NCBI GenBank assembly: GCA_014800895.1
Contig: JAAVFG010000049.1
Span: 1 to 64,000 of the forward strand
Length of the DNA: 64,000 nucleotides
Direction of reading: 5' to 3'
Source of the DNA: Bacteroidales bacterium
GTDB lineage: Bacteria > Bacteroidota > Bacteroidia > Bacteroidales > Muribaculaceae
This document shows, in pieces, positions 1 through 64,000 of this stretch. The position numbers were made by a program, and so were the translations under genes. The first letter of the stretch is position 1. The number at the start of each line of letters is the position of its first letter. The notes under the pieces were generated by a model. That model had not been told where the DNA came from and searched no databases. It saw only the letters and a list, made by a program, of their open reading frames with translations.

Positions 1-57
1 AAATCAAGGCGTTCAGAACCCAGTTCCGAGGAGTTGGCGACATCAAATTCTTCATGT

Positions 58-552
58 TCAGACTTGCAACACTATACTCTTGACATCACCTCCCGCCCAC
101 CGGAAATATCCGCTGACCCAAAAAATCAATGGCTGATGAAACCGATATTCTAATCGTTCAAAGCGTTGGGAAACGGCATAGCCTTTCATTATCACTTTAT
201 TTGCCCATTGGCGGAATTGCGTACCTCTCAGGGATTTTACTCTGTATCCAACGGATATGATAACATCAAGATTATAATATTTAGTCTTATATTTCTTACC
301 ATCAGAAGCAGTTGTCAAGGATTACTTGACAACTGAATTGCTATCGAGTTCTCCTTCTTTGAAGATATTGTTGACATGAAGACTAATATTCTGTTTAGAA
401 GTCTGGAACAATTCTGTCATCTGCTGTTGTGTCAGCCACACAGTCTCATTCTCCAGCCGGACTTCAAGCTTTACGGTTGAATCTGGCTGGTAAAGTATTA
501 TTTCATTGTCTTGCGATGATTACGCAAGTGGAATAGGGGTATTTTCGTTCAT
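58..552 (-). pseudogene. RhuM-family virulence protein, broken
   Basis: Read on the minus strand from an ATG at 552, one frame gives a recognisable RhuM N-terminus (VRLENETVWLTQQQMTELF, then NISLHVNNIFKEGEL) and the conserved middle part (YNLDVIISVGYRVKS, then FRQWANKV). Two in-frame TAA stops interrupt it, one about ten codons after the ATG and one just before the TTG at 318. About four residues seem lost between WANKV and MKGYAV compared with my memory of the family. Past RFERLE the frame drifts away from the family. Only 318-58 is still open. RhuM proteins are poorly characterised and often sit in islands. A further open frame reads off the left edge (bases 60-1) and could not be identified. 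Confidence 0.75.
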
Positions 553-631
553 ACCGTAAATATAATGATTCTTTGAGATTATTGAGGCAAATCTCAGATA
601 ATCAATCAAAAATGCTTACATTTGTGTACGA

Positions 632-898
632 TTATCCCACAGTAATTATTGGTTGTCCGAAGAATGAGGAAAGCATCGCAAGGGTGGAGATTGTGAAGTT
701 ATGCTCTCCACTGAGCCAACGGGTAATCTCGCTTGGACGTTTTCCTATAGCATCGGCAAGTTGCTTCTTCGATAGTCCCTTTTCCTTCATGAGGAAGTCA
801 AGACGGTTGGAAATCTGAAACGACAACCGAGCCTCAGCCCTCTCTTCCGGCGAAATATCGCTCAGAAGTTCCCTCAGAGAAATCTTAGCTCTTTTCAT
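632..898 (-). CDS. XRE-family HTH regulator (HigA-like antitoxin type)
   Basis: This 88-residue protein has a charged N-terminal helix (LRELLSDISPEERAEARLSFQ) followed by a helix-turn-helix of the XRE/Cro type at about residues 40-75 (GLSKKQLADAIGKRPSEITR, then SGEHNFTISTL). Size and layout match stand-alone antitoxin-like regulators of Bacteroidales islands. The ATG overlaps the TGA of a small upstream frame (ATGA), which suggests translational coupling to a partner. It sits between a RhuM pseudogene and a recombinase remnant, so it is probably an island survivor. The DNA-binding role is secure; the antitoxin role is inference. Confidence 0.8.
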   Translation of the reverse strand: MKRAKISLRELLSDISPEERAEARLSFQISNRLDFLMKEKGLSKKQLADAIGKRPSEITRWLSGEHNFTISTLAMLSSFFGQPIITVG

Positions 899-1056
899 AT
901 CTCAAATGTTTTATCGGTTTCAATCTCGCTTTCAGTGATGATAACGCTCCCGTCTGCCACACCTTCCTTAAGGAGTTCTTCAAAACGTTGCAAAGTCAGA
1001 ACGTACCCCTTTAATGGTTTTATTATTTTAACGTAAATGTACGGCAAATATTTCAC
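895..1056 (-). CDS. Small ORF coupled to the XRE regulator, perhaps a truncated partner
   Basis: A frame of about 53 codons starts at GTG 1056 (TTG at 1047 is an alternative) and ends at a TGA overlapping the ATG of the XRE gene. Its C-terminal half reads LQRFEELLKEGVADGS and ends TDKTFEI, which looks like a real acidic protein end. The N-terminal part is rich in Tyr, Ile and Lys and has no ATG. The frame is open back to a TAA at about 1089. It could be the 3' end of a truncated toxin-like partner gene or a complete small protein. I do not recognise the family. Confidence 0.4.
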   Translation of the reverse strand: MKYLPYIYVKIIKPLKGYVLTLQRFEELLKEGVADGSVIITESEIETDKTFEI

Positions 1057-1182
1057 ATAAATGCGAAATATAGAATATTCTCCTTTTTAAGACTCCATAC
1101 ACTAAAATTTGCCGATTAATCGGTTATTATCACAGTTATCCGATTACTCAACCTTGTAAATCATATTGTAGATTCCCTGCTC

Positions 1183-1230
1183 CTAACCGGCAATTTTAAT
1201 ATATGGCTTCATCGCCTTGTAATCACTATG
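1183..1230 (-). pseudogene. Tyrosine recombinase C-terminal remnant
   Basis: The minus strand reads HSDYKAMKPYIKIAG then TAG. This resembles the end of Bacteroidales tyrosine recombinases, where TGHSDYKAMKPYI contains the last catalytic His and the nucleophile Tyr. Upstream codons (to about 1270) do not continue the family in frame, so only a scrap is left. It supports a former integrated element at this end of the window. Confidence 0.55.
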
Positions 1231-1345
1231 CCCCCTTCATTTCATTACGACGTTTGGAGGTATTCCCAATGAGAGAGACTTACAGATAAGGATTTTTGAG
1301 AAAACCAAGTTATTCCCCAATACACCTGTTAAGCATATTATATTA

Positions 1346-1393
1346 ATCAAGTCCATAATAAGACTGAATTTTCAGTCTTATTATGGACTTGAT
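1346..1393 (-). terminator. Perfect 23-bp palindrome, probable terminator of the retropepsin gene
   Basis: Arms 1346-1368 and 1371-1393 are perfectly complementary with a two-base spacer. It lies about 20 bases past the stop of the 1415-2779 gene. There is no long T tract on either side, so it may not be a classical intrinsic terminator. A cruciform or processing site is possible. Confidence 0.5.
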
Positions 1394-1414
1394 AACGGTT
1401 GAGGAAAGACGCTA

Positions 1415-2779
1415 TTAATTAATATATTCGTTTCGGGGTATTCCGGTTGTCAATACAAAATCAACAAAATTGAAACGAACAAAAGAGTACAGCATAAGAG
1501 TACGAAGTCCTAAAACTCCTTCACATTCACTGCCGGAACCAAATTCCCGGGTGGTTCTTACATCAATCTCCGGGATATCAGCAACATGTCCTCCCAATGA
1601 AATTTTAGTATTGGGAAGTATATAACGTTCATTTATCTTGATGCCGCCTATCCCTGCCTGTTTAACAGTGTCCTTGATTCCATTATCCACGACATACTGC
1701 TTGTTGTTCTCAAAGAACGCTTCACCAACGACTCCATAAGAGTTGTCGCCCGAGTCAATAAGCATCAGCAGAGGATTGTTATGAATGTCACACTTACCAA
1801 GCAGAAGCCTTGATTCAGAGAAGCACATATTGGGCTTGGCTTCGGGCTTGCGCGTACGCGTAATGGATGATATGCTTGATGGTATTATCAAATTGTTTGT
1901 GACAAAATCAATGGTAATCTCCTTTAGCTGAAGCATCAGATCGTTACCCAACAAAATACTGACCACATCAGCATACTGGTCTGCCTCATCATTGAGAGAC
2001 GATAGAGGAGCGACCGTAAAAGGAATATCGCGAAGAGTAATATTTCCTAATTGTAACTCTTTTGCCATTGCAAAATACCCTTCTGTTTCGCTTACTCCGT
2101 TTACAGAAACGGTTGTACCTTCCAGAGGTATCAGACCATACTTTTCAGCCATTTCCGGAGAGATTATGCTGGTTGCGCAACCTGTGTCAAAAATAATATT
2201 GGCAGGTAGTCCATTTATGCTACTCTCCCGCAGCTGCATCAAAACGCCACCCTTTTCTTTCGGTCCCATTGGAACGATACTAAACGGCACAGTTCCTTCG
2301 CCGTCTCCGTTAATATGGATTTGATAAGGTTTATAATCGGCAAGACCTTTATACCAATTGGCCTGCAGAGTAAAGTTTGCGACGGTAGCTGAATCAAGAT
2401 ACTGACGGGTCGCATCTAAAGTCTGATTTATCATTGATTCGGCAAATTCATTTTCCCCCGCTGTGCTCAAGTCTCTACCAAACATATAGGCGCAAGAAAG
2501 CATATTATTCAAATCAAGATATTCTGAATGTGTGTTGAACAGTTCTTTAAAGGCAGGGATTGATATATCCTGACGATTTAATTTGTTTCCGATCAAACAG
2601 CGGGAATATGTTTCGATATACGGATGAATTGAGTTTTTAGGCACAGAACTGTGGATTGAATCAAGGGCGAACCAATCAGTGTTATTGATCGCATTGACAA
2701 GTTTCTCATCTATTGATTGCGGGTAAGCAATCAAGGATGTCATGCTGATAAAAGCATATAAAAGGATTTTTCGTAGCAT
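1415..2779 (-). CDS. Retropepsin-like aspartic protease, secreted
   Basis: The 454-residue protein begins with a signal peptide (hydrophobic residues about 5-18). It has two aspartyl-protease-like lobes. The first carries IIFDTGCATSIIS near residue 195, the D-T/S-G catalytic motif. The second carries MLIDSGDNSYGVV near residue 340. Each lobe has the later hydrophobic-Gly segment of the fold (SILLGNDLMLQ; EGVLGLRTLML). Bacterial proteins of this kind (PF13650/PF13975 type) are exported and mostly of unknown substrate. It is monocistronic, with a palindrome downstream and the carB terminator upstream. Protease activity is inferred from the motifs. Confidence 0.8.
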   Translation of the reverse strand: MLRKILLYAFISMTSLIAYPQSIDEKLVNAINNTDWFALDSIHSSVPKNSIHPYIETYSRCLIGNKLNRQDISIPAFKELFNTHSEYLDLNNMLSCAYMFGRDLSTAGENEFAESMINQTLDATRQYLDSATVANFTLQANWYKGLADYKPYQIHINGDGEGTVPFSIVPMGPKEKGGVLMQLRESSINGLPANIIFDTGCATSIISPEMAEKYGLIPLEGTTVSVNGVSETEGYFAMAKELQLGNITLRDIPFTVAPLSSLNDEADQYADVVSILLGNDLMLQLKEITIDFVTNNLIIPSSISSITRTRKPEAKPNMCFSESRLLLGKCDIHNNPLLMLIDSGDNSYGVVGEAFFENNKQYVVDNGIKDTVKQAGIGGIKINERYILPNTKISLGGHVADIPEIDVRTTREFGSGSECEGVLGLRTLMLYSFVRFNFVDFVLTTGIPRNEYIN

Positions 2780-2874
2780 AATGTTTTAAATTAGCATTTG
2801 AGCAAAGTTTCGGATAAATTACGATATTTCAATTATCAGTGGCAGCTAAAATTTTTGAGCGCAAAGAAAAAAGA

Positions 2875-2913
2875 GAAATGGGTATGTGACAGCCTATGCC
2901 ACATACCCATTTC
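2875..2913 (-). terminator. Intrinsic terminator of carB
   Basis: A 14-bp perfect stem (2875-2888 with 2900-2913) lies 20 bases beyond the carB stop. It is followed on the minus strand by a T-rich tail (CTCTTTTTTCTTT). Confidence 0.85.
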
Positions 2914-2932
2914 CGTATAGTAGAACTTTGAA

Positions 2933-5900
2933 TTAATATTCAGACCAGGACGTGATGCCGATCTCCTGTATCTTCTTATTGATGAAGGCTTTCACGTATG
3001 CGCTTGCCAGACGGGCATTGGTGAGCAACGGTATGTTATGGTCGATAGCCTGACGGCGGATACGGTAACCGTTGGTCAGTTCGCGGCGGGTGTGATTCTT
3101 AGGAATGTTGATCACGAGATCCACTTTGTGGTCAGCCATCAGTTCCATCACTTTCTCTCCGTCACCCTCCTCATCGGGGAAGCATGTGGTGATAGCGTCT
3201 ATGCCGTTCTGCTTCAGGAAAGCGGCAGTGCCTGAGGTGGCATAAATGGTATAGCCATTCTCAAAGAGGAGTTTGCAAGCCTCAAGCATATCCACTTTGC
3301 CACGCACATCGCCTGAGCTTACCAGTACACCACGCTCCGGGATATGATGACCGACGGATATCATCGCATTGAGAAGAGCCTCGTCGAAGTCGCGTCCGAG
3401 ACATCCTACCTCACCTGTGGAGGACATATCCACCCCTAATACGGGGTCTGCCTTATGCAGACGCGCGAATGAGAACTGTGAAGCTTTCACGCCGATATAA
3501 TCAACATCAAATGTGGAGGTATCCTCTTTCTCCACCTTCTCGCCGAGCATGATGCGTGTGGCGGTCTCTATGAAGTTTTTCTTCAATACTTTTGATACGA
3601 AGGGGAATGAGCGTGAGGCGCGGAGGTTACATTCGATTACCTTCACGTAGTTATCCTTTGCAAGATACTGGATATTGAACGGACCTGATATATTGAGCTC
3701 TTTGGCTATCCGGGCACTGATACGCTTGATGCGTCGGGCTGTCGCCATATATATCTTCTGCGCGGGGAAGACGAGTGTGGCATCGCCGGAATGGACACCG
3801 GCAAATTCCACATGTTCCGAGATGGCGTATTCCACAATCTCACCGTTACGAGCTACGGCATCAAACTCGATCTCCTTGGCATTCTGCATGAAGGCTGAAA
3901 CGACCACCGGGAATTCCTTTGAGACCTGAGCAGCCTCGGAGAGGAAGCGGTGGAGCTGCTCATAATCGTAGCAGACATTCATCGCCGCGCCTGAAAGAAC
4001 ATAGGAGGGACGCACCAATACCGGGAACCCAACCTCCTTGATGAAGGAATCAATCTCATCGGTCGTGGTCAGCTCTTTCCAGCGGGGCTGATCAATGCCG
4101 AGCTGGTCAAGCATGGCTGAGAATTTATGACGGTTTTCGGCGCGGTCGATAGATACCGGAGATGTGCCTAATATGGGAACATTCTGACGGTAGAGCTTCA
4201 TCGCGAGGTTATTGGGAATCTGCCCGCCAACGCTTACGATGACGCCACGGGGAGTCTCGAGATCAAGGATATCCATGACGCGCTCAAAACTCAGCTCATC
4301 GAAGTAGAGGCGGTCGCACATGTCATAGTCGGTAGAGACGGTCTCCGGGTTATAATTTATCATGATGGATTTATACCCGGATCTGCGGCATGTGTTTGCG
4401 GCATTGACCGAACACCAGTCAAACTCCACTGATGAGCCGATGCGGTAAGCTCCCGATCCGAGCACTACGATATTATTACGGTCGTTCATATCGTAGCGTA
4501 TGGAATTTTCAGTGGCTCCGTAAGTGGCGTAAAGATAATTGGTGGGATATTCGGATGCGACTGTATTGATACGGCGGATAGCAGGAGTGATTCCAAATCC
4601 TTTGCGGTGTGCTCTTACCCGAAGTATCTCCTTCTCAAGGTTTCCTTCAGGATTCTCCACGCAGCGCGCGATCTGGAAGTCGGAGAATCCGAGACGTTTT
4701 GCCTCACGCACTACATCTTCGGGAAGCTCCTCGATCTTATCATATCCTTCAAGCACTCTCTGATATTTCACGATATTGTTGAGACGCTCTATAAACCATT
4801 TGTCAATCTTGGTCAGCTCCTCGATGCGGTCGATGGTATAGCCCTCCTGGAGCGCCTGTGCCATGGCGAAGATGCGGAGGTCGGTGGGATGTGAGAGGAC
4901 GCTGTCAAGATCTTCAAAATGGAGATCGGTATTGCCAACGAAGCCGTGCATGCCCTGACCTATCATGCGGAGACCTTTCTGTATGATCTCCTCAAAAGAC
5001 TTGCCGATTGACATAATCTCACCCACAGATTTCATTGAGGATCCGATCTCACGGTCTACTCCAACGAATTTAGAGAGATCCCAGCGAGGGATTTTCACAA
5101 TCATGTAATCGACAGAGGGAGGAACGGCAGCCGAATTAGGCGTGCCGGGTGTGCCGATCTGGTCGAGGGTATAGCCCAAAGCGAGTTTGGCGGCTACGAA
5201 TGCGAGGGGATAGCCTGATGCTTTTGAGGCGAGGGCGGAAGAGCGGCTCAGACGGGCGTTGATCTCAATGATACGGTAATCATTGGTCTCGGCATTGAAA
5301 GCATACTGGATATTACATTCCCCTACGATGCCGATATGTCTCACCACTTGACATGCGATCTCCTCAAGCTTGGAGATCTGCTCTTTGGTCAGGGATACGA
5401 TGGGGGCAACCACGATTGATTCGCCCGTATGGATACCGAGGGGGTCGAAATTCTCCATAGGCACTACAGTGAAGCAATGGTCGTTGGCATCGCGTATCAC
5501 TTCAAATTCAATCTCCTTCCAGCCTTTCAGACTCTCCTCGACAAGAATCTGCTTTGAATATGCAAAGGCACTTTCGCAATGCTTGATGAATTCCTCCTCA
5601 TTCTGACATATTCCTGATCCGAGTCCTCCGAGGGCGTATGCAGAACGGACCATGACGGGAAACCCGATTTCGCGGGCAACCCGGATCGCATCTTCCATAG
5701 TCTCCACAGCTTCCGAAACGGGGGTCTTGGCATCAATCTCCTTAAGCTTCTTTACGAAAAGGTCGCGGTCTTCAGTGATCATGATGGCTTCTACAGAAGT
5801 GCCGAGCACTTTCACTCCGTATTTCTCCAGTGTGCCGTTGAGGTAAAGCTCTGTGCCGCAGTTGAGGGCAGTCTGTCCGCCGAATGCGAGCAGTATACCG

Positions 5901-6133
5901 TCGGGACGCTCCTTTTTAATTACCTCCTCCACGAAGTGAGTGGTGATAGGGAGGAAATATACCTGATCCGCCACGCCTTCGGAAGTCTGGATGGTGGCGA
6001 TGTTAGGATTGATGAGGACTGAAGAGATACCCTCCTCTCTGAGCGCTTTGAGCGCCTGAGAGCCGGAGTAGTCAAATTCGCCGGCTTGTCCGATTTTGAG
6101 GGCGCCGGAACCGAGTAATAAAACTTTTTTCAT
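2933..6133 (-). CDS. carB: Carbamoyl-phosphate synthase large subunit
   Basis: CarB makes carbamoyl phosphate from bicarbonate, two ATP and ammonia supplied by the CarA glutaminase, feeding pyrimidine and arginine synthesis in the cytoplasm. At 1066 residues it has the family length. Two homologous ATP-grasp halves are visible, each opening with a Gly-rich loop (VLLLGSGALKIGQAGEFDYSG at the start; VVLGSGAYRIGSSVEFDWC near residue 565). The allosteric MGS-like domain is at about 930-1066 (DMLEACKLLFENGYTIYATSG). No carA lies in the window; the gene stands alone with its own terminator. There is no sign of damage. Confidence 0.97.
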   Translation of the reverse strand: MKKVLLLGSGALKIGQAGEFDYSGSQALKALREEGISSVLINPNIATIQTSEGVADQVYFLPITTHFVEEVIKKERPDGILLAFGGQTALNCGTELYLNGTLEKYGVKVLGTSVEAIMITEDRDLFVKKLKEIDAKTPVSEAVETMEDAIRVAREIGFPVMVRSAYALGGLGSGICQNEEEFIKHCESAFAYSKQILVEESLKGWKEIEFEVIRDANDHCFTVVPMENFDPLGIHTGESIVVAPIVSLTKEQISKLEEIACQVVRHIGIVGECNIQYAFNAETNDYRIIEINARLSRSSALASKASGYPLAFVAAKLALGYTLDQIGTPGTPNSAAVPPSVDYMIVKIPRWDLSKFVGVDREIGSSMKSVGEIMSIGKSFEEIIQKGLRMIGQGMHGFVGNTDLHFEDLDSVLSHPTDLRIFAMAQALQEGYTIDRIEELTKIDKWFIERLNNIVKYQRVLEGYDKIEELPEDVVREAKRLGFSDFQIARCVENPEGNLEKEILRVRAHRKGFGITPAIRRINTVASEYPTNYLYATYGATENSIRYDMNDRNNIVVLGSGAYRIGSSVEFDWCSVNAANTCRRSGYKSIMINYNPETVSTDYDMCDRLYFDELSFERVMDILDLETPRGVIVSVGGQIPNNLAMKLYRQNVPILGTSPVSIDRAENRHKFSAMLDQLGIDQPRWKELTTTDEIDSFIKEVGFPVLVRPSYVLSGAAMNVCYDYEQLHRFLSEAAQVSKEFPVVVSAFMQNAKEIEFDAVARNGEIVEYAISEHVEFAGVHSGDATLVFPAQKIYMATARRIKRISARIAKELNISGPFNIQYLAKDNYVKVIECNLRASRSFPFVSKVLKKNFIETATRIMLGEKVEKEDTSTFDVDYIGVKASQFSFARLHKADPVLGVDMSSTGEVGCLGRDFDEALLNAMISVGHHIPERGVLVSSGDVRGKVDMLEACKLLFENGYTIYATSGTAAFLKQNGIDAITTCFPDEEGDGEKVMELMADHKVDLVINIPKNHTRRELTNGYRIRRQAIDHNIPLLTNARLASAYVKAFINKKIQEIGITSWSEY

Positions 6134-6377
6134 GTTGTCATTATGATGTAAAGAGAGCTCGACGTAGACGACTGTGGAGACTCTTGATCGTTTCAGACTC
6201 TAAATTAACACTTTATTTCCATAACTGCCAAATTTTAAGCATAGAAGTTGTCTAAACTATTTCATAAATATAGGAAAACCAGCTAAAGAGGATATAGCGG
6301 GAATAAAATGATAATGTTAAAAAAGTATAATTATAGACTCTTATAAGTATATTATAAAACTTTTTCCCACAGATACT

Positions 6378-6480
6378 GTTTTAGTAAGTGAAAAGTAAAT
6401 CGTTTCATGATGTTAGGTTAGTTAAGTTAAAAGTATTATGGAAAACATTAAAGCGGCTGATCGTGAGATTAGCCGCTTTT
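6378..6480 (+). repeat. Hairpin element copy A (diverged)
   Basis: A diverged copy of the element at 6582-6691, in opposite orientation. Shared blocks are GAAAAGTAAATCGTTTCATG, then ATGTTAGGTTAG, then TATTATGGAAAACA, then a strong hairpin. The stem here is AAAGCGGCT/AGCCGCTTT (6450-6458 with 6471-6479), followed by TTTTACTTT. The outer stem differs from copies B and C but stays paired, which points to a conserved RNA structure. It may be a small-RNA gene or a mobile terminator. Confidence 0.7.
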
Positions 6481-6581
6481 ACTTTGTGAAATATTGAGCC
6501 TTGGTTTTGAAAAATAATGACCCATGCTTTCTCCACATTATTATAGAAAGGTAAGAAACTCCTCTTTTCATGAGTTATAAC

Positions 6582-6691
6582 ATAACGCGAACGCGGCTAA
6601 TCTCCCGATCAGCCGCGTTCGCGTGTTTTCCATAATACTTAACTAAACTAACCTAACATCATGAAACGATTTACTTTTCATCTATTATAAC
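6582..6691 (-). repeat. Hairpin element copy B (identical to copy C)
   Basis: These 110 bases are identical by eye to 11852-11961. On the minus strand the element reads leader, GTTAGGTTAG block, TATTATGGAAAACA, then a 13-bp stem CGCGAACGCGGCT/AGCCGCGTTCGCG (6586-6598 with 6611-6623). The opposite strand has a short frame, MKRFTFHLL, then stop. Which strand is transcribed is not settled by the sequence. Confidence 0.85.
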
Positions 6692-6816
6692 GCGTGAGAG
6701 AAAAAATGGTTTAATAAGTAGGTAAGGAGCAACTAAATTTTTTACCGTTTAATCGGTAAAATTTAATACTGTCAGTGAGCGTTAATCTCTATATTCATGA
6801 GGAGATATAATAAAGG

Positions 6817-7500
6817 ATGAGAGCGGATATAAGATATGTGGAGGAGAGATTCCACCATTTCAATCATTTGATATTCGGAGGAAAGCTGCCTCCAATCCCG
6901 GTGAAAATGTCAGATGGCGTCAGTTTCCTGGGGATGTGTGTGGCAAAAGTTAGACGCCACCCTGACGGGCGCGAGGAACATTATGACTTCGAATTGCGTA
7001 TGAGCCGGCGTTTTGATTTGTCCGAAAGGGAGATAGAAGACGTTATCATACATGAGATGATACATTACTTCATAATGTATAATGAGCTTGCAGACACTTC
7101 ATCGCATGGAGAGATCTTCAAAGGGATGATGCGGGCTATCAATAAAAGCTACGGACGTAATATTACCATAAGCCGCCGTCTGAGCGCAGAGGAGAAAGTG
7201 ACCACCGCTTCCTCTAAGCGAAGCTGGCATGTTGTGGCTCATGTCAGAATGCGCACCGGAGCGCATGGTGTCAAGGTGCTTCCCCGCGTTGTTCCGAAGA
7301 TTCTGGATTATCATAAAGTTGTCAGCGCATCCCCAGAGGTGACGAGTATTGAACTCTTCCTTACAGATAATCCCTTCTTTAACCGTTTCCCCGTCTCGGC
7401 AGCGTATAAGGTGCATCCTGTTGGGGAGGAAGAGATGACTCTGAATCTTGTTAAGGCAGCCCGCCTGATAGTTGAGAATGGGAAGCTGATACAGAGATAG
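6817..7500 (+). CDS. SprT-like zinc metalloprotease-fold protein
   Basis: The protein has 227 residues. The SprT-like domain covers about residues 5-125, with the zinc motif HEMIH at 79-83 and a third ligand candidate His at SSHGEIF near 97. The N-terminal FNHLIFGGKLPPI segment is typical of the family. The C-terminal 90 residues lack the usual zinc ribbon and are unassigned. SprT/Spartan proteins cut DNA-protein crosslinks in eukaryotes; the bacterial role is unclear. It has its own hairpin terminator and sits alone. The first ATG follows the AGGAGATATAATAAAGG segment. Confidence 0.85.
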   Translation: MRADIRYVEERFHHFNHLIFGGKLPPIPVKMSDGVSFLGMCVAKVRRHPDGREEHYDFELRMSRRFDLSEREIEDVIIHEMIHYFIMYNELADTSSHGEIFKGMMRAINKSYGRNITISRRLSAEEKVTTASSKRSWHVVAHVRMRTGAHGVKVLPRVVPKILDYHKVVSASPEVTSIELFLTDNPFFNRFPVSAAYKVHPVGEEEMTLNLVKAARLIVENGKLIQR

Positions 7501-7514
7501 AAATTGCAATAAAA

Positions 7515-7545
7515 GAATCAAGGCATCCTCACGGACGCCTTGTTC
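7515..7545 (+). terminator. Hairpin after the SprT-like gene
   Basis: Imperfect stem GAATCAAGGC (7515-7524) with GCCTTGTTC (7537-7545), plus an inner TCC/GGA pairing. No strong T tract follows. Confidence 0.5.
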
Positions 7546-7995
7546 AAGAGTATTCACTCCATATTAACACCTTTTTATTGACTCAATATTAACACCTGTT
7601 TTAACTTATTCCATACTGTATCTGCACTCTGTTCAACTCATGGCCCTGACTGATATGGTCTCTTTTCAGTCTGTTTTGTGTGTCTCTCCGGAGGATGAAG
7701 AATTTTTATCCGGAGGCTCCACAGTATTAACTTGGAGTGTCAGGTCTCGGCCTGAGATAAATCGTAAAATAATTTTTCGGTCGTTAAGTTGATAAAAGTA
7801 TTACAATTTCTTTTAGGCTTTTGATTACTATTTCTTCCTTTTCATTTTTAACATTTATTTAGATTATTGTTTATTTTACTTATTAAACACAGGTAAATGT
7901 AAAAAAGTTTTAAAATAGTTAAGAATTTTTAAAATAATATTGAGATTTGACTTTTAACACTGGTTATTTCGGAGTTAATCATGGAGATTGCGGGA
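7546..7995. other. AT-rich intergenic stretch
   Basis: About 450 bases between convergent genes. No credible coding frame was seen, apart from the repeated phrase TATTAACACCT near 7560-7595. Some of it may be decayed sequence. Confidence 0.5.
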
Positions 7996-8040
7996 TATAA
8001 AAGACCCCGGATGCTTACTTTACATCCGGGGTCTTTTATA
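7996..8040 (-). terminator. Strong bidirectional terminator
   Basis: An 18-bp perfect stem (7996-8013 with 8023-8040) with a nine-base loop. The AAAA/TTTT ends make it usable from both strands. It lies 28 bases past the stop of the DUF3108 gene. Confidence 0.85.
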
Positions 8041-8068
8041 GCTTCCGTAAGGTGGAAGCATTTATCCA

Positions 8069-8821
8069 TCAATAAGCGGGATTATGAATCATCTCTATAT
8101 GACCGATAGGAAGCTCGGCGCTCAGGAGGAGAGGGATACGGCTTGAAGTAGATACCTGTGCCTGAACCGGATAGCCGCTCATAGCTCCATGATAGGTGTA
8201 TTGATATGTGCAAGAATAGGTGGGATATGTGGAGCCCCCGACATCATAAGTGGAACGACCGTTATATGTTACCACTACTGACTGGGGATAGCCTCCTTCG
8301 ACTGTGATAGGAATTGTCACGCTGCTTCCGGGAGCCATTGTGTCAAAATTCATCTCTCGGAAATAGTAGAACATACCGAGCATATCGGCGGTGACAGTGA
8401 CAGCCTCCATTGTGTCATCGGAGGCATCGAGGTAACCCTGCCCTTTTATATTTTTATAGTTGGCAGGATTGGATGGGTCAAAGGAATTGGTATTATACAT
8501 TGACGCCTTAGGCTTCATATACCATCCGTTTTCGTATGTCACGGTCTCATGGCTTAGCCCGGAGCCCGGAGTCATAATTGTATTAAGAGTGTCGGAAATG
8601 CAGAATACCCGTCCCTCCCATGGGATGCTGTTGCCGTCGAGAGTGGCGTTGAACTGGTTGCCGTTAGTAGACATCGTCACTACTCCGTGAGCTATGTTTA
8701 TATCTACGAGTCCCCAATGGTAACGGACATCATAACGAATCTCCTGAGGAGGAATATTTACTTGCGCTGATGCCATCATTCCTGAAATCAGTGCGACAAG
8801 AAGGAGTAATGTTTTTTTCAT
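8069..8821 (-). CDS. DUF3108 domain protein, exported
   Basis: The 250-residue protein starts with a clear signal peptide (MKKTLLLLVALISGMMASAQ, cleavage near 20). The mature part begins IRYDVRYHWGLVDINIAHG, the usual opening of DUF3108 (PF11306), and is beta-rich throughout. Family members are periplasmic or outer-membrane-associated proteins of unknown function. It stands between two hairpins, downstream of a FadL-type porin on the same strand, and may be separately transcribed. Confidence 0.8.
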   Translation of the reverse strand: MKKTLLLLVALISGMMASAQVNIPPQEIRYDVRYHWGLVDINIAHGVVTMSTNGNQFNATLDGNSIPWEGRVFCISDTLNTIMTPGSGLSHETVTYENGWYMKPKASMYNTNSFDPSNPANYKNIKGQGYLDASDDTMEAVTVTADMLGMFYYFREMNFDTMAPGSSVTIPITVEGGYPQSVVVTYNGRSTYDVGGSTYPTYSCTYQYTYHGAMSGYPVQAQVSTSSRIPLLLSAELPIGHIEMIHNPAY

Positions 8822-8881
8822 AATCTATTGTTTTGTTTTTAGATAAAACAATAGAGCGGGGAAATGGTTGATAATTAACGC

Positions 8882-8910
8882 CCCCTCCGCGACTTAGATT
8901 CGCAGAGGGG
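8882..8910 (-). terminator. Terminator hairpin of the FadL-type gene
   Basis: Stem CCCCTCCGCGA (8882-8892) with TCGCAGAGGGG (8900-8910), one mismatch, loop of seven. It is located 27 bases past the stop of the porin gene. Confidence 0.65.
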
Positions 8911-8937
8911 ACGATCTTTGTTTATTGGGGCCTTTTC

Positions 8938-10347
8938 TTAGATATGAAGGGTCACGCCGATAGCAGGAGTGAAAGCATGGACATGATAGTCTGCCTTGAA
9001 TGTATTCATGACCGGTGCGCCTGTGAGTTTGGTCATCAGGAGATCGGGATACTCTACGGATCTATTCTTTGCTCCCAGACCTGCCACGTATAGGAATGAG
9101 GCATCGATGGAGAGCTGGGGGATGGGATAGAAGCTGAATCCTACGGAGGGCGATATCTTGGTCATGCCGGGAGTCTCGGGATTATAATGTTCCTTATCTA
9201 CCGGAGTGGTATCAACCATCACACCCGCCCTGATCTGAAAGCGTTTGGTCAGGTCATACTGTGCGCCTAAGCTGAAGGTCCAGCTGTTGGAATATTTTTT
9301 TTCGATATGCTGGTTATAGGAAGCGAGGGCATCATCCAGGAAATCAATGTCAAGGCTCTTATAAGTTTTCCAACCGGTGATCTGTGCATCGAAAGCTACT
9401 ACCAATGGAGATATGGGACGATATGCGGCGCCGATTTTAACAACGGCAGGGAGTGGCATCTCGGCAGCAAACTGACTTTGGTTAAGAAGTCCGATCTGAT
9501 TGTCGAGTATACTTTGCGCATGATTATTTGCAAAGCGGAGTGTGGCATTTCCTGCATCGACCTTCATCTTCTGCAATGAGCGGCAGGAAAGACCGACAGT
9601 CCATTTCTCATTTATATCATACATCACGCCGACATTCACACCTAATGCCACCTTTGATTTCCCTTTGAGATTGATGGAGGCGGGAATAGTGGAGGGCCCA
9701 TATTCCTGATAAGCTGCGGGAGGAAGAGCCCCCGCCACTATCAGCATCTGCTGAAGAGTATTGAAGGAACCGGGATCGACCAGTCCTTTATTCAGATCCA
9801 CATTACCCCAGGATATCATCAGGCCCGCACCGATGGAGAGCCCTTTCACGGGGCTCCATGCAAGAGTCGGCTGAATGGTGAAAGATTTGAGAGTGACCGA
9901 CTGGTTGAGTACTGCTCCCGGCCAGTTGTCTGTCCAGTTGATGCCTGAGCCGTAGGGGGTATAGAAGGCGATACCACCTTTCAGGTTCTTATATATAGAA
10001 AAACCGGCGGTGACGCTGAGAGGGGTGGATACACCGTTGTCGGTGGTGAAGGAGGAGCCGTCAGGGAGTGTGGCTTTCGCTGTGGCAAAGATAGGGAGGA
10101 TGGAAGCGGTCGCCTCTACGTTACCTTTTACGGAGGTTAATCCCGCGGGATTGAAAAATTGGGACTCTGCACCGAGATGCATCGCAGTGCCGACATTTCC
10201 CATACCATTCTGACGAGCAGAGAGAGTATTGACCTGATAACCTTCCGCCTTAGACGCGGAAGTGGAGAGAATCATTGCCGCGATGGCGATCGCTCCTTTG
10301 ATCTTGCCCGAAGATAGGGAGAGATGTGAGATAAAACGTTGTTTCAT
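8938..10347 (-). CDS. OmpP1/FadL/TodX-family outer-membrane transporter
   Basis: This 469-residue outer-membrane beta-barrel probably admits hydrophobic molecules such as long-chain fatty acids. It has a long n-region and signal peptide (about residues 1-34), then GYQVNTLSARQNGMGNVGTA and SQFFNPAGL, the FadL-family N-terminal hatch motif (NPA near residue 67). Alternating beta-strand segments run to the C-terminus, which ends in a barrel-like strand (FTPAIGVTLHI). The substrate cannot be told from sequence. A TAATTTTG box lies 60 bases upstream. Confidence 0.88.
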   Translation of the reverse strand: MKQRFISHLSLSSGKIKGAIAIAAMILSTSASKAEGYQVNTLSARQNGMGNVGTAMHLGAESQFFNPAGLTSVKGNVEATASILPIFATAKATLPDGSSFTTDNGVSTPLSVTAGFSIYKNLKGGIAFYTPYGSGINWTDNWPGAVLNQSVTLKSFTIQPTLAWSPVKGLSIGAGLMISWGNVDLNKGLVDPGSFNTLQQMLIVAGALPPAAYQEYGPSTIPASINLKGKSKVALGVNVGVMYDINEKWTVGLSCRSLQKMKVDAGNATLRFANNHAQSILDNQIGLLNQSQFAAEMPLPAVVKIGAAYRPISPLVVAFDAQITGWKTYKSLDIDFLDDALASYNQHIEKKYSNSWTFSLGAQYDLTKRFQIRAGVMVDTTPVDKEHYNPETPGMTKISPSVGFSFYPIPQLSIDASFLYVAGLGAKNRSVEYPDLLMTKLTGAPVMNTFKADYHVHAFTPAIGVTLHI

Positions 10348-10407
10348 TATGCAAGCATTATAAATTTTAGGTAAGTGTCAAAAATTACTCTTGAATACTT
10401 ACTTATG

Positions 10408-10415
10408 CAAAATTA
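10408..10415 (-). promoter_or_regulatory. Candidate -7 box for the FadL-type gene
   Basis: TAATTTTG on the minus strand fits the Bacteroidota -7 element TAnnTTTG. No TTG is seen at the expected -33 distance. Confidence 0.4.
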
Positions 10416-10499
10416 GTAAAAATTAATGGGGTATCTCCCTCTTTTTCATTAATTTTATCTACAGTTTGGCTTAATGAATGACGGCTAATATATATATTT

Positions 10500-11357
10500 A
10501 TGGAAGATATAAGATTAAATAATGGATTAACGGTTCCTGCAATAGGATACGGGACATACAACCTGCCGGATAATGAGGAGGGTATGAATGCAGTCATTTC
10601 CGCGCTCGGGATGGGCTACCGCCTGATAGATGGAGCGGCGGCTTATGGTAATGAGCGGATGGTAGGAGAGGCTGTAAGGAGAAGTAGGATAAGAAGGGAG
10701 GAATTGACACTGACAAGCAAAGTGGCGAATCCCGACCGTGGATACGACTCTACTCTCCATGCCTTTGATAAGACACTGTCAGATCTTGGACTTGATTATC
10801 TTGATCTCTATCTCATCCATTGGCCTGCCGATAAGGCGGTCTATCCTGACTGGGAGATAGTTAATTCCGATACATGGCGTGCCTTGGAGCGATTATACAG
10901 TGAAGGGAGAGTAAAAGGGATAGGGGTAAGTAATTTTATGCCCGAACATCTAAGGGCTCTTCTTCGTGAGGCGGAGATAAAGCCGATGATCAATCAGATA
11001 GAGTTTAACCCCGGTATGCAGCAGCCTGAATGTGTCGCAATATGTAGAGGAAAGGAGATAGTGGTGGAGGCATGGTCGCCCTTGGGACGCGGTAGGATTT
11101 TAGGAAATACTCTTCTTGAAGAGATAGCGCGGAGATATGACAAGAGTGTGGCACAGATCGCTCTCCGGTGGGAGATACAGAGGGGAGCGGTGCCAATCCC
11201 TAAGTCCTCCAATCCGGAGAGGATGAAGGAGAATATGGATATTTTCGACTTTAGTCTGTCAGAGCGGGAGATGTCTGATATTGACGGTCTGGCTCAATTT
11301 GGTAATTCCGGTCTTTCTCCTGAAAATATTGATGCGCATATCGCCGGAAAAAGTTAG
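10500..11357 (+). CDS. Aldo/keto reductase
   Basis: This 285-residue NADPH-dependent oxidoreductase has the AKR (beta/alpha)8 barrel. The catalytic tetrad is complete: Asp44 (RLIDGAAAYG), Tyr49, Lys74 (LTSKV) and His107 (LIHWP). The coenzyme end IPKSSNPERMKENMDIFDF and the GVSNF motif fit the 2,5-diketo-gluconate/AKR5-like group. The substrate cannot be predicted. It is a single gene divergent from the FadL-type gene and converging on the DUF4491 gene. Confidence 0.93.
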   Translation: MEDIRLNNGLTVPAIGYGTYNLPDNEEGMNAVISALGMGYRLIDGAAAYGNERMVGEAVRRSRIRREELTLTSKVANPDRGYDSTLHAFDKTLSDLGLDYLDLYLIHWPADKAVYPDWEIVNSDTWRALERLYSEGRVKGIGVSNFMPEHLRALLREAEIKPMINQIEFNPGMQQPECVAICRGKEIVVEAWSPLGRGRILGNTLLEEIARRYDKSVAQIALRWEIQRGAVPIPKSSNPERMKENMDIFDFSLSEREMSDIDGLAQFGNSGLSPENIDAHIAGKS

Positions 11358-11407
11358 GACGGGACTTAGGAGAAGAGGAAGAGCAGGGGAGAGAAGGTTA
11401 GAAAAGT

Positions 11408-11689
11408 TTACTTACGTTTAGGGTTTTTAGGAAACCACCCTTTTCTAACCCTTTCTCCTTGTTCCTTTATCTCTAATATTGACCAGAAACTTGAGAATGC
11501 CACTACGCCCAGGAGTATTGATCCTGACCCACTTGTGAAAACCGAAAGTACGGCGAATATAATGCCTAAAACAGCGAATATCCATTTCGCTTTTTGTCCT
11601 AAATAATATTCACCTTTGATAACAAGAGGATGGAATAAGCCTATGATAAGAAATGTGAGCAGTCCGATTAGTAATCCTTGATAATTCAT
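11408..11689 (-). CDS. DUF4491 family small membrane protein
   Basis: The 93-residue protein has three hydrophobic segments (about 5-24, 35-52, 56-72) and a basic C-terminus (WFPKNPKRK). The opening NYQGLLIGLLTFLIIGLFHPLVIKGEY split over two membrane turns is typical of DUF4491 proteins of Bacteroidales and Firmicutes. Function unknown. It ends 50 bases from the end of the convergent aldo/keto reductase gene with no clear hairpin between them. Confidence 0.8.
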   Translation of the reverse strand: MNYQGLLIGLLTFLIIGLFHPLVIKGEYYLGQKAKWIFAVLGIIFAVLSVFTSGSGSILLGVVAFSSFWSILEIKEQGERVRKGWFPKNPKRK

Positions 11690-11851
11690 ATTATATAAAG
11701 CGGATAAGTATGTATTCTTATTGGAAAGAGCCCTACTTAGATGGAAATAAATTTACATAGGTTCCTTCCTTCCATCAACGTATTTTCGTGAATGGAGCTT
11801 TGATTATTATATAACGGAGTAGGGGATGATTAAATTATCCGTACTAAGTAT

Positions 11852-11961
11852 ATAACGCGAACGCGGCTAATCTCCCGATCAGCCGCGTTCGCGTGTTTTC
11901 CATAATACTTAACTAAACTAACCTAACATCATGAAACGATTTACTTTTCATCTATTATAAC
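11852..11961 (-). repeat. Hairpin element copy C (identical to copy B)
   Basis: A 110-base repeat identical by eye to 6582-6691, about 5.3 kb away, in the same orientation. The hairpin arms are 11856-11868 and 11881-11893. It sits 25 bases upstream of the -7 box of the MGMT-like gene. Full identity over 110 bases of non-coding DNA implies recent copying or conversion. Confidence 0.85.
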
Positions 11962-11985
11962 AGCATGAATATAAAAAAGTTTGTT

Positions 11986-11993
11986 TAACTTTG
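11986..11993 (+). promoter_or_regulatory. -7 box for the MGMT-like/AGCS operon
   Basis: TAACTTTG matches TAnnTTTG. The predicted transcript start near 12000 falls after a possible TTG codon at 11991, so the ATG at 12012 is the better translation start. Confidence 0.55.
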
Positions 11994-12011
11994 AAGATAA
12001 TTTATCAATTC

Positions 12012-12332
12012 ATGAAATTTGACGGATTGTCTTTCGGCAAGGAGGTAAGGGAGGTAGTAAGGATGATTCCTCGGGGGATGGTGCTTACATATGGAGATGT
12101 ATCCCTTCTCGCCGGCTTTCCCGGACATGCAAGGATGGTAGGGAGAGTATTGGGAATGATCGGTGAGACTTCGGATGTGCCATGCCATAGAGTGGTTAAC
12201 TCTCAGGGGCGTATCGCTCCACACTGGCCCAATCAGGCGGCTCTTCTAAGTGGGGAGGGGGTTATATTCACTCGTCCCGGCTACGTAGATATGAAACAAT
12301 GCCATTGGAAATTTGAAAAATATTTGACTTAA
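12012..12332 (+). CDS. MGMT-family DNA-binding domain protein
   Basis: This protein of 106 residues consists only of the DNA-binding/active-site domain of O6-alkylguanine alkyltransferases. RMIPRGMVLTYGDVSLLAG holds the recognition helix region, GHARMVGRVLG carries the Arg finger, and PCHRVV holds the active-site Cys58. Alkyltransferase-like (ATL) proteins, which lack activity, usually replace this Cys by Trp; here it is kept. The N-terminal domain of full-length Ogt/Ada is absent. The stop overlaps the ATG of the AGCS transporter (TAATG), so the two are cotranscribed. The ATG was preferred over an upstream TTG because of the promoter position. Confidence 0.85.
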   Translation: MKFDGLSFGKEVREVVRMIPRGMVLTYGDVSLLAGFPGHARMVGRVLGMIGETSDVPCHRVVNSQGRIAPHWPNQAALLSGEGVIFTRPGYVDMKQCHWKFEKYLT

Positions 12333-13741
12333 TGATACAGGATTTAGTTACAACAGTTTCCGGGATTCTCACTGATTATGTAATGGTGGCCGGATTATTG
12401 GCAGCCGCTTTAATCTTCACTGTCTTGACCCGAGGAGTGCAGTTTCGGATGGTAGGAGAGATGTTTCGTCTGTTGTTGACCTCGGGGAGGAAATCCGGGT
12501 CTGTAGATGCGAAGCATTCTTCCGTCACCTCCTTTCAGGCATTCGCTATCTCGATAGCCTCCAGGGTAGGGACGGGAAACATGGCGGGAGTAGCGACAGC
12601 AATCGCTATCGGTGGACCCGGGGCGATATTCTGGATGTGGATTACGGCGATCCTGGGAGCCTCAAGTGCTTTTGTGGAGTCCACACTGGCACAGCTCTTT
12701 AAAATAAAAGGGAAGGAATCATTTATGGGAGGACCCGCTTATTATATCCAGAAAGGTATAGGGAAAAGATGGTGGGCAGTGCTTTTTGCTATTTTGATTA
12801 CGCTTACTTTCGGGTTTGCCTTTAATACAGTCCAGTCTAATACAATAGCATCCGCTTATGAGGCGGTGTTTGATTTTCCGAGGGAATGGATGGGAGTTAT
12901 CCTGACTCTGCTCACGCTCCTTATAATCTTCGGTGGAATAAAGAGCATATCTAAATTCAGCGAATGGATCGTACCGGTCATGGCTATCGCCTATCTGCTG
13001 CTTGCCCTGATAATTATTCTTATGAATATCGGGAGCATACCGCATGTGCTGACCATCATAATGGAGAATGCTTTCGGAATAGAGCAGATAGCTGGCGGAA
13101 CATTTGGAATGGTAATCATAATGGGTGTGAAACGCGGACTCTTCAGCAATGAAGCCGGCGAGGGGTCGACTCCTAATGCCGCTGCCACGGCATCGGTGAG
13201 CCACCCGGTAAAGCAGGGATTGATACAGAGCCTCGGGGTCTACACCGATACCCTTCTGATATGTTCAGCGACCGCCTTCATTATACTTTGCAGCGGTATC
13301 TATCCGGAGGGTCATGACGGAATCGTGCTGACACAAAAGTCGATTGACACCGCATTAGGGGGAGGGCATAATTACGGCTCTGTTTTTGTGAGTATCGCTA
13401 TTTTCTTTTTTGCCTTCACCAGTATAATAGCCAATTATTATTACGGTGAGACAAATCTAAGATTTATTAGAAACAGCAATCGGATGGTCAATATCTATCG
13501 ACTGACAGTCGGCGTAATGGTGTATTTAGGTGCGGTCACATCGTTAGACCTTGTCTGGGGCTTTGCTGATATCACAATGGCATTGATGACTATATGCAAT
13601 CTCGTCGCCATATTATGGCTCGGTAAATATGCCGTGAGATGTCTCAGAGATTATCAACGACAGAGGCGTGAAGGGAAAGATCCTGTATATAAGTCTTCCG
13701 TCATACCTGAAATTGCTACGGAAACAGAGTGTTGGAAATAG
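12332..13741 (+). CDS. Alanine/glycine:cation symporter (AGCS family)
   Basis: This 469-residue inner-membrane transporter imports alanine or glycine with Na+ or H+. About eleven hydrophobic segments are visible. Family signatures present are SIASRVGTGNMAGVATAIAI near residue 90, the following GGPGAIFWMWITA, and KRGLFSNEAGEGSTPNAAA near 270. The C-terminal 35 residues are hydrophilic (RDYQRQRREGKDP). It is the second gene of a two-gene operon with the MGMT-like protein and is followed by a very strong terminator. Confidence 0.95.
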   Translation: MIQDLVTTVSGILTDYVMVAGLLAAALIFTVLTRGVQFRMVGEMFRLLLTSGRKSGSVDAKHSSVTSFQAFAISIASRVGTGNMAGVATAIAIGGPGAIFWMWITAILGASSAFVESTLAQLFKIKGKESFMGGPAYYIQKGIGKRWWAVLFAILITLTFGFAFNTVQSNTIASAYEAVFDFPREWMGVILTLLTLLIIFGGIKSISKFSEWIVPVMAIAYLLLALIIILMNIGSIPHVLTIIMENAFGIEQIAGGTFGMVIIMGVKRGLFSNEAGEGSTPNAAATASVSHPVKQGLIQSLGVYTDTLLICSATAFIILCSGIYPEGHDGIVLTQKSIDTALGGGHNYGSVFVSIAIFFFAFTSIIANYYYGETNLRFIRNSNRMVNIYRLTVGVMVYLGAVTSLDLVWGFADITMALMTICNLVAILWLGKYAVRCLRDYQRQRREGKDPVYKSSVIPEIATETECWK

Positions 13742-13785
13742 ATCAAAGCCTCTCAGGATACTTTGCTATCCTGAGAGGCTTTGAT
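13742..13785 (+). terminator. Bidirectional terminator after the AGCS gene
   Basis: A 19-bp perfect stem (13742-13760 with 13767-13785) and six-base loop, between the AGCS gene and the convergent membrane protein gene at 13802. Confidence 0.85.
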
Positions 13786-13801
13786 TATTCTTTGGTATAG
13801 A

Positions 13802-14356
13802 CTACACGGTCTCGTTTATCTCCTTATACTCATTCATAAATTTGCGAAACTGTATCAATCCGCCGAAGAAGCCTACGACCGCCCCGGCAAATATACCCGC
13901 GAGCACCCAGACATCAGTCTGGAATGAGTAAACCATCATCCCGATCACTATGAGAGCGAAAGGGAAAAGAAACATCATCGACTGAAGATGACGCTTACGA
14001 TAGTGGACCGCTTTTTCAATCACCTCCTTTACAGTCATTTTGTAGCAGTTGATGGAAGCTACTCCGCGTGATAGGAGAAAGTCAAGTAAGGAGCAGAGCG
14101 CGAAATAGACTATCATCGCAATAGGGATGGTGTGTCCTAATTCCCTACTATAGAAGAGAGAATTATTCATCATCCACGCTGCCGACATAAAAGCGCAGGA
14201 GAGAGAAAGCAAAGAGAAGCGGCGATAACGACACACAAGTCTTTCCAGTGCCGTCTCTTTCTTATGGATGAATATACTTTCAAATTCATCCGGAGTGGGA
14301 TTATACATTTTACGGGCAGCCTCAGCCCAAGTTTTTTTGATTTCTTCAGGTGTCAT
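13802..14356 (-). CDS. Membrane protein partner of ECF sigma factor
   Basis: The 184-residue protein has a soluble N-terminus of about 45 residues (PEEIKKTWAEAARKMYNPT) and four likely membrane helices in two pairs (about 46-66, 72-94; 122-140, 145-168). The start lies one base after the sigma factor stop, so the two are cotranscribed. This position and layout suggest an anti-sigma factor or a membrane sensor for the sigma factor. No known anti-sigma domain is recognised, so this is inference from context. Confidence 0.7.
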   Translation of the reverse strand: MTPEEIKKTWAEAARKMYNPTPDEFESIFIHKKETALERLVCRYRRFSLLSLSCAFMSAAWMMNNSLFYSRELGHTIPIAMIVYFALCSLLDFLLSRGVASINCYKMTVKEVIEKAVHYRKRHLQSMMFLFPFALIVIGMMVYSFQTDVWVLAGIFAGAVVGFFGGLIQFRKFMNEYKEINETV

Positions 14357-14357
14357 A

Positions 14358-14951
14358 TCAGATAGATTTAGAGATTTTCTGTTTTATACGGTTTATTCTC
14401 ACAGCCACATTATTCCGGGAGATACCGGTGACGGTAGCTATCTCCTCATAGCTCCGCTCATCAAGCCACATTGTAATGATTGCCTTATCAAGAGGAGAAA
14501 GAGTGGAAATTTGGTAATGAAGCCATTCGATGCTTTCATTTGAAGCGTAGTCGGGATCCTCTGATGCTCCGTATTCCTCCTCCAGCGGGGAAGTAGATAT
14601 CTTCCGTTTCTTGGTTCTGATAGTAGAGACGCAGGTATTCAGAGCCACGCGGTAAAGCCAAGTGGAAAGGGAGGAATCGCCTCGGAATGAATTGAGACCT
14701 TTCCAGATATTGATAAGTATATCCTGGCGCAGATCCTTTATATCCTCGGCATTATCAGCATAAGAGAAGCAGATACCTGAGATCATATTGCCATAATCGC
14801 GTAAGATATCAGTAAACTCCCGTTCCTTATCCCGGCTATTGGAGAAGAGGTTAGAAGAGAGGGCAGCGAAGAAAGAGCATATTCGCTCCTTCAAAGTGTC
14901 TGTAAATTCTTTTATTATGTGAGTGTCATACTCTAATTCCAGAAGCATCAT
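14358..14951 (-). CDS. ECF-type RNA polymerase sigma factor
   Basis: The protein has 197 residues. Region 2 is visible at about 45-115 (DLRQDILINIWKGLNSFRGD, then STWLYRVALNTC) and region 4 at about 145-197 (LSPLDKAIITMWLDERSYEEI and ISRNNVAVRINRIKQK). About 40 residues precede the usual ECF start, without a better internal ATG. It directs RNA polymerase to a small regulon, probably in response to a signal passed by the membrane protein encoded next. The target promoters are not known. Confidence 0.92.
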   Translation of the reverse strand: MMLLELEYDTHIIKEFTDTLKERICSFFAALSSNLFSNSRDKEREFTDILRDYGNMISGICFSYADNAEDIKDLRQDILINIWKGLNSFRGDSSLSTWLYRVALNTCVSTIRTKKRKISTSPLEEEYGASEDPDYASNESIEWLHYQISTLSPLDKAIITMWLDERSYEEIATVTGISRNNVAVRINRIKQKISKSI

Positions 14952-15026
14952 ATCATTCCTGTTATTTCAATCTACATCTTATTAGTAGTCCGAAAATAAA
15001 TAAAATTACAGTAGCCCCCAAAAAAA

Positions 15027-15060
15027 CGGCTTGTTCCGGTCTTAAGTCCGAAACAAGCCG
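15027..15060 (-). terminator. Intrinsic terminator of tyrS
   Basis: Stem CGGCTTGTT (15027-15035) with AACAAGCCG (15052-15060), with further inner pairing. It is followed on the minus strand by seven T residues, and lies 28 bases past the tyrS stop. Confidence 0.88.
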
Positions 15061-15087
15061 ATTCAAAATATTCATGACATCGTTTTA

Positions 15088-16380
15088 TTACACTGCCTTG
15101 ATCAGGAAATGATTTTTCTTTCCTTTCTGGATATGGATGTACTTGTCGCCGAGGAGAGCTGAGGCATCGATAGTGCCGTTGGGATCGGTGTATTTCTCTT
15201 TATTGATGCTGACGCCATTACCCTGTACCATTTTGCGCGCCTCGCCCTTGGATGAGAATACCGGAGTCTTTACTGCCAGAAGGTCAAGAACCGGGATACC
15301 GGCTTCAAGCTCTGCCTTGCTTACCTCAAACATCGGTACTCCTTCGAATACGTCAAGGAGGGTCGCCTCATCGAGATTCTTCAGAGCTTCGGCAGCCGAA
15401 TTGGAGAATAGTATTTTGGAAGCCTCCACAGCCGCCTCATAGTCTTTCTCGCTATGCACCATTATAGTCACTTCCTTGGCAAGACGTTTCTGCAAAGGAC
15501 GCTGACCGGGATCCTGCTTATGCTCTTCAACGAGCGCTTCAATCTCCTCCTTAGTGAGAGAGGTGAAGATCTTGATGTATTTCTCGGCATCTGCATCTGA
15601 AACATTGAGCCAGAACTGATAGAACTTGTAGGGGGAGGTGTATTTGGGGTCAAGCCAGACGTTACCGCTCTCGGTCTTGCCGAATTTTCCTCCGTCAGCC
15701 TTGGTGATGAGAGGGCAGGTAAGGGCAAATACCTCGCCTCCGTTCTTACGACGTATGAGCTCGGCGCCGGTAGTGATATTACCCCATTGATCCGAACCGC
15801 CTAACTGGAGTTTACAGTTTTTCGCTTCATATAGATGCAGGAAGTCAAAACCCTGGAGGAGCTGATAAGTGAACTCTGTGAAGCTGAGACCGTCGCGCGC
15901 CTCTCCGTTAAGACGTTTCTGCACGCTGTCCTTTGCCATCATATAATTGACAGTGATATGCTTGCCGATCTCGCGCGCGAAGTCAAGGAAAGTTATATCC
16001 TTGGTCCAGTCGTAGTTGTTGACAAGCTCGGCGCGGTTGGGAGCGTCGCTTTCGAAGTCAAGGAATTTCGCCAGCTGTTTCTTGATGGCTTCCTGATTAT
16101 GGCGGAGAGTAGCCTCATCGAGGAGGTTACGCTCCGCTGACTTGCCGGAGGGGTCGCCGATCATACCTGTGGCGCCCCCGACAAGAGCCAACGGTTTATG
16201 ACCGCAACGCTGGAAATGGCGGAGCATCATCACGCCGCAGAGGTGACCGATATGAAGGGAATCGGCGGTGGGGTCAATACCGAGGTAGGCAGTGGTCATC
16301 TCTTTTTTCAACTGCTCATCGGTGCCGGGCATCATGGTATGAATCATACCGCGCCAGGTTAATTCTTCTATGAAATCCAT
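15088..16380 (-). CDS. tyrS: Tyrosyl-tRNA synthetase
   Basis: The enzyme charges tRNA-Tyr with tyrosine using ATP in the cytoplasm. At 430 residues it is the usual TyrS1 length. The class I HIGH motif is SLHIGH near residue 38-43, and the KMSKS-type loop is KFGKTESG near 233. The tyrosine-binding [11 protein letters not shown] and GGSDQWGNI are present. A C-terminal S4 RNA-binding domain covers about 355-425 ([19 protein letters not shown]). It is monocistronic. Two REP-like repeats lie 30-115 bases upstream of the start. Confidence 0.97.
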
Positions 16381-16409
16381 ATATTTTTGCTTTAGTATTT
16401 TTATTATTA

Positions 16410-16496
16410 TCTCGGCACAGCCGAGGCGGGAACGGCTTCGCGCTGACCGGCGAGCTTTATCTCGGCAGAGGTGAGGGAGGGACCGGCTTCGCGCTC
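16410..16496 (+). repeat. Two REP-like hairpin repeats upstream of tyrS
   Basis: Two units starting near 16411 and 16461 (50-base period) match the units around the transposase at 45-46.5 kb, keeping the shared block CGGCTTCGCGCT. In the first unit the stem is CTCGGC/GCCGAG instead of GCGGC/GCCGC, so changes on both arms preserve pairing. The second is decayed. Confidence 0.75.
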
Positions 16497-16508
16497 AGGA
16501 GGGGAGCC

Positions 16509-17486
16509 TTACGGCTGCGAGGAGAGGAATTGCATGAGCGAATTGCCGACTGCGCCTAAGGTCTCCGTGGAGATATTCTCAAGATTATCGGAGGAGGTGT
16601 GCCATGTAGGATTAAATCCTGTGCCGGCTCGATAATCGATAATGTCAATGGCGGGAATACCGGCTTTCAGGAGCTCTATGTGATCGTCTGTCACAGCTCC
16701 TCCTATCTCATTGGTGAATAATTCGGGATATCCCGCTTCGGCGGCGGCTTTCCAGAAAGCATTGTTTATGGCAGCCGCATATCTTTGTGAGAAATACTCG
16801 CGCGGGAAAGTTGCCTCTTTCCCTCCGACCATGTCCAAAAGTATAGCCATCTTGGGGGCATATCCGGGGAGGATCGGGTTATTGGCGAAATAGCGCGCTC
16901 CCATAGCCCAGGATTCATCATCTCCGTCAGTGCCCCAGTCTTCGGCATCAACGAAGAGGATATCCACTCCTTTCTTAGAGCCTGTGGCTTTCAGCTGACG
17001 GGCTGCCTCAAGGAGCACCGCCACACCGCTTGCTCCATCATTCGCACCATCCACGGGGGTATTCCTCTTGGAGATGTCGGGATCCTGATCCGCCCATGGA
17101 CGGCAATCATAGTGAGCCAAAAGGAGGATACGATCTTCCGCTCCCGGATTAAACTGTCCGAATATATTACGCGCTGTTATGGGGGTATTGTCGAAGGTAG
17201 TGAGTCCTGCTTTCTGCTCTGTCACTTCCGCCCCATGGCGTTTTAATTCCGCCACAAGCCAGTCTCCAGCTTTGCGGTGAGCCTCAGTGTTGGGGACACG
17301 CGGTCCGAACTCCACCTGCCTTGCCAAATATTTATAAGCTGAATCAGCAGAGAATGATGGAGTGATATTCTCATTGACAGACGCTGTCTCAGCTGCAGAG
17401 ACGCCATTCTCTCCCTTATCGGAGGATTTAGCGGCGCATGAGCCCAGTGCCAGGCTGACAATCAATATTAAAGGATATAAAGACAT
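16509..17486 (-). CDS. M28-family peptidase / glutaminyl cyclase-like lipoprotein
   Basis: The 325-residue protein starts with a lipoprotein signal (SLYPLILIVSLALGSC, lipobox LGSC near residue 17). The zinc aminopeptidase fold of family M28 follows. HYDCRPW carries a metal His and Asp, GANDGASGVAVLLEAARQL carries the bridging Asp, and FVDAEDWG carries the catalytic and metal acids. FGPRVPNTEAHRKAGDWL is the opening typical of the Bacteroidales glutaminyl-peptide cyclotransferase-like group. It could be an aminopeptidase or a QC; sequence alone does not decide. A promoter placed four bases before the ATG implies a leaderless transcript. Confidence 0.88.
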   Translation of the reverse strand: MSLYPLILIVSLALGSCAAKSSDKGENGVSAAETASVNENITPSFSADSAYKYLARQVEFGPRVPNTEAHRKAGDWLVAELKRHGAEVTEQKAGLTTFDNTPITARNIFGQFNPGAEDRILLLAHYDCRPWADQDPDISKRNTPVDGANDGASGVAVLLEAARQLKATGSKKGVDILFVDAEDWGTDGDDESWAMGARYFANNPILPGYAPKMAILLDMVGGKEATFPREYFSQRYAAAINNAFWKAAAEAGYPELFTNEIGGAVTDDHIELLKAGIPAIDIIDYRAGTGFNPTWHTSSDNLENISTETLGAVGNSLMQFLSSQP

Positions 17487-17490
17487 ATTG

Positions 17491-17521
17491 CAAAATTAGT
17501 CATAAACTTTGAAATAGCCAA
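17491..17521 (-). promoter_or_regulatory. Promoter of the M28 peptidase gene, leaderless geometry
   Basis: On the minus strand TTG (17521-17519), 20 bases, then TAATTTTG (17498-17491) matches the Bacteroidota consensus. Only CAAT separates the box from the ATG, so the transcript would start at or beside the start codon. Confidence 0.65.
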
Positions 17522-17524
17522 TGA

Positions 17525-18955
17525 TTAGAGGTCTTTCTCATTCAATACTTCGGGACGCGCGTATGCCCCTAAGGTAGGCGCTCCTCCGGAGAGACGGTTG
17601 AAACCATCCATGTCGATAATCGCGGCTTGCGGGACGTAGACACTGTTACCTTTTCCGATAACAGGGGAATCGGGCTTGACATGGTAATTGAAATAATATG
17701 CCGCACGGTCGGTGAGGAAGAGGGGGTCCGTGTCCCAAAGACAGTTGATGAAATTGGGGTCATCCTCTCCGGCAGCCTTAAGGGATGTATTGCGAAGAAA
17801 CACCATCGTCCCGGATAGATCCGTGACATTAAGATCCTTTGCCAGCCCATAGATGATCGAGTTCTCAATGTTGGCGTTCATCAGCGGGAGGGAATTGGCG
17901 GCCGCCTCTTCCGGTAGAAGATGATACAGTGAGATGATAGGATTTGAGATGGCGGAGAATAGATAGTTATTGGCAAAAGTACATTGCGTGAAATCATATT
18001 CGCCCCCTTTCAGACTCACTACCGCATCCGCCGCCTCCGAGAAGCATACACCCATAGCCGTCACTTTTGAATAAGCGGAGGATAACACATTTCCCTGCGA
18101 ATTATGAAGCCATGAATTAAGAATAGTCAGTTTCCGGGTGTCAATGTTAGCACATGAATCGAGCTGCAATCCGAAAACAGTGGAACGCATATCCACATAT
18201 TCAAGACGGTTGTCAAAGGAGGAGGCTGAGATGCGTATTCCTCCCCATTGTCCAGCCATGATATCATAGCCTACTCCCGGAAGGACATTGTCCAGACGGT
18301 CGCCCCGCATCTGTATCATCTTTCCCGGCTCGCCTACAGCTTCAATCTCGCCATGCACAATCATCTGCGCCCCGTCATGAAAGAGAAGACGTGTATCAGG
18401 AAGAATTGACAGCCGGGCTCCTTTCTCCACCACCAGAGAATCAAAGACAACTATAGGAAGGTCGGGAGTAAAGGTAGTGTCGCGCTCAATTCTCACGGCT
18501 CTGAGACGTGTGACATTCTGACCATAAGCCTCAAGGCGCACAGTCTGGACATTGCCGTTGGTGATAAATTCTATTTCATCCTCCACCAGAGCCGGCTCGC
18601 GTGAGGCAGTGGGGGGAATAAAACATTCGATGAAGAGATAAATGGAGTCGTTACCGCGTATTTCCACATCATTAAATACCTTTCCGCTCTGTCCATCCAC
18701 ATTAATTGAGAAAAAAGATGACTCATTACGTAGGCGAATCGAGGAAATTTCTATATTTTTCTTGTTATTATTAAAGACCAGCAGACGCGCTGTCGGAGTG
18801 CCGAGATCGGTAAAGACCGTATCGAAGCTGACCGTATCTCTTGAAAAGGCGAGACGATCTGACGAGGACGTTGAGACCGCATCCGAGATGCAGGAAGAAA
18901 GTATTAAACCAATAAAGGCAGTGATGGTCAAAAATAAAGGAACGAATTTTCTCAT
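17525..18955 (-). CDS. Right-handed beta-helix-like lipoprotein
   Basis: The 476-residue protein has a lipoprotein signal (FIGLILSSC, lipobox Cys near 22). Residues about 30-150 form a beta-sandwich-like region (RDTVSFDTVFTDLGTPTARLLVFNN), similar to choice-of-anchor or Ig-like domains. From about 175 on, repeated short strands (ARLSILPDTRLLFHDGAQMI, WGGIRISASS, LEYVDMRSTVFGLQL) look like a parallel beta-helix. Such proteins are common in Bacteroidales and lack a known substrate. It lies 38 bases upstream of the M28 gene on the same strand and diverges from lpxB with a 36-base gap. Confidence 0.75.
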   Translation of the reverse strand: MRKFVPLFLTITAFIGLILSSCISDAVSTSSSDRLAFSRDTVSFDTVFTDLGTPTARLLVFNNNKKNIEISSIRLRNESSFFSINVDGQSGKVFNDVEIRGNDSIYLFIECFIPPTASREPALVEDEIEFITNGNVQTVRLEAYGQNVTRLRAVRIERDTTFTPDLPIVVFDSLVVEKGARLSILPDTRLLFHDGAQMIVHGEIEAVGEPGKMIQMRGDRLDNVLPGVGYDIMAGQWGGIRISASSFDNRLEYVDMRSTVFGLQLDSCANIDTRKLTILNSWLHNSQGNVLSSAYSKVTAMGVCFSEAADAVVSLKGGEYDFTQCTFANNYLFSAISNPIISLYHLLPEEAAANSLPLMNANIENSIIYGLAKDLNVTDLSGTMVFLRNTSLKAAGEDDPNFINCLWDTDPLFLTDRAAYYFNYHVKPDSPVIGKGNSVYVPQAAIIDMDGFNRLSGGAPTLGAYARPEVLNEKDL

Positions 18956-18991
18956 ATATCAGAAAACGCCCGGCAGGGCGTAATATTATAC

Positions 18992-20386
18992 ATGAAATAC
19001 GTCATAATAGCAGGCGAAGCGTCGGGAGATTTACATGCTTCGCAAGTGATAAGAGCCTTAAAGGATGGGGATAAGGAGTTTGATATCCGTTTCTTCGGAG
19101 GCGATCTTATGGAGAAGGAATCGCGCCGCCGTCCCGATCTCCATTATAAGGAGATGAACGTGATGGGCTTCAGCGAAGTGCTTCGCAAGCTTCCTACTCT
19201 ATGGAACAATCTCAAAAAAGCGAAAAAGCTTCTGGATACGTATCGTCCCGATGCCTTGATATTGGTGGATTATCCCGGTTTCAATCTTAAACTGGCGAAG
19301 TATGCCGCCAAGAAAGGGATACCGGTGCATTACTTTATCTCCCCAAAGGTATGGGCATGGAAAGAATACCGTGTGAAACGGATTAAGAAATATGTAAGCC
19401 GTCTGTATTCCATCCTGCCGTTTGAGGTGGGTTTTTATAAAAAGCATAATTACGATGTGACATATGTAGGCAATCCCTCTGTGCAGGAGATAGCTCATTC
19501 CATCAAGCATATCCCGCCACGCCGTCATTTCCTGGAGCGTCAGGGGCTTTCGGATGATAAGCCGATTATCGCTCTTCTGCCGGGTTCGAGAAAAGGGGAG
19601 ATACGCAATAATCTTCCTTTGATGATAGAGGCGGCGAAGAGGTTTCCCGATTTCCAGTATGTGGTGGGAGCCGCTCCTTCCATGCCTGAGAAATTCTATC
19701 GTGAAGTGGCGCAGGATCCCGGGTTGAAAGTGGTGTTCGGGGTGACGCATACGCTATTGAAATATTCACAGGCGGCGGTGGTGACCTCCGGAACGGCTAC
19801 TTTGGAGACAGCTCTGATAGGCACTCCTCAGGTGGTGGCTTATCGCGCGAACGGCATGAAGCTATCCTATAAGATAATGGAGAAACTTTTGAAGGTCAAA
19901 TATGTATCGCTCCCGAATCTGATAGTAAATAATTCAATCGTGCCGGAATTATTAGTGCATGAGTGCACGGTAGATTCCATCGCCCGCGAGCTGACTCCTC
20001 TCTTGCAACCCTCACCGCGCCGTGACTGGCAGATAGCGGGTTATAGGAATATGCAGCGTCGTTTAGGTAATTATATTGCTGCCGATTATGTGGCTGAGTT
20101 GATAATAGATAGTCTTAAGGATAAAGCGCCCGGAGGAGAAAACGGGGAGAGGAAGACTACCCGTAAGAATGGGGTGGCGATAGAAGGACAGGGGAAGAGG
20201 AGAGCTGCCCGTAAGGATGAAATTTCGACAGAAGGACAGGATAAGAGGAGATCGCCCCGAAAGGATGAAATTCTAACAGAAGAGACCGGAGGAAGTGATG
20301 GCGAGAGACGAAAGCGGAAGTATAAGCCGAGACATCGCCGCCGACCTTCTGAATCTTCTGATGGAGGAGAGAAAGGCAATCAGTAG
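18992..20386 (+). CDS. lpxB: Lipid-A-disaccharide synthase with long basic tail
   Basis: LpxB joins UDP-diacylglucosamine and lipid X to make the lipid A disaccharide at the inner face of the inner membrane. Residues 1-375 show the GT19 fold: IAGEASGDLHASQVI at the N-terminus, DYPGFNLKLAKYA near 93, ISPKVWAWKEYRVKRIK near 115, LLPGSRKGEI near 198 and TSGTATLETALIGTPQVVAY near 265. Residues about 380-464 are an added Lys/Arg/Glu-rich tail, not part of the family, made by a 48-bp tandem repeat. It ends in a very basic stretch (RRKRKYKPRHRRRPS). Confidence 0.95.
   Translation: MKYVIIAGEASGDLHASQVIRALKDGDKEFDIRFFGGDLMEKESRRRPDLHYKEMNVMGFSEVLRKLPTLWNNLKKAKKLLDTYRPDALILVDYPGFNLKLAKYAAKKGIPVHYFISPKVWAWKEYRVKRIKKYVSRLYSILPFEVGFYKKHNYDVTYVGNPSVQEIAHSIKHIPPRRHFLERQGLSDDKPIIALLPGSRKGEIRNNLPLMIEAAKRFPDFQYVVGAAPSMPEKFYREVAQDPGLKVVFGVTHTLLKYSQAAVVTSGTATLETALIGTPQVVAYRANGMKLSYKIMEKLLKVKYVSLPNLIVNNSIVPELLVHECTVDSIARELTPLLQPSPRRDWQIAGYRNMQRRLGNYIAADYVAELIIDSLKDKAPGGENGERKTTRKNGVAIEGQGKRRAARKDEISTEGQDKRRSPRKDEILTEETGGSDGERRKRKYKPRHRRRPSESSDGGEKGNQ
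20159..20289 (+). repeat. 48-bp in-frame tandem repeat in lpxB
   Basis: About 2.7 units start at 20159, 20207 and 20255. Each encodes 16 residues of the pattern xRKdeixTEGQdKRRx. The units differ by several substitutions, so they are not brand new. Confidence 0.8.
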
Positions 20387-20401
20387 AGCGCAAAGGATAA
20401 A

Positions 20402-20436
20402 AATAAAAGTCGCGATTAGAAGTCGCGACTTTTATT
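20402..20436 (+). terminator. Bidirectional terminator between lpxB and GH31 gene
   Basis: A 14-bp perfect stem (20402-20415 with 20423-20436) with AAAA/TTTT flanks serves both convergent genes. Confidence 0.85.
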
Positions 20437-20457
20437 TTTATAACCATTCCGATTGGA

Positions 20458-22881
20458 TTAGTTTACGGTAACGGTAAGATCATTGTATGTATAAGGGAAT
20501 CTGATGGAGAGCATCTGTGATGCTGCATCATAATTCCAACCGCTTACGCGGATAGCCTTCAGAGAGTCGTTGGGACGCATTTCAGTGCCGTCAGAAAGCT
20601 GTACTTTTGCCGGACGTTTAGCCAACGGCATCTGGAGAGTGATGATACGGCTCTCCGGCATACCCTCATACTTCCCTTCCGCAGAGAGGGTGACAATAAT
20701 TTTCGAACCGCGACGCTCACCTGAGAAATGAGTGAGCTGATAATCATTCTCGGATAAAGAGACGGGAGATTTGCGGTTATCATCGAAGAGAGTATATTCG
20801 CTTTTCTTATCGGAGGGGAAATACTTCACGGTAAGGAAAGCCGGGTTGTATTCCTCTACATTTGCGATAGGCATGAGATACTGCGGGATGAAGCTTCCTG
20901 CTTTCACAAAGAGCGGGAGCTCATTGAGAGGCGCAGCTACAGTAGCAGTCGTGCCCCCCTTGTATGAGAGCGAAGGATGATTCCAGTTGATCCATTCTCC
21001 GGAGGGGAAGAGTACTTTGCGGCTTTTTAGACCGGCTTTCATCACGGGAGCCACAAGCACCTCATCTCCCCAAAGGTATTCATCAGACACATTGGAATAT
21101 TTAGCATCCTTATTCTCTGCTCTGAAATTGAGCGGACGCACCAATGGCAGACCCTTAGAGGCATTCTCATAAGCGAGTGTATAATTATATGGAAGCCATT
21201 CGTAGCGCATCTTTATAAATTTCTTCAGGATATCCTGTTGCGCATCATAGTGGTATGGCTCCGGCTTCTCCTGAGCATGAGTGCGGAGCACCGGGGAGAA
21301 TACACCCATCTGCAGCCATCTGACATATAGCTCGGGATTAGTGGGATTCTTAGGATCCACAGCAAAACCACCTATATCGGAACTCATATAACCGAGACCT
21401 GAAAGTCCGGAATTGAGCATGATAGGTATCTGCGCCTGCAATCCCTCCCATGAGCGACCCACGTCGCCCGACCATGGGAATACGGAGTAACGCTGGAGTC
21501 CTGCTGTGCCGCCACGCATAAGGAGCATGGGACGCTTGTCGGGGAAGTCCTTGCGCAGACCCTGATATACAAGGCGTGACCATTCATTGCCATAGGCGTT
21601 GTGAAATTCGGAAGCTTTCTCTCCATGAGCGTGAACGATAGAGAGGGGATGCACCTCAGGCTCTCCAAGGTCGCCCCACCATCCGGCGAGTCCATCTTCC
21701 GTAAGGTCTTTCAGACGAGCCCACAGCCAGTCGCGGGTGTCGGGATTAGCGATATCGAACATTCCGGCATCACCCACCCATGTAGTCACATCATTGGTGT
21801 TTCCTTGAGCATCTTTAGTGAGCATCCCTTTCTCATTCAGGAGATTGTAATTATCGATTGCTCCCTTCTTGTTGATGTAAGGCTGATGGATTAGGATGGT
21901 GTTGACCCCCATTTTATTGAGAGAATCAAGCATAGCCTTATGGTCGGGGAATTTCTCCTTATTCCATTCAAGACGCCCCATATCTGTCTCAGTGCCATAC
22001 CAATAAAGATCGAAAACGAGACCATCCACAGGATAACCGCGGGTCTTTAGCGAATCAATCACCCCCAAAGCCTCATCCTGCGACTTATAGCCATACTTGG
22101 AGGTGATATAGCCAAGAGTCCAGAAAGGGGGGAGATCCTGACGGCCTGTAAGAGTGACATAATTGGCAGCCGCGCCTGCCAAGGAGCCCTCGCCGTTGAT
22201 GAAATAATATGAAAGGGGCTTCACTGACTTTGAGGCATAACGGATACTGTCTGTAATCGTGAGAGTAGCCTTATTATAATCATCAAAGAGGATAGCGAAA
22301 CCATTTTCCGCCAACAATACCGGCATGGTGATATTCATCTGGTCGATACGGGGGTCACCGGCGCCATATCCGTATGTGGGACGATTCCACATCTGAAGGG
22401 TGTCGCCGTTCAGACGCAGGGAGTGACCTCGCTCTCCCGCTCCATAGAAAGAAACATTCTCGGGAGTGGCGAAAGTGACGGTCTTCAAGGAATCCCCATT
22501 CAGTATCCCGCCCGCTTCGGAGATAAGAGTCTCACCCTGAGCATTCTCAAAGGAGATGTTACCTGTGGCGCGGTTAAGACGCAGAGTGGTGGAAGTAGTG
22601 GACACCACATATTCCGTAGGAGTCACATAAGAAGAAACGGGAAACTCCTCCGGGATAAGGAGAGCGGACTGCGACAGGGGGAAATTCATAGCCGCCACCC
22701 CCACCGGCATCTGACGGATACGGAATATCTCGGGAGTGATAGGGGTAATCATGATTGTCCCCCCCGGTGTTGATACGAGCGATGTCCGCCCCTCGGTGGA
22801 GATAGCTCCGGGGAGAGGAGCTATCACAGCCGAGGTGCCGGTCACTACGCATGATAGGGTTATGATAGATAAGAGTTTCAT
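20458..22881 (-). CDS. Glycoside hydrolase family 31 alpha-glucosidase-type enzyme
   Basis: This 807-residue exported enzyme has a signal peptide at about residues 1-18. An N-terminal beta-sandwich (DUF4968/galactose-mutarotase-like) covers about 40-230, and the GH31 barrel about 240-590. The nucleophile motif is GWWGDLGEPE near 395-404 and the acid/base segment WSGDVGRSWEGL near 470. A DUF5110-like C-terminal region follows. GH31 members cut alpha-glucosides or alpha-xylosides or transfer glucose; the target is not clear. It follows the carboxynorspermidine synthase gene by 30 bases and may be cotranscribed with it, though the functions are unrelated. Confidence 0.93.
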   Translation of the reverse strand: MKLLSIITLSCVVTGTSAVIAPLPGAISTEGRTSLVSTPGGTIMITPITPEIFRIRQMPVGVAAMNFPLSQSALLIPEEFPVSSYVTPTEYVVSTTSTTLRLNRATGNISFENAQGETLISEAGGILNGDSLKTVTFATPENVSFYGAGERGHSLRLNGDTLQMWNRPTYGYGAGDPRIDQMNITMPVLLAENGFAILFDDYNKATLTITDSIRYASKSVKPLSYYFINGEGSLAGAAANYVTLTGRQDLPPFWTLGYITSKYGYKSQDEALGVIDSLKTRGYPVDGLVFDLYWYGTETDMGRLEWNKEKFPDHKAMLDSLNKMGVNTILIHQPYINKKGAIDNYNLLNEKGMLTKDAQGNTNDVTTWVGDAGMFDIANPDTRDWLWARLKDLTEDGLAGWWGDLGEPEVHPLSIVHAHGEKASEFHNAYGNEWSRLVYQGLRKDFPDKRPMLLMRGGTAGLQRYSVFPWSGDVGRSWEGLQAQIPIMLNSGLSGLGYMSSDIGGFAVDPKNPTNPELYVRWLQMGVFSPVLRTHAQEKPEPYHYDAQQDILKKFIKMRYEWLPYNYTLAYENASKGLPLVRPLNFRAENKDAKYSNVSDEYLWGDEVLVAPVMKAGLKSRKVLFPSGEWINWNHPSLSYKGGTTATVAAPLNELPLFVKAGSFIPQYLMPIANVEEYNPAFLTVKYFPSDKKSEYTLFDDNRKSPVSLSENDYQLTHFSGERRGSKIIVTLSAEGKYEGMPESRIITLQMPLAKRPAKVQLSDGTEMRPNDSLKAIRVSGWNYDAASQMLSIRFPYTYNDLTVTVN

Positions 22882-22911
22882 TCAGATTTCGGGTTATAGT
22901 GTGAGCCGAAC

Positions 22912-24117
22912 TTACTCAACGGTAAATTCAAGGTCTTCATCAATAATCACGCTCCAGGGGAGTCCGGACACGGCAAGCTTCTCAAGGAAGGGGTCGGGAT
23001 TGAATTCCTCGACGTTATGCACGCCCGGCTTCACCCATTCCCCGGTGAGGAACATAAATGCGCCGACCATGGCGGGCACGCCTGTGGTATAGCTTACCGC
23101 CTGTGCGCCGGTCTCCTTGTAGGCAGCCTCGTGAGAGCAGTTGTTATAGATGTAATAAGTGGATTCCTTACCCTCCTTGTCAAGACCGGAGATGCGGCAT
23201 CCGATAGAGGTCTCGCCGGTGTAGTTCTCTCCGAGCGAACCGGGATCGGGGAGGACAGCCTTGAGGAACTGGATAGGGATAATCTCACGACCCTCATACA
23301 TGACGGGGTCGATACGTGCCATACCTATATCCTGAATGACACGGAGATGAGTGAGATACTCCTGACCGAAAGTCATCCAGAAACGTGCACGGCGGATAGA
23401 GGGGAAGTTCTGCACCAGCGATTCGAGTTCCTCGTGATAGAGGAGATACGATTCGCGCTCACCGATATTAGGATAAGTGAGAGGCTGATGTATCTCGAGA
23501 TTCTCGGTCTCCACCCATTTGCCATCCTGCCAGTATTTACCCTTTTGGGTAATCTCGCGGATATTGATTTCGGGGTTGAAGTTTGTAGCGAATGCCTTGC
23601 CGTGATTTCCGGCGTTGCAGTCCACGATATCGAGGTATCTCATCTCAGAGAAATGATGTTTGGCGGCATAAGCCACGAAAACTGCCGACACGCCCGGGTC
23701 GAAACCGCATCCGAGGATTGCTGTCAGTCCGGCTTTCTCGAAGCGCTCGCGGTATGCCCACTGCCATGAATACTCGAAGTGAGCCTCATCCTTGGGCTCA
23801 TAGTTGGCAGTGTCAAGATAGTTGACGCCACACTGCAGACAAGCCTCCATGATGGTAAGATCCTGATAAGGAAGGGCTACGTTGATACATATATCGGGAC
23901 GGTGACGGTTGAAGAGCTCCACGAGCTGCTCCACAGAGTCAGCATCGACCTGATCGGTTATGATATTTTTTGCGCCGATTTCAGCGGCGATCTTGTCGCA
24001 TTTGGATTTTGTGCGGGAGGCAAGCACGATCTCAGTGAATACCTCAGGATTCTGCGCACACTTGTGAGCCACAACAGTGCCCACACCGCCTGCGCCGATA
24101 ATTAATACTTTTCCCAT
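22912..24117 (-). CDS. Carboxynorspermidine synthase (saccharopine dehydrogenase family)
   Basis: The enzyme condenses aspartate semialdehyde with diaminopropane or putrescine and reduces the product with NADPH to carboxy(nor)spermidine. This is the alternative polyamine route common in gut Bacteroidota. The 401-residue protein opens with the Rossmann loop LIIGAGGVGTVVAHK. Internal motifs LGCGFDPGVSAVFVAYA and DCNAGNHGKAFATNF are typical of this group rather than of lysine-degrading saccharopine dehydrogenases. No decarboxylase (nspC) is in the window. A -7 box lies 78 bases upstream in the divergent spacer with tsaE. Confidence 0.9.
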   Translation of the reverse strand: MGKVLIIGAGGVGTVVAHKCAQNPEVFTEIVLASRTKSKCDKIAAEIGAKNIITDQVDADSVEQLVELFNRHRPDICINVALPYQDLTIMEACLQCGVNYLDTANYEPKDEAHFEYSWQWAYRERFEKAGLTAILGCGFDPGVSAVFVAYAAKHHFSEMRYLDIVDCNAGNHGKAFATNFNPEINIREITQKGKYWQDGKWVETENLEIHQPLTYPNIGERESYLLYHEELESLVQNFPSIRRARFWMTFGQEYLTHLRVIQDIGMARIDPVMYEGREIIPIQFLKAVLPDPGSLGENYTGETSIGCRISGLDKEGKESTYYIYNNCSHEAAYKETGAQAVSYTTGVPAMVGAFMFLTGEWVKPGVHNVEEFNPDPFLEKLAVSGLPWSVIIDEDLEFTVE

Positions 24118-24194
24118 GACAGTATGACTTAATAGATGTTTCTATATCATGCGTCTTGAGAGGTGTGAAACTCAAGACATAAATAAAATAATTG

Positions 24195-24202
24195 CAAATA
24201 TA
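24195..24202 (-). promoter_or_regulatory. -7 box for carboxynorspermidine synthase
   Basis: TATATTTG on the minus strand, in the divergent spacer with tsaE. No TTG is seen at the right distance. Confidence 0.5.
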
Positions 24203-24245
24203 ACAAAAAATTAGGATTGATTCTGCTATATTGGAGGGAATGTAG

Positions 24246-24253
24246 TAAATTTG
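24246..24253 (+). promoter_or_regulatory. -7 box for the tsaE operon
   Basis: TAAATTTG, followed by a leader of about 18-25 bases before the tsaE ATG. A TTG at 24231 is closer than usual for a -33 element. Confidence 0.5.
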
Positions 24254-24278
24254 CATATAATATAAAGAAAAGAAGGAG

Positions 24279-24692
24279 ATGGAAATAAGGATATCTGATA
24301 TGGATGACTTGGGGCGTGCGGCACGCGAATTTCGCGCCGCCTTGGGCGAAAACCGTCATGTCGCTTTTCATGCCGGGATGGGAACGGGAAAGACTACATT
24401 CATCTCCGCACTATGCCGCGAATTGGGGATGGAGGATGAGGTGACATCGCCGACTTTCAGCATCATCAATGAATATCGCGGAGGAGAGCCGGAGCAGAAG
24501 GTGTATCATTTTGATTTCTACCGTATAGAGAGCCCCGAGGAGGCGCTTGACCTCGGACTTGATGATTATTTTGATTCCGGCGCGTTATGCCTGATGGAAT
24601 GGCCTGAGAATGTGGAGGCTTTCCTCCCGGAAGATACACTCCATGTCGAGATTGAGACAGAGGAGGATGGTAGCCGTGTAATGAGATTCTGA
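24279..24692 (+). CDS. tsaE: tRNA threonylcarbamoyladenosine complex ATPase TsaE
   Basis: TsaE is the ATPase that supports TsaB/TsaD in making t6A at position 37 of ANN-decoding tRNAs. The 137-residue protein has the P-loop GMGTGKTTF (33-41), the switch segment VTSPTFSIINEY and YHFDFYRIESPEEALDLGLDDYF split over two motifs, all diagnostic of the family. It heads a six-gene run to 29596 with very short gaps or ATGA overlaps. Confidence 0.96.
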   Translation: MEIRISDMDDLGRAAREFRAALGENRHVAFHAGMGTGKTTFISALCRELGMEDEVTSPTFSIINEYRGGEPEQKVYHFDFYRIESPEEALDLGLDDYFDSGALCLMEWPENVEAFLPEDTLHVEIETEEDGSRVMRF

Positions 24693-24693
24693 T

Positions 24694-25434
24694 ATGCAAT
24701 ACAGGGTGATAGAGGAGACCGGCTCCACCAATACATATCTCAAGCAGAAGGTCGGGGAGGATGCCGCTTGGGAGGCTCCGCTGATGCTGCGTGCCGTGCG
24801 ACAGACAGCAGGGAGAGGTCAGCGGGGTAACAGCTGGGAGTCGGCGCCCGGCAGGAATCTGACTTTCTCCATTCTGTGGCGCAGCGCCGATGTCGCGCCT
24901 CGGGAGCAATTCTGTATCAGTGAGGCGGTGGCTTTGGGAGTAGTGGACTGGCTTGCGGAGAAGGGGATAGAGGGGAAGGTGAAATGGCCCAATGATATCT
25001 ATGTGGGGGACAGGAAAATCTGTGGTATTCTCATCGAGCACACCTTATCCGGCGAGGGCATAGAGCGCAGCATACTCGGCGTCGGCGTGAATGTAAATCA
25101 GGAGGAATTTATCAGCGACGCGCCTAATCCGGTTTCACTGCATCAGCTGACCTCCCGATATTATGATTTGGAGGAGGAGAAGAAGAGAATAGGGAGCGCA
25201 TTGGAGCGGCGCCTTTTATCTATCGAAGATAAAGAGGAGCGAGGAAAGATGCACGAGGAATTTTTAGGAAAGTTATGGAGAGGCGATGGAAAGCCCTACA
25301 TCTTTAAGGATATTAAAGGGGGAAGAGAGTTTGAGGGGATAATAAAGGATGTGGAGCCGGAGGGGATGATAGTGATAGAGGGAGAGGGTGAAATAAAGAG
25401 ATATGCCTTCAAGGAGGTGGCTTATAAATTATGA
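24694..25434 (+). CDS. birA: Biotin--[acetyl-CoA-carboxylase] ligase
   Basis: The enzyme activates biotin with ATP and attaches it to carboxylase carrier domains. The 246-residue form has the catalytic domain but no N-terminal HTH, so it should not repress transcription. Motifs visible are ETGSTNTYL, the biotinyl-AMP loop TAGRGQRGNSWES, and VKWPNDIYVGDRKICGILIE split around the Lys. A C-terminal SH3-like part follows. It starts one base after the tsaE stop, and its TGA overlaps the next ATG. Confidence 0.95.
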   Translation: MQYRVIEETGSTNTYLKQKVGEDAAWEAPLMLRAVRQTAGRGQRGNSWESAPGRNLTFSILWRSADVAPREQFCISEAVALGVVDWLAEKGIEGKVKWPNDIYVGDRKICGILIEHTLSGEGIERSILGVGVNVNQEEFISDAPNPVSLHQLTSRYYDLEEEKKRIGSALERRLLSIEDKEERGKMHEEFLGKLWRGDGKPYIFKDIKGGREFEGIIKDVEPEGMIVIEGEGEIKRYAFKEVAYKL

Positions 25435-26486
25435 AAGAAGAGAATCAGCATACGCCAGCAGAGAAAGAGTCAGAGAGTCCTAATCGTCGGGCACTTGACT
25501 ATCTTTTGCGGTGGGGTCTCCCTTTGTGCCTTACCCTCCTGTTGGTGTGGTATATGTTCAGGAAGGTGAGCTTCTCGGAGATGCTTGCCATATTGTCGGC
25601 TGGGGTGGATTATTGGTGGATATTGGGAGCTATGGGGGTAAGTGTATTCTCTCATATCTTCCGTGCCATGCGCTGGAGGATACAGTTGCGCAGCCTGGGT
25701 ATCCACGCCTCCCTGGGTGCGTTATGCTGTTCGATTTTCGGGTGCTACTCCCTTAACCTTATATTTCCCCGCTTGGGAGAGGTGTGGAGATGCACATTCA
25801 TATCAAGACGCGAGAAGGCACGTTTCACCACCGTTTTAGGATCGATGGTAGGTGACAGATTATGCGACACCCTGATGGTGCTGATGCTCACGCTCCTCGC
25901 TTTCCTGCTCGCCGCTCCCGCCATAGAATCCTTTATGGCGAAGTATCCGGTGGGTCAGGGTATTCTCTCCCTGCTTGGGAACATATGGGCATGGCTCGCC
26001 TTTTTTGTCGGCATCCTGCTCGTATGGGGGCTATTCCGTTATGGAAAAGAGTTATGGATTGTAAGTAAAATCAGGGGATGGGTAAAGGAATTATGGAGCG
26101 GATTTGCGGCTCTATGGAGGATGAAGAGGAAATGGGGCTTCCTTGCTCTCACCATAGCGATATGGGGATGCTACTTCCTGCAACTCTATTTGGCATTCTT
26201 CGCCTTCGGCTTTACGCGACAGTTATGTGAAGAGGGTAGTCTCGGCTTCGGTTTATTACCATGTCTCGTGGCATTCGTGGTCAGTTCGATAGGGATGGCG
26301 ATACCCAGCAACGGCGGTCTTGGTCCATGGAATATCGCCATCATATTCGGGTTGGGACTCTACGGAATAGGGGAGGCTGAAGGCACGGCATTCTCAATGC
26401 TCGTATGGTCGGCGCAGACAGTGATGCTGATAATATTGGGAATATATACAATGATTTATATAAGCAAGAAAAAGGAAAAAAGATGA
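25431..26486 (+). CDS. Flippase-like/lysylphosphatidylglycerol synthase TM-domain protein (UPF0104)
   Basis: The 351-residue inner-membrane protein has about seven to eight hydrophobic segments. Family hallmarks are the segment SHIFRAMRWRIQLRSLG and SLNLIFPRLGEVWRCTFIS, followed by the GSMVGDRLCD motif and the late Gly-rich PSNGGLGPWNIA turn (PF03706). The soluble MprF synthase domain is absent, so lysyl transfer is unlikely. Such stand-alone proteins may move lipids or lipid-linked sugars. It overlaps birA and the next gene by ATGA. Confidence 0.88.
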   Translation: MKEENQHTPAEKESESPNRRALDYLLRWGLPLCLTLLLVWYMFRKVSFSEMLAILSAGVDYWWILGAMGVSVFSHIFRAMRWRIQLRSLGIHASLGALCCSIFGCYSLNLIFPRLGEVWRCTFISRREKARFTTVLGSMVGDRLCDTLMVLMLTLLAFLLAAPAIESFMAKYPVGQGILSLLGNIWAWLAFFVGILLVWGLFRYGKELWIVSKIRGWVKELWSGFAALWRMKRKWGFLALTIAIWGCYFLQLYLAFFAFGFTRQLCEEGSLGFGLLPCLVAFVVSSIGMAIPSNGGLGPWNIAIIFGLGLYGIGEAEGTAFSMLVWSAQTVMLIILGIYTMIYISKKKEKR

Positions 26487-27067
26487 GTATATACGACGAA
26501 AGCGGAAAAAACGATTACTTTGACGGTCCGGATCTACCCGATCAGCCTGTAAAAGAGGAAGAGCCCAAGGGACCTGTGCTGCATCCCGATGATCCTGAAT
26601 ATTGGGATCAGCCGGAATCTGAATGGGAGCATCTCAAGCCGCGTAAGCGTAACTGGCGTTTCTGGGTATTGTGCGGTGCCGGCGCCGTATTGATAGGTAT
26701 TCTGATAGCCCTCTATATGCGCTTTTTCATGCCCTATGTGCAGGATGCCTCTATGTGTGGCTATGTGGAGGGTATAGAGCGTCGCGGCAGAGTGTTCACT
26801 ACGTTCGAGGGAGTATTACTGCCCTATAAGGAATTGAAAGATACAACCCGTGTGTATAAGAAAGACTTCCTTTTCTCCACCACTGACGAAGCGATGGCTA
26901 CTCAGCTTCGCCGTATGCAGTATGCCAATCGCCCCGTGCGCGTGGAGTATAAGGTCTATAAGGGTTGGTTGCCATGGCGCGGAGATGAAAATGTGATAAT
27001 CACGAAGGTGGATAGCGTGAATCCCCGCTCAATCCTACCCCCCGAGTATCAGCCTGAGGTATTATGA
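26483..27067 (+). CDS. Single-pass membrane protein, unknown function
   Basis: The start is the ATG at 26483, overlapping the previous stop (ATGA), rather than an in-frame ATG 78 bases upstream inside the preceding gene. The 194-residue product has an acidic, Pro-rich N-terminus (FDGPDLPDQPVKEEEPKGP), one membrane helix at about 56-76 and a C-terminal domain outside the cytoplasm. That domain ends PWRGDENVIITKVDSVNPR, with a beta-rich feel. I do not recognise a named domain. The operon position suggests an envelope role. Confidence 0.75.
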   Translation: MSIYDESGKNDYFDGPDLPDQPVKEEEPKGPVLHPDDPEYWDQPESEWEHLKPRKRNWRFWVLCGAGAVLIGILIALYMRFFMPYVQDASMCGYVEGIERRGRVFTTFEGVLLPYKELKDTTRVYKKDFLFSTTDEAMATQLRRMQYANRPVRVEYKVYKGWLPWRGDENVIITKVDSVNPRSILPPEYQPEVL

Positions 27068-27900
27068 GAAGTATACTCTTTTTTCTCCTCCCTTTTCTCT
27101 TCATCATATCTCCGGTTCATGTATCGGCAGAGCCTCTCTCTTTAGGACGAGGTGTGGAGCTAAGGGATTCTGTCCTTGAGATAGGAGCCGGGGTGGAGAA
27201 GATAGGCGACTATCAATTCAGGGATTGCACTCAAATAAAGGAGATTCGTTTTGCAGAGGGTATAAGACTCCGCTCTATCGGCGATTATGCCTTCTGGGGA
27301 TGTAGCAATCTGAGAGAGATAAAATTACCGGCCACAGTCCTGACCATTGGAGAGGGGGCATTCCGTGAATGTGAATCTTTAGAAAAGGTGGGGCTGCCCG
27401 ATAAAATTGAGAGTCTGCCGCCGTTTCTCTTTTATTTCTGCGAGTCTCTCAAGGATGTGACTATCCCCTCCGGCGTGAAGAAAATAGGTAGAAGCGCTTT
27501 CGGATATTGCAGAGACCTGCAGAAAATAGATATTCCGAAAGGTATCAGAAATATAGGTTCGAATGCTTTCTCATGCTGTTCCTCATTGGAAAGAATAATG
27601 CTTCCATCTTCCATTACCGAACTGGAGTCATACGCTTTCTCCGATTGCTCCTCGTTGGAGAGCATCACTTTTCCAGCCAATGATTATCTGCTTGGCGAAC
27701 TGATACTGAGCGGATGTCACCGTCTGCGGAGGATAATAGAGAGAAGCAGCGTGCCTCCGAAGTTTGACTGCGAGAGTTATCTTTTCGAGCCGGATGAGGC
27801 AGAAAGATATGCGGAGGTGGTATTGCAGGTGGCGCCCGGCAATACCACAGCCTATCGTCATGCCCACGGTTGGCGCCTTTTCAGGAAGATAGAGGAGTAA
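27064..27900 (+). CDS. BspA-type leucine-rich repeat protein, secreted
   Basis: The 278-residue protein has a signal peptide (residues 1-23). About seven LRR_5 repeats of 22-24 residues follow with the pattern IGxxAFxxCxxLxxIxLPxxI, from about residue 45 to 235 (for example AFWGCSNLREIKLPATV and AFGYCRDLQKIDIPKGI). The tail SYLFEPDEAERYAEVVLQVAPG resembles the end of this family. BspA-like proteins often bind host or bacterial surfaces; here that is inference. No sorting domain is seen. It overlaps the previous gene by ATGA. Confidence 0.9.
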   Translation: MRSILFFLLPFLFIISPVHVSAEPLSLGRGVELRDSVLEIGAGVEKIGDYQFRDCTQIKEIRFAEGIRLRSIGDYAFWGCSNLREIKLPATVLTIGEGAFRECESLEKVGLPDKIESLPPFLFYFCESLKDVTIPSGVKKIGRSAFGYCRDLQKIDIPKGIRNIGSNAFSCCSSLERIMLPSSITELESYAFSDCSSLESITFPANDYLLGELILSGCHRLRRIIERSSVPPKFDCESYLFEPDEAERYAEVVLQVAPGNTTAYRHAHGWRLFRKIEE

Positions 27901-27925
27901 TTTTCTAAGATTATACCGGAAAAAG

Positions 27926-29596
27926 ATGAAACGATTACTGTTTTTTACAATCACTCTTTTCATATCCATAATACACGTTTTTGCAGCCGGCTCTCATACC
28001 CTTACATCTACAGAAAGGAGAGTATTGATAGATTCCGTGTGGCGTGCCGCCCAGCAGCAGGAGATTGATTCGCTGCGCCCATTGGTGAAAGGTGTCCCGG
28101 TCGTCATAGAGCAGGATACTCTCTTCACGCTCTACGCCTCAATGGGAGGAAGAGCGGCAACCGACAGAGTGGAGAGAATAGTGGAGACCATTGAAAAATT
28201 AGGGAAAGAACATTATATAAAAGGCGATTCAATCCATTTTATGGATAATCTCACCTATATAGATATAATGTATGGGGATAAAGTTCTGATGAGCCTGACT
28301 CTGCAGGATGCAATGTGGGCAAAAACCACTAAAGAGAAATTGGCTGACCATTACGGCAGACTGATGGGAGCCAAGATCACCTATCTTCGTAATGAACATA
28401 GCTTCTGGAAATTACTGAAACGTGGGACTCTGTTTCTATCTGTGCTGTTAGGTCAGTATGTCATTTTCCGGCTTATCAATCACCTCTTCAAACTGCTCAG
28501 GAGATGGATAGTCTATTTCAAGCGCTCCCGGATGCTGCCCTGGGTGGTGCATAACTATGAGGTGCTCAACCGGGAGCGGATCGCTCGCGTCTTGCTCTTT
28601 ATCACCAATCTCCTGCGCTATGTCATTCTTGCGTCTGTGCTGGTCTTTACTGTCCCCATTCTTTTCTCCATCTTCCCTCAGACGGAGGGACTGGCGACGC
28701 AGATATTCGATTATATAATCGACCCGGTGAAAATGATTGTAAAGGGAGTGATCGATTATATTCCCAATCTCTTCATCATAATTGTGATATGTTTCTGTGT
28801 GCGCTATCTTGTGAAGGGATTCAGGTATCTTTCACGGGAGGTAGCCACCGAAAAGCTGCATATTCCCGGCTTCTATCCCGAATGGGCTCAACCGACATTC
28901 AATATCATCCGTTTTCTGCTCTATGCCTTCATGGTCGCGATGATTTATCCATATCTGCCGGGCTCTAAATCAGGAGTATTTCAAGGTATATCGGTCTTTG
29001 TCGGCGTGATAGTCTCCTTGGGCTCAAGCACGGTGATATCCAATTTCATATCCGGCTTCGTCATCACATATATGCGTCCCTTCAAGAGCGGCGACTTCAT
29101 AAAGGTAAAGGATACATTGGGGACAGTTGTGGAGCGCACGCCCTTCGTGACGCGCATACGCACCATCAAGAACGAGCTTGTTACAATCCCCAACTCCTTC
29201 ATAATGTCGTCAGATACGGTGAATTACACTGTCTCCGCGCAACGTTACGGACTTATTATCCATACGGTGATGACAATGGGATATGATGTTCCCTGGCGGA
29301 AAGTGCATGAATTATTAATAAAGGCGGCGGAGGAGACCCCCGGAGTGTCGGAATATCCCAAGCCGTTTGTCCTTGAGCTGGATCTTAACGACAATTATAT
29401 GTGTTATCAGATCAATGCCTATATCAAGGAGGCGGATAAGATGCCTGATATAATGTCCACGCTTTTGGAGCGCATCCAGGATCTCTTCCATGATGCGGAG
29501 ATTGACCTTGTCGCCCCCCATTATTTCTCGCGCAGGGAGGGCGCATTTCCCAAAGAGGGGAGAGCGGAATTCAGAAGAATACATTCGTTGGATTGA
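27926..29596 (+). CDS. Mechanosensitive ion channel, MscS family
   Basis: The 556-residue protein has a signal-like N-terminus (1-20), a periplasmic region of about 140 residues, five membrane segments between about 160 and 370, and the MscS pore helix and beta domain (VSLGSSTVISNFISGFVITY, then RPFKSGDFIKVKDTLGTVVE near 365-405). The C-terminal cytoplasmic domain is complete. It is a larger MscS-type channel that would open under membrane tension. Last gene of the tsaE operon, followed by a clear terminator. Confidence 0.92.
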   Translation: MKRLLFFTITLFISIIHVFAAGSHTLTSTERRVLIDSVWRAAQQQEIDSLRPLVKGVPVVIEQDTLFTLYASMGGRAATDRVERIVETIEKLGKEHYIKGDSIHFMDNLTYIDIMYGDKVLMSLTLQDAMWAKTTKEKLADHYGRLMGAKITYLRNEHSFWKLLKRGTLFLSVLLGQYVIFRLINHLFKLLRRWIVYFKRSRMLPWVVHNYEVLNRERIARVLLFITNLLRYVILASVLVFTVPILFSIFPQTEGLATQIFDYIIDPVKMIVKGVIDYIPNLFIIIVICFCVRYLVKGFRYLSREVATEKLHIPGFYPEWAQPTFNIIRFLLYAFMVAMIYPYLPGSKSGVFQGISVFVGVIVSLGSSTVISNFISGFVITYMRPFKSGDFIKVKDTLGTVVERTPFVTRIRTIKNELVTIPNSFIMSSDTVNYTVSAQRYGLIIHTVMTMGYDVPWRKVHELLIKAAEETPGVSEYPKPFVLELDLNDNYMCYQINAYIKEADKMPDIMSTLLERIQDLFHDAEIDLVAPHYFSRREGAFPKEGRAEFRRIHSLD

Positions 29597-29600
29597 ATAA

Positions 29601-29636
29601 AAAATGAGAATCTGTCATAAGACGGATTCTCATTTT
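29601..29636 (+). terminator. Terminator after the MscS gene
   Basis: Stem AAAATGAGAATC.G (29601-29614) with CGGATTCTCATTTT (29623-29636), T-rich at the end. Confidence 0.85.
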
Positions 29637-29644
29637 GAAAGCAG

Positions 29645-29718
29645 TCGGGGTGAGGCGACTCGAACGCCCGACCTCTACGTCCCGAACGTAGCGCGCTAAC
29701 CAACTGTGCTACACCCCG
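29645..29718 (-). tRNA. tRNA-Pro (anticodon CGG)
   Basis: The minus strand folds as a 74-base cloverleaf. The acceptor stem is CGGGGTG/CACCCCG with discriminator A. The anticodon stem is CTACG/CGTAG with loop TTCGGGA, and the T loop is TTCGAGT. No CCA is encoded. It reads against the MscS gene. Confidence 0.95.
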
Positions 29719-29793
29719 AATGCGTTATGCGACTGCAAAGATAGCATTTTTTTCTGACAGTAGCAATATTTTTAAGGAAATATTGATGTCCAA

Positions 29794-31257
29794 TTAATTT
29801 TTTGCTATCTCATCTTCGGAATGAGTGGAGAGCCAAGCCTGTGCCATGAAGGGATTAAGGGCTGCCTCACGGGGATAATTATCGTAAGACGAGAGACAGT
29901 CGTCACACCAGTGACCTCCCAGAAGAACAGTGGCAGGCGTTGCTTTGAAACGATGACCGAACGCACACTCCCATTCAAGCGGAGTATGGATATCTCCTTT
30001 GGTCATCGTGTCCGACAGACATTTACCTCCACGAAATTCCGCGGCTGCCTTCATATCATCGATGGTCAGTTCGGAAAGAGCTTTCCTCTCATCGTAACCA
30101 TGATTCATATACGTGGGCTTCTTGGAGGGAGGATCAAGAGGGAAATCTTTCCATCCTGGTATGGCTGCATAATCCTCGCGGCTTTTGAAGTATGACTTGA
30201 TCTTCTCTTCATTCCCGTCCCTGAACCATCCCAATGTTCCGAGTCCCTTTTTCTTGGCAATCTGTTTCATACCCCATTTGATAAGAGGGGAGGGGACGAT
30301 GCCGGCAAGTTTGAAGTAGGAGGGCAACTGAGAAGCCATGAAGCGGAAATATTCATACGGACCGATACCCGACCGGAAAGGAACCATCTCCTCCAGACGG
30401 TCAGAATCCGAAAACCATGCACCATGGAAATTGCGGGTGACAAACCAGTTGGTGTCGAATATTTTTTCCGGTGGCGGACATGAGAGAGCACCCAACAGCT
30501 GCTGCTCGAATTCATAATTGGTAAGGCGGAACTTATCTCCGGAGCCTATATTATAGAAATGACGCCAGAAGTCGGCAGGAAGTGTGTCCTCCCTCATCAT
30601 GTCACATATATTGGCAAGCAGTCGACCGGATTCCTCGACAGTGGTCCATTCCAGCACACCTGCCAGCGGCACATGGAAGGTTATAGGGTCTGTGCCATTA
30701 AATAGAAGATCCGGATAGAGGATGCCGGTCTGACGAAGAGACACCCATCGCTTCAGCCCTGAATCAGCCAAGAGGCGCTCTGCCTTTATCTTGGAAAGAG
30801 CATACATATCATGGTCGGCAGGCACCATCGGGTCGCCGCAACGACACCAATGCTCCTCCGCTTCCCGTGGACCATATTGCGACACCGAGCCGATATAGAC
30901 TACTGCCGGCTGACGGTCGGAAGGAGCTTTGAGCGCCGCCTTTATTATATTTTTCATCGCCGTGACATTCACATCCATCGTAAGGACGGGGTGATAATCA
31001 GCCTTGGGAGATACCAATCCCCCGACATGAAGCACAATATCCGCATCTGTCACGCCTTGACTCACTGTCTGATAATCGCGCAGGTCTCCATGAATTATCC
31101 TGACATTGGGATGATCGGCAAGAGCCCCCAATTTTTTCAGCTTCTTTTTATTATTGTGTACGAGAATTTTGATTTGAGGCACGGGCGAGAGCTCCAAAAG
31201 AGAATTGAGCGTGGCAGCTCCCATCGTGCCTGTAGCTCCCGTAAGAAATATATTCAT
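29794..31257 (-). CDS. NAD-dependent epimerase/SDR with C-terminal zinc-ribbon-like domain
   Basis: The 487-residue protein opens with an extended SDR fold: the coenzyme loop FLTGATGTMGAAT (4-16) and the catalytic pair Tyr and Lys in MYALSKIKAE near 163-172, preceded by the Ser in YIGSVSQYG. A central part resembles sugar epimerase-type proteins. The last 80 residues hold WECAFGHRF and GGHWCDDCLSSY, a four-ligand (Cys, His, Cys, Cys) zinc-ribbon arrangement not usual for SDRs. The substrate is unknown. It starts four bases after the YeiH-family stop, so the two share a transcript. Confidence 0.85.
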   Translation of the reverse strand: MNIFLTGATGTMGAATLNSLLELSPVPQIKILVHNNKKKLKKLGALADHPNVRIIHGDLRDYQTVSQGVTDADIVLHVGGLVSPKADYHPVLTMDVNVTAMKNIIKAALKAPSDRQPAVVYIGSVSQYGPREAEEHWCRCGDPMVPADHDMYALSKIKAERLLADSGLKRWVSLRQTGILYPDLLFNGTDPITFHVPLAGVLEWTTVEESGRLLANICDMMREDTLPADFWRHFYNIGSGDKFRLTNYEFEQQLLGALSCPPPEKIFDTNWFVTRNFHGAWFSDSDRLEEMVPFRSGIGPYEYFRFMASQLPSYFKLAGIVPSPLIKWGMKQIAKKKGLGTLGWFRDGNEEKIKSYFKSREDYAAIPGWKDFPLDPPSKKPTYMNHGYDERKALSELTIDDMKAAAEFRGGKCLSDTMTKGDIHTPLEWECAFGHRFKATPATVLLGGHWCDDCLSSYDNYPREAALNPFMAQAWLSTHSEDEIAKN

Positions 31258-31261
31258 GGTG

Positions 31262-32269
31262 TTATTCTATAGTGTAAAGGCAGACAAAGAGAGAGGAGAC
31301 ACCTATAATAATCCAGAGGAGAACAGCCAGAATCAGAGGTTTTGCCCCGACCTCCTTAATCACCTTTAGGCTAAGGCTCGCCCCGATGGCAAACAATACT
31401 GCGACGAGCGCTTGTTTTGCCGCCTCGACTATGCCGGGATATAAAGACGCTTTGAGGAAGGAAAGGGAATCGGAAGTGTAGGTATTAATCACCATCGCCA
31501 CAACAAAGAGGAGAATAAACCAAGGGATGGAGATCTTGGCTTTCCCCTCGCCTCCCTTTATATCCTTTCGGAAATACCACATGGTGAAGAAAGCCAGTGG
31601 AATAATCCATAGTGCACGGGTGCATTTGATAAGGGTCGCCAATTCGCATGCTTCCGGACTGTAAGCGGCGCCTGCTCCGACCACAGAACTTGTGTCATGG
31701 ATAGCGATAGCCGCCCATGTTCCGAACTGTGCGTCGCTCATGTTGAAGAGATGACCTAAAGGAGGGAAGATAAAGAGTGCTATCGCATTGAGAATAAAGA
31801 TCACACCTAAGGAGACCGCCATATTCTTTTCATTAGCTTTCATCACTCCTCCCACGGCGGCGATGGCGGATCCTCCGCAGATGGCAGTGCCCGAAGAGAT
31901 GAGGTATGTCGCCTTATTATTGATTTTAAGAACGCGACCTAACCATATGCCCGCTATCATCACGACCACAACGGAGATGATAGTGAACAGCATACCGTCA
32001 GCGCCCGACTTGAGGCTCTGCTGAAGGTTCATGCCGAATCCCAGACCTACCACGGATGCCTGCAGAAGATACTTGGAGAGCTTTTTGTTAAATTTCGGAT
32101 AGGGGGTGCCGAAAACGATTGCGAAAAGGAGTCCGATGAAGAGGGCTGTAGGAGCTGTGATCACTTCCACGCCCCATAATGATTTGAACGGTATAAGCAT
32201 CAGAATCAGTAGAACCCAGTAGAGAGGGCGTCCGAGCGATGCCAACGATAGTTTAGTTCCCTTTGCCAT
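31262..32269 (-). CDS. YeiH-family putative sulfate exporter
   Basis: The 335-residue inner-membrane protein of the PF03601 family has about ten membrane segments. Conserved segments are KLSKYLLQASVVGLGFGMNL near 63-82, then SSGTAICGGSAIAAVGGVMKA near 125 and AIAIHDTSSVVGAGAAYS near 187. The family is annotated as sulfate or anion exporters on thin evidence. It is upstream of and cotranscribed with the SDR fusion gene. The 300 bases upstream separate it from the divergent psd operon. Confidence 0.88.
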   Translation of the reverse strand: MAKGTKLSLASLGRPLYWVLLILMLIPFKSLWGVEVITAPTALFIGLLFAIVFGTPYPKFNKKLSKYLLQASVVGLGFGMNLQQSLKSGADGMLFTIISVVVVMIAGIWLGRVLKINNKATYLISSGTAICGGSAIAAVGGVMKANEKNMAVSLGVIFILNAIALFIFPPLGHLFNMSDAQFGTWAAIAIHDTSSVVGAGAAYSPEACELATLIKCTRALWIIPLAFFTMWYFRKDIKGGEGKAKISIPWFILLFVVAMVINTYTSDSLSFLKASLYPGIVEAAKQALVAVLFAIGASLSLKVIKEVGAKPLILAVLLWIIIGVSSLFVCLYTIE

Positions 32270-32569
32270 AGTACAAATAGAAGTTGAATTTTTCTAATAA
32301 TTTCGCTGCATAATGATTATGGAGAGAAAAATAAGCATGCGGATAAATAGTTTTACTAATGGGAGAACGATAATGAGTGTAAAAGATTTTACATAGACGT
32401 TGGAAAATTAAAGCTTTTACGTTAAATTTGCAAATTAAAGCTGAAAAGCTTTGATAATACCGTGGGAACGAATCCGCTCCCGTTGGGGAGAGAGATAATT
32501 TACGAGCCGGTTCGGCATAACGCCGGAGCGTCTTAATTTATAGAACCAATCAACCGACCGATACCGATA
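32270..32569. other. Divergent spacer with psd promoter
   Basis: The spacer holds the psd promoter at 32400-32430 and a leader of about 130 bases. The segment 32460-32540 has several GC-rich short inverted repeats (for example GAACGAATCC near 32466). No ORF was seen. Confidence 0.6.
32400..32430 (+). promoter_or_regulatory. Promoter of the psd-pssA operon
   Basis: TTG (32400-32402), 20 bases, TAAATTTG (32423-32430) is a full match to the Bacteroidota promoter. Confidence 0.7.
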
Positions 32570-33247
32570 GTGAAAATACATCACGAAGGAACCAACATCC
32601 TGATATTGTTGTTTATAGTGTTGGGGATGCTCAACATTCCGGTATGGCTTTTCCTGCCGCCTTATATACTTCCCGCCATACTTAGCGGGATATCGCTGAC
32701 CATTTATCTCTTCGTATTCAATTTCTTCCGGTGTCCAATCCGGCATTATAGAGGAGAACGGGTGAATCATGTGGTCAGTTCGGTAGACGGTCGGGTGGTG
32801 GCTATAGAGAAGGTATACGAGGGAGAATATCTGAAGAGCGACGCAATAATGCTCTCCGTATTCATGTCTCCTCTGAATGTCCATGCCAACTGGTATCCGG
32901 TAGATGGGGAGGTGGAATATGTGCGCCATCATCGCGGACGTTTCCTCTCTGCATATCTTCCGAAGGCAAGTGTGGAGAATGAGCGCAGCACGGTCGGTAT
33001 ACGCTGCAACGACGGCAACCGTATCACTGTCCGGCAGGTGGCGGGGGCTATGGCACGCCGGATCGTGACTTATGCCCGAAAAGGTCATTATGCCTCAATC
33101 GACGAGCATCTCGGGTTTATTAAATTCGGATCCAGAGTAGATCTCTATCTTCCGGTGGATTGCAAGATTCTCGTGCAGATAGGAGATGTAACACGCGGAG
33201 GTCTTACCCCCGTGGCTGTAATGAAGGAGAAAGATAAAAATGAGTAA
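32570..33247 (+). CDS. psd: Phosphatidylserine decarboxylase proenzyme (short type)
   Basis: The enzyme turns phosphatidylserine into phosphatidylethanolamine at the inner membrane. The 225-residue form belongs to the short Psd class, with two N-terminal membrane segments (about 10-30, 34-52). DGRVVAIEKVYEGEYL and FMSPLNVHANWYPVDGEV are conserved. The self-cleavage site FGSRVDLYLP near residue 187 gives the pyruvoyl Ser. Its 3' end overlaps pssA by eight bases, so the PS-making and PS-using enzymes are made together. Confidence 0.95.
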   Translation: MKIHHEGTNILILLFIVLGMLNIPVWLFLPPYILPAILSGISLTIYLFVFNFFRCPIRHYRGERVNHVVSSVDGRVVAIEKVYEGEYLKSDAIMLSVFMSPLNVHANWYPVDGEVEYVRHHRGRFLSAYLPKASVENERSTVGIRCNDGNRITVRQVAGAMARRIVTYARKGHYASIDEHLGFIKFGSRVDLYLPVDCKILVQIGDVTRGGLTPVAVMKEKDKNE

Positions 33248-33941
33248 AATCAAACAGAACATACCGAATTTCATCACATGTATCAATCTTCTTGCAGGGA
33301 TTATCGCTATCCTCTGCTCGATAAAGGGGAGTGAGCAATTCGGATCCCTCCCTGCCTATCAGTGGGGATTCATATTCATAGGGATTGCCGCCGTCGCGGA
33401 TTTCCTTGATGGGTTTGCCGCCCGTCTTTTGGGAGCCTATTCCGCTATGGGGAAGGAGCTGGATTCACTCAGTGATCTGGTGAGTTTCGGAGTGGCACCC
33501 GGTATTCTGGTATTCAGCTGCATGCATGAAGCCGGCTTGGAATCAGCATCATGGCTGGCGCTGCTTATACCGGTGGCAGGAGCCTTACGGCTTGCACGTT
33601 TCAATGTAGATACCCGGCAGAGCGAGAATTTTATCGGTCTCCCCATCCCCGCCAACGCCATATTCTGGATAGGATATACCTCTATCGTATATTCAAGCGG
33701 GACACTCCTTTCCACATGGTGGATATTCGGAGCAATCGTATTATTGGAAACGTGGCTGATGGTCAGCCCTCTGCATCTCTTCTCCCTGAAGTTCAAGACA
33801 TGGGGGTGGAAAGGTAATGAATTCCGGTGGCTCCTTATCCTTACGGCTATTGTCCTTCTGGCATGTATGGGAGTCGAGGGATTGATGTGGCTCATAGCAG
33901 TATATGTGGCTTACGGTGTATTTGACAGCTCAAGAAGCTGA
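33240..33941 (+). CDS. pssA: CDP-diacylglycerol--serine O-phosphatidyltransferase
   Basis: The enzyme makes phosphatidylserine from CDP-diacylglycerol and serine in the membrane. The 233-residue product has about seven membrane segments and the CDP-alcohol phosphotransferase motif DFLDGFAARLLGAYSAMG followed by KELDSLSDL (residues about 47-73), with all Asp ligands. The N-terminal FITCINLLAGIIAILCS is typical of the bacterial type II enzyme. It overlaps psd and is followed by the DUF4834 gene. Confidence 0.96.
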   Translation: MSKIKQNIPNFITCINLLAGIIAILCSIKGSEQFGSLPAYQWGFIFIGIAAVADFLDGFAARLLGAYSAMGKELDSLSDLVSFGVAPGILVFSCMHEAGLESASWLALLIPVAGALRLARFNVDTRQSENFIGLPIPANAIFWIGYTSIVYSSGTLLSTWWIFGAIVLLETWLMVSPLHLFSLKFKTWGWKGNEFRWLLILTAIVLLACMGVEGLMWLIAVYVAYGVFDSSRS

Positions 33942-33966
33942 GACGAAAGATTGAAGTGATTAAAAG

Positions 33967-34443
33967 ATGACATTCTTTATAATAGTATTAATTATAATTT
34001 TACTTCCTCTTCTATTTCCCTATATCACGCGCTGGATTCGCTCCTATATAATGGGAAAGATGGAAGACAGGATGCGACGCATGATGGGTATGCCCACGCG
34101 CGCTGAAGAGAAGAAAGCCCGCAAAGCGCAGGAGCGGGAGCAAAGGAAAGAACGCAGGTCCGGCTGGGGCAGAGATAACGATGCCGCCGCCGGGAGAGGC
34201 GCGGAGTCAAATAATGGCGGAGGCTCCCGTTATGGATTCAGAAGACACGGACGCAATCATAATGTCGGCAATCCCGTAGAATCTCTCCGACAGATGCGTA
34301 TATATGCGGAAGATGTCGAATTTGTGGAGATACGGGAATATTCAGCCGAGCTCCATTTCGAGCAGGATGAGCAGACCTCTGCCCGTAAACTGATACTTGA
34401 GGAACAGATGTCGGATGCCGAATATGTCGTGATCCGTATATAA
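33967..34443 (+). CDS. DUF4834 family protein
   Basis: The 158-residue protein has one N-terminal membrane helix (FFIIVLIIILLPLLFPYI), then a highly charged coiled-coil-like stretch (about 45-65) and a Gly/Asn/Arg-rich linker. A conserved C-terminal segment (YAEDVEFVEIREYS, ending YVVIRI) completes it. It is regularly found beside pssA in Bacteroidales; function unknown. Position suggests membrane or lipid biology. Confidence 0.8.
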   Translation: MTFFIIVLIIILLPLLFPYITRWIRSYIMGKMEDRMRRMMGMPTRAEEKKARKAQEREQRKERRSGWGRDNDAAAGRGAESNNGGGSRYGFRRHGRNHNVGNPVESLRQMRIYAEDVEFVEIREYSAELHFEQDEQTSARKLILEEQMSDAEYVVIRI

Positions 34444-34454
34444 TCCGGTGAAAG

Positions 34455-35312
34455 ATGAGGAGAAAGACATTATATGTAAGCGATCTTGACGGCACTCTTC
34501 TCCAGCCGGATGCCACATTGTCGGCGCCTACTCTGGAGATGCTTAACAGTGCCATTGAAGATGGAGCGCTTTTTACTTTAGCCACAGCACGCACTCCGGC
34601 TACTGTCGCGCCTATTGTAGAGAACCTCGATTTGCGTCTGCCTGCGGTAGTGATGACAGGCACGGCTCTTTGGGACAAGAGTAGCAATGCCTATTCCGAC
34701 ATAAGATATATTGACAATGACGCTGCACATAAGTTGGTGGATGTCTATCGCAAGATGGATTTCCCCACTTTTCTTTATACCCTGCGTGATGGTATGATTC
34801 ATATCTATCATCTCGGCAAACTATCCGGCATAGAGAAGACCTTCATGGATGAACGCAGTCACAATCCATATAAGATATTTCATGTCCCTGCCGACGGAGA
34901 TTCCCGGCTGCCGGAATTTTTAGGAGATACTATTCTATTTTATGGTATGCAGCCGGATGATCACTCATCGGCTACGCTACGTTTGACCTCAGAGATAGAG
35001 GGGGTGCGGGCACAGAAATACCATGATTTCTATGGACCGGAGATCGGGATCCTTGAGGCATTCTCTCCATTAAGCACAAAAGCAAACGCTATATCGGAAT
35101 TAGCCCGACGTGCGGGAGCGGAAAGGATTGTGGCGTTCGGAGATAATATGAATGACCTGCCCATGCTCGAGCTTGCCGATGTCGGGGTGGCGGTGGAGAA
35201 CGGAATTGAGGAGGTGAAAGCAGCCGCAGATATCGTGATCGGTGCCAATACAGCCGACAGCGTGGCGAAGTTCATACTTGAGGATATCAAGCGGGAGAAG
35301 GAAAATTCGTAA
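34455..35312 (+). CDS. HAD-family hydrolase, Cof type
   Basis: This 285-residue HAD phosphatase with type IIB cap has motif I SDLDGTLLQP (residues 7-16), motif II TLATARTP near 53, and motif IV FGDNMNDLPML near 232. Cof-type enzymes hydrolyse sugar phosphates or pyridoxal phosphate; substrate unknown. It lies 11 bases after the DUF4834 gene and 19 before the kinase gene. Confidence 0.92.
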   Translation: MRRKTLYVSDLDGTLLQPDATLSAPTLEMLNSAIEDGALFTLATARTPATVAPIVENLDLRLPAVVMTGTALWDKSSNAYSDIRYIDNDAAHKLVDVYRKMDFPTFLYTLRDGMIHIYHLGKLSGIEKTFMDERSHNPYKIFHVPADGDSRLPEFLGDTILFYGMQPDDHSSATLRLTSEIEGVRAQKYHDFYGPEIGILEAFSPLSTKANAISELARRAGAERIVAFGDNMNDLPMLELADVGVAVENGIEEVKAAADIVIGANTADSVAKFILEDIKREKENS

Positions 35313-35331
35313 AGGCTCAGACAGATAAGGG

Positions 35332-36561
35332 ATGAAAATAAGCTTATACGATCGCCGGCGCACGGGGAGGATGATAATGATAATTGTCTCGGTTATCGCC
35401 ATTGCATGCTTCCTCTTTATCAGCAACGGGCTGGTAAAGGAGCTGGCGGAGCAGGAGCGTGAGCGTATGAATATCTGGGCTCAGGCTACCGAGCGCATAG
35501 CCGAAGCCGGAGTGGAGAGCGATATAGAATTTATGCTCACCATCATTTCGCAGAATAATACCATCCCTGTACTGACATGCGATAAAGATTTCAATATATC
35601 GGAATTCAGAAATTTCGACCTTCCCGATAAAAGCGAAAAGGATCGCTCCCTTTATATGGACTTGGGAGAGAAAAACCGGAAATATCTCTCCGGCAGACTG
35701 CGTAAGGCGGCGGGCGTAAAAGATATCGCCACGCTTGCCGAAACCGACCCGCATTTTATTGAGATTAAATATCTCGGGGGAGAGAAACAGTATATCTACT
35801 ATGAGGACTCGCGTCTGCTCCGCAAAATCAGTATCTATCCCTATATCCAGATGATAGTGATGATAATTTTGGCTCTTATCCTCTACATGGCATTGATATA
35901 TACCAAGCGGGCTGAGCAGAACCGTGTATGGGCGGGACTCTCCAAAGAGACTGCCCACCAGCTCGGCACCCCGATCTCCTCACTGATGGCATGGACCGAA
36001 TATCTCAGAGCTATCGGGACAGATAATGAGGTGACTGATGAGATAGATAAGGATGTGAAACGCCTCTCGGTCATTGCCGACCGATTCTCGAAAATCGGGT
36101 CGCAGCCCGAGATAGAATTTGATTATCTCAATGAAGTGGTGGCAGGTTCGCTGGAGTATATGAAGAGCCGCGTTTCGGGAAAAGTGAAAATCGAACTTCA
36201 CGTTTCGGAAGATGACCATGGAGTGAACGTTAGCCGGGCTTTGATGGAATGGGTGATGGAGAATCTCACCAAGAATGCCGTCGACGCCATGAAAGGGGAA
36301 GGGGAGCTGCATATCACTACCGGAGCCGATAAGGGAATAGTATGGATAGAGGTCAGGGATACAGGCAGGGGGATAGCGAAGAAACACTTCAAGACCGTGT
36401 TCAATCCCGGCTATACCACCAAGAAGCGGGGCTGGGGATTGGGACTTACATTAGTGAAGCGCATCATAGAGGAATATCATGGAGGGAAAATCTATGTCAA
36501 GGAGAGCGAGCCCGGAAAGGGAACGGTTTTCCGTATAGAACTTCCGGCTGTCGGAGGGTAG
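35332..36561 (+). CDS. Sensor histidine kinase (orphan)
   Basis: The 409-residue kinase has membrane helix 1 at about 16-35, a sensor domain outside the cytoplasm to about 165, helix 2 at about 166-188, and a short cytoplasmic linker. The phosphoacceptor box is KETAHQLGTPISSL near 204-217. The ATPase domain shows N box NLTKNAVDAM, G1 DTGRGIA and G2 GWGLGLTLVKRI. No response regulator is nearby, so the partner must be elsewhere. The last gene of the psd operon, it is followed by the pheT promoter. Confidence 0.93.
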   Translation: MKISLYDRRRTGRMIMIIVSVIAIACFLFISNGLVKELAEQERERMNIWAQATERIAEAGVESDIEFMLTIISQNNTIPVLTCDKDFNISEFRNFDLPDKSEKDRSLYMDLGEKNRKYLSGRLRKAAGVKDIATLAETDPHFIEIKYLGGEKQYIYYEDSRLLRKISIYPYIQMIVMIILALILYMALIYTKRAEQNRVWAGLSKETAHQLGTPISSLMAWTEYLRAIGTDNEVTDEIDKDVKRLSVIADRFSKIGSQPEIEFDYLNEVVAGSLEYMKSRVSGKVKIELHVSEDDHGVNVSRALMEWVMENLTKNAVDAMKGEGELHITTGADKGIVWIEVRDTGRGIAKKHFKTVFNPGYTTKKRGWGLGLTLVKRIIEEYHGGKIYVKESEPGKGTVFRIELPAVGG

Positions 36562-36588
36562 AAGAAATCCGGAGAGCGCGACAGGCAG

Positions 36589-36619
36589 TTGGGGGATAGA
36601 AGAAAATTTATTAAATTTG
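36589..36619 (+). promoter_or_regulatory. pheT promoter
   Basis: TTG (36589-36591), 20 bases, TAAATTTG (36612-36619), ending 30 bases before the pheT ATG. Confidence 0.7.
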
Positions 36620-36649
36620 CAAGATATAAACCATAGATAACGATCAACG

Positions 36650-39130
36650 ATGAATATTTCATATAAATGGCTTAAGGAGTTCATCAATCCTGAGGAGAAT
36701 CCTCATGAACTTGCAGCCACTCTCACCTCATTGGGATTGGAGTGTGACACAGTCGAGGAGGTGGAAAGCATCCGTGGAGGACTTCGCGGGATAGTGACCG
36801 GAAAGGTGTTGACCTGCATAGATCACCCCGATTCCGATCATCTACACATCACCACTGTTGATTTGGGAGGCGATGAGCCGGTTCAGATTGTCTGCGGCGC
36901 GCCGAATGTGGCTGCCGGGCAGAATGTCGTGGTGGCTACCGTAGGCACTACGCTTTATGACGGTGATAAGGAATTTCAGATCCGCAAGTCAAAGATCCGC
37001 GGAGTTGAATCTTTCGGTATGATTTGTGCAGAGGATGAGATTGGTGTAGGTACGGATCATGCAGGTATTATGGTGCTGCCCGAGGATGTACGACCCGGCA
37101 CGCCGGCTGCGGAATATTTCAAAGTTGAGAGCGACTATGTGCTTGAGGTAGAGCTTACCCCTAACCGTGTCGATGCCGCCAGTCATCTCGGAGTAGCGCG
37201 CGATATCAAGGCGCGTATGTGGGACGAAGCGGCTCAGGGTCAGCATGACGGCTATCCTGAGGTGAAAATCGCCGATGTAAAGGATTTTACTGTAGATCAG
37301 GAGGATGGCGCAGTCTCAATCCGAATAGAGGATAAAGAGGGATGTCCCCGTTATTGCGGTGTGACTATCCGCGATGTCGAGGTGAAAGAATCTCCCGAAT
37401 GGCTCCGCAATCTTCTGACGGCGGTAGGCCAGCGTCCGATCAATAATATTGTGGATATCACTAACTTCATCCTGCAGGGATACGGACAGCCGCTCCATTG
37501 CTTTGACCTTGATAAGATCAAGGGGGAGGAGATTGTGGTGCGTACTTGTCCGGCAGGCACAAAATTCACTACCCTTGACGGCGTGGAGAGAGAGCTTCAT
37601 GAGGCTGACCTTATGATCTGCAATGCCGAAGAGCCCATGTGTATCGCCGGAGTGTTCGGCGGACTTGATTCCGGAGTGACGGATGCCACCAAGTCGGTAT
37701 TTATCGAATCAGCCTATTTCAATCCTACCCGCGTGCGTAAGACCGCGCGCCGACACGGACTCTCTACCGACGCTTCTTTCCGATATGAACGTGGAACAGA
37801 TCCCAATATCTGTGACTATACCGCACGTCTGGCTGCCGTTATGATTAAGGAACTCGCCGGCGGTAAGGTATGCGGAGGTGTTAAAGACCTATATGAGGAG
37901 CCTGTTGAGAAGGCTGAAATGGATTTCTCCCTCTCTTATTGTGCATCATTAATCGGCAAGGAATTGCCGAAAGAGCTCATCATCTGCATCCTTAAGGCTT
38001 TGGAATTTGATGTGGAGGAAAAAGATGAGGATACGCTGCATCTCAAAGTGCCTACATATCGTGTGGATGTCTATCGTCCATGTGACGTCGTGGAGGAGAT
38101 ACTCCGCGTATACGGATATAATAACGTCGAGCTCACCGACCGCGTGAATATGTCTATCTCCCAGCGCACTGACACCGATTACAGCTATGCTTTGGAACAG
38201 ACAGTCAGCGAACAGCTCACGGCTCAGGGATTTTATGAGATACTCAACAACTCCCTCTCCTCTGTAAGCTATTATGAAGGCTCGGAGCTTTATCCGCTTT
38301 CAGCATGTGTGCGACTGATGAATCCGTTGAGTAACGATCTCGCCGTATTGCGTCAGACTCTGCTCTACGGAGGTCTGGAATCAATCGCCCACAATGTGAA
38401 CAGAAAAGAGAGCAATCTTAAATTCTATGAATTCGGTAAGGTCTATTCATTCGATGCCTCAAAAGAGGCTTCAGCTGATAAGCCGTTAGCTCAGTTCTCC
38501 GAAAAGGAGACGCTTGCCATATGGATGACCGGCGACATGATGAAAGGCTCCTGGAATGTCAAGAATGTAGAGGCTACGGTTTATGACCTTAAGGGTATCC
38601 TTCTCAATATCTTCAGCCGTGTGGGTATCTCCGTGTCTTCACTGAGCATGACTCAGGGGAGCGATGAGATTTACGCCGCCAAACTGGATATCTCATTCCG
38701 TTCCGGCAAGGAGCTGGCAACAGTAGGTATCTTGCGTAATACCCTTCTGAAGAAATTTGACATCGGGCAGCCCGTGGTCTATGCATCCGTAGATTGGAAT
38801 GCGCTTTATAAGCAGGCACGTAAGACAGTCATAACCTATGCGGAGCTTCCGAAAACTCAGGCAGTGGAGCGCGACCTCGCTCTCCTTGTGGATAAAAATG
38901 TGAAGTTTGCCGAGCTTGAGGATGTGATACGCAAGGCAGAGAAGAAGTTGCTGCGCGAAGTGCGTCTCTTTGATGTGTATGAGGGTAAGAATCTGCCGGA
39001 AGGCAAGAAATCATATGCGGTTTCAATGAAGCTTCAGGATGCGGAAAAGACCCTCAACGACAAGCAGATAGATGCTGCGATGAGCAAGATCATCAAAGCT
39101 CTTCAGAATTTCGGAGCAGAATTAAGATAA
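36650..39130 (+). CDS. pheT: Phenylalanyl-tRNA synthetase beta subunit
   Basis: PheT pairs with PheS as an alpha2-beta2 enzyme that charges tRNA-Phe. The 826-residue protein starts with MNISYKWLKEF. It has an OB/tRNA-binding EMAP-like domain at about 40-155 (HPDSDHLHITTVDLGG), the B3/B4 editing domain at about 210-400, the B5 domain, and a C-terminal ferredoxin-fold anticodon-binding domain (about 730-826). No pheS is in the window; the gene has its own promoter. Confidence 0.97.
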   Translation: MNISYKWLKEFINPEENPHELAATLTSLGLECDTVEEVESIRGGLRGIVTGKVLTCIDHPDSDHLHITTVDLGGDEPVQIVCGAPNVAAGQNVVVATVGTTLYDGDKEFQIRKSKIRGVESFGMICAEDEIGVGTDHAGIMVLPEDVRPGTPAAEYFKVESDYVLEVELTPNRVDAASHLGVARDIKARMWDEAAQGQHDGYPEVKIADVKDFTVDQEDGAVSIRIEDKEGCPRYCGVTIRDVEVKESPEWLRNLLTAVGQRPINNIVDITNFILQGYGQPLHCFDLDKIKGEEIVVRTCPAGTKFTTLDGVERELHEADLMICNAEEPMCIAGVFGGLDSGVTDATKSVFIESAYFNPTRVRKTARRHGLSTDASFRYERGTDPNICDYTARLAAVMIKELAGGKVCGGVKDLYEEPVEKAEMDFSLSYCASLIGKELPKELIICILKALEFDVEEKDEDTLHLKVPTYRVDVYRPCDVVEEILRVYGYNNVELTDRVNMSISQRTDTDYSYALEQTVSEQLTAQGFYEILNNSLSSVSYYEGSELYPLSACVRLMNPLSNDLAVLRQTLLYGGLESIAHNVNRKESNLKFYEFGKVYSFDASKEASADKPLAQFSEKETLAIWMTGDMMKGSWNVKNVEATVYDLKGILLNIFSRVGISVSSLSMTQGSDEIYAAKLDISFRSGKELATVGILRNTLLKKFDIGQPVVYASVDWNALYKQARKTVITYAELPKTQAVERDLALLVDKNVKFAELEDVIRKAEKKLLREVRLFDVYEGKNLPEGKKSYAVSMKLQDAEKTLNDKQIDAAMSKIIKALQNFGAELR

Positions 39131-39170
39131 ATAGAAAGTATAATAACAGAAATAACGATAAGAATTCACA

Positions 39171-39884
39171 ATGGGAAGAGCATTTGAATATCGTAAAGCG
39201 CGTAAAATGAAACGCTGGGGCAATATGAGCCGCACCTTTACCCGTATCGGTAAGGAGATCACAATAGCAGTAAAGAATGGCGGTCCTGATCCGGATATGA
39301 ACCCCCGTCTTCGTGTGTTGATGCAGAATGCAAAGGCAGCCAACATGCCTAAGGATACTGTGGAGCGCGCCATCAAGAAGGCAACAGAGAAAGATGCCGG
39401 AGATTACAAGGAGATAGTGTATGAGGGATATGGTCCCTTCGGTATCGCTATCGTGGTGGAGACAGCCACTGATAACAACCAGCGTACTGTAGCGAATGTA
39501 CGCAGCTACTTCAATAAGTTTGGCGGTTCGCTCGGCACTCAGGGTTCACTCTCATTCCTTTTCGACCATAAGAGTGTATTCCATGTAAAACCCGGCGAAG
39601 GGGTGGATCATGATGAGTTCGAGCTTGAGCTGATGGATTATGAGGCTGAATTGGAGACAGATGATGAGGAATGGCTCATCTACGGCGCATTCGATCAGTT
39701 TGCCAACATCCAGAAATTCCTTGAGGATAAGGGAATGGAGATCGTGTCAGCAGAGTTTGAGCGAATCCCGACCGACTATAAGGAAGTGACTGAGGAGCAG
39801 CGCGAGCAGCTCGACAAACTCCTTGAGAAATTCGAGGATGATGAAGATGTGCAGAACGTCTTCCATAATATCAAGGAGGACTAA
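39171..39884 (+). CDS. YebC/PmpR-family regulator or translation factor
   Basis: The 237-residue cytoplasmic protein shows the YebC opening (GRAFEYRKARKMKRWGNMSR), the segment ARVLMQNAKAANMPKDTVERAIKKA in a slightly altered form, YEGYGPFGIAIVVETATDN, and the acidic second half. YebC proteins were described as DNA-binding regulators. Recent work also links them to relief of ribosome stalling at proline stretches; which applies here cannot be told. It follows pheT by 40 bases. Confidence 0.94.
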   Translation: MGRAFEYRKARKMKRWGNMSRTFTRIGKEITIAVKNGGPDPDMNPRLRVLMQNAKAANMPKDTVERAIKKATEKDAGDYKEIVYEGYGPFGIAIVVETATDNNQRTVANVRSYFNKFGGSLGTQGSLSFLFDHKSVFHVKPGEGVDHDEFELELMDYEAELETDDEEWLIYGAFDQFANIQKFLEDKGMEIVSAEFERIPTDYKEVTEEQREQLDKLLEKFEDDEDVQNVFHNIKED

Positions 39885-39916
39885 ACAGGTTTTAAAAGCA
39901 GAGCCTTAAAAATAAT

Positions 39917-39947
39917 TTCAGCGGGGACCTTTCCGGTCTCCGCTGAA
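39917..39947 (+). terminator. Hairpin after the YebC-family gene
   Basis: A 13-bp stem with one G-T pair (39917-39929 with 39935-39947). Confidence 0.65.
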
Positions 39948-39962
39948 TTCTATAAGAAGATT

Positions 39963-40724
39963 ATGGAAGAATTAAAATATTTTGATTTTTTTAGAAATCG
40001 CAGTACGTTAAGAAAATATTCCGCTACGAAGGAGGTGAGCGATGAGACTTTGAGTGCGCTTCTTGAAGCTGCTTCTCATGCCCCGACCACAGGAAATATG
40101 CAGCTATACAGCGTTGTGGCTACCCGCGACCCGAAGATGAAAGAACGCCTCGCGCCTCTTCATTTCAATCAGCCCACGGTAAAAGGGTGTTCCGTAATGC
40201 TGACTTTCTGTGCCGATCTAAATAGATTTGAGAGATGGTGTGAGGAGAGAAATGCCAAGCCCGGGTTTGACAATTTCCATTCCTTCATCACAGCCCTGAT
40301 AGATACCTCCCTTTTCGCCCAGCAGTTTGTGACGCTCGCCGAGCTTAACGGCATCGGCAGCTGCTATCTGGGAACAGTAACATATAATGCCGAGGCTATT
40401 GCGGAAGTTTTGGAATTGCCTGAAAGAGTAGTGCCTGTAATCTGTCTTACGGTCGGCTATCCTGAAGATGGAGTGTTCCCTGCGGCATCCGACCGTCTGC
40501 CCGTGCAGGGCATCCTTCACGAAGAGGTGTATCATCCCTATAAATCATCAGATATTGATGATATCTACGGACCCAAAGAGGAGCTTGAGGAATCACGTCG
40601 TTTTGTTGAAGAGAATGGGAAGGAGACGCTTGCGCAGGTCTTCACTGATGTGCGTTATCCCGGCAAGATGAATAAGGAAGTGTCGGAGAGCTTCAGCCGT
40701 CTGATAAAGAAGAAAGGCTTCTGA
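39963..40724 (+). CDS. NfsA-like nitroreductase-family flavoprotein
   Basis: This 253-residue FMN-dependent NAD(P)H oxidoreductase has the N-terminal FFRNRSTLRKYSATKEVSDE (FMN phosphate binding) and APTTGNMQLYSVV. GIGSCYLGTVTYNAEAIAEVL and VICLTVGYPED complete the family fold. Such enzymes reduce nitro compounds, quinones or flavins; physiological substrate unknown. The extended C-terminus (about 190-253) fits the NfsA/FRP subgroup. Confidence 0.92.
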   Translation: MEELKYFDFFRNRSTLRKYSATKEVSDETLSALLEAASHAPTTGNMQLYSVVATRDPKMKERLAPLHFNQPTVKGCSVMLTFCADLNRFERWCEERNAKPGFDNFHSFITALIDTSLFAQQFVTLAELNGIGSCYLGTVTYNAEAIAEVLELPERVVPVICLTVGYPEDGVFPAASDRLPVQGILHEEVYHPYKSSDIDDIYGPKEELEESRRFVEENGKETLAQVFTDVRYPGKMNKEVSESFSRLIKKKGF

Positions 40725-40749
40725 GAAAAAGCTCGCTGGTAAGAAATAG

Positions 40750-40787
40750 AAAAATCCCGGAGACTCATAAGAGACTTCGGGATTTTT
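40750..40787 (+). terminator. Terminator after the nitroreductase gene
   Basis: Stem AAAAATCCCG (40750-40759) with CGGGATTTTT (40778-40787), usable from both strands, thus also for the tRNA side. Confidence 0.8.
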
Positions 40788-40790
40788 GTG

Positions 40791-40864
40791 TGATCTGGCC
40801 GCGATTCGAACGCGGGACCGTCTGCTTAGAAGGCAGATGCTCTATCCAGCTGAGCTACCAGACC
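40791..40864 (-). tRNA. tRNA-Arg (anticodon TCT)
   Basis: A 74-base cloverleaf on the minus strand. The acceptor is GGTCTGG/CCAGATC with one G-T pair and discriminator A. The anticodon stem is TCTGC/GCAGA with loop CTTCTAA, and the T loop is TTCGAAT. No encoded CCA. Confidence 0.95.
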
Positions 40865-41029
40865 AACTGCGCCACAAAGTTACGAATAATTTTTCAAACT
40901 GCAAAATTAAAGGATAGGAAAGAGGTGTAAAAACTGGGATAAAGAAAAAAGAGGTGGCAGACTCCTCAAAAATGATGATAAAAACCACAAAAATCTTTAA
41001 CAATTATTTTCAGTATTGCCAAAATAATG

Positions 41030-41037
41030 ATAAATTT
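41030..41037 (+). promoter_or_regulatory. -7 box of the fumarate reductase operon
   Basis: TAAATTTG predicts a transcript start near 41044 and a leader of about 115 bases before the cytochrome b ATG. A strict -33 TTG at 19-21 bases is not seen. Confidence 0.5.
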
Positions 41038-41158
41038 GCAAAGAATCCGCAGAGGCTTTAGCCGAGCGGCGGTCATAACAATTCATGATACGACTGACCT
41101 GATCACCTTCGAATACAAAAAACACAATAAAAACTAATAATTAAATTTCAGAACAGCT

Positions 41159-42181
41159 ATGTGGTTATCATGCTCATCTGTAGGACGTAAGTTCGTGATG
41201 GCCCTCACGGGTGCATGTCTCGTCCTATTTGTAACATTTCACTGTGTGATGAACGCTGTAGCTATCTGCTGGCCGGCGGCTTACAATTCAATCTGCGAAT
41301 TTTTGGGAGCGAATTGGTACGCGCTTATCGCCTCAGTAGGGCTCGCGTTTTTATTCATCGTGCACATCATCTATGCGTTGATGCTTACAGTTCAGAACCG
41401 TAAGGCTCGCGGTAATGTGCGCTATTCTATCGAGAAGCGCCCCAAGAATGTAGAGTGGTCTTCTAAGAACATGCTCGTTCTCGGTATCGTGGTTCTTGCT
41501 TTCCTCGTTGTTCACCTTATCCAGTTCTGGGCTAAGATGCAGCTCCAGGAGATCCGCGGTGTAGAGGGCTCTGTTCCTCCTGCTGCCGGTACCCTCTTCA
41601 TTCAGGAGGCTTTCAGCCAGGTATACACTCCTATTGTATACATCATCGGCTTCATCGCTTTATGGTTCCACATGAATCATGGTTTCTGGTCAATGTTCCA
41701 GTCTTGCGGTTGGGACAATGAGGTATGGATCGCACGTCTCAAGAAGATCGGCTGCTGGTGGACTACAATCGTTATCGCGCTTTTCGTGGCACAGGCTATC
41801 GTCTTCACTGTAAAGGCACACGACAAGGATTATCTCAAGGATCCCGTGCTCCGCGAGCAGTATAAGGATATGATGCCCGCAATGGTAGAGAAGGATTTCG
41901 GTCCCGACGCCGCACAGCTCGGTATGCAGATCCGCATGTCTCCCTACGAGCAGGTATCAGGCGGTATCCGTCAGATGGCAGGCGGCATCAGCCAGCAGGT
42001 GGAGATGATGCAGCAGGCTACTGAGGAGCAGAAGAATAATCCCGCTTTCCAGGAGCAGTTTGAGGAGATGTCCAAGAAGAGCGAGGCTCTCGGTCGCGTA
42101 GTGGCATTGTTAGACTATCTCGAGTCTGCCGACAATGCGCCTGAGGCTGTTGAAATCCAGAACGTAAATCAACCCAAGTAA
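41159..42181 (+). CDS. Succinate dehydrogenase/fumarate reductase cytochrome b subunit, C-terminally extended
   Basis: This membrane anchor of quinol:fumarate reductase binds haem b and menaquinol. The first 225 residues hold five membrane helices with haem-ligand-type His residues ([40 protein letters not shown]), as in the Bacteroides/Wolinella type B family. Residues about 225-340 form an extra hydrophilic tail rich in Met, Gln and Glu ([15 protein letters not shown]), probably helical or coiled-coil. Known Bacteroides subunits end near the last helix. It is the first gene of an operon with the flavoprotein gene 9 bases later. Confidence 0.92.
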
Positions 42182-42189
42182 TTAGCGAT

Positions 42190-44211
42190 ATGGCAAATTT
42201 AGATAAAGTAAAAGTAATGAGCCCGGAAGCATCCAAGATTCCGGAGGGTCCTGTCGCTGAGAAATGGACCAACTATAAGGCTCACCAGAAATTGGTGAAC
42301 CCCGCCAATAAACGTAAACTTGATGTAATCGTAGTAGGTACAGGTCTTGCCGGTGCCTCTGCCGCATCAACTCTTGCAGAGCTCGGCTTCAATGTGCTTA
42401 ACTTCTGCATCCAGGATTCACCCCGTCGTGCCCATTCTATCGCGGCTCAGGGTGGTATCAACGCTGCCAAGAATTATCAGAATGACGGCGACTCCGTATA
42501 TCGTCTCTTCTACGACACAGTGAAGGGTGGTGACTATCGTGCTCGTGAGGCAAACGTATATCGCCTTGCAGAGGTGTCAAATAATATCATCGACCAGTGT
42601 GTGGCTCAGGGTGTGCCTTTCGCACGCGAATATGGCGGTCTTCTCGCCAACCGTTCTTTCGGTGGCGCGCAGGTAAGCCGTACTTTCTATGCCAAGGGTC
42701 AGACAGGTCAGCAGCTCCTTCTCGGTGCTTACAGCTCTCTTAACCGCCAGATTCAGCTCGGCAAGGTGAAGAGCTATAACCGCTACGAGATGCATGAACT
42801 CGTCCTCATCAAGGATAAGGATGGCGTGGAGCGCGCTCGCGGTATCATCGCCAAGAACCTCGTGACCGGTAAATTCGAGCGTTTCGCCGCTCATGCCGTA
42901 GTTATCGCAACCGGCGGTTACGGTAATACATACTTCCTTTCAACAAATGCGATGGGCTGTAACTGCTCCGCAGCAATGGCTTGCTATCGTAAGGGCGCTT
43001 ACTTCGCTAACCCCGCTTTCGTTCAGATCCACCCGACTTGTATCCCCGTACACGGCGACAAGCAGTCAAAGCTTACTCTTATGTCAGAGTCTCTCCGTAA
43101 CGACGGTCGTATCTGGGTGCCTAAGAAGAAAGAGGATGCGGAGAAGCTTCAGAAAGGTCAGATCAAGGGTAGCGATATTCCCGAGGAGGATCGCGACTAC
43201 TATTTGGAGCGCCGTTATCCTGCATTCGGTAACCTCGTTCCCCGTGACGTTGCATCTCGCGCCGCCAAGGAGCGTTGCGATGCAGGCTTCGGTGTAAATA
43301 ATACAGGTCTTGCAGTATTCCTTGATTTCTCAGAGGCTATCAACCGTCTCGGTATTGATGTAGTGCGTCAGCGTTACGGTAACCTCTTCGATATGTATGA
43401 GGAGATCACTGACGTTAATCCCGGTGAGTTCGCTAATGAGAAAGATGGCGTGAAGTATTACAACCCGATGATGATCTTCCCCGCTATCCACTATACAATG
43501 GGTGGTATCTGGGTAGACTATGAGCTCCAGACTTCTGTAAAGGGTCTCTTCGCTATCGGCGAGTGTAACTTCTCAGACCACGGTGCTAACCGCCTCGGTG
43601 CTTCCGCACTTATGCAGGGTCTTGCCGACGGTTATTTCGTGCTTCCCTATACTATCCAGAATTATCTCAGCGATCAGATCACTGTGCCTCACTTCCAGAC
43701 CAACACTCCCGAGTTTGATGCTGCAGAGGCTAAGTGTATCGCAGACGAGGAGAAGCTGATGAATATCAAGGGAACACGCTCAGTGGATTCAATCCATAAA
43801 GAGCTTGGTCACATCATGTGGGAATATGTCGGTATGGCACGCGACAAGGAAGGTCTTGAGCTCGCGCTCAGCAAGCTTAAGGATCTCCGCAAGGCGTTTG
43901 AGAAAGACCTCTTCATCCCCGGCACCACAGAGGGCATGAATATCGAGCTTGATAAAGCATTCCGTCTCAACGACTTCATCACAATGGGTGAGCTTATAGC
44001 CTACGACGCCCTCAGCCGTAACGAAAGCTGCGGCGGCCACTTCCGTACAGAATATCAGACTGAGGAAGGCGAGGCAAAACGTGATGATGAGAACTGCTTC
44101 TATGTAAGCTGTTGGGAATATGAGGGCAGCGATGATAAGGCACCCGAGCTTATCAAAGAGCCCCTCCATTATGAGGCTATCAAGGTTCAGACTCGTAACT
44201 ATAAGTCATAA
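42190..44211 (+). CDS. Fumarate reductase/succinate dehydrogenase flavoprotein subunit
   Basis: This catalytic FAD subunit interconverts fumarate and succinate; in an anaerobe the fumarate-reducing direction is expected. The 673-residue protein has the FAD loop [19 protein letters not shown] (near 38-56), the His of the covalent FAD site in [17 protein letters not shown], and active-site segments [10 protein letters not shown] and [10 protein letters not shown], with the Arg in [15 protein letters not shown]. Strong use of a few codons fits high expression. Confidence 0.97.
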
Positions 44212-44245
44212 CCAAGCTCTAACCCTTAAATACTGAAATTCAAAA

Positions 44246-45004
44246 ATGGAAGATAATATAATGAAAGTCAATCTTAGGGTATGGCGTCAGGCGAATCCTA
44301 AGGCACAGGGTGAGTTTGTGACTTACAGCAATGTCGAGACCACACCCGACACTTCATTCCTCGAGACTCTCGATATCCTTAATGAGACTCTTATCGAGAA
44401 AGGCGAGGAGCCTATCGTATTCGACCACGATTGCCGCGAGGGTATCTGCGGTATGTGTTCGCTTTACATCAATGGTCATCCTCACGGTCCTGCTACAGGT
44501 GCGACTACATGTCAGCTCTATATGCGTCGTTTCGCTGATGGCGAGACTATCACTGTAGAGCCCTGGCGTTCTGCGGCGTTCCCTGTAATCAAGGACTTGA
44601 TGGTAGACCGTAACGCATTCGATAAGATCCAGCAGGCGGGTGGCTACGTATCATTCAACTGCGGCGGTGCGCAGGATGCCAACGACCTTCCCATTGCGAA
44701 GGTTAAGGCTGATGAGGCAATGGACTCAGCAAGCTGTATCGGTTGCGGAGCATGTGTAGCTGCATGTAAGAATGGCTCAGCCATGCTCTTCGTTTCCGCT
44801 AAGATCAGCCAGCTCGCGCTTCTTCCCCAGGGAGAAGTAGAGAAAGATCGTCGTGTTCGTGCGATGGTAGCGAAGATGGATGAGCTCGGTTTCGGTAACT
44901 GTACCAACACCGGAGCTTGTGCGGCTGAGTGTCCCAAGAATATCAAGCTTGCCAACATCGGCCGCATGAACCGCATGTTCATCGCCGCTAAATGCAAGGA
45001 ATAA
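44246..45004 (+). CDS. Fumarate reductase/succinate dehydrogenase iron-sulfur subunit
   Basis: This electron-transfer subunit has three Fe-S clusters. The 252-residue protein has a 2Fe-2S motif [16 protein letters not shown] then C (near 62-95), a 4Fe-4S motif [11 protein letters not shown] (near 160-172) and a 3Fe-4S type motif with [13 protein letters not shown]. An ATG five codons downstream (44261) is an alternative start. It closes the operon; an intrinsic terminator follows 22 bases later. Confidence 0.96.
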
Positions 45005-45026
45005 GAGAAATCTGAGCTATATATAG

Positions 45027-45061
45027 AAAGCCGGGCGTCCCATCGGGAGCCCGGCTTTTTT
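45027..45061 (+). terminator. Terminator of the fumarate reductase operon
   Basis: Stem AAAGCCGGGC (45027-45036) with GCCCGGCTTT (45049-45058), then a T run to 45061. Confidence 0.9.
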
Positions 45062-45071
45062 GCTTTTTATT

Positions 45072-45270
45072 GCGGCATAGCCGCAGCGGAGACGGCTTCG
45101 CGCTGATGAAAGAGCTTTGAAATGGCGGCATAGCCGCAGCGGAAGCGGCTTCGCGCTGATAAGGAAAAGCTTCCGGATTGCGGCATAGCCGCGGCGGAAA
45201 CGGCTTCGCGCTGAAGGAGGGCATTTTTCTTTTTATTGCGGCAGAGGCGTGGCGGAAGCGGCTTCGCGAG
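45072..45270 (+). repeat. REP-like array, four units, downstream of the Y1 transposase gene
   Basis: Units of about 32 bases start at 45072, 45125, 45180 and 45239 (53-59 base period). Each has a hairpin GCGGC-AtA-GCCGC, a short purine-rich link, and the block CGGCTTCGCG. The last unit is degenerate. Spacers alternate between a GATGAAAGAGC-like and an AGCTTCCGG-like sequence. All units point the same way as those at 46316-46558. The array fills most of the gene-free gap 45005-45321. Confidence 0.85.
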
Positions 45271-45321
45271 GCAGGAGAGCTAAAGCGCGGAGCTGTTACC
45301 GATAGGGGCTCTGCCCCAAAG

Positions 45322-46290
45322 TTAGAGAGGGTGATATTCAAGATCGGCTATCTCCTTTGCAATCGAATTCATTTTTCTGCAATGCGAGTAGGAAGGACTC
45401 CCTTTCTCCCGGATATGCTCTGCTTCCTTTTCATCCGGCGGAATAAAGATAATCAATAGTCTTCCTTCTGCGCATAAATCAAACATCTTCCCTTGAGGCT
45501 TATATTTTTCAGGAAAAGGCTTGTATGTCAAATAGATTATGGAGCCTCCGTTATCTATCGCCCAATCTCTTACTTTCTTTTCAGCGGGATTGATAAATGG
45601 AGATACCAGTACCCCATCATTAAGAATGGTGATATACCATAGTTTTTTCCATCCCCTCAGTTCGGAGGGGGTATATTTTCTACTTACTTTTACCGGGACT
45701 CTTTGAAATTCCGAAAGTAAATCCCAATTCCCGTAGGCTTCGTATTTCTTATTTTTTTCGGCGTTCTCTATTATGAATTTCCTGATCCATCCCGGTTTGC
45801 TTTTCCTGAGCAGATGGCGGCGGGGATTGTCGCTGACGTATGCGAGCATTTTCTTAAGTTGGTCTTTTCCCGTAAGGAAGGTATCATGATAGCCGGGGAT
45901 GAAGAATTCAATCTCCGGCTCATGTCCCATCATTTCAAGGCTTGAAGAGCATCTTCTTTTCATCTCTCTAATAATCTCACCTAAATGTATTTCCGTGGCT
46001 TTACGGATAAAGATGACGAAATGCACATGATCCGGCATGATGCATCGCCGCAGGATGGAGATAAAGGGGAAGGAAGATTTCAGTGAGGATAATACCTTGC
46101 CTATGATTTTGCCATACGGGGATAATTCTACTATGGGCGGCCATTGTCTGTCACCGGGTATCCCTTTTACTGCGGAAAAATCCGGAATGCTGTCCGCTTT
46201 ATTAAGCACGATATGGTATATACATCTGCTTCTGTAGTCATGCCCGGGACATCTGATTCCGGCATTCGGGCGTTTTCGGGAGAATTCCAT
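45322..46290 (-). CDS. REP-associated Y1 (HUH) transposase with extra C-terminal domain
   Basis: The 322-residue protein has an N-terminal Y1 domain (about 20-175). The HUH motif His88-Val-His90 lies in IMPDHVHFVI, and the catalytic Tyr151 in YVSDNPRRHLL. The GYHDTFLTG segment is typical of RAYT proteins. Such enzymes nick single-stranded DNA and are thought to spread REP palindromes. Residues about 185-322 are an addition. The part VSPFINPAEKKVRDWAIDNG, then GSIIYLTYKPF and FDLCAEGRLLIIF, has the look of a DprA/LOG-like Rossmann half (my inference). The gene is flanked by repeat arrays on both sides. No terminal inverted repeats of an autonomous transposon were seen. Confidence 0.85.
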   Translation of the reverse strand: MEFSRKRPNAGIRCPGHDYRSRCIYHIVLNKADSIPDFSAVKGIPGDRQWPPIVELSPYGKIIGKVLSSLKSSFPFISILRRCIMPDHVHFVIFIRKATEIHLGEIIREMKRRCSSSLEMMGHEPEIEFFIPGYHDTFLTGKDQLKKMLAYVSDNPRRHLLRKSKPGWIRKFIIENAEKNKKYEAYGNWDLLSEFQRVPVKVSRKYTPSELRGWKKLWYITILNDGVLVSPFINPAEKKVRDWAIDNGGSIIYLTYKPFPEKYKPQGKMFDLCAEGRLLIIFIPPDEKEAEHIREKGSPSYSHCRKMNSIAKEIADLEYHPL

Positions 46291-46315
46291 GCTTGCTGAT
46301 TTTATTTTAATTATC

Positions 46316-46558
46316 GCGGCAGAGCCGCGGCGGGACGGCTTCGCGCGGAGAGGGGAGCTTCCGGATAGCGGCAGAGCCGCGGCGAGAACGGCTTCGCGCT
46401 AATGAAAAGCCTTCGGTAAACGGCAGAGCCGCGGCGGGAACGGCTTCGCGCGGATAGGGGAGCTTCCGGATAGCGGCAGAGCCGCAGCGGAGACAGCTTC
46501 GCGCTAATGAAAAGCCTTCGGTAAACGGCAGAGCCGCGGCGGAGACAGCTTCGCGCGG
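46316..46558 (+). repeat. REP-like array, five units, upstream of the Y1 transposase gene
   Basis: Units start at about 46316, 46368, 46420, 46473 and 46525 (52-53 base period). Each has hairpin GCGGC-AGA-GCCGC (first base A in units 3 and 5) and the block CGGCTTCGCGC (CAGCTTCGCGC in units 4 and 5). Spacers strictly alternate between AGGGGAGCTTCCGGATA and AATGAAAAGCCTTCGGTAAA, giving a higher-order repeat of about 105 bases. The array fills the gap to the lipoprotein gene at 46566. Confidence 0.9.
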
Positions 46559-46565
46559 ATTCTTA

Positions 46566-48551
46566 TCAATAGCTTATCCCGGTATTGCGACGGTTGCGTT
46601 TCTGATTGGGGTCGAAGGGATTGGCTGTGGGATCAAAGTAGTCATCATCCTCTTCCTCCTCTGTGGTGGTATCTTTCTTTCTGGAGCGCTTATCCTGAGC
46701 AGGGCGGTTCTTCTTTATAGCTTCCGGCTTCTGAAGGTCAATCGCCGTGGCAAATACATCCCAGCTCTCCTCCTTGTCCCAGTTCTTCTTTATATTGAAG
46801 GCTTTGGGATAATAATAAGCCAAGTCGGGCTGTAGCAATGTGTCATAGTCGCCGGGATCAAACTCGCCGTTGCCATTGTAATCTTCTATAACGCGGGCAT
46901 AATACTTGCCCGGCTCAAGGTACTGAAACCATACGGAATTATTCTTTACCGGCTCAGTCCTCACTATTGCATCGCTGCCATTCAGAAGCTCTACGAAAGC
47001 AGGAATCTGCGGATCCAGCCCGGTGATATTCAGGCGGAGCGAACAGTATTCATCTCTCTTCTTGATAGAGAATTCGTGTGTGAAGGGTGTTGTGGTCTGT
47101 CCATAGATACCCACAGCTGCAAGTGTGTCTGCCACGACACGGTATTTCTCTCCTAATTTCCAATCATAATCAATGATATAATCGCGGGGGGAGAGCGAAT
47201 CCTTCATGGTGATGACCGGCTGGTTGCCTACAGCTTTCCAAACAGTATCCACCATTGTCTCCAATTTGAAAGCCTTGACTTTGAGAGTGTCAAGGGGCGT
47301 GGCGAAGCGAAGATGCACCGGCAGATAGATATCATGCGTAGTGGATGACACAGCCTCAATGCCAAGAGTCAGCGCCTTCAATGAGTCAAGAGCCGCCTGG
47401 CGCTCGTCGCGCTTTTTATTGGATTTCTTCTTTGAAGCAGGCTGTCTGAACCGGAAGAAATTCAACGTATCGGTTACAGCCGCGAGATTACCGGTAGAGT
47501 CTGTGCGAAGATAACGGGTCTCCACTCTTAGTGAATCCTCTTTTATGAGCCGAGGAGGTAGCCAGAAGATAAGAGAATCATTCTTTTCTGAGCGCTCTAC
47601 CACCGCCTCCCTCATCAATCCCGGGAAACCGAGAGCATCCAGCTCCGGCAAGCCTTCGGCGCGTGTGTTGAATTTAAGGAAAAGCTTTGTGGAGTCCTGA
47701 CGCTCATATTTGCTTAGATATTGCGATCTCTTCTGCGAGTTGAAGCTTCGCAGTAGGATATCGTTGGGAAGGAAGAGTGTGCGGGAGCGATTTACGATAG
47801 TATCAATCTCTCCTGTCAAGGAATTGCGGATGGTATCAATAGCGCCGATGCGCTCGGCGGTAGGGGAGACCACAAAGTCATAGAAGGCAATATCCTCTTC
47901 CGGGTTAGCATATTTATAATCGTTATCCCGGTCACCTAAGGCATATACCCGATATTTACCTTCGGCAAGCCCGCGGATATTGAAACGTCCACGGTCGTCG
48001 GTTTTTGCCACGCGAAGAAGCGGAAGCATGGTGAAAGCGGAATCCTCGATATTCTGTGTCACTCCTACAATCATCTCCTGCTGAGGCTCGAGAGTGCGGG
48101 CATCAAGCACCATCCCCGATATCCGGAGGGTGTCGATCTGATCGCCGGTAGAGAAAGTATAAGAGAAGCCCTGCAATTTATTCGCTTCGTTATTATCCTC
48201 GATTGCATCCGCGAAGTCAACGGTATAAGTGGTATTATCAGCTAAGGAGTCAAAAGTGATGGTGATTTTTCTTCCGGAAGCCATCACTTTCGGCACACTC
48301 TTCCCGACAGGAGAGACCACAACTTTCGAAAAAGCATCTTTTACATTAACCAATTCGTTGAAGGTAAGAGTCTGCCGCGTCTTCTTGACATTAAGGCTGC
48401 CGGGGAGAGGGTCGGCAGAAACAAAAATGGGGGGATCCTCATCGCGCGGACCTCCCGAGGGATTGCCGATATTGGCACAGCCAGCCATTCCGCTAATCAT
48501 TGTCACAAAAATCAAGACAACAACAAGATATGATAAAGAAAGACGTTTCAT
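46566..48551 (-). CDS. Ig-like (Big_5/SbsA-type) domain lipoprotein
   Basis: The 661-residue protein has a lipoprotein signal with lipobox GMAGC (Cys near 25), then NIGNPSGGPRDEDPPIFVSADP, the usual start of this Bacteroidales family. The first Ig-like domain (about 35-135) contains ITITFDSLADNTTYTVDF. A carboxypeptidase-regulatory-like segment follows (GRFNIRGLAEGKYRVYALGD). The C-terminal 45 residues are charged (KKDTTTEEEEDDDYFDP). It is likely attached to the outer membrane; function unknown. The 3' end lies eight bases from the REP-like array. Confidence 0.85.
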   Translation of the reverse strand: MKRLSLSYLVVVLIFVTMISGMAGCANIGNPSGGPRDEDPPIFVSADPLPGSLNVKKTRQTLTFNELVNVKDAFSKVVVSPVGKSVPKVMASGRKITITFDSLADNTTYTVDFADAIEDNNEANKLQGFSYTFSTGDQIDTLRISGMVLDARTLEPQQEMIVGVTQNIEDSAFTMLPLLRVAKTDDRGRFNIRGLAEGKYRVYALGDRDNDYKYANPEEDIAFYDFVVSPTAERIGAIDTIRNSLTGEIDTIVNRSRTLFLPNDILLRSFNSQKRSQYLSKYERQDSTKLFLKFNTRAEGLPELDALGFPGLMREAVVERSEKNDSLIFWLPPRLIKEDSLRVETRYLRTDSTGNLAAVTDTLNFFRFRQPASKKKSNKKRDERQAALDSLKALTLGIEAVSSTTHDIYLPVHLRFATPLDTLKVKAFKLETMVDTVWKAVGNQPVITMKDSLSPRDYIIDYDWKLGEKYRVVADTLAAVGIYGQTTTPFTHEFSIKKRDEYCSLRLNITGLDPQIPAFVELLNGSDAIVRTEPVKNNSVWFQYLEPGKYYARVIEDYNGNGEFDPGDYDTLLQPDLAYYYPKAFNIKKNWDKEESWDVFATAIDLQKPEAIKKNRPAQDKRSRKKDTTTEEEEDDDYFDPTANPFDPNQKRNRRNTGISY

Positions 48552-48694
48552 ATATAAATCATATATAAACTTTAATTTGAAAAAAGGAGGAGAGGGAAGC
48601 TAATCAACATCAAAAATAAAGAAAAAAAATGATAACTTCGCCTATAATATAGAATTTTGTTACAATTCATAACAAAAACATCAAAAAAAAGGCG

Positions 48695-48702
48695 TATATT
48701 TG
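48695..48702 (+). promoter_or_regulatory. -7 box of secDF
   Basis: TATATTTG with no TTG at the standard distance. It predicts a leader of about 45 bases. Confidence 0.5.
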
Positions 48703-48754
48703 CAAGCTGAAAATAATTTACAACAACCAATAACAACAAACATCAACAACGAAA

Positions 48755-51721
48755 ATGCAGAACAAAGGGTTTATCAGCACCATTGCTATCCTCTTGGTTT
48801 TGATCTGCGGCTTTTATATCTCATTCTCATTCGTGACCAGTCACTATGAGAAGAAAGCGAAAGAATACGCAGCAGCAATCGCCAAGACAGAGGATGAGAC
48901 CAATGATGTCTACAAACAAAGTCTGAAGCAATTTAACGACTCTCTTGACAAAGAGAAAGTATATCTCGGCTACACCTACAATCAGGTGCGCAAGATGGAG
49001 GTGGGACTCGGACTTGACCTCAAGGGAGGTATGAACGTCGTACTCGAGATCAACGTTCCCGACATTCTCCGTCAGTATGCATCCGGCGAGGCACAGCTTA
49101 GCCAGATCAATTCAGCCATAGCCAAGGCACAGGAGGCAGGTGCGAAAGGCAGCGATAAGGATTTCATCCAGCGCGTCGCAGCACAGATTCAGCCCGGTGT
49201 GATGAGCGGTCTCTTCGTGCGTGAGGGAGAATTTCTCGGCGCGCTCAAGAGCGGCGCATCAAATGCAGAGGTGACTGCCGCCCTTGAGAAACAGGTGGAC
49301 AGCCAGGTGGATGCCGCCTTCAATATCTTCCGTACACGTATCGACCAGTTCGGTGTCGTAGCTCCCAATATCCAGAAGCTTCAGGACAAGAACGGTCAGA
49401 TTCTTCTCGAGCTTCCCGGTGTGAAAGAGCCCGAGCGTGTGACAGAGCTTCTCAAGTCAAGCGCCAACCTTGAGTTCTTTGAGGTATATAACTATAATGA
49501 GATTGCAAATGATTTCAGCCGTTTCGCTGAGGCATATGCGGCGCAGGATACAGTAAACCACGTAAATGTGCTCGCTATCCTCGGTGGCGGTCGTGCAGGA
49601 AGCCCCGTTGTGGGTCAGGTGCCTGCCGCTAACCGCGCGCTCGTAGACTCCGTGCTCAATTCGCCTCTTGCGAAGCAGATGCTTCCCAACGACCTTACGC
49701 TCCTCTGGACTGTCAAGCCCGTGGAATATCCCGTGACAGATGCTCAGGGTAACGTCGTTAAGAAAGATAACGGTCAGGACAAGACAGTGGCATACTGGCA
49801 GCTCGTGGCTCTTAAGGGCGACGCAGTGCTTGAGGGCGACGCAGTGACATCTGCATCTTCAGAGTATGACAATATGCAGGGTAACATGGTCAACATGAAG
49901 ATGAGCGACCGTGGCGCACAGGAATGGGCTACCATTACCCGCAATAATATCGGTCGTTCCATCGCAATCGTGCTCGACGATAATGTATACTCCTTCCCCA
50001 ACGTAAATAATGAGATCACCGGCGGAAGCTCACAGATCACCGGCGGCTTCACTCCCGAAGAGGCTAACGACCTTGCCAATGTGCTCAAGAGCGGTAAGAT
50101 GTCAGCGAAGGTGGATGTGGTCAGCAACAACGTGATCGGTCCGAGCCTTGGTGCTGAGGCTATCGAGATGGGCTTCGTGTCATTCATCGTGGCTATCTTC
50201 CTCCTTATGATCCTCATGATCGCATACTATGGCTGGATTCCCGGTCTTGTGGCAAACGTAGGACTTATCCTTAACCTCTACTTCACTCTCGGTATCCTTG
50301 CCTCACTTCAGGCAGTCCTCACCCTTTCAGGTATCGCAGGTATCGTGCTCGCACTCGGTATGGCGGTCGATGCCAACGTGCTTATCTTCGAGCGCACTAA
50401 AGAGGAGCTTAAGAATGGCAAGAAACTCCGTCAGGCTATCTCCGAGGGTTACAGCAACGCATTCTCCGCGATCTTCGACTCCAACCTTACTTCAGTGATC
50501 ACCGGTGTGATCCTCCTTATCTTCGGTTCGGGTCCGATCAAGGGTTTCGCTACAACTCTTATCATCGGTCTTGTCTGCTCATTCTTCACAGCGGTGTTCC
50601 TTACCCGTATCGCCTTTGACCTTATCACAAAGAACGGTCGCTGCGCGAACATGACCTTCAGCACTGCGATGAGCCGCAACTTCCTTACCAATACTAATAT
50701 CAACTTCCTCGGCAAGTGGAAAGGCGCGGCTGCAGTATGGGTATTCCTTATCGTGGTCAGCATCGCTTCTCTTGCTATCCGCGGTATGAACCAGGGTATC
50801 GATTTCTCAGGCGGTCGCAACTATGTGGTGCAGTTTGAGAAAGATGTGGATCGTCAGAAAGTACAGGATAATCTTACAGCGCTTCTTCAGAAGGAGGCAA
50901 ATGATCCTACAGTATCAGTAGCTGTAATCAATATCGACAATCCTTCCAAGTTGCGTATCTCCACCAACTATAAGATTGCAGACGAGAGCGAGAATATAGA
51001 GAATGAGATTTCCGACCTTCTTTACAAAGGCTTGAAAGATGAGCTTACCGTTAACGGCAAGGCAATGGATGAGAATTCATTTGCCGTAGCAGATGAGGCT
51101 CACGGTATCATCTCCATTCAGAAAGTAGGACCTTCTGTGGCAGACGATATGAAACGCGACGCGGTATGGGCAGTCAGCATCGCATTGGTATGTATGTTCC
51201 TTTACATCCTCCTGCGTTTCCGCAACATCGCCTTCTCCGTCGGAGCTCTCTGCGCCGTAATGCTCACTGCCTTCCTTATCATCGGCTTCTACTCCGTATG
51301 CTGGGGCTTCCTTCCCTTCTCAATGGAGATCGACCAGTCATTTATCGCTGCCGTGCTGACCATTATCGGTTATCAGATCAATGATACAGTGGTGGTATTC
51401 GACCGTATCCGCGAGATGATGAAGGTATATCCCAAAGAGGATCGTTACAAGACATTCAACAAATCGCTCAATACAACATTGAGCCGAACCGTGATGACAT
51501 CATTCTCCACATTGCTGGTGCTTCTCTGCATTTTCTTCCTCGGTGGCGATACAATCCGTTCATTCACATTCGCAATGATCTTCGGTGTAGTGGTAGGTAC
51601 ATTCTGCTCACTCTTCTGTGCCGCTCCCGTGGCATACAGCATCATGCGCAATAAGATCAACAAGAATCTTGCAGATAATGATGGCAAGCCGGTGCTTCAG
51701 GGCAACCGTCGCTTTAAATAA
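48755..51721 (+). CDS. secDF: Protein translocase subunit SecDF (fused)
   Basis: The fused SecD-SecF uses the proton gradient to help pull proteins through SecYEG. The 988-residue protein has an N-terminal helix (about 7-28), the SecD opening GLGLDLKGGMNVVLEI near 87-102, a periplasmic domain, and SecD membrane helices around 470-630 with LGMAVDANVLIFERTKEEL. The SecF part starts near 660 with GIDFSGGRNYVVQF and its motif GYQINDTVVVFDRIRE near 870. SecF ends without extension. The fusion is the normal state in Bacteroidota. Single gene. Confidence 0.97.
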   Translation: MQNKGFISTIAILLVLICGFYISFSFVTSHYEKKAKEYAAAIAKTEDETNDVYKQSLKQFNDSLDKEKVYLGYTYNQVRKMEVGLGLDLKGGMNVVLEINVPDILRQYASGEAQLSQINSAIAKAQEAGAKGSDKDFIQRVAAQIQPGVMSGLFVREGEFLGALKSGASNAEVTAALEKQVDSQVDAAFNIFRTRIDQFGVVAPNIQKLQDKNGQILLELPGVKEPERVTELLKSSANLEFFEVYNYNEIANDFSRFAEAYAAQDTVNHVNVLAILGGGRAGSPVVGQVPAANRALVDSVLNSPLAKQMLPNDLTLLWTVKPVEYPVTDAQGNVVKKDNGQDKTVAYWQLVALKGDAVLEGDAVTSASSEYDNMQGNMVNMKMSDRGAQEWATITRNNIGRSIAIVLDDNVYSFPNVNNEITGGSSQITGGFTPEEANDLANVLKSGKMSAKVDVVSNNVIGPSLGAEAIEMGFVSFIVAIFLLMILMIAYYGWIPGLVANVGLILNLYFTLGILASLQAVLTLSGIAGIVLALGMAVDANVLIFERTKEELKNGKKLRQAISEGYSNAFSAIFDSNLTSVITGVILLIFGSGPIKGFATTLIIGLVCSFFTAVFLTRIAFDLITKNGRCANMTFSTAMSRNFLTNTNINFLGKWKGAAAVWVFLIVVSIASLAIRGMNQGIDFSGGRNYVVQFEKDVDRQKVQDNLTALLQKEANDPTVSVAVINIDNPSKLRISTNYKIADESENIENEISDLLYKGLKDELTVNGKAMDENSFAVADEAHGIISIQKVGPSVADDMKRDAVWAVSIALVCMFLYILLRFRNIAFSVGALCAVMLTAFLIIGFYSVCWGFLPFSMEIDQSFIAAVLTIIGYQINDTVVVFDRIREMMKVYPKEDRYKTFNKSLNTTLSRTVMTSFSTLLVLLCIFFLGGDTIRSFTFAMIFGVVVGTFCSLFCAAPVAYSIMRNKINKNLADNDGKPVLQGNRRFK

Positions 51722-51823
51722 TCCGACTGTTAAAAATAATTAAAATTAATCGGAAAAGAGATATAATCATCTTTTTGAACAGACAGAGAAGAAATAAGAT
51801 TATAATAAACCGATAAATTTTAT

Positions 51824-51831
51824 TATCTTTG
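51824..51831 (+). promoter_or_regulatory. -7 box of the rimP-nusA-infB operon
   Basis: TATCTTTG predicts a start near 51838, only about five bases before the leader hairpin. No -33 TTG is obvious. Confidence 0.5.
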
Positions 51832-51842
51832 CAAAAGAATTC

Positions 51843-51898
51843 CGGAGGGGACGCAAGTCTCCTCCGCGTTTTTTACCCCCGCCGGAAGGTCAGGGGTA
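51843..51898 (+). promoter_or_regulatory. rimP leader with terminator-like hairpin
   Basis: A 10-bp stem CGGAGGGGAC/GTCTCCTCCG with one G-T pair (51843-51852 with 51857-51866) is followed by CGTTTTTT. A second stem TACCCC/GGGGTA (51874-51879 with 51893-51898) follows at once. It lies between the predicted start and rimP. It may be the secDF terminator or an attenuator/stability element acting on rimP-nusA-infB. Confidence 0.6.
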
Positions 51899-51916
51899 GG
51901 ATTTAAATAGAAAATT

Positions 51917-52381
51917 ATGATAGATAAAGCAGGGATAAAGAGCTTCATAGAGAAGGAGCTCGAAGGGAGCGAATACTTCCTTGTGGATTTGAAGATAACG
52001 GGGGATAATGAAATAACTGTAGAGATAGATTCCGACAATAGCGTGGATATAAACTATTGCATAGCGCTGACCCGCAAGATAGAGGAGGCATTCTCAAGAG
52101 ATGAAGAGGACTATGAGCTTGAGGTCGGTTCGAGCGGTCTGACATCTCCTTTCCGACTTCCGCGACAGTATCGCAAGCATATAGGCGATGAGGTTGAAGT
52201 GCTTGAAAAGGGAGGCATGAAGAGAAAAGGTATCCTCAAGGACGCGGACGATGAAAGCTTCACGATTGAAGTGAGCGAGAAAGTAAAGCATGAAGGTGCA
52301 AAGCGTCCCGTGGTCGAGACCCGCGAAGTAACTTATCCCTACGGCGAAGTGAAGCAGGTGACATATGTGTTGAACTTCTAA
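51917..52381 (+). CDS. rimP: Ribosome maturation factor RimP
   Basis: RimP is needed for late 30S subunit assembly. The 154-residue protein has the N-terminal alpha/beta domain (EYFLVDLKITGDNEITVEIDS split after EYFLV) with EVGSSGLTSPFRLPRQYRKHIG, the family signature near residues 70-91, and a C-terminal SH3-like domain. It is first in the rimP-nusA-infB operon, an arrangement widely conserved in bacteria. Confidence 0.94.
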   Translation: MIDKAGIKSFIEKELEGSEYFLVDLKITGDNEITVEIDSDNSVDINYCIALTRKIEEAFSRDEEDYELEVGSSGLTSPFRLPRQYRKHIGDEVEVLEKGGMKRKGILKDADDESFTIEVSEKVKHEGAKRPVVETREVTYPYGEVKQVTYVLNF

Positions 52382-52433
52382 GGAGTCATCCGCAAAGAAA
52401 TTAATCAAAGATAGAAAACAATATAACGAAATA

Positions 52434-53681
52434 ATGGCAAAGAAAGCAGCGACAGTGAATATGGTCGATCAATTTCAGGAGTTTAAGGAGCTCAAGAATA
52501 TTGACAAGACCACGATGATATCAGTGCTTGAGGAGAGCTTCCGCAATGTGCTGGCCAAGATGTTCGGAACAGATGAGAATTTCGACGTCATCATGAATCC
52601 GGATAAGGGAGACTGCGAGATTTATCAGAATCTCGAGGTCGTGCCTGACGGAGAGGTAGAGAATAAGGATATGCAGATCGGACTCACCGAGGCACGCGAG
52701 ATCGACCCTGAATGTGAGATAGGCGAGGATGTGACCCGCCGTATCTTCTTCGAGAAATTCGGACGCCGTGCGATCCTTAATCTTCGCCAGACCCTCCAGT
52801 CAAAGATCCTTGACCTGCAGAAAGATGCCATTTATTCAAAATTCAAGGAGCTTGAGGGAGAAGTGGTGGCAGCCGAAGTGCATCAGATTTGGAAGCGTGA
52901 GATGCTCCTTATCGATGAGGATCAGAATGAGCTGATCATGCCTAAAGAGGAGCAGATCCCCGGCGACTTCTTCCATAAGGGAGATATCGTGAAGGCTATC
53001 GTAAAGCGTGTGGATAATCCCAACAATAATCCTAAAGTAATAGTAAGCCGCACAGATGAGCGTTTCCTCCGCCGTCTTTTCGAGCAGGAGGTGCCTGAGA
53101 TACATGACGGTCTCATCACGATCCGTGCGGTGGCGCGTATTCCCGGCGAGCGTGCCAAGATAGCTGTGGAGAGCTATGACGACCGTATCGACCCGGTCGG
53201 CGCATGTGTCGGAATCAAGGGAAGCCGTATACATGGCATAGTGCGCGAGCTCCGCAATGAGAATATCGACGTAATCTCCTTTACAGCTAATCCGTCGCTC
53301 TATATCCAGCGCGCATTGAGCCCCGCCAAAATATCATCTATCCGCCTCAACGAGGAGGAGAAGAAAGCGGAGGTATTCCTCCATCCCGACGAGGTGTCGC
53401 TCGCTATCGGAAAGGGAGGTATGAATATCCGTCTTGCCACACAGCTTACCGGCTATTCAATCGATGTATATCGCGATCTTGAAGAAGGAGATGAGGATAT
53501 CTACCTTGATGAATTCAGCGATGAAATCGACGGCTGGGTGATCGAGGCATTGAAGAATTTAGGACTCGGCACTGCCAAGGCTGTGCTGAATGCTCCTAAG
53601 GAGCTTCTTGATCAGGCAGATCTTGAGGACGACACGCTTGAACACGTGTTGGAAGTGCTTCGCGCTGAGTTCGAAGACTGA
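52434..53681 (+). CDS. nusA: Transcription termination/antitermination factor NusA
   Basis: NusA binds RNA polymerase and modulates pausing, termination and antitermination. The 415-residue protein has an N-terminal RNAP-binding domain (1-130), an S1 domain (about 135-205), and KH domains to about 345 (VGACVGIKGSRIHGIVREL; HPDEVSLAIGKGGMNIRLA). A short acidic tail follows, without the two AR repeats of the E. coli protein. It lies 52 bases after rimP. NusA often regulates its own operon through leader structures. Confidence 0.96.
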   Translation: MAKKAATVNMVDQFQEFKELKNIDKTTMISVLEESFRNVLAKMFGTDENFDVIMNPDKGDCEIYQNLEVVPDGEVENKDMQIGLTEAREIDPECEIGEDVTRRIFFEKFGRRAILNLRQTLQSKILDLQKDAIYSKFKELEGEVVAAEVHQIWKREMLLIDEDQNELIMPKEEQIPGDFFHKGDIVKAIVKRVDNPNNNPKVIVSRTDERFLRRLFEQEVPEIHDGLITIRAVARIPGERAKIAVESYDDRIDPVGACVGIKGSRIHGIVRELRNENIDVISFTANPSLYIQRALSPAKISSIRLNEEEKKAEVFLHPDEVSLAIGKGGMNIRLATQLTGYSIDVYRDLEEGDEDIYLDEFSDEIDGWVIEALKNLGLGTAKAVLNAPKELLDQADLEDDTLEHVLEVLRAEFED

Positions 53682-53749
53682 TTGTCGTGAGAACTATCGG
53701 CATCCGGCGCCATATACCCCGATGGCAGATGGAAAGAATTAATGGGATT

Positions 53750-53789
53750 GGATAGAGGAATGCCCCGGGCATTCCTCCCGGGGGTATCC
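53750..53789 (+). promoter_or_regulatory. Alternative hairpins before infB
   Basis: GGAATGCC/GGCATTCC (53757-53764 with 53768-53775) and CCCCGGG/CCCGGGG (53763-53769 with 53777-53783) overlap and exclude one another. An outer GGATA/TATCC pair (53750-53754 with 53785-53789) encloses both. It lies 22 bases before the infB ATG. Confidence 0.5.
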
Positions 53790-53810
53790 TTCAATATCTA
53801 AAACCAATAT

Positions 53811-56800
53811 ATGCGAACCAAGATAAGCAAATTAGTAAAAGACCTAAACGTAGGACTCCGCACTGCAGTAGATTTCCTGCGAAAACATAATATCGAGGTT
53901 GATGAGAATAATCCTAATGCGCGTATCGATGACGGAGCTGTCGATTTGCTGACAAAAGAATTCAGCACCGACAAGGATGTCAAGAAACGCAGCATAGATA
54001 TCATCAATACCAAGAAGGAGAAGAAGAACGAGCGTATCCAGACCCGCGAGGTCAAGACGGATGTGCCTAAGCTGAAAGTCCTGGGAAAGATAGACCTTGA
54101 TGATAAGGGTAAGAATCATTCAGCCGCCGCTGCGCCTGAATCGCCTAAGGCTGAATCGCCCAAGGCGGAGCCGGTGAAGACCGCTGCCTCAGCTCCTTCC
54201 AAGGAGACGCCGAAAGAGGAGGCTGCTAAGACTGTCGAGGCGCCCAAGGCGGAAGCCCCTGTTGTAAAGAAAGAGGAGCCTAAGCAACCAAGAAAAGAGG
54301 AGTCAAAGTCTGAGTCCAAACCGGCTGCGGCGCCTCAGAAAGAGGAATCTAAGAAAGCGGAGATGCCGGCAGCAACAGCCGCCCGGACCACCGCGAATGC
54401 AACTGTAGAGTCACATACAAAAGATAAATCATTGAACACCAACCATCACTCTGAGAAGAAAGAGACTGCAAAGACTACTGAGAATAATCATAAGGAGCAG
54501 TCAGGAGAATCCGAGAGCCAAGTGTTCCGTCTCTCCACCCCCCAGCAAGGACCGGAATTGAAAGTGGTCGGAAAGATTGACCTTTCGGTTCTTAACCAGT
54601 CTACACGTCCCCGCAAGAAAAGCAAGGCGGAACGTGCGCGTGCTAACGGTCAGGGAGGCAACGATGCCGACCGTAAGAAACGTAAGCGTATCGGTAAGGA
54701 AAAGGTAGATATCGAGAAGGCGGCTTCCCAGCCCGGATTCGGCAGCGAAAACCGTAAGAAAAACCGCGGCGGTCAGGGAGACCAGAACTCAGGAAATGGG
54801 GGCGGACGCAATCATGGCGGTCAGGGCAACCGTAATAATAATAATAATAACGCCGGCGGTCATAACTCCAATGGCGGCAATAATAATGGAGGCGGACGTA
54901 ATCGCGGACGTAATCGCGACGATCGCCGTCAGAATAAGCCTGAGGTTAACGCCGAGGATGTGCAGAAGCAGGTTAAAGAGACACTCGCACGTCTTACCAA
55001 TAAGACTACCAAGAAGAGTGTGAAATGGCGTAAGGAGAAGCGCGAGGAGATGCACAACCGCGAGCTGGAGAATCAGCAGCGCGAGGAGGCTGAGAGCCGC
55101 GTGATCAAGATCACGGAGTTCGTGACCGCAAACGACCTTGCCAATATGATGGATGTGCCTATCAATAATGTCATCGCCACTTGTATGAATCTCGGCGTGA
55201 TGGTCTCCATCAATCAGCGACTCGATGCCGAGACTATCAATATCGTAGCTGATGAGTTCGGGTTCACTACCGAATTCGTGAGCGCCGACGTGACTGAGGC
55301 TATCGAGACGGAGGAGGATAAAGAGGAAGATCTCGTAAGCCGTCCGCCGATCGTGACTGTCATGGGTCACGTCGACCACGGTAAGACTTCTCTTCTCGAC
55401 TATATACGCAAATCAAACGTCATCGCCGGCGAGGCGGGAGGTATCACGCAGCATATCGGTGCGTATAACGTCAAGCTTTCCGACGGTCGCCGCATAACAT
55501 TCCTTGATACTCCGGGCCACGAGGCGTTTACGGCGATGCGTGCGCGCGGAGCGAAGGTGACCGACCTCGCTATCATCATCGTGGCTGCCGATGACGATGT
55601 GATGCCTCAGACTATCGAGGCGATCAATCATGCCTCGGCAGCAGGCGTGCCGATGGTATTCGCCATCAATAAGATCGATAAGCCCGCGGCTAATCCCGAC
55701 AAGATCAAGGAGGAACTCGCCGGTATGAACTATCTCGTGGAGGAATGGGGTGGTAAATACCAGAGCCAGGATATATCAGCCAAGAAAGGTCTCGGAGTGG
55801 AAGAACTCATGGAGAAGGTATTGCTTGAGGCTGAGATGCTTGACCTGAAGGCGAATCCCGAGCGTAATGCAATCGGATCCGTAATCGAGTCGTCTCTTGA
55901 TAAAGGTCGCGGATATGTAGCCACTGTGCTTGTGCAGAACGGTACGTTGCGTGTGGGAGATGTGATTCTTGCCGGAACTCATTTCGGAAAGGTAAAGGCG
56001 ATGTTCAATGAGCGTAACCAGCGTGTGACAGAGGCGGGACCCGCCACTCCGGTGCTTATACTCGGCTTGAACGGCGCTCCTACTGCGGGCGATACATTCA
56101 ATGTGCTTGACACTGAGCAGGAGGCGCGCGAGATCGCCGGAAAGCGCGAGCAGTTGCAGCGTGAGCTCGGACTCCGCACCAAGAAGCGTGTCGGACTCGA
56201 GGAGCTCGGACGACGCAGAGCCCTCAATGACTTCCACGAGCTTAATCTTGTGGTCAAGGGTGACGTGGATGGATCAATCGAGGCTCTTTCCGATTCTCTT
56301 CTCAAGCTCTCCACCCCCGAGGTGCAGGTCAATGTGCTTCACAAGGGTGTCGGTGCTATCTCCGAGTCTGATGTAACATTGGCGGCGGCTTCAGATGCCA
56401 TCATCATCGGTTTCCAGGTGCGTCCCTCAGCCGCGGCTAAGCGCGAGGCTGAGAAGGAGGGTGTGGAAATCCGCCTCTACTCAGTCATCTATAAGGCGAT
56501 AGAAGAGGTCAAGGATGCGATGGAAGGTCTTCTTTCTCCCGAAATCAAGGAGGAAATCACCGGTACGGCAGAGGTGCTTCAGACTTACCATATCTCCAAG
56601 GTCGGCACTATCGCCGGAGCTATCGTGCGTGACGGTAAGATCAAGAGTCGTTCAAAAGTGCGCGTGATCCGCGACGGTATCGTGAAATACACCGGTGAGC
56701 TCGGCTCATTGAAACGCTTCAAGGATGATGTCAAGGAGGTGGTGTCAGGCTATGACTGCGGTCTGTCTCTCCAGGGCTATAATGATATCCGCGAAGGCGA

Positions 56801-56846
56801 TATGATTGAGGCATTCGAGGAGGTAGAGGTAAAGAAGACACTTTAA
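53811..56846 (+). CDS. infB: Translation initiation factor IF-2
   Basis: IF-2 is a GTPase that brings initiator tRNA to the ribosome. The 1011-residue protein has the IF2_N motif ([21 protein letters not shown]) at the start, then a long low-complexity Ala/Pro/Lys/Glu region (about 110-240). A Gly/Asn/Arg-rich stretch follows (about 310-375, with [11 protein letters not shown]). The G domain starts near 515 (G1 [13 protein letters not shown]3 DTPGHE, G4 NKID). Domains II-IV end in KKTL. The N-terminal linkers are longer and more Asn-rich than in enteric bacteria. Confidence 0.97.
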
Positions 56847-56862
56847 TCTTCCGCAACAGATA

Positions 56863-57279
56863 ATGAAATATTATATAAATATCGGCACCAATCTCGGTCA
56901 TCGCAAGCTCAATCTGAGCAGAGCGGTGGCGGCGGTAGAGAGACGGTTCGGGTATTTTGAGATCTCAAAAGTGGTGGAGTCAGAGCCCTGGGGCTATGAC
57001 TCCACCAATCTCTTTCTGAACGTGGCAGTGATGTTCGAGAGCGAAGAAGAGCCCTTGGATGTGCTTCATGCCCTGCAGAAGATAGAGAAGGAGATATCTC
57101 CTGAAGCTCACCGCAATCCCGATGGAAGCTATCGCGACAGACTGATAGATATAGATATCATGGCGATAGAGAATGTGACTGTGGATCTTCCCGAATTGAA
57201 AGTGCCGCATCCTCATCTCTTTGACCGTCCCTTCTTTATAAATCCGCTCAAGGAGCTTCTGGGTAAAGAGGAGGATTAG
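56863..57279 (+). CDS. folK: 2-amino-4-hydroxy-6-hydroxymethyldihydropteridine diphosphokinase
   Basis: FolK transfers pyrophosphate from ATP to the pterin in folate synthesis. The 138-residue protein has the pterin-binding opening YYINIGTNLGHRKLNLSRAV, then SEPWGYDSTNLFLNVAV, the metal-binding segment RDRLIDIDIMAIEN near 95-108 and PHPHLFDRPFFINPL, all family-defining. It starts 16 bases after infB and may be cotranscribed with it. Confidence 0.94.
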   Translation: MKYYINIGTNLGHRKLNLSRAVAAVERRFGYFEISKVVESEPWGYDSTNLFLNVAVMFESEEEPLDVLHALQKIEKEISPEAHRNPDGSYRDRLIDIDIMAIENVTVDLPELKVPHPHLFDRPFFINPLKELLGKEED

Positions 57280-57345
57280 ATGGGAGAATATGAGTCCTTC
57301 CGAAAGTCAGGGAGGGATAATAAAAGAAATACATAAATAAAAATT

Positions 57346-57379
57346 ACAGGCGGGACACGATTAATCGAGTTCCGCCTGT
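57346..57379 (+). terminator. Hairpin between folK and dnaX
   Basis: Stem ACAGGCGG/CCGCCTGT (57346-57353 with 57372-57379) with a large loop, which includes the dnaX stop codon. It could serve both convergent genes. Confidence 0.55.
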
Positions 57380-59169
57380 ATGCTTTTAAGAAATTCACCC
57401 AACCCGTTGTTTTTGGCAATAGCCTTGATAAGAAATTCTTTAGGAGGGAGGATCTTGGCAACTTCTTTTGAAGTGTCCAATTCAGAAGTGATGGCTAAGA
57501 AATCATTCCGGAGCGAGTCGCGGAGAAAAGAGATAAGTTTTGGTGAAGACTCGAAAGCCTGTTTCTGTGCCGGATGGTCAAGCAGTAGATGAATTTCATT
57601 CTCACGAGGCATAGAAAGCGAAGCGCTCCTCATTGCAGAAGTCAGAATCCTTTGATCCGGATTAGCTATGATAAAATTATTCCATGCCTCCTGCAGAGCC
57701 TCTAAAGTAACGGGATTGTTCCTTCGCTCGGTAGATAATCTTTCGGTAGGGGTGTTGTCAGTTAACCTGACCGTCTGTGGCTTTGGCGCCGGTCGGCGGG
57801 GCGCTGAAGACGGGGCGGAAGAGGGTGTGACTACCGGCTGATGATTCATCGGTTTAGGAGGGGAGGGTGGAGCAGGTTGAGCGGATGCAGGGGAGGAAGG
57901 AGGAGCGGATGGAGATTGAGGCGTCTCAGGAGATTGAGGCGTCGAAGAGACGGGAGCGGGTCGTGCGGGCGCCGCAGGCGACTGAGGAGAAGCAGACACC
58001 GGCGCCGCCGTGGGATTCTGTAGACCCGGATTGCGGTAAGTGCCGTTAAAAGGAGGCTCAGCCGGAGAGAGAAGTTGACAAAGGCGTATCAGTGCCACCT
58101 CGACAAGTAGCTGCTTGTTGGAAGCGGTACGGTAATTGAAATCACACTCATTAAGGATTTTCAGAGCCGCATAATACCATTTAAGCGGCAGCGAGCCCGC
58201 TTGCTGACGAAATCTCTCAGCCGTATCGGCAGGAAGCTCGAGAAGCGGGAGAGTCTTTGGATCGGCAGCCACCATCAGGTCGCGCAGATGACGCCCTAAG
58301 CCGTCGATAAAGAATAAAGAGTCAAAACCCTTGTCGCGAATCTCCTTGTAGAGGAGGAGAGCATCCGGAATGTCCGACTTGGCGAACGCTTCCGTAAGAC
58401 GGAAGTAATATTCATAATCGAGGACATTGAGCGATTCAATGGTCTTATCGTATGTCACGTCGCCATCGCAGGAAGCCGCCACCTGATCAAAGATTGATAA
58501 CGCATCGCGCATCGCGCCGTCAGCTTTGCGGGCTATCACACCCAAGGCACGTCGTTCCGTAGAGATACCTTCGCTTTGAGCAACATATTCGAGATGATCG
58601 ATAGTGTCATCGATAGTGATGCGTTTGAAGTCATAGATCTGACAACGTGAGAGGATGGTGGGGATCACCTTATGCTTCTCGGTAGTGGCAAGAATAAAAA
58701 TCACATAAGAAGGGGGCTCCTCAAGCGTCTTGAGAAAAGCATTGAAAGCCGCGGAAGAGAGCATGTGTACCTCATCAATGATAAAGACACGATACTTGCC
58801 GCTCTGCGGAGGGATATTCACCTGCTCGGTAATGGCACGGATATCATTCACGCTATTATTAGAGGCGGCATCCAGTTCGATAAGATTATAAGAATTGCCC
58901 CTCTCTATGGCGCGACAGGACTCACACTCGCCGCATGCCTCTCCGTCGGGAGTAGGGTTAAGGCAGTTGATAGTCTTGGCAAATATACGGGCGCAGGAAG
59001 TCTTGCCCACACCACGCGGACCACAGAAGAGATAAGCCTGAGCGAGACGTCCCGAGGATATGGCATTCTTAAGAGTGACAGTCAGATTCTTTTGTCCCAC
59101 CACCGTCTTGAAAGTCGCCGGACGGTATTTACGGGCGCTGACTATATATTTCCTGTTGGAATCAGACAT
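57361..59169 (-). CDS. dnaX: DNA polymerase III subunit gamma/tau
   Basis: DnaX is the clamp-loader motor subunit of the replicase. The 602-residue protein has the P-loop LFCGPRGVGKTSCARIFAK (near 47-65), a zinc module with CxxxxxxxxCGECESC (near 68-86), DEVHM, and sensor 1 ILATTEKHKVIPTILSRCQ. A Pro/Ala/Ser linker (about 385-465) and a tau-like C-terminal region follow. No frameshift site for a separate gamma form was recognised. A complete promoter lies 22 bases upstream. Confidence 0.96.
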   Translation of the reverse strand: MSDSNRKYIVSARKYRPATFKTVVGQKNLTVTLKNAISSGRLAQAYLFCGPRGVGKTSCARIFAKTINCLNPTPDGEACGECESCRAIERGNSYNLIELDAASNNSVNDIRAITEQVNIPPQSGKYRVFIIDEVHMLSSAAFNAFLKTLEEPPSYVIFILATTEKHKVIPTILSRCQIYDFKRITIDDTIDHLEYVAQSEGISTERRALGVIARKADGAMRDALSIFDQVAASCDGDVTYDKTIESLNVLDYEYYFRLTEAFAKSDIPDALLLYKEIRDKGFDSLFFIDGLGRHLRDLMVAADPKTLPLLELPADTAERFRQQAGSLPLKWYYAALKILNECDFNYRTASNKQLLVEVALIRLCQLLSPAEPPFNGTYRNPGLQNPTAAPVSASPQSPAAPARPAPVSSTPQSPETPQSPSAPPSSPASAQPAPPSPPKPMNHQPVVTPSSAPSSAPRRPAPKPQTVRLTDNTPTERLSTERRNNPVTLEALQEAWNNFIIANPDQRILTSAMRSASLSMPRENEIHLLLDHPAQKQAFESSPKLISFLRDSLRNDFLAITSELDTSKEVAKILPPKEFLIKAIAKNNGLGEFLKSIQAELD

Positions 59170-59190
59170 ATAAAGAATAAATTATAACTA

Positions 59191-59220
59191 CAAATCTAAT
59201 AAAAAAATCCGATAATGCAA
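59191..59220 (-). promoter_or_regulatory. dnaX promoter
   Basis: On the minus strand TTG (59220-59218), 19 bases, TAGATTTG (59198-59191). Confidence 0.7.
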
Positions 59221-59346
59221 CAATATCCGCCTGTAGGCGTTACAATTTTAAGAATAAAAAGATAACCGAGATTTAACAATTATATTGTATCAGAAATTAC
59301 GCCTGGCATGGAATCATCCAGGAATTATCAAAATAGAATATAAGTT

Positions 59347-59904
59347 ATGAAGAGTTCTTTATATACCCGTACAGGAGATGACGGCACGACATCGCTTGTA
59401 GGAGGCGAGAGAGCCAAGAAGAATAGTCCCCGTCTGGAGGCATACGGCACGATTGATGAATTATCATCTTTCCTTGGAGCGATAGCGGCAGACATACGTA
59501 CGGACAGCGAGCTGCAGGGACAGATCCGAGAGATACAGAATGAGCTTTTCAATGTCGGCGCCTATCTTGCCACTCAGCCGGCATCGGGCACGCGTCCCGC
59601 CTGCGCCGCTCTTACGGAGTCAAAGATGCAGCAGCTTGAAGGCTGGATCGACGCTCTGGATGAGCAGACCCCGAAGATCAATAGTTTCGTCTTGCCCGGC
59701 GGCAGCGAATTGGCGGCGAAATGTCATCTGGCGCGCACAGTCTGTCGCAGAGCGGAGCGTCGAATTCTCGACCTCTCGGAAGAAGAATATGTAGATCCGA
59801 AAGTGACGGCATATATCAACCGTCTGTCAGATTATCTCTTCATAGCGGCGCGCTATATCAATTTCATGCGCGGTGTGAACGAAGTGATATGGAAACAAGG
59901 ATAA
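59347..59904 (+). CDS. Cob(I)alamin adenosyltransferase, PduO type
   Basis: The enzyme attaches 5'-deoxyadenosyl from ATP to reduced cobalamin. The 185-residue protein shows TRTGDDGTTSLVGGERAKK (ATP-binding N-terminus), the YGTIDELSSFLGA motif near 37-49, and LPGGSELAAKCHLARTVCRRAERR, the signature of the PduO family. It suggests use of adenosylcobalamin, for example for methylmalonyl-CoA mutase. The DUF2795 gene follows after 34 bases. Confidence 0.94.
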   Translation: MKSSLYTRTGDDGTTSLVGGERAKKNSPRLEAYGTIDELSSFLGAIAADIRTDSELQGQIREIQNELFNVGAYLATQPASGTRPACAALTESKMQQLEGWIDALDEQTPKINSFVLPGGSELAAKCHLARTVCRRAERRILDLSEEEYVDPKVTAYINRLSDYLFIAARYINFMRGVNEVIWKQG

Positions 59905-59938
59905 AAAAATAATACAAACGAAATAAAAACAGAAAGAT

Positions 59939-60160
59939 ATGTATTGGACACTTGAACTTGCGTCAAAGCTTGAGGACGCACCCTGGCCCGCCACAAAGGA
60001 GGAGCTCATAGATTTTGCGATGCGCAGTGGCGCCCCTATGGAAGTGATCGAGAATCTCCACGAGATCGAGGATGAAGGCGAGATCTACGAGAGCATCGAG
60101 GATATCTGGCCCGACTACCCCTCCAAAGACGACTTCTTCTTCAACGAAGAGGAGTATTAA
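59939..60160 (+). CDS. DUF2795 family small acidic protein
   Basis: This 73-residue protein is strongly acidic. The conserved WPATKEELIDFAMRSGAP segment fits DUF2795. Function unknown; in Bacteroidales it is often encoded just after the cobalamin adenosyltransferase, as here. Its last codons (encoding FFNEEEY) recur in degenerate form at 61519-61539. It is followed by an intrinsic terminator. Confidence 0.85.
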   Translation: MYWTLELASKLEDAPWPATKEELIDFAMRSGAPMEVIENLHEIEDEGEIYESIEDIWPDYPSKDDFFFNEEEY

Positions 60161-60205
60161 ACTAAATATAACCATAAAAACGGGTAAGTAATTGAGGATA
60201 AAGGA

Positions 60206-60237
60206 AATGAGGCAAGTAATGATAAACTTGTCTCATT
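60206..60237 (+). terminator. Terminator after the DUF2795 gene
   Basis: A 12-bp stem with one G-T pair (60206-60217 with 60226-60237) followed by a T run. Confidence 0.85.
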
Positions 60238-60297
60238 CTTTTTTATTAAAATTTTGATCTTTTGTTGTGAGTGCAAGGTTTTGGCAGTGATGTTTAT

Positions 60298-60305
60298 TAA
60301 TTTTG
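60298..60305 (+). promoter_or_regulatory. -7 box of the DUF1848 gene, leaderless geometry
   Basis: TAATTTTG is followed by CAGT and then the ATG, nearly the same sequence and spacing as at the M28 peptidase gene (TAATTTTGCAATATG). The nearest TTTG upstream is only 14 bases away. Confidence 0.5.
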
Positions 60306-60309
60306 CAGT

Positions 60310-61350
60310 ATGAAGCAGACGAAGATACGGATTGTAAAGGATGATGGGGAGGAGGTTGAGGCTTTTGCTCCTGTTATACTGTCAGCGAGTAGGGCTACGG
60401 ATATTCCGGCGTTTTATGCGGAATGGTTTTTCGAGAGATTGGAGAGTGGGTATTGTCGATGGCGGAATCCTTTCAATGGAGTGGATAGTTATGTGGCTTT
60501 TCGGGATGTTCGGTTTATTGTATTTTGGTCTAAGAATCCAAGTCCGCTTATCCCTTATCTTGATAGACTTAAAGAAAAGGAGATAGGTTGCTATATTCAA
60601 TATACGCTTAATGATTATGAGGATGAGGGATTGGAGCCGGGTGTGTCTTCTTTGCGTGAAAGGATTCGGACTTTCAAGGATCTGGTGGAGAATTTGGGAG
60701 TAGGGAGAGTGGTATGGCGATTTGACCCATTGCTACTTACTGATAAAATCGGGATTACGGAGTTATTGGCAAAGATTGAGAGGATTGGAGATCAGCTGAA
60801 GGGATATACGGAGAAATTAGTATTCAGTTTTGCTGATATATCTGTCTATCGTAAGGTGGGTAATAATCTTCGTAATCATGGAGTGAATTATCGTGAATGG
60901 ACGAAGACTGACATGATTGAGTTTGCCGAGAGATTATCGAAGTTGAATGTAGGTAAAGGATGGAATTTAAAGTTGGCGACTTGTGGGGAGAGGATAGATC
61001 TCGAACAATTCGGCATTACCCATAACAGATGTATCGATGACGAATTGATAACGAGGATAGGCTGGCAGGATGAAAAGTTGATGAATCATCTAGGGATGAA
61101 AGTCAATACTCTTATACCGTCTCTCTTTGGCGATACTGAAATTCCTGACAGAGCGATAATGATTGATGACAGTCATTATGCTATGCGGAGTCGCTCGAAC
61201 AAGGATTCAGGCCAACGTAAATTCTGTGGTTGCATAAATGCCAAGGATATAGGTCAATATAATACTTGTCCGCATGGCTGTCTATACTGCTATGCCAATA
61301 CGAGTCCGGAGTCTGCGCTCGCTAATTACCGGACTTGTAATTCTCTGTAG
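60310..61350 (+). CDS. DUF1848 domain protein with C-terminal Cys cluster
   Basis: The 346-residue protein has the DUF1848 opening VILSASRATDIPAFYAEWFF near 22-41, then FNGVDSYVAFRDVRFIVFWSKNP, also typical. The C-terminus holds CGCINAKDIGQYNTCPHGCLYCYAN, given here in two parts: CGC near 303 and CPHGCLYC near 319-326. The latter has CxxxCxxC spacing, suggesting an iron-sulfur cluster of radical-SAM type. Function unknown. Three 60-base samples counted by hand gave 38-45% GC against 55% in the adenosyltransferase gene, and a relic of another DUF2795 gene lies downstream. This hints at acquisition by transfer. Confidence 0.85.
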   Translation: MKQTKIRIVKDDGEEVEAFAPVILSASRATDIPAFYAEWFFERLESGYCRWRNPFNGVDSYVAFRDVRFIVFWSKNPSPLIPYLDRLKEKEIGCYIQYTLNDYEDEGLEPGVSSLRERIRTFKDLVENLGVGRVVWRFDPLLLTDKIGITELLAKIERIGDQLKGYTEKLVFSFADISVYRKVGNNLRNHGVNYREWTKTDMIEFAERLSKLNVGKGWNLKLATCGERIDLEQFGITHNRCIDDELITRIGWQDEKLMNHLGMKVNTLIPSLFGDTEIPDRAIMIDDSHYAMRSRSNKDSGQRKFCGCINAKDIGQYNTCPHGCLYCYANTSPESALANYRTCNSL

Positions 61351-61506
61351 GACATATCACTAAATAATACGTTATAATGCTATCTAAAGTCTTGGATATA
61401 GTAAACTTGTCTATCGTTGTCCGGTATAACCTTTCAAGTAGTTTTCAGGTCATCTGATACTTGTCGTATTTCGGTTGCTTTAGAGCTAATAAATTGATAG
61501 CCAGGT

Positions 61507-61539
61507 GATAATATCATCTTCAACGAGGAGGAATATTAA
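61507..61539 (+). pseudogene. 3' relic of a second DUF2795 gene
   Basis: The frame reads DNIIFNEEEY then TAA, matching the DUF2795 end (DDFFFNEEEY). Two of the codon differences are synonymous, and a stop lies three codons upstream. A terminator like that of the intact gene follows about 40 bases later. Confidence 0.6.
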
Positions 61540-61581
61540 GCCGTAATCGGGCGAAAACTTCGTCTTAAATAATTAAAATAC

Positions 61582-61622
61582 AAGCGATTGACGAGTTGAA
61601 AAGATAAACTTGTCAATCGCTT
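61582..61622 (+). terminator. Terminator, paralogous to 60206-60237
   Basis: A stem of 16 bp with one G-T pair (61582-61597 with 61607-61622) followed by T residues. It shares GATAAACTTGTC with the terminator of the intact DUF2795 gene. Confidence 0.85.
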
Positions 61623-61829
61623 TTTATCTTGGAGGGGGGGTAAAAATTAAAATCAAATTAATCCGGAATCCGCTTGCGGCTCAATCCCCTGAGAGCCGGG
61701 TTTGAGACTCATATATCAGGAAATCTGAAGCTTGCTCACGGAATCAGGCTAATTACGAACCAAGCCAATGGGAAATCGGGATAATGGGGCTTCCGCTTAA
61801 AAATTTTTTCGCTTTGCCGGTATTTTTAT

Positions 61830-61837
61830 TATCTTTG
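61830..61837 (+). promoter_or_regulatory. -7 box of the carbonic anhydrase gene
   Basis: TATCTTTG, with a predicted leader of about 35 bases. Confidence 0.5.
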
Positions 61838-61878
61838 GAATCTAAAGGGAAGATAATAACTCTGAAAATAATATAACT

Positions 61879-62430
61879 ATGATAGAAGAGATAAAGGAAT
61901 TCAATCGGAAATTTGTAGAGAATAAGGATTATGAGAGATTCGCTACAAGTAAATATCCGGATAAGAAGATAGCTATCGTGAGCTGCATGGATACGCGACT
62001 TGTGGAATTACTCCCCGCGGCTTTGGGTTTCCGCAATGGAGATGTCAAGATAATCAAGAATGCCGGAGGCACGATAGTGAATCCCTTCGACTCTACGATG
62101 CGTTCCATCCTTGTGGCGGTGTATGAGTTGGGAGTGACTGAGATAATGGTGATCGGTCATACTGAGTGTGGCGTGCAGGGAATGGATGCGGAGGAGATGC
62201 TTCACACCATGAAGGAGAGAGGCGTGAGCCAGGAGCATATCACCCTTATGGAGCATTGCGGTATCAATCTCCGCGAATGGCTGCATGGTTTTGAAGACAC
62301 TGACGCCGCGATCGTCGAGACCGTCGATCTTATTTCCCATCATCCGCTTATGCCTCCGGAGGGGGTAAACGTGCAGGGCTTTGTGATGGACAGCTATACC
62401 GGGGCATTACGACATATTGAGGTGGACTGA
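61879..62430 (+). CDS. Beta-class carbonic anhydrase
   Basis: The enzyme interconverts CO2 and bicarbonate in the cytoplasm. The 183-residue protein has the zinc ligands Cys36 (SCMDTR), His94 and Cys97 (IGHTECGV), and the Asp38-Arg40 dyad. KNAGGTIVNPF is also typical. The length fits the small cab-type subgroup. Bicarbonate supply could serve carboxylations and the succinate pathway. It is transcribed alone and converges with the helicase gene. Confidence 0.93.
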   Translation: MIEEIKEFNRKFVENKDYERFATSKYPDKKIAIVSCMDTRLVELLPAALGFRNGDVKIIKNAGGTIVNPFDSTMRSILVAVYELGVTEIMVIGHTECGVQGMDAEEMLHTMKERGVSQEHITLMEHCGINLREWLHGFEDTDAAIVETVDLISHHPLMPPEGVNVQGFVMDSYTGALRHIEVD

Positions 62431-62486
62431 ACCTCTCATTGCTTCGAGGGGACGACCCGGGGCGCGGTGCCGGCGAAGATAATAAT

Positions 62487-64000
62487 TTATTTAAGTCTCT
62501 CCTTGAAATTGGAATTGCGTGTGGAATTGGGATTATTATCTATGGCATATTGAAGCGCCTCTTTCTCTCCAACCAACACACAGAGGTCAGTGGCACGGCT
62601 TACAGCCGTATATAGGAGATTACGGTAAAGCATTGGGCGGTGTGCCATAGTGACGGGGAATATCATATTCTTTACCTCCGAGCCTTGGAGTTTATGCACG
62701 GTTGTGGCGTATGCCAATACCAACTCGCTCAATTCGCTACGCTTATATACAGAACGGAGACCACCCGGATATTCCACAGTGAGCGTCTGGATCCCCGTAT
62801 CCACCTCCACTATCCGCCCCGTCTCACCATTATATACCCCTCTTTCTCTTGAATTGGCGGTCTGCATCACAGGGTCGCCGAGACGCATTATTGTTGCTCC
62901 GCGCCTCAGAGCCGGACCATCCGGATTAATACGCTCCTGAAGATCGATGTTAAGCTGACGCGCTCCCAAGGGACCGATCTGTTGCGGTGTGACCACCACT
63001 ATGTCCCGTGGAGCTATCCCTCTCTCCGCAGGCAATTCCGCCGCCATGAGGGAGATAATCTTATTATGTATTCGCTTCACGGTAGGCTCCTCTATAATCA
63101 TGAGATCCCTTTCCGGATCTGACTCCGGGAGGATGCCCGAATTGATGGCTCTCGCTCCCGACGCTATGAGCGAACCGTCGCCCTGACGGAAATTCTCCGT
63201 TAGGCGCGCCACCGGGATACTGCCGGAATCAATCATATCACGCAGCACATCTCCCGCTCCTATAGCCGGCAACTGATCCACATCACCCACCAGCACAATC
63301 TTCGTGCCGGGACGAACAGCCTGAAGGAGATGATCGAAAAGCACCTGCTCCATCATTGATCCTTCATCTATGATAAGCACATCAGTGTCAAGCGCTTTAT
63401 TATGATACCCCTCTCCCTGTCGGTATCCTAACAGCCGATGGATGGTGGAAGCCTCTGCTCCTGTCAGATTGCTCATCCGTTTGGCGGCGCGACCCGTAGG
63501 AGCCGCCAGTATCACTTTCTTCCCCTGACTCTCCAGAATATCGATCACACCGTTCAGAACCGTAGTCTTTCCCGAGCCGGGACCGCCCGTAATAACAGAG
63601 ACAGGAGAATTAAGCACCATTTCAATCGCTTCCGATTGGTCGGGACTATACTCATGCCCCTCCTTGCTTTTTGACGGAATCATCCCGGCAGGAATCTTCT
63701 CAATCTCCGCCTCCATAAGCAATTTCAATTTCTTTGCCCCCTCCTTCTCGGCATTATAGAATACCGGGAGATACAAACCGCCGCGGCTCTCCACCAATCT
63801 TCCACTCTCCAAAAGCGGAGCTATAGCTTTCTCGATCTTCTCAGGAGACACGCCGGCAATCCCTGCCGCGGCGCTCAGCGCCTGATCTTTAGTGGCGAAG
63901 AGATGTCCCGCCTCGGCATAGTGCTTCACCGCAGTCAGGAGTGCACCCTGCAGGCGTCGAAGATCATCGGAGGGTATTCCTAATCGTTTCCCGATCTTAT
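62487..64000 (-). CDS. RecD2-like SF1 helicase, 5' part outside the window
   Basis: The frame stays open to the right edge (IGKRLGIPSDDLRRLQGALL and onward), so the true start is beyond 64000 and the first ATG-like codon at 63929 (GTG) is not the start. Visible parts are the N-terminal helical region (KHYAEAGHLFATKDQALSAA), Walker A GGPGSGKTTVLNG, Walker B LIIDEGSMME, ARLTENFRQGDGSLIASGARAIN (motif III/IV region), and the C-terminal SF1 motifs LAYATTVHKLQGSEV and LYTAVSRATDLCVLVG. It fits RecD2-type 5'-3' DNA helicases rather than RecBCD RecD. Confidence 0.9.
   Translation of the reverse strand, partial: KIGKRLGIPSDDLRRLQGALLTAVKHYAEAGHLFATKDQALSAAAGIAGVSPEKIEKAIAPLLESGRLVESRGGLYLPVFYNAEKEGAKKLKLLMEAEIEKIPAGMIPSKSKEGHEYSPDQSEAIEMVLNSPVSVITGGPGSGKTTVLNGVIDILESQGKKVILAAPTGRAAKRMSNLTGAEASTIHRLLGYRQGEGYHNKALDTDVLIIDEGSMMEQVLFDHLLQAVRPGTKIVLVGDVDQLPAIGAGDVLRDMIDSGSIPVARLTENFRQGDGSLIASGARAINSGILPESDPERDLMIIEEPTVKRIHNKIISLMAAELPAERGIAPRDIVVVTPQQIGPLGARQLNIDLQERINPDGPALRRGATIMRLGDPVMQTANSRERGVYNGETGRIVEVDTGIQTLTVEYPGGLRSVYKRSELSELVLAYATTVHKLQGSEVKNMIFPVTMAHRPMLYRNLLYTAVSRATDLCVLVGEKEALQYAIDNNPNSTRNSNFKERLK

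Follow-up and report, generated by a model that had tools for sequence, protein, structure and literature searches.

A RAYT-like transposase joined to a predicted DprA-like domain, and its dispersed, strand-biased hairpin repeats in a Muribaculaceae genome

GTAG-REP RAYTs (TnpA_REP, class 2) are described from E. coli, Stenotrophomonas and Pseudomonas (PMC2817692, PMC6006769, PMC8266576). They have an HUH fold (4ER8) with a Y---NP motif; repeats flank the gene in inverted orientation, palindromes are dispersed between genes, and each RAYT has a separate repeat family. An inverted repeat pair is given as the rule for RAYT genes (PMC2817692). In the classification of Quentin et al. (PMC6006769), the subclasses with a large distal domain (2.1 and 2.3) have no REPs, and no distal domain is listed for the REP-bearing subclasses (2.2 and 2.4-2.8). 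Subclass 2.6, which is RAYT group 5, is characterized there by a median length of 179 aa, the motifs NH[LIV]H, WQ and YIH[QN]NP and an HuH-Y distance of 82. IS608 and ISDra2 use the lagging-strand template (PMC6006769 and PMC3520747). Known REPs are often paired in inverted orientation, and this masks any preference for one strand.

We analyzed a window of 64,000 nucleotides from one contig (C49) of a 57-contig, 2.75 Mb draft genome (G000, family Muribaculaceae). It holds a RAYT/REP system of an unusual kind, a variant with a predicted DprA-like tail, no GTAG foot and a strand bias. The system is real, and it is more unusual than the original prediction, which recognized it in outline, had described.

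The transposase and its C-terminal domain

The gene and its parts are as follows.

45322..46290, minus strand: RAYT-like Y1 (HUH) transposase with C-terminal DprA-like domain (predicted), 322 aa; stop codon 45322-45324
45799..46290, minus strand: Y1/HUH nuclease domain, codons 1-164, with the fold of E. coli TnpA_REP (4ER8)
46021..46029, minus strand: HVH motif (H88, V89, H90); H88 and H90 invariant in 54/54
45838..45840, minus strand: codon of the catalytic Tyr151, motif YVSDNP; invariant in 54/54
45325..45798, minus strand: predicted DprA-like Rossmann (SMF) domain, codons 165-322, from structure and profile comparisons, one of them weak

The Y1 HUH fold with HuH and Y---NP motifs, a feature of RAYT membership, was identified, and the original reading of a Y1 transposase with intact HVH and Tyr motifs holds. 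H88, H90 and Y151 are invariant across 54 aligned transposase proteins (54 of the 120 relatives listed, with the window's own protein replacing its nearest copy). Invariance is quoted from this set because a second set of 86 proteins (from 111 loci tried, with some genomes represented twice) had been selected by length and by the presence of HUH and Y..NP motifs. The relatives that carry names are from Muribaculaceae and other Bacteroidales MAGs. Pfam Y1_Tnp matches the 322-aa open reading frame right at the cut-off (23 bits, E 9e-5), and the NCBIfam model for REP-associated tyrosine transposases matches it at E 1e-11, with 44.9 bits against a cut-off of 80. A single-sequence search of the PDB with the transposase gave no match at E<=0.1, and a full-length profile gave only weak matches to IS200 and TnpA_REP (E 0.28-0.39). 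No family was matched in PADLOC at E<=1 or in PHROGs at E<=0.1. Purifying selection on the transposase is supported by computation. The gene is a domesticated transposase joined to a DprA-like domain. Two IS200-type TnpA genes with equal scores are also present in this genome (L016 and L017; C7:70189 and C45:63788).

Residues 165-322 are predicted to fold as in DprA. Predicted models of this region show the DprA Rossmann fold, and by sequence profile this fold supplies the top 4 of 177,635. The match is not strong by every measure: the best Foldseek E is 0.0029, with no match at E<=0.001, and profile-profile comparison with 27 Bacteroidota DprA proteins gave a probability of 8.6% (19% with a wider alignment, P 0.0012), against 0.1-0.2% for the N-terminal control. 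The predicted fold is shared with the Rossmann domain of DprA/Smf (HpDprA 4LJK, SpDprA 3UQZ) and with ShosA (8ZVA). A GN..LL motif is a further likeness to DprA/Smf. R204 aligns with the ssDNA-binding arginine of SpDprA (R115) and HpDprA (R52), and the position is arginine in 68/86 proteins. Unlike in DprA/Smf and ShosA, the domain is here joined to an HUH nuclease and lacks a Pfam DNA_processg_A match (none at E<=1 in 54 family members), and the protein stops after it. Relatives of this domain bind ssDNA and load RecA (PMC4489622). In the open-licence literature we found no report of DprA fused to a REP-associated tyrosine transposase or Y1_Tnp, and none on ShosA together with DprA. Among the best 80 of at least 275 matches, fused relatives occur in Muribaculaceae, Prevotellaceae, one Alistipes MAG and other Bacteroidales.

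The gene differs from GTAG-REP RAYTs in its large predicted DprA-like domain, in the lack of a GT[AG]G foot on the repeats, and in the residues that contact this foot (W94, Q95 and R104), which are mostly replaced. Aligned by position in the 86 proteins (E. coli numbering), W94 is retained in 6/86 and R104 in 20/86, and glutamine is not among the six commonest residues at position 95. The foot and its contact residues were tested as marks of subclasses 2.2, 2.4, 2.5, 2.7 and 2.8. At about 30, the repeat copies are few compared with those of GTAG-REP RAYTs; they have several stem sequences per genome, and those away from the locus lie in one orientation that follows the GC skew. Subclass 2.6 (PMC6006769) shares the Bacteroidetes host, atypical REPs without GTAG and copies elsewhere in the genome. 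Its motif set is not found here: the protein has 322 aa, DHVH, F130 in place of W, YVSDNP, a distance of 63 and the predicted DprA-like domain. This family thus combines a large distal domain with REPs.

In a sample of 296 genomes of the phylum, which included just two other genomes of the same order, matches at E<=1e-15 were found in six, namely the genome under study (two genes) and five others. Seven unfused RAYT-like relatives in five Bacteroidota genomes (L234-L238, L240, L241) cover residues about 3-171. Palindromic repeats flank several of them, as they flank the fused gene. In contrast to it, they are open frames of 167-202 aa without a C-terminal domain. WQ is present in 5/6 of those parsed and WH in one (L238 left out), and five (L235, L237, L238, L240, L241) have, by eye, repeats with GTAG beside the hairpin. 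Loss of the GTAG foot, replacement of the contact residues and gain of the DprA-like domain thus coincide. Beside one unfused gene (L236) lies, at 38-1260, a CRISPR-looking regular array with a 36-base unit and a period of about 66 bases.

Hairpin repeats beside the gene and the sdhB site

Ten repeats surround the gene, and two more copies lie elsewhere in the window. The bit scores given are those of a covariance model built on repeats from this locus and other loci (alignment A3), so that matches at the training loci are found by construction.

45069..45105, plus strand: repeat 1, hairpin followed by the block AAC/GAC-N-GCTTCGCGC; 45.8 bits
45122..45158, plus strand: repeat 2; 37.9 bits
45177..45213, plus strand: repeat 3; 49.8 bits
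45235..45271, plus strand: repeat 4, stem degenerate; 26.5 bits
45283..45320, minus strand: repeat 5, inverted, with the stem GGGGC/GCCCC, just past the stop codon; downstream member of an inverted pair with repeat 6; 39.8 bits
46313..46348, plus strand: repeat 6, upstream member of the pair with repeat 5; 37.1 bits
46365..46401, plus strand: repeat 7; 47 bits
46417..46453, plus strand: repeat 8; 42.3 bits
46470..46506, plus strand: repeat 9; 45.1 bits
46522..46558, plus strand: repeat 10; 40.5 bits
16409..16445, plus strand: dispersed intergenic copy with a different stem, CTCGGC/GCCGAG; 47 bits
16459..16496, plus strand: weak second copy in the same cluster; 18.4 bits, E 0.0055 in the window

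The covariance model recovered nine plus-strand copies, the four downstream and five upstream that the original prediction had counted. Its further statement that all lie in the same orientation is wrong, as it overlooked the tenth, minus-strand copy at 45283-45320. With its counterpart at 46313-46348 on the plus strand, this copy forms an inverted cognate pair that flanks the gene. Such a pair is also seen by eye, without a count, beside many relatives. With up to two mismatches allowed, the hairpin word GCGGCAKAGCCGC occurs 15 times in the window, where 2.5 occurrences are expected, and 0/100 shuffles reached 15.

In its fuller form the unit consists of a variable stem, a loop ANA and the 3' constant block CGGNAAC-RGCTTCGCGC; the plan of a hairpin followed by AAC-N-GCTTCGCGC recurs in the flanks of close relatives. 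Stems vary by locus and genome, with both arms changing together (GCGGC/GCCGC, GGGGC/GCCCC, CCGAC/GTCGG, CGGAGC/GCTCCG, CAAAAGC/GCTTTTG). A search with the block alone in 34 loci, which is free of any choice by stem, gave 88 matches, of which 76 (in 24 loci) adjoin a perfect stem of 5 bp or more. Shuffled flanks gave 3.1 stems on average and 8 at most. In the 35-row alignment A3 the four counted pairs are present in all rows, with 32 double changes and a covariation of 0.63 (0.18 when shuffled), values that overstate the pairing because the rows were picked among units already having a stem (35 of the 42 rows of A2, the other seven having 4-nt loops or other spacing). In held-out regions fetched later, a looser count found perfect stems of at least 5 bp at 120/204 block matches. 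Folding energies of single units as ssDNA are unremarkable (z -0.3 to -1.1) and do not by themselves support a hairpin; the support therefore comes from stem compensation. GT[AG]G at the foot of the hairpin was found in 0/100 units on one strand and within 18 nt in 3/100 on the other. The loop type of flanking repeats follows the RAYT tree, with five changes for six labels, the minimum, and none of 200 shuffles as low (20 rows, labels assigned by eye). On the complementary strand the block GCTTCGCGC (45069-46558) includes GCGAAGC, or GCGGAGC in relatives, both of which we take to match the GNA mini-hairpin rule for DNA.

The gene adjoins sdhB. Among 30 sdhB loci searched up to 1.5 kb downstream, three (G000, G099 and G018) carry gene and repeats, and one (G010) has only the 3' part of the gene and two repeats. 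The other 26 have neither, three of these contigs ending within 400 bases; in one of them (G026) sdhB runs into the gene that is found beyond the transposase in the window. In a fourth species, G102, the transposase likewise adjoins sdhB. The gene has thus stayed at a single site across four related species. The remnant in G010 (L200, contig C20, 26494-26847) corresponds to transposase residues about 204-322.

Copy number and strand bias of dispersed repeats

With 150 candidates scored, 32 copies were counted in the genome at E<=0.01 and 36 at E<=1. Ten are at the gene and 22 of the 32 elsewhere, an intergenic dispersal of cognate repeats as in other RAYT systems; two are on contigs that repeat the same sequence (C11 and C56). 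The copies occupy about 14 separate places and share one loop type (ANA) and one block; the dispersed clusters have at least seven stems. Places outside the training set are on contigs C11/C56, C14, C15, C22, C23, C37 and C38, and at C49:103014. Two relatives have at least 57 and at least 59 copies (60 candidates scored each). Copies are therefore in the tens per genome, below the usual RAYT level of over 100 and far from the hundreds that had been expected. The original interpretation is thus partly supported.

Repeat matches were identified in 41/111 genomes of the genus (at most 60 candidates scored per genome). Copies away from the gene are present in 16/19 close-clade genomes (median 14) and in 24/92 others (median 0; Fisher 3e-6, Mann-Whitney 2e-8, with kinship ignored), where the close clade has a best RAYT match of at least 260 bits, a limit chosen after the flanks were seen. 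Matches at gene loci were subtracted here because they partly trained the model (R1). Without subtraction the counts are 17/19 and 24/92 (Fisher 3e-7), the first partly by construction, since flank units from most of the close-clade genomes had gone into the training of R1. The proposal that repeat number tracks the gene is thus supported as an association; against a strict link, copies also occur in 21/69 genomes with only distant RAYTs and in 3/23 with no RAYT match (these three identified by elimination). Because many of the genomes are incomplete MAGs, an absent gene is no proof of absence. In G079 (assembly 87% complete), 38 repeat matches were found and no close transposase; short-read assembly may lose genes that are flanked by repeats. 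No insertion event within one species was seen among the relatives compared, which are different species. A search of the open-licence literature for Muribaculaceae with repetitive extragenic palindromes returned none.

All matches of a locus are co-oriented in the fetched regions, except at two RAYT loci (L247 and L267). Outside gene loci, the direction of the repeat (hairpin to block) follows the GC skew, measured over up to 20 kb around it, at 66/72 places (p 7e-14). The 72 places were taken one per place from listed matches, with RAYT loci and the duplicate contig C11 (equal to C56) excluded; they do not represent every copy, and those in related species may share ancestry. The first set agreed at 11/12 places in G000 and 18/20 in G102 with G012, and eight further genomes, for which the prediction was fixed beforehand, agreed at 37/40. 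An artefact of the first genomes is unsupported, given these fresh genomes. By third codon positions 62/72 places agree, G069 rising from 3/5 by whole skew to 5/5, and the 32 first-set places gave 30/32 with narrower masking and 29/32 later. The strand with most of the genes is the repeat strand at only 26/72 places, which rules out gene orientation, and thus transcription, as the cause. In these 72 regions most genes tend to lie on the strand opposite the G-rich one.

In nearly all bacteria, ribosomal operons are transcribed in the direction of replication. In ten genomes, their coding strand is the G-rich strand in 16/18 flanking regions (18 of the 20 stretches requested existed), a calibration that is weaker by third codon positions (12/18). 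Thus, the G-rich strand has the leading-strand sense and is the lagging-strand template. No report of a general strand bias of REPs was found in a limited search of the open-licence literature.

A possible mechanism and its alternatives

We consider it probable that this is a variant RAYT/REP system (REPtron) that mobilizes hairpin-block units on the single-stranded lagging-strand template. Computed support comes from the fold, the motifs, purifying selection, the fusion, dispersal, the association between gene clade and repeats, compensated stems and strand bias. Cleavage, the choice of strand, transposition, ssDNA binding and the function of the DprA-like domain are our inference. The HUH-tyrosine transposase would recognize a short single-strand unit of hairpin and 3' constant block, reading loop and block as sequence and the stem as shape only. 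By nicking and rejoining the unit, it could produce direct local arrays and occasional landings in other intergenic regions. Substrate and target would be the single-stranded lagging-strand template, because copies point with the GC skew nearly everywhere tested; mobilization of the repeats as single-stranded DNA on this template is the most likely reading. After nicking or excision, the strand is probably retained by the DprA-like domain, which may pass it to RecA or to annealing. The polarity is awkward: on the strand presumed to be the lagging-strand template, the constant block follows the hairpin on its 3' side, and in known REPs the GTAG foot is on the 5' side. There are two ways to account for this: the block belongs to the site of cleavage or recognition, or it is the opposite strand on which the enzyme works.

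A fairly unlikely elaboration is a self-contained ssDNA copy-and-paste machine, in which the HUH domain would nick the repeat on the lagging-strand template, the DprA-like tail would place the strand, by RecA or annealing, into gaps of the same strand, and fold-back synthesis would write the stems at the target, their sequence not being read. Such writing would explain why each locus tends to have its own compensated stem in one orientation. We think it unlikely that these are instead old, silent repeats kept by the host, with the gene domesticated for ssDNA editing or repair and its binding sites amplified by local tandem duplication only. The low copy number, the direct arrays, the single stem arm in 52/69 fetched regions (single-unit regions counted in) and the persistence of the gene beside sdhB in four species are all in keeping with that account. 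It fits poorly with the presence of loop type and block unchanged at some 14 separate places in one genome and with the site at which sdhB runs straight into the next gene, and tandem duplication alone does not give a strand bias across distant loci.

Chi and KOPS are strand-polarised chromosome motifs, and the GC-skew orientation at 66/72 places might suggest that host machinery reads the repeats and that the transposase gene is incidental. With only about 30 clustered copies, matches in 41/111 genomes tied to the gene clade, and a loop type that follows the transposase tree, we judge this very unlikely. Transcription terminators or RNA elements that happen to form G+C-rich hairpins would account for intergenic hairpins at 65/72 places, several of them near gene 3' ends. 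They are highly improbable given an orientation independent of genes (26/72), the lack of a T-run in the repeat unit and the lack of an Rfam match at E<=1 within 44900-46700. An ordinary IS200/IS605 insertion sequence with end hairpins would share the fold class, and we give this next to no credence: the motif is Y---NP and not the class 1 signature Y---Q (PMC6006769), no second near-identical copy was found in the genome, whose other relative is divergent and accompanied by a separate repeat family, and the repeats are dispersed without the gene.

The significance lies in copies of single orientation that reveal a replication-linked bias. Together with a gained domain whose relatives bind ssDNA and load RecA, this bias opens the spread of REPs as ssDNA at the replication fork to direct tests. 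The host group, from the gut, is one in which RAYT-like genes are common (88/111 genomes of the genus).

A second, distant RAYT was identified in the same genome (L019, contig C7, 51442-54669). It has a long low-complexity N-terminal reading frame and, by eye, a similar C-terminal tail, and it is flanked in both orientations by its own repeat family (GGTGTGAGGCGCTGGTGCGCC), with nine matches in the genome, four of them dispersed. These dispersed copies follow the GC-skew rule in 4/4 cases, provided that their block is the GGTTTCCG side.
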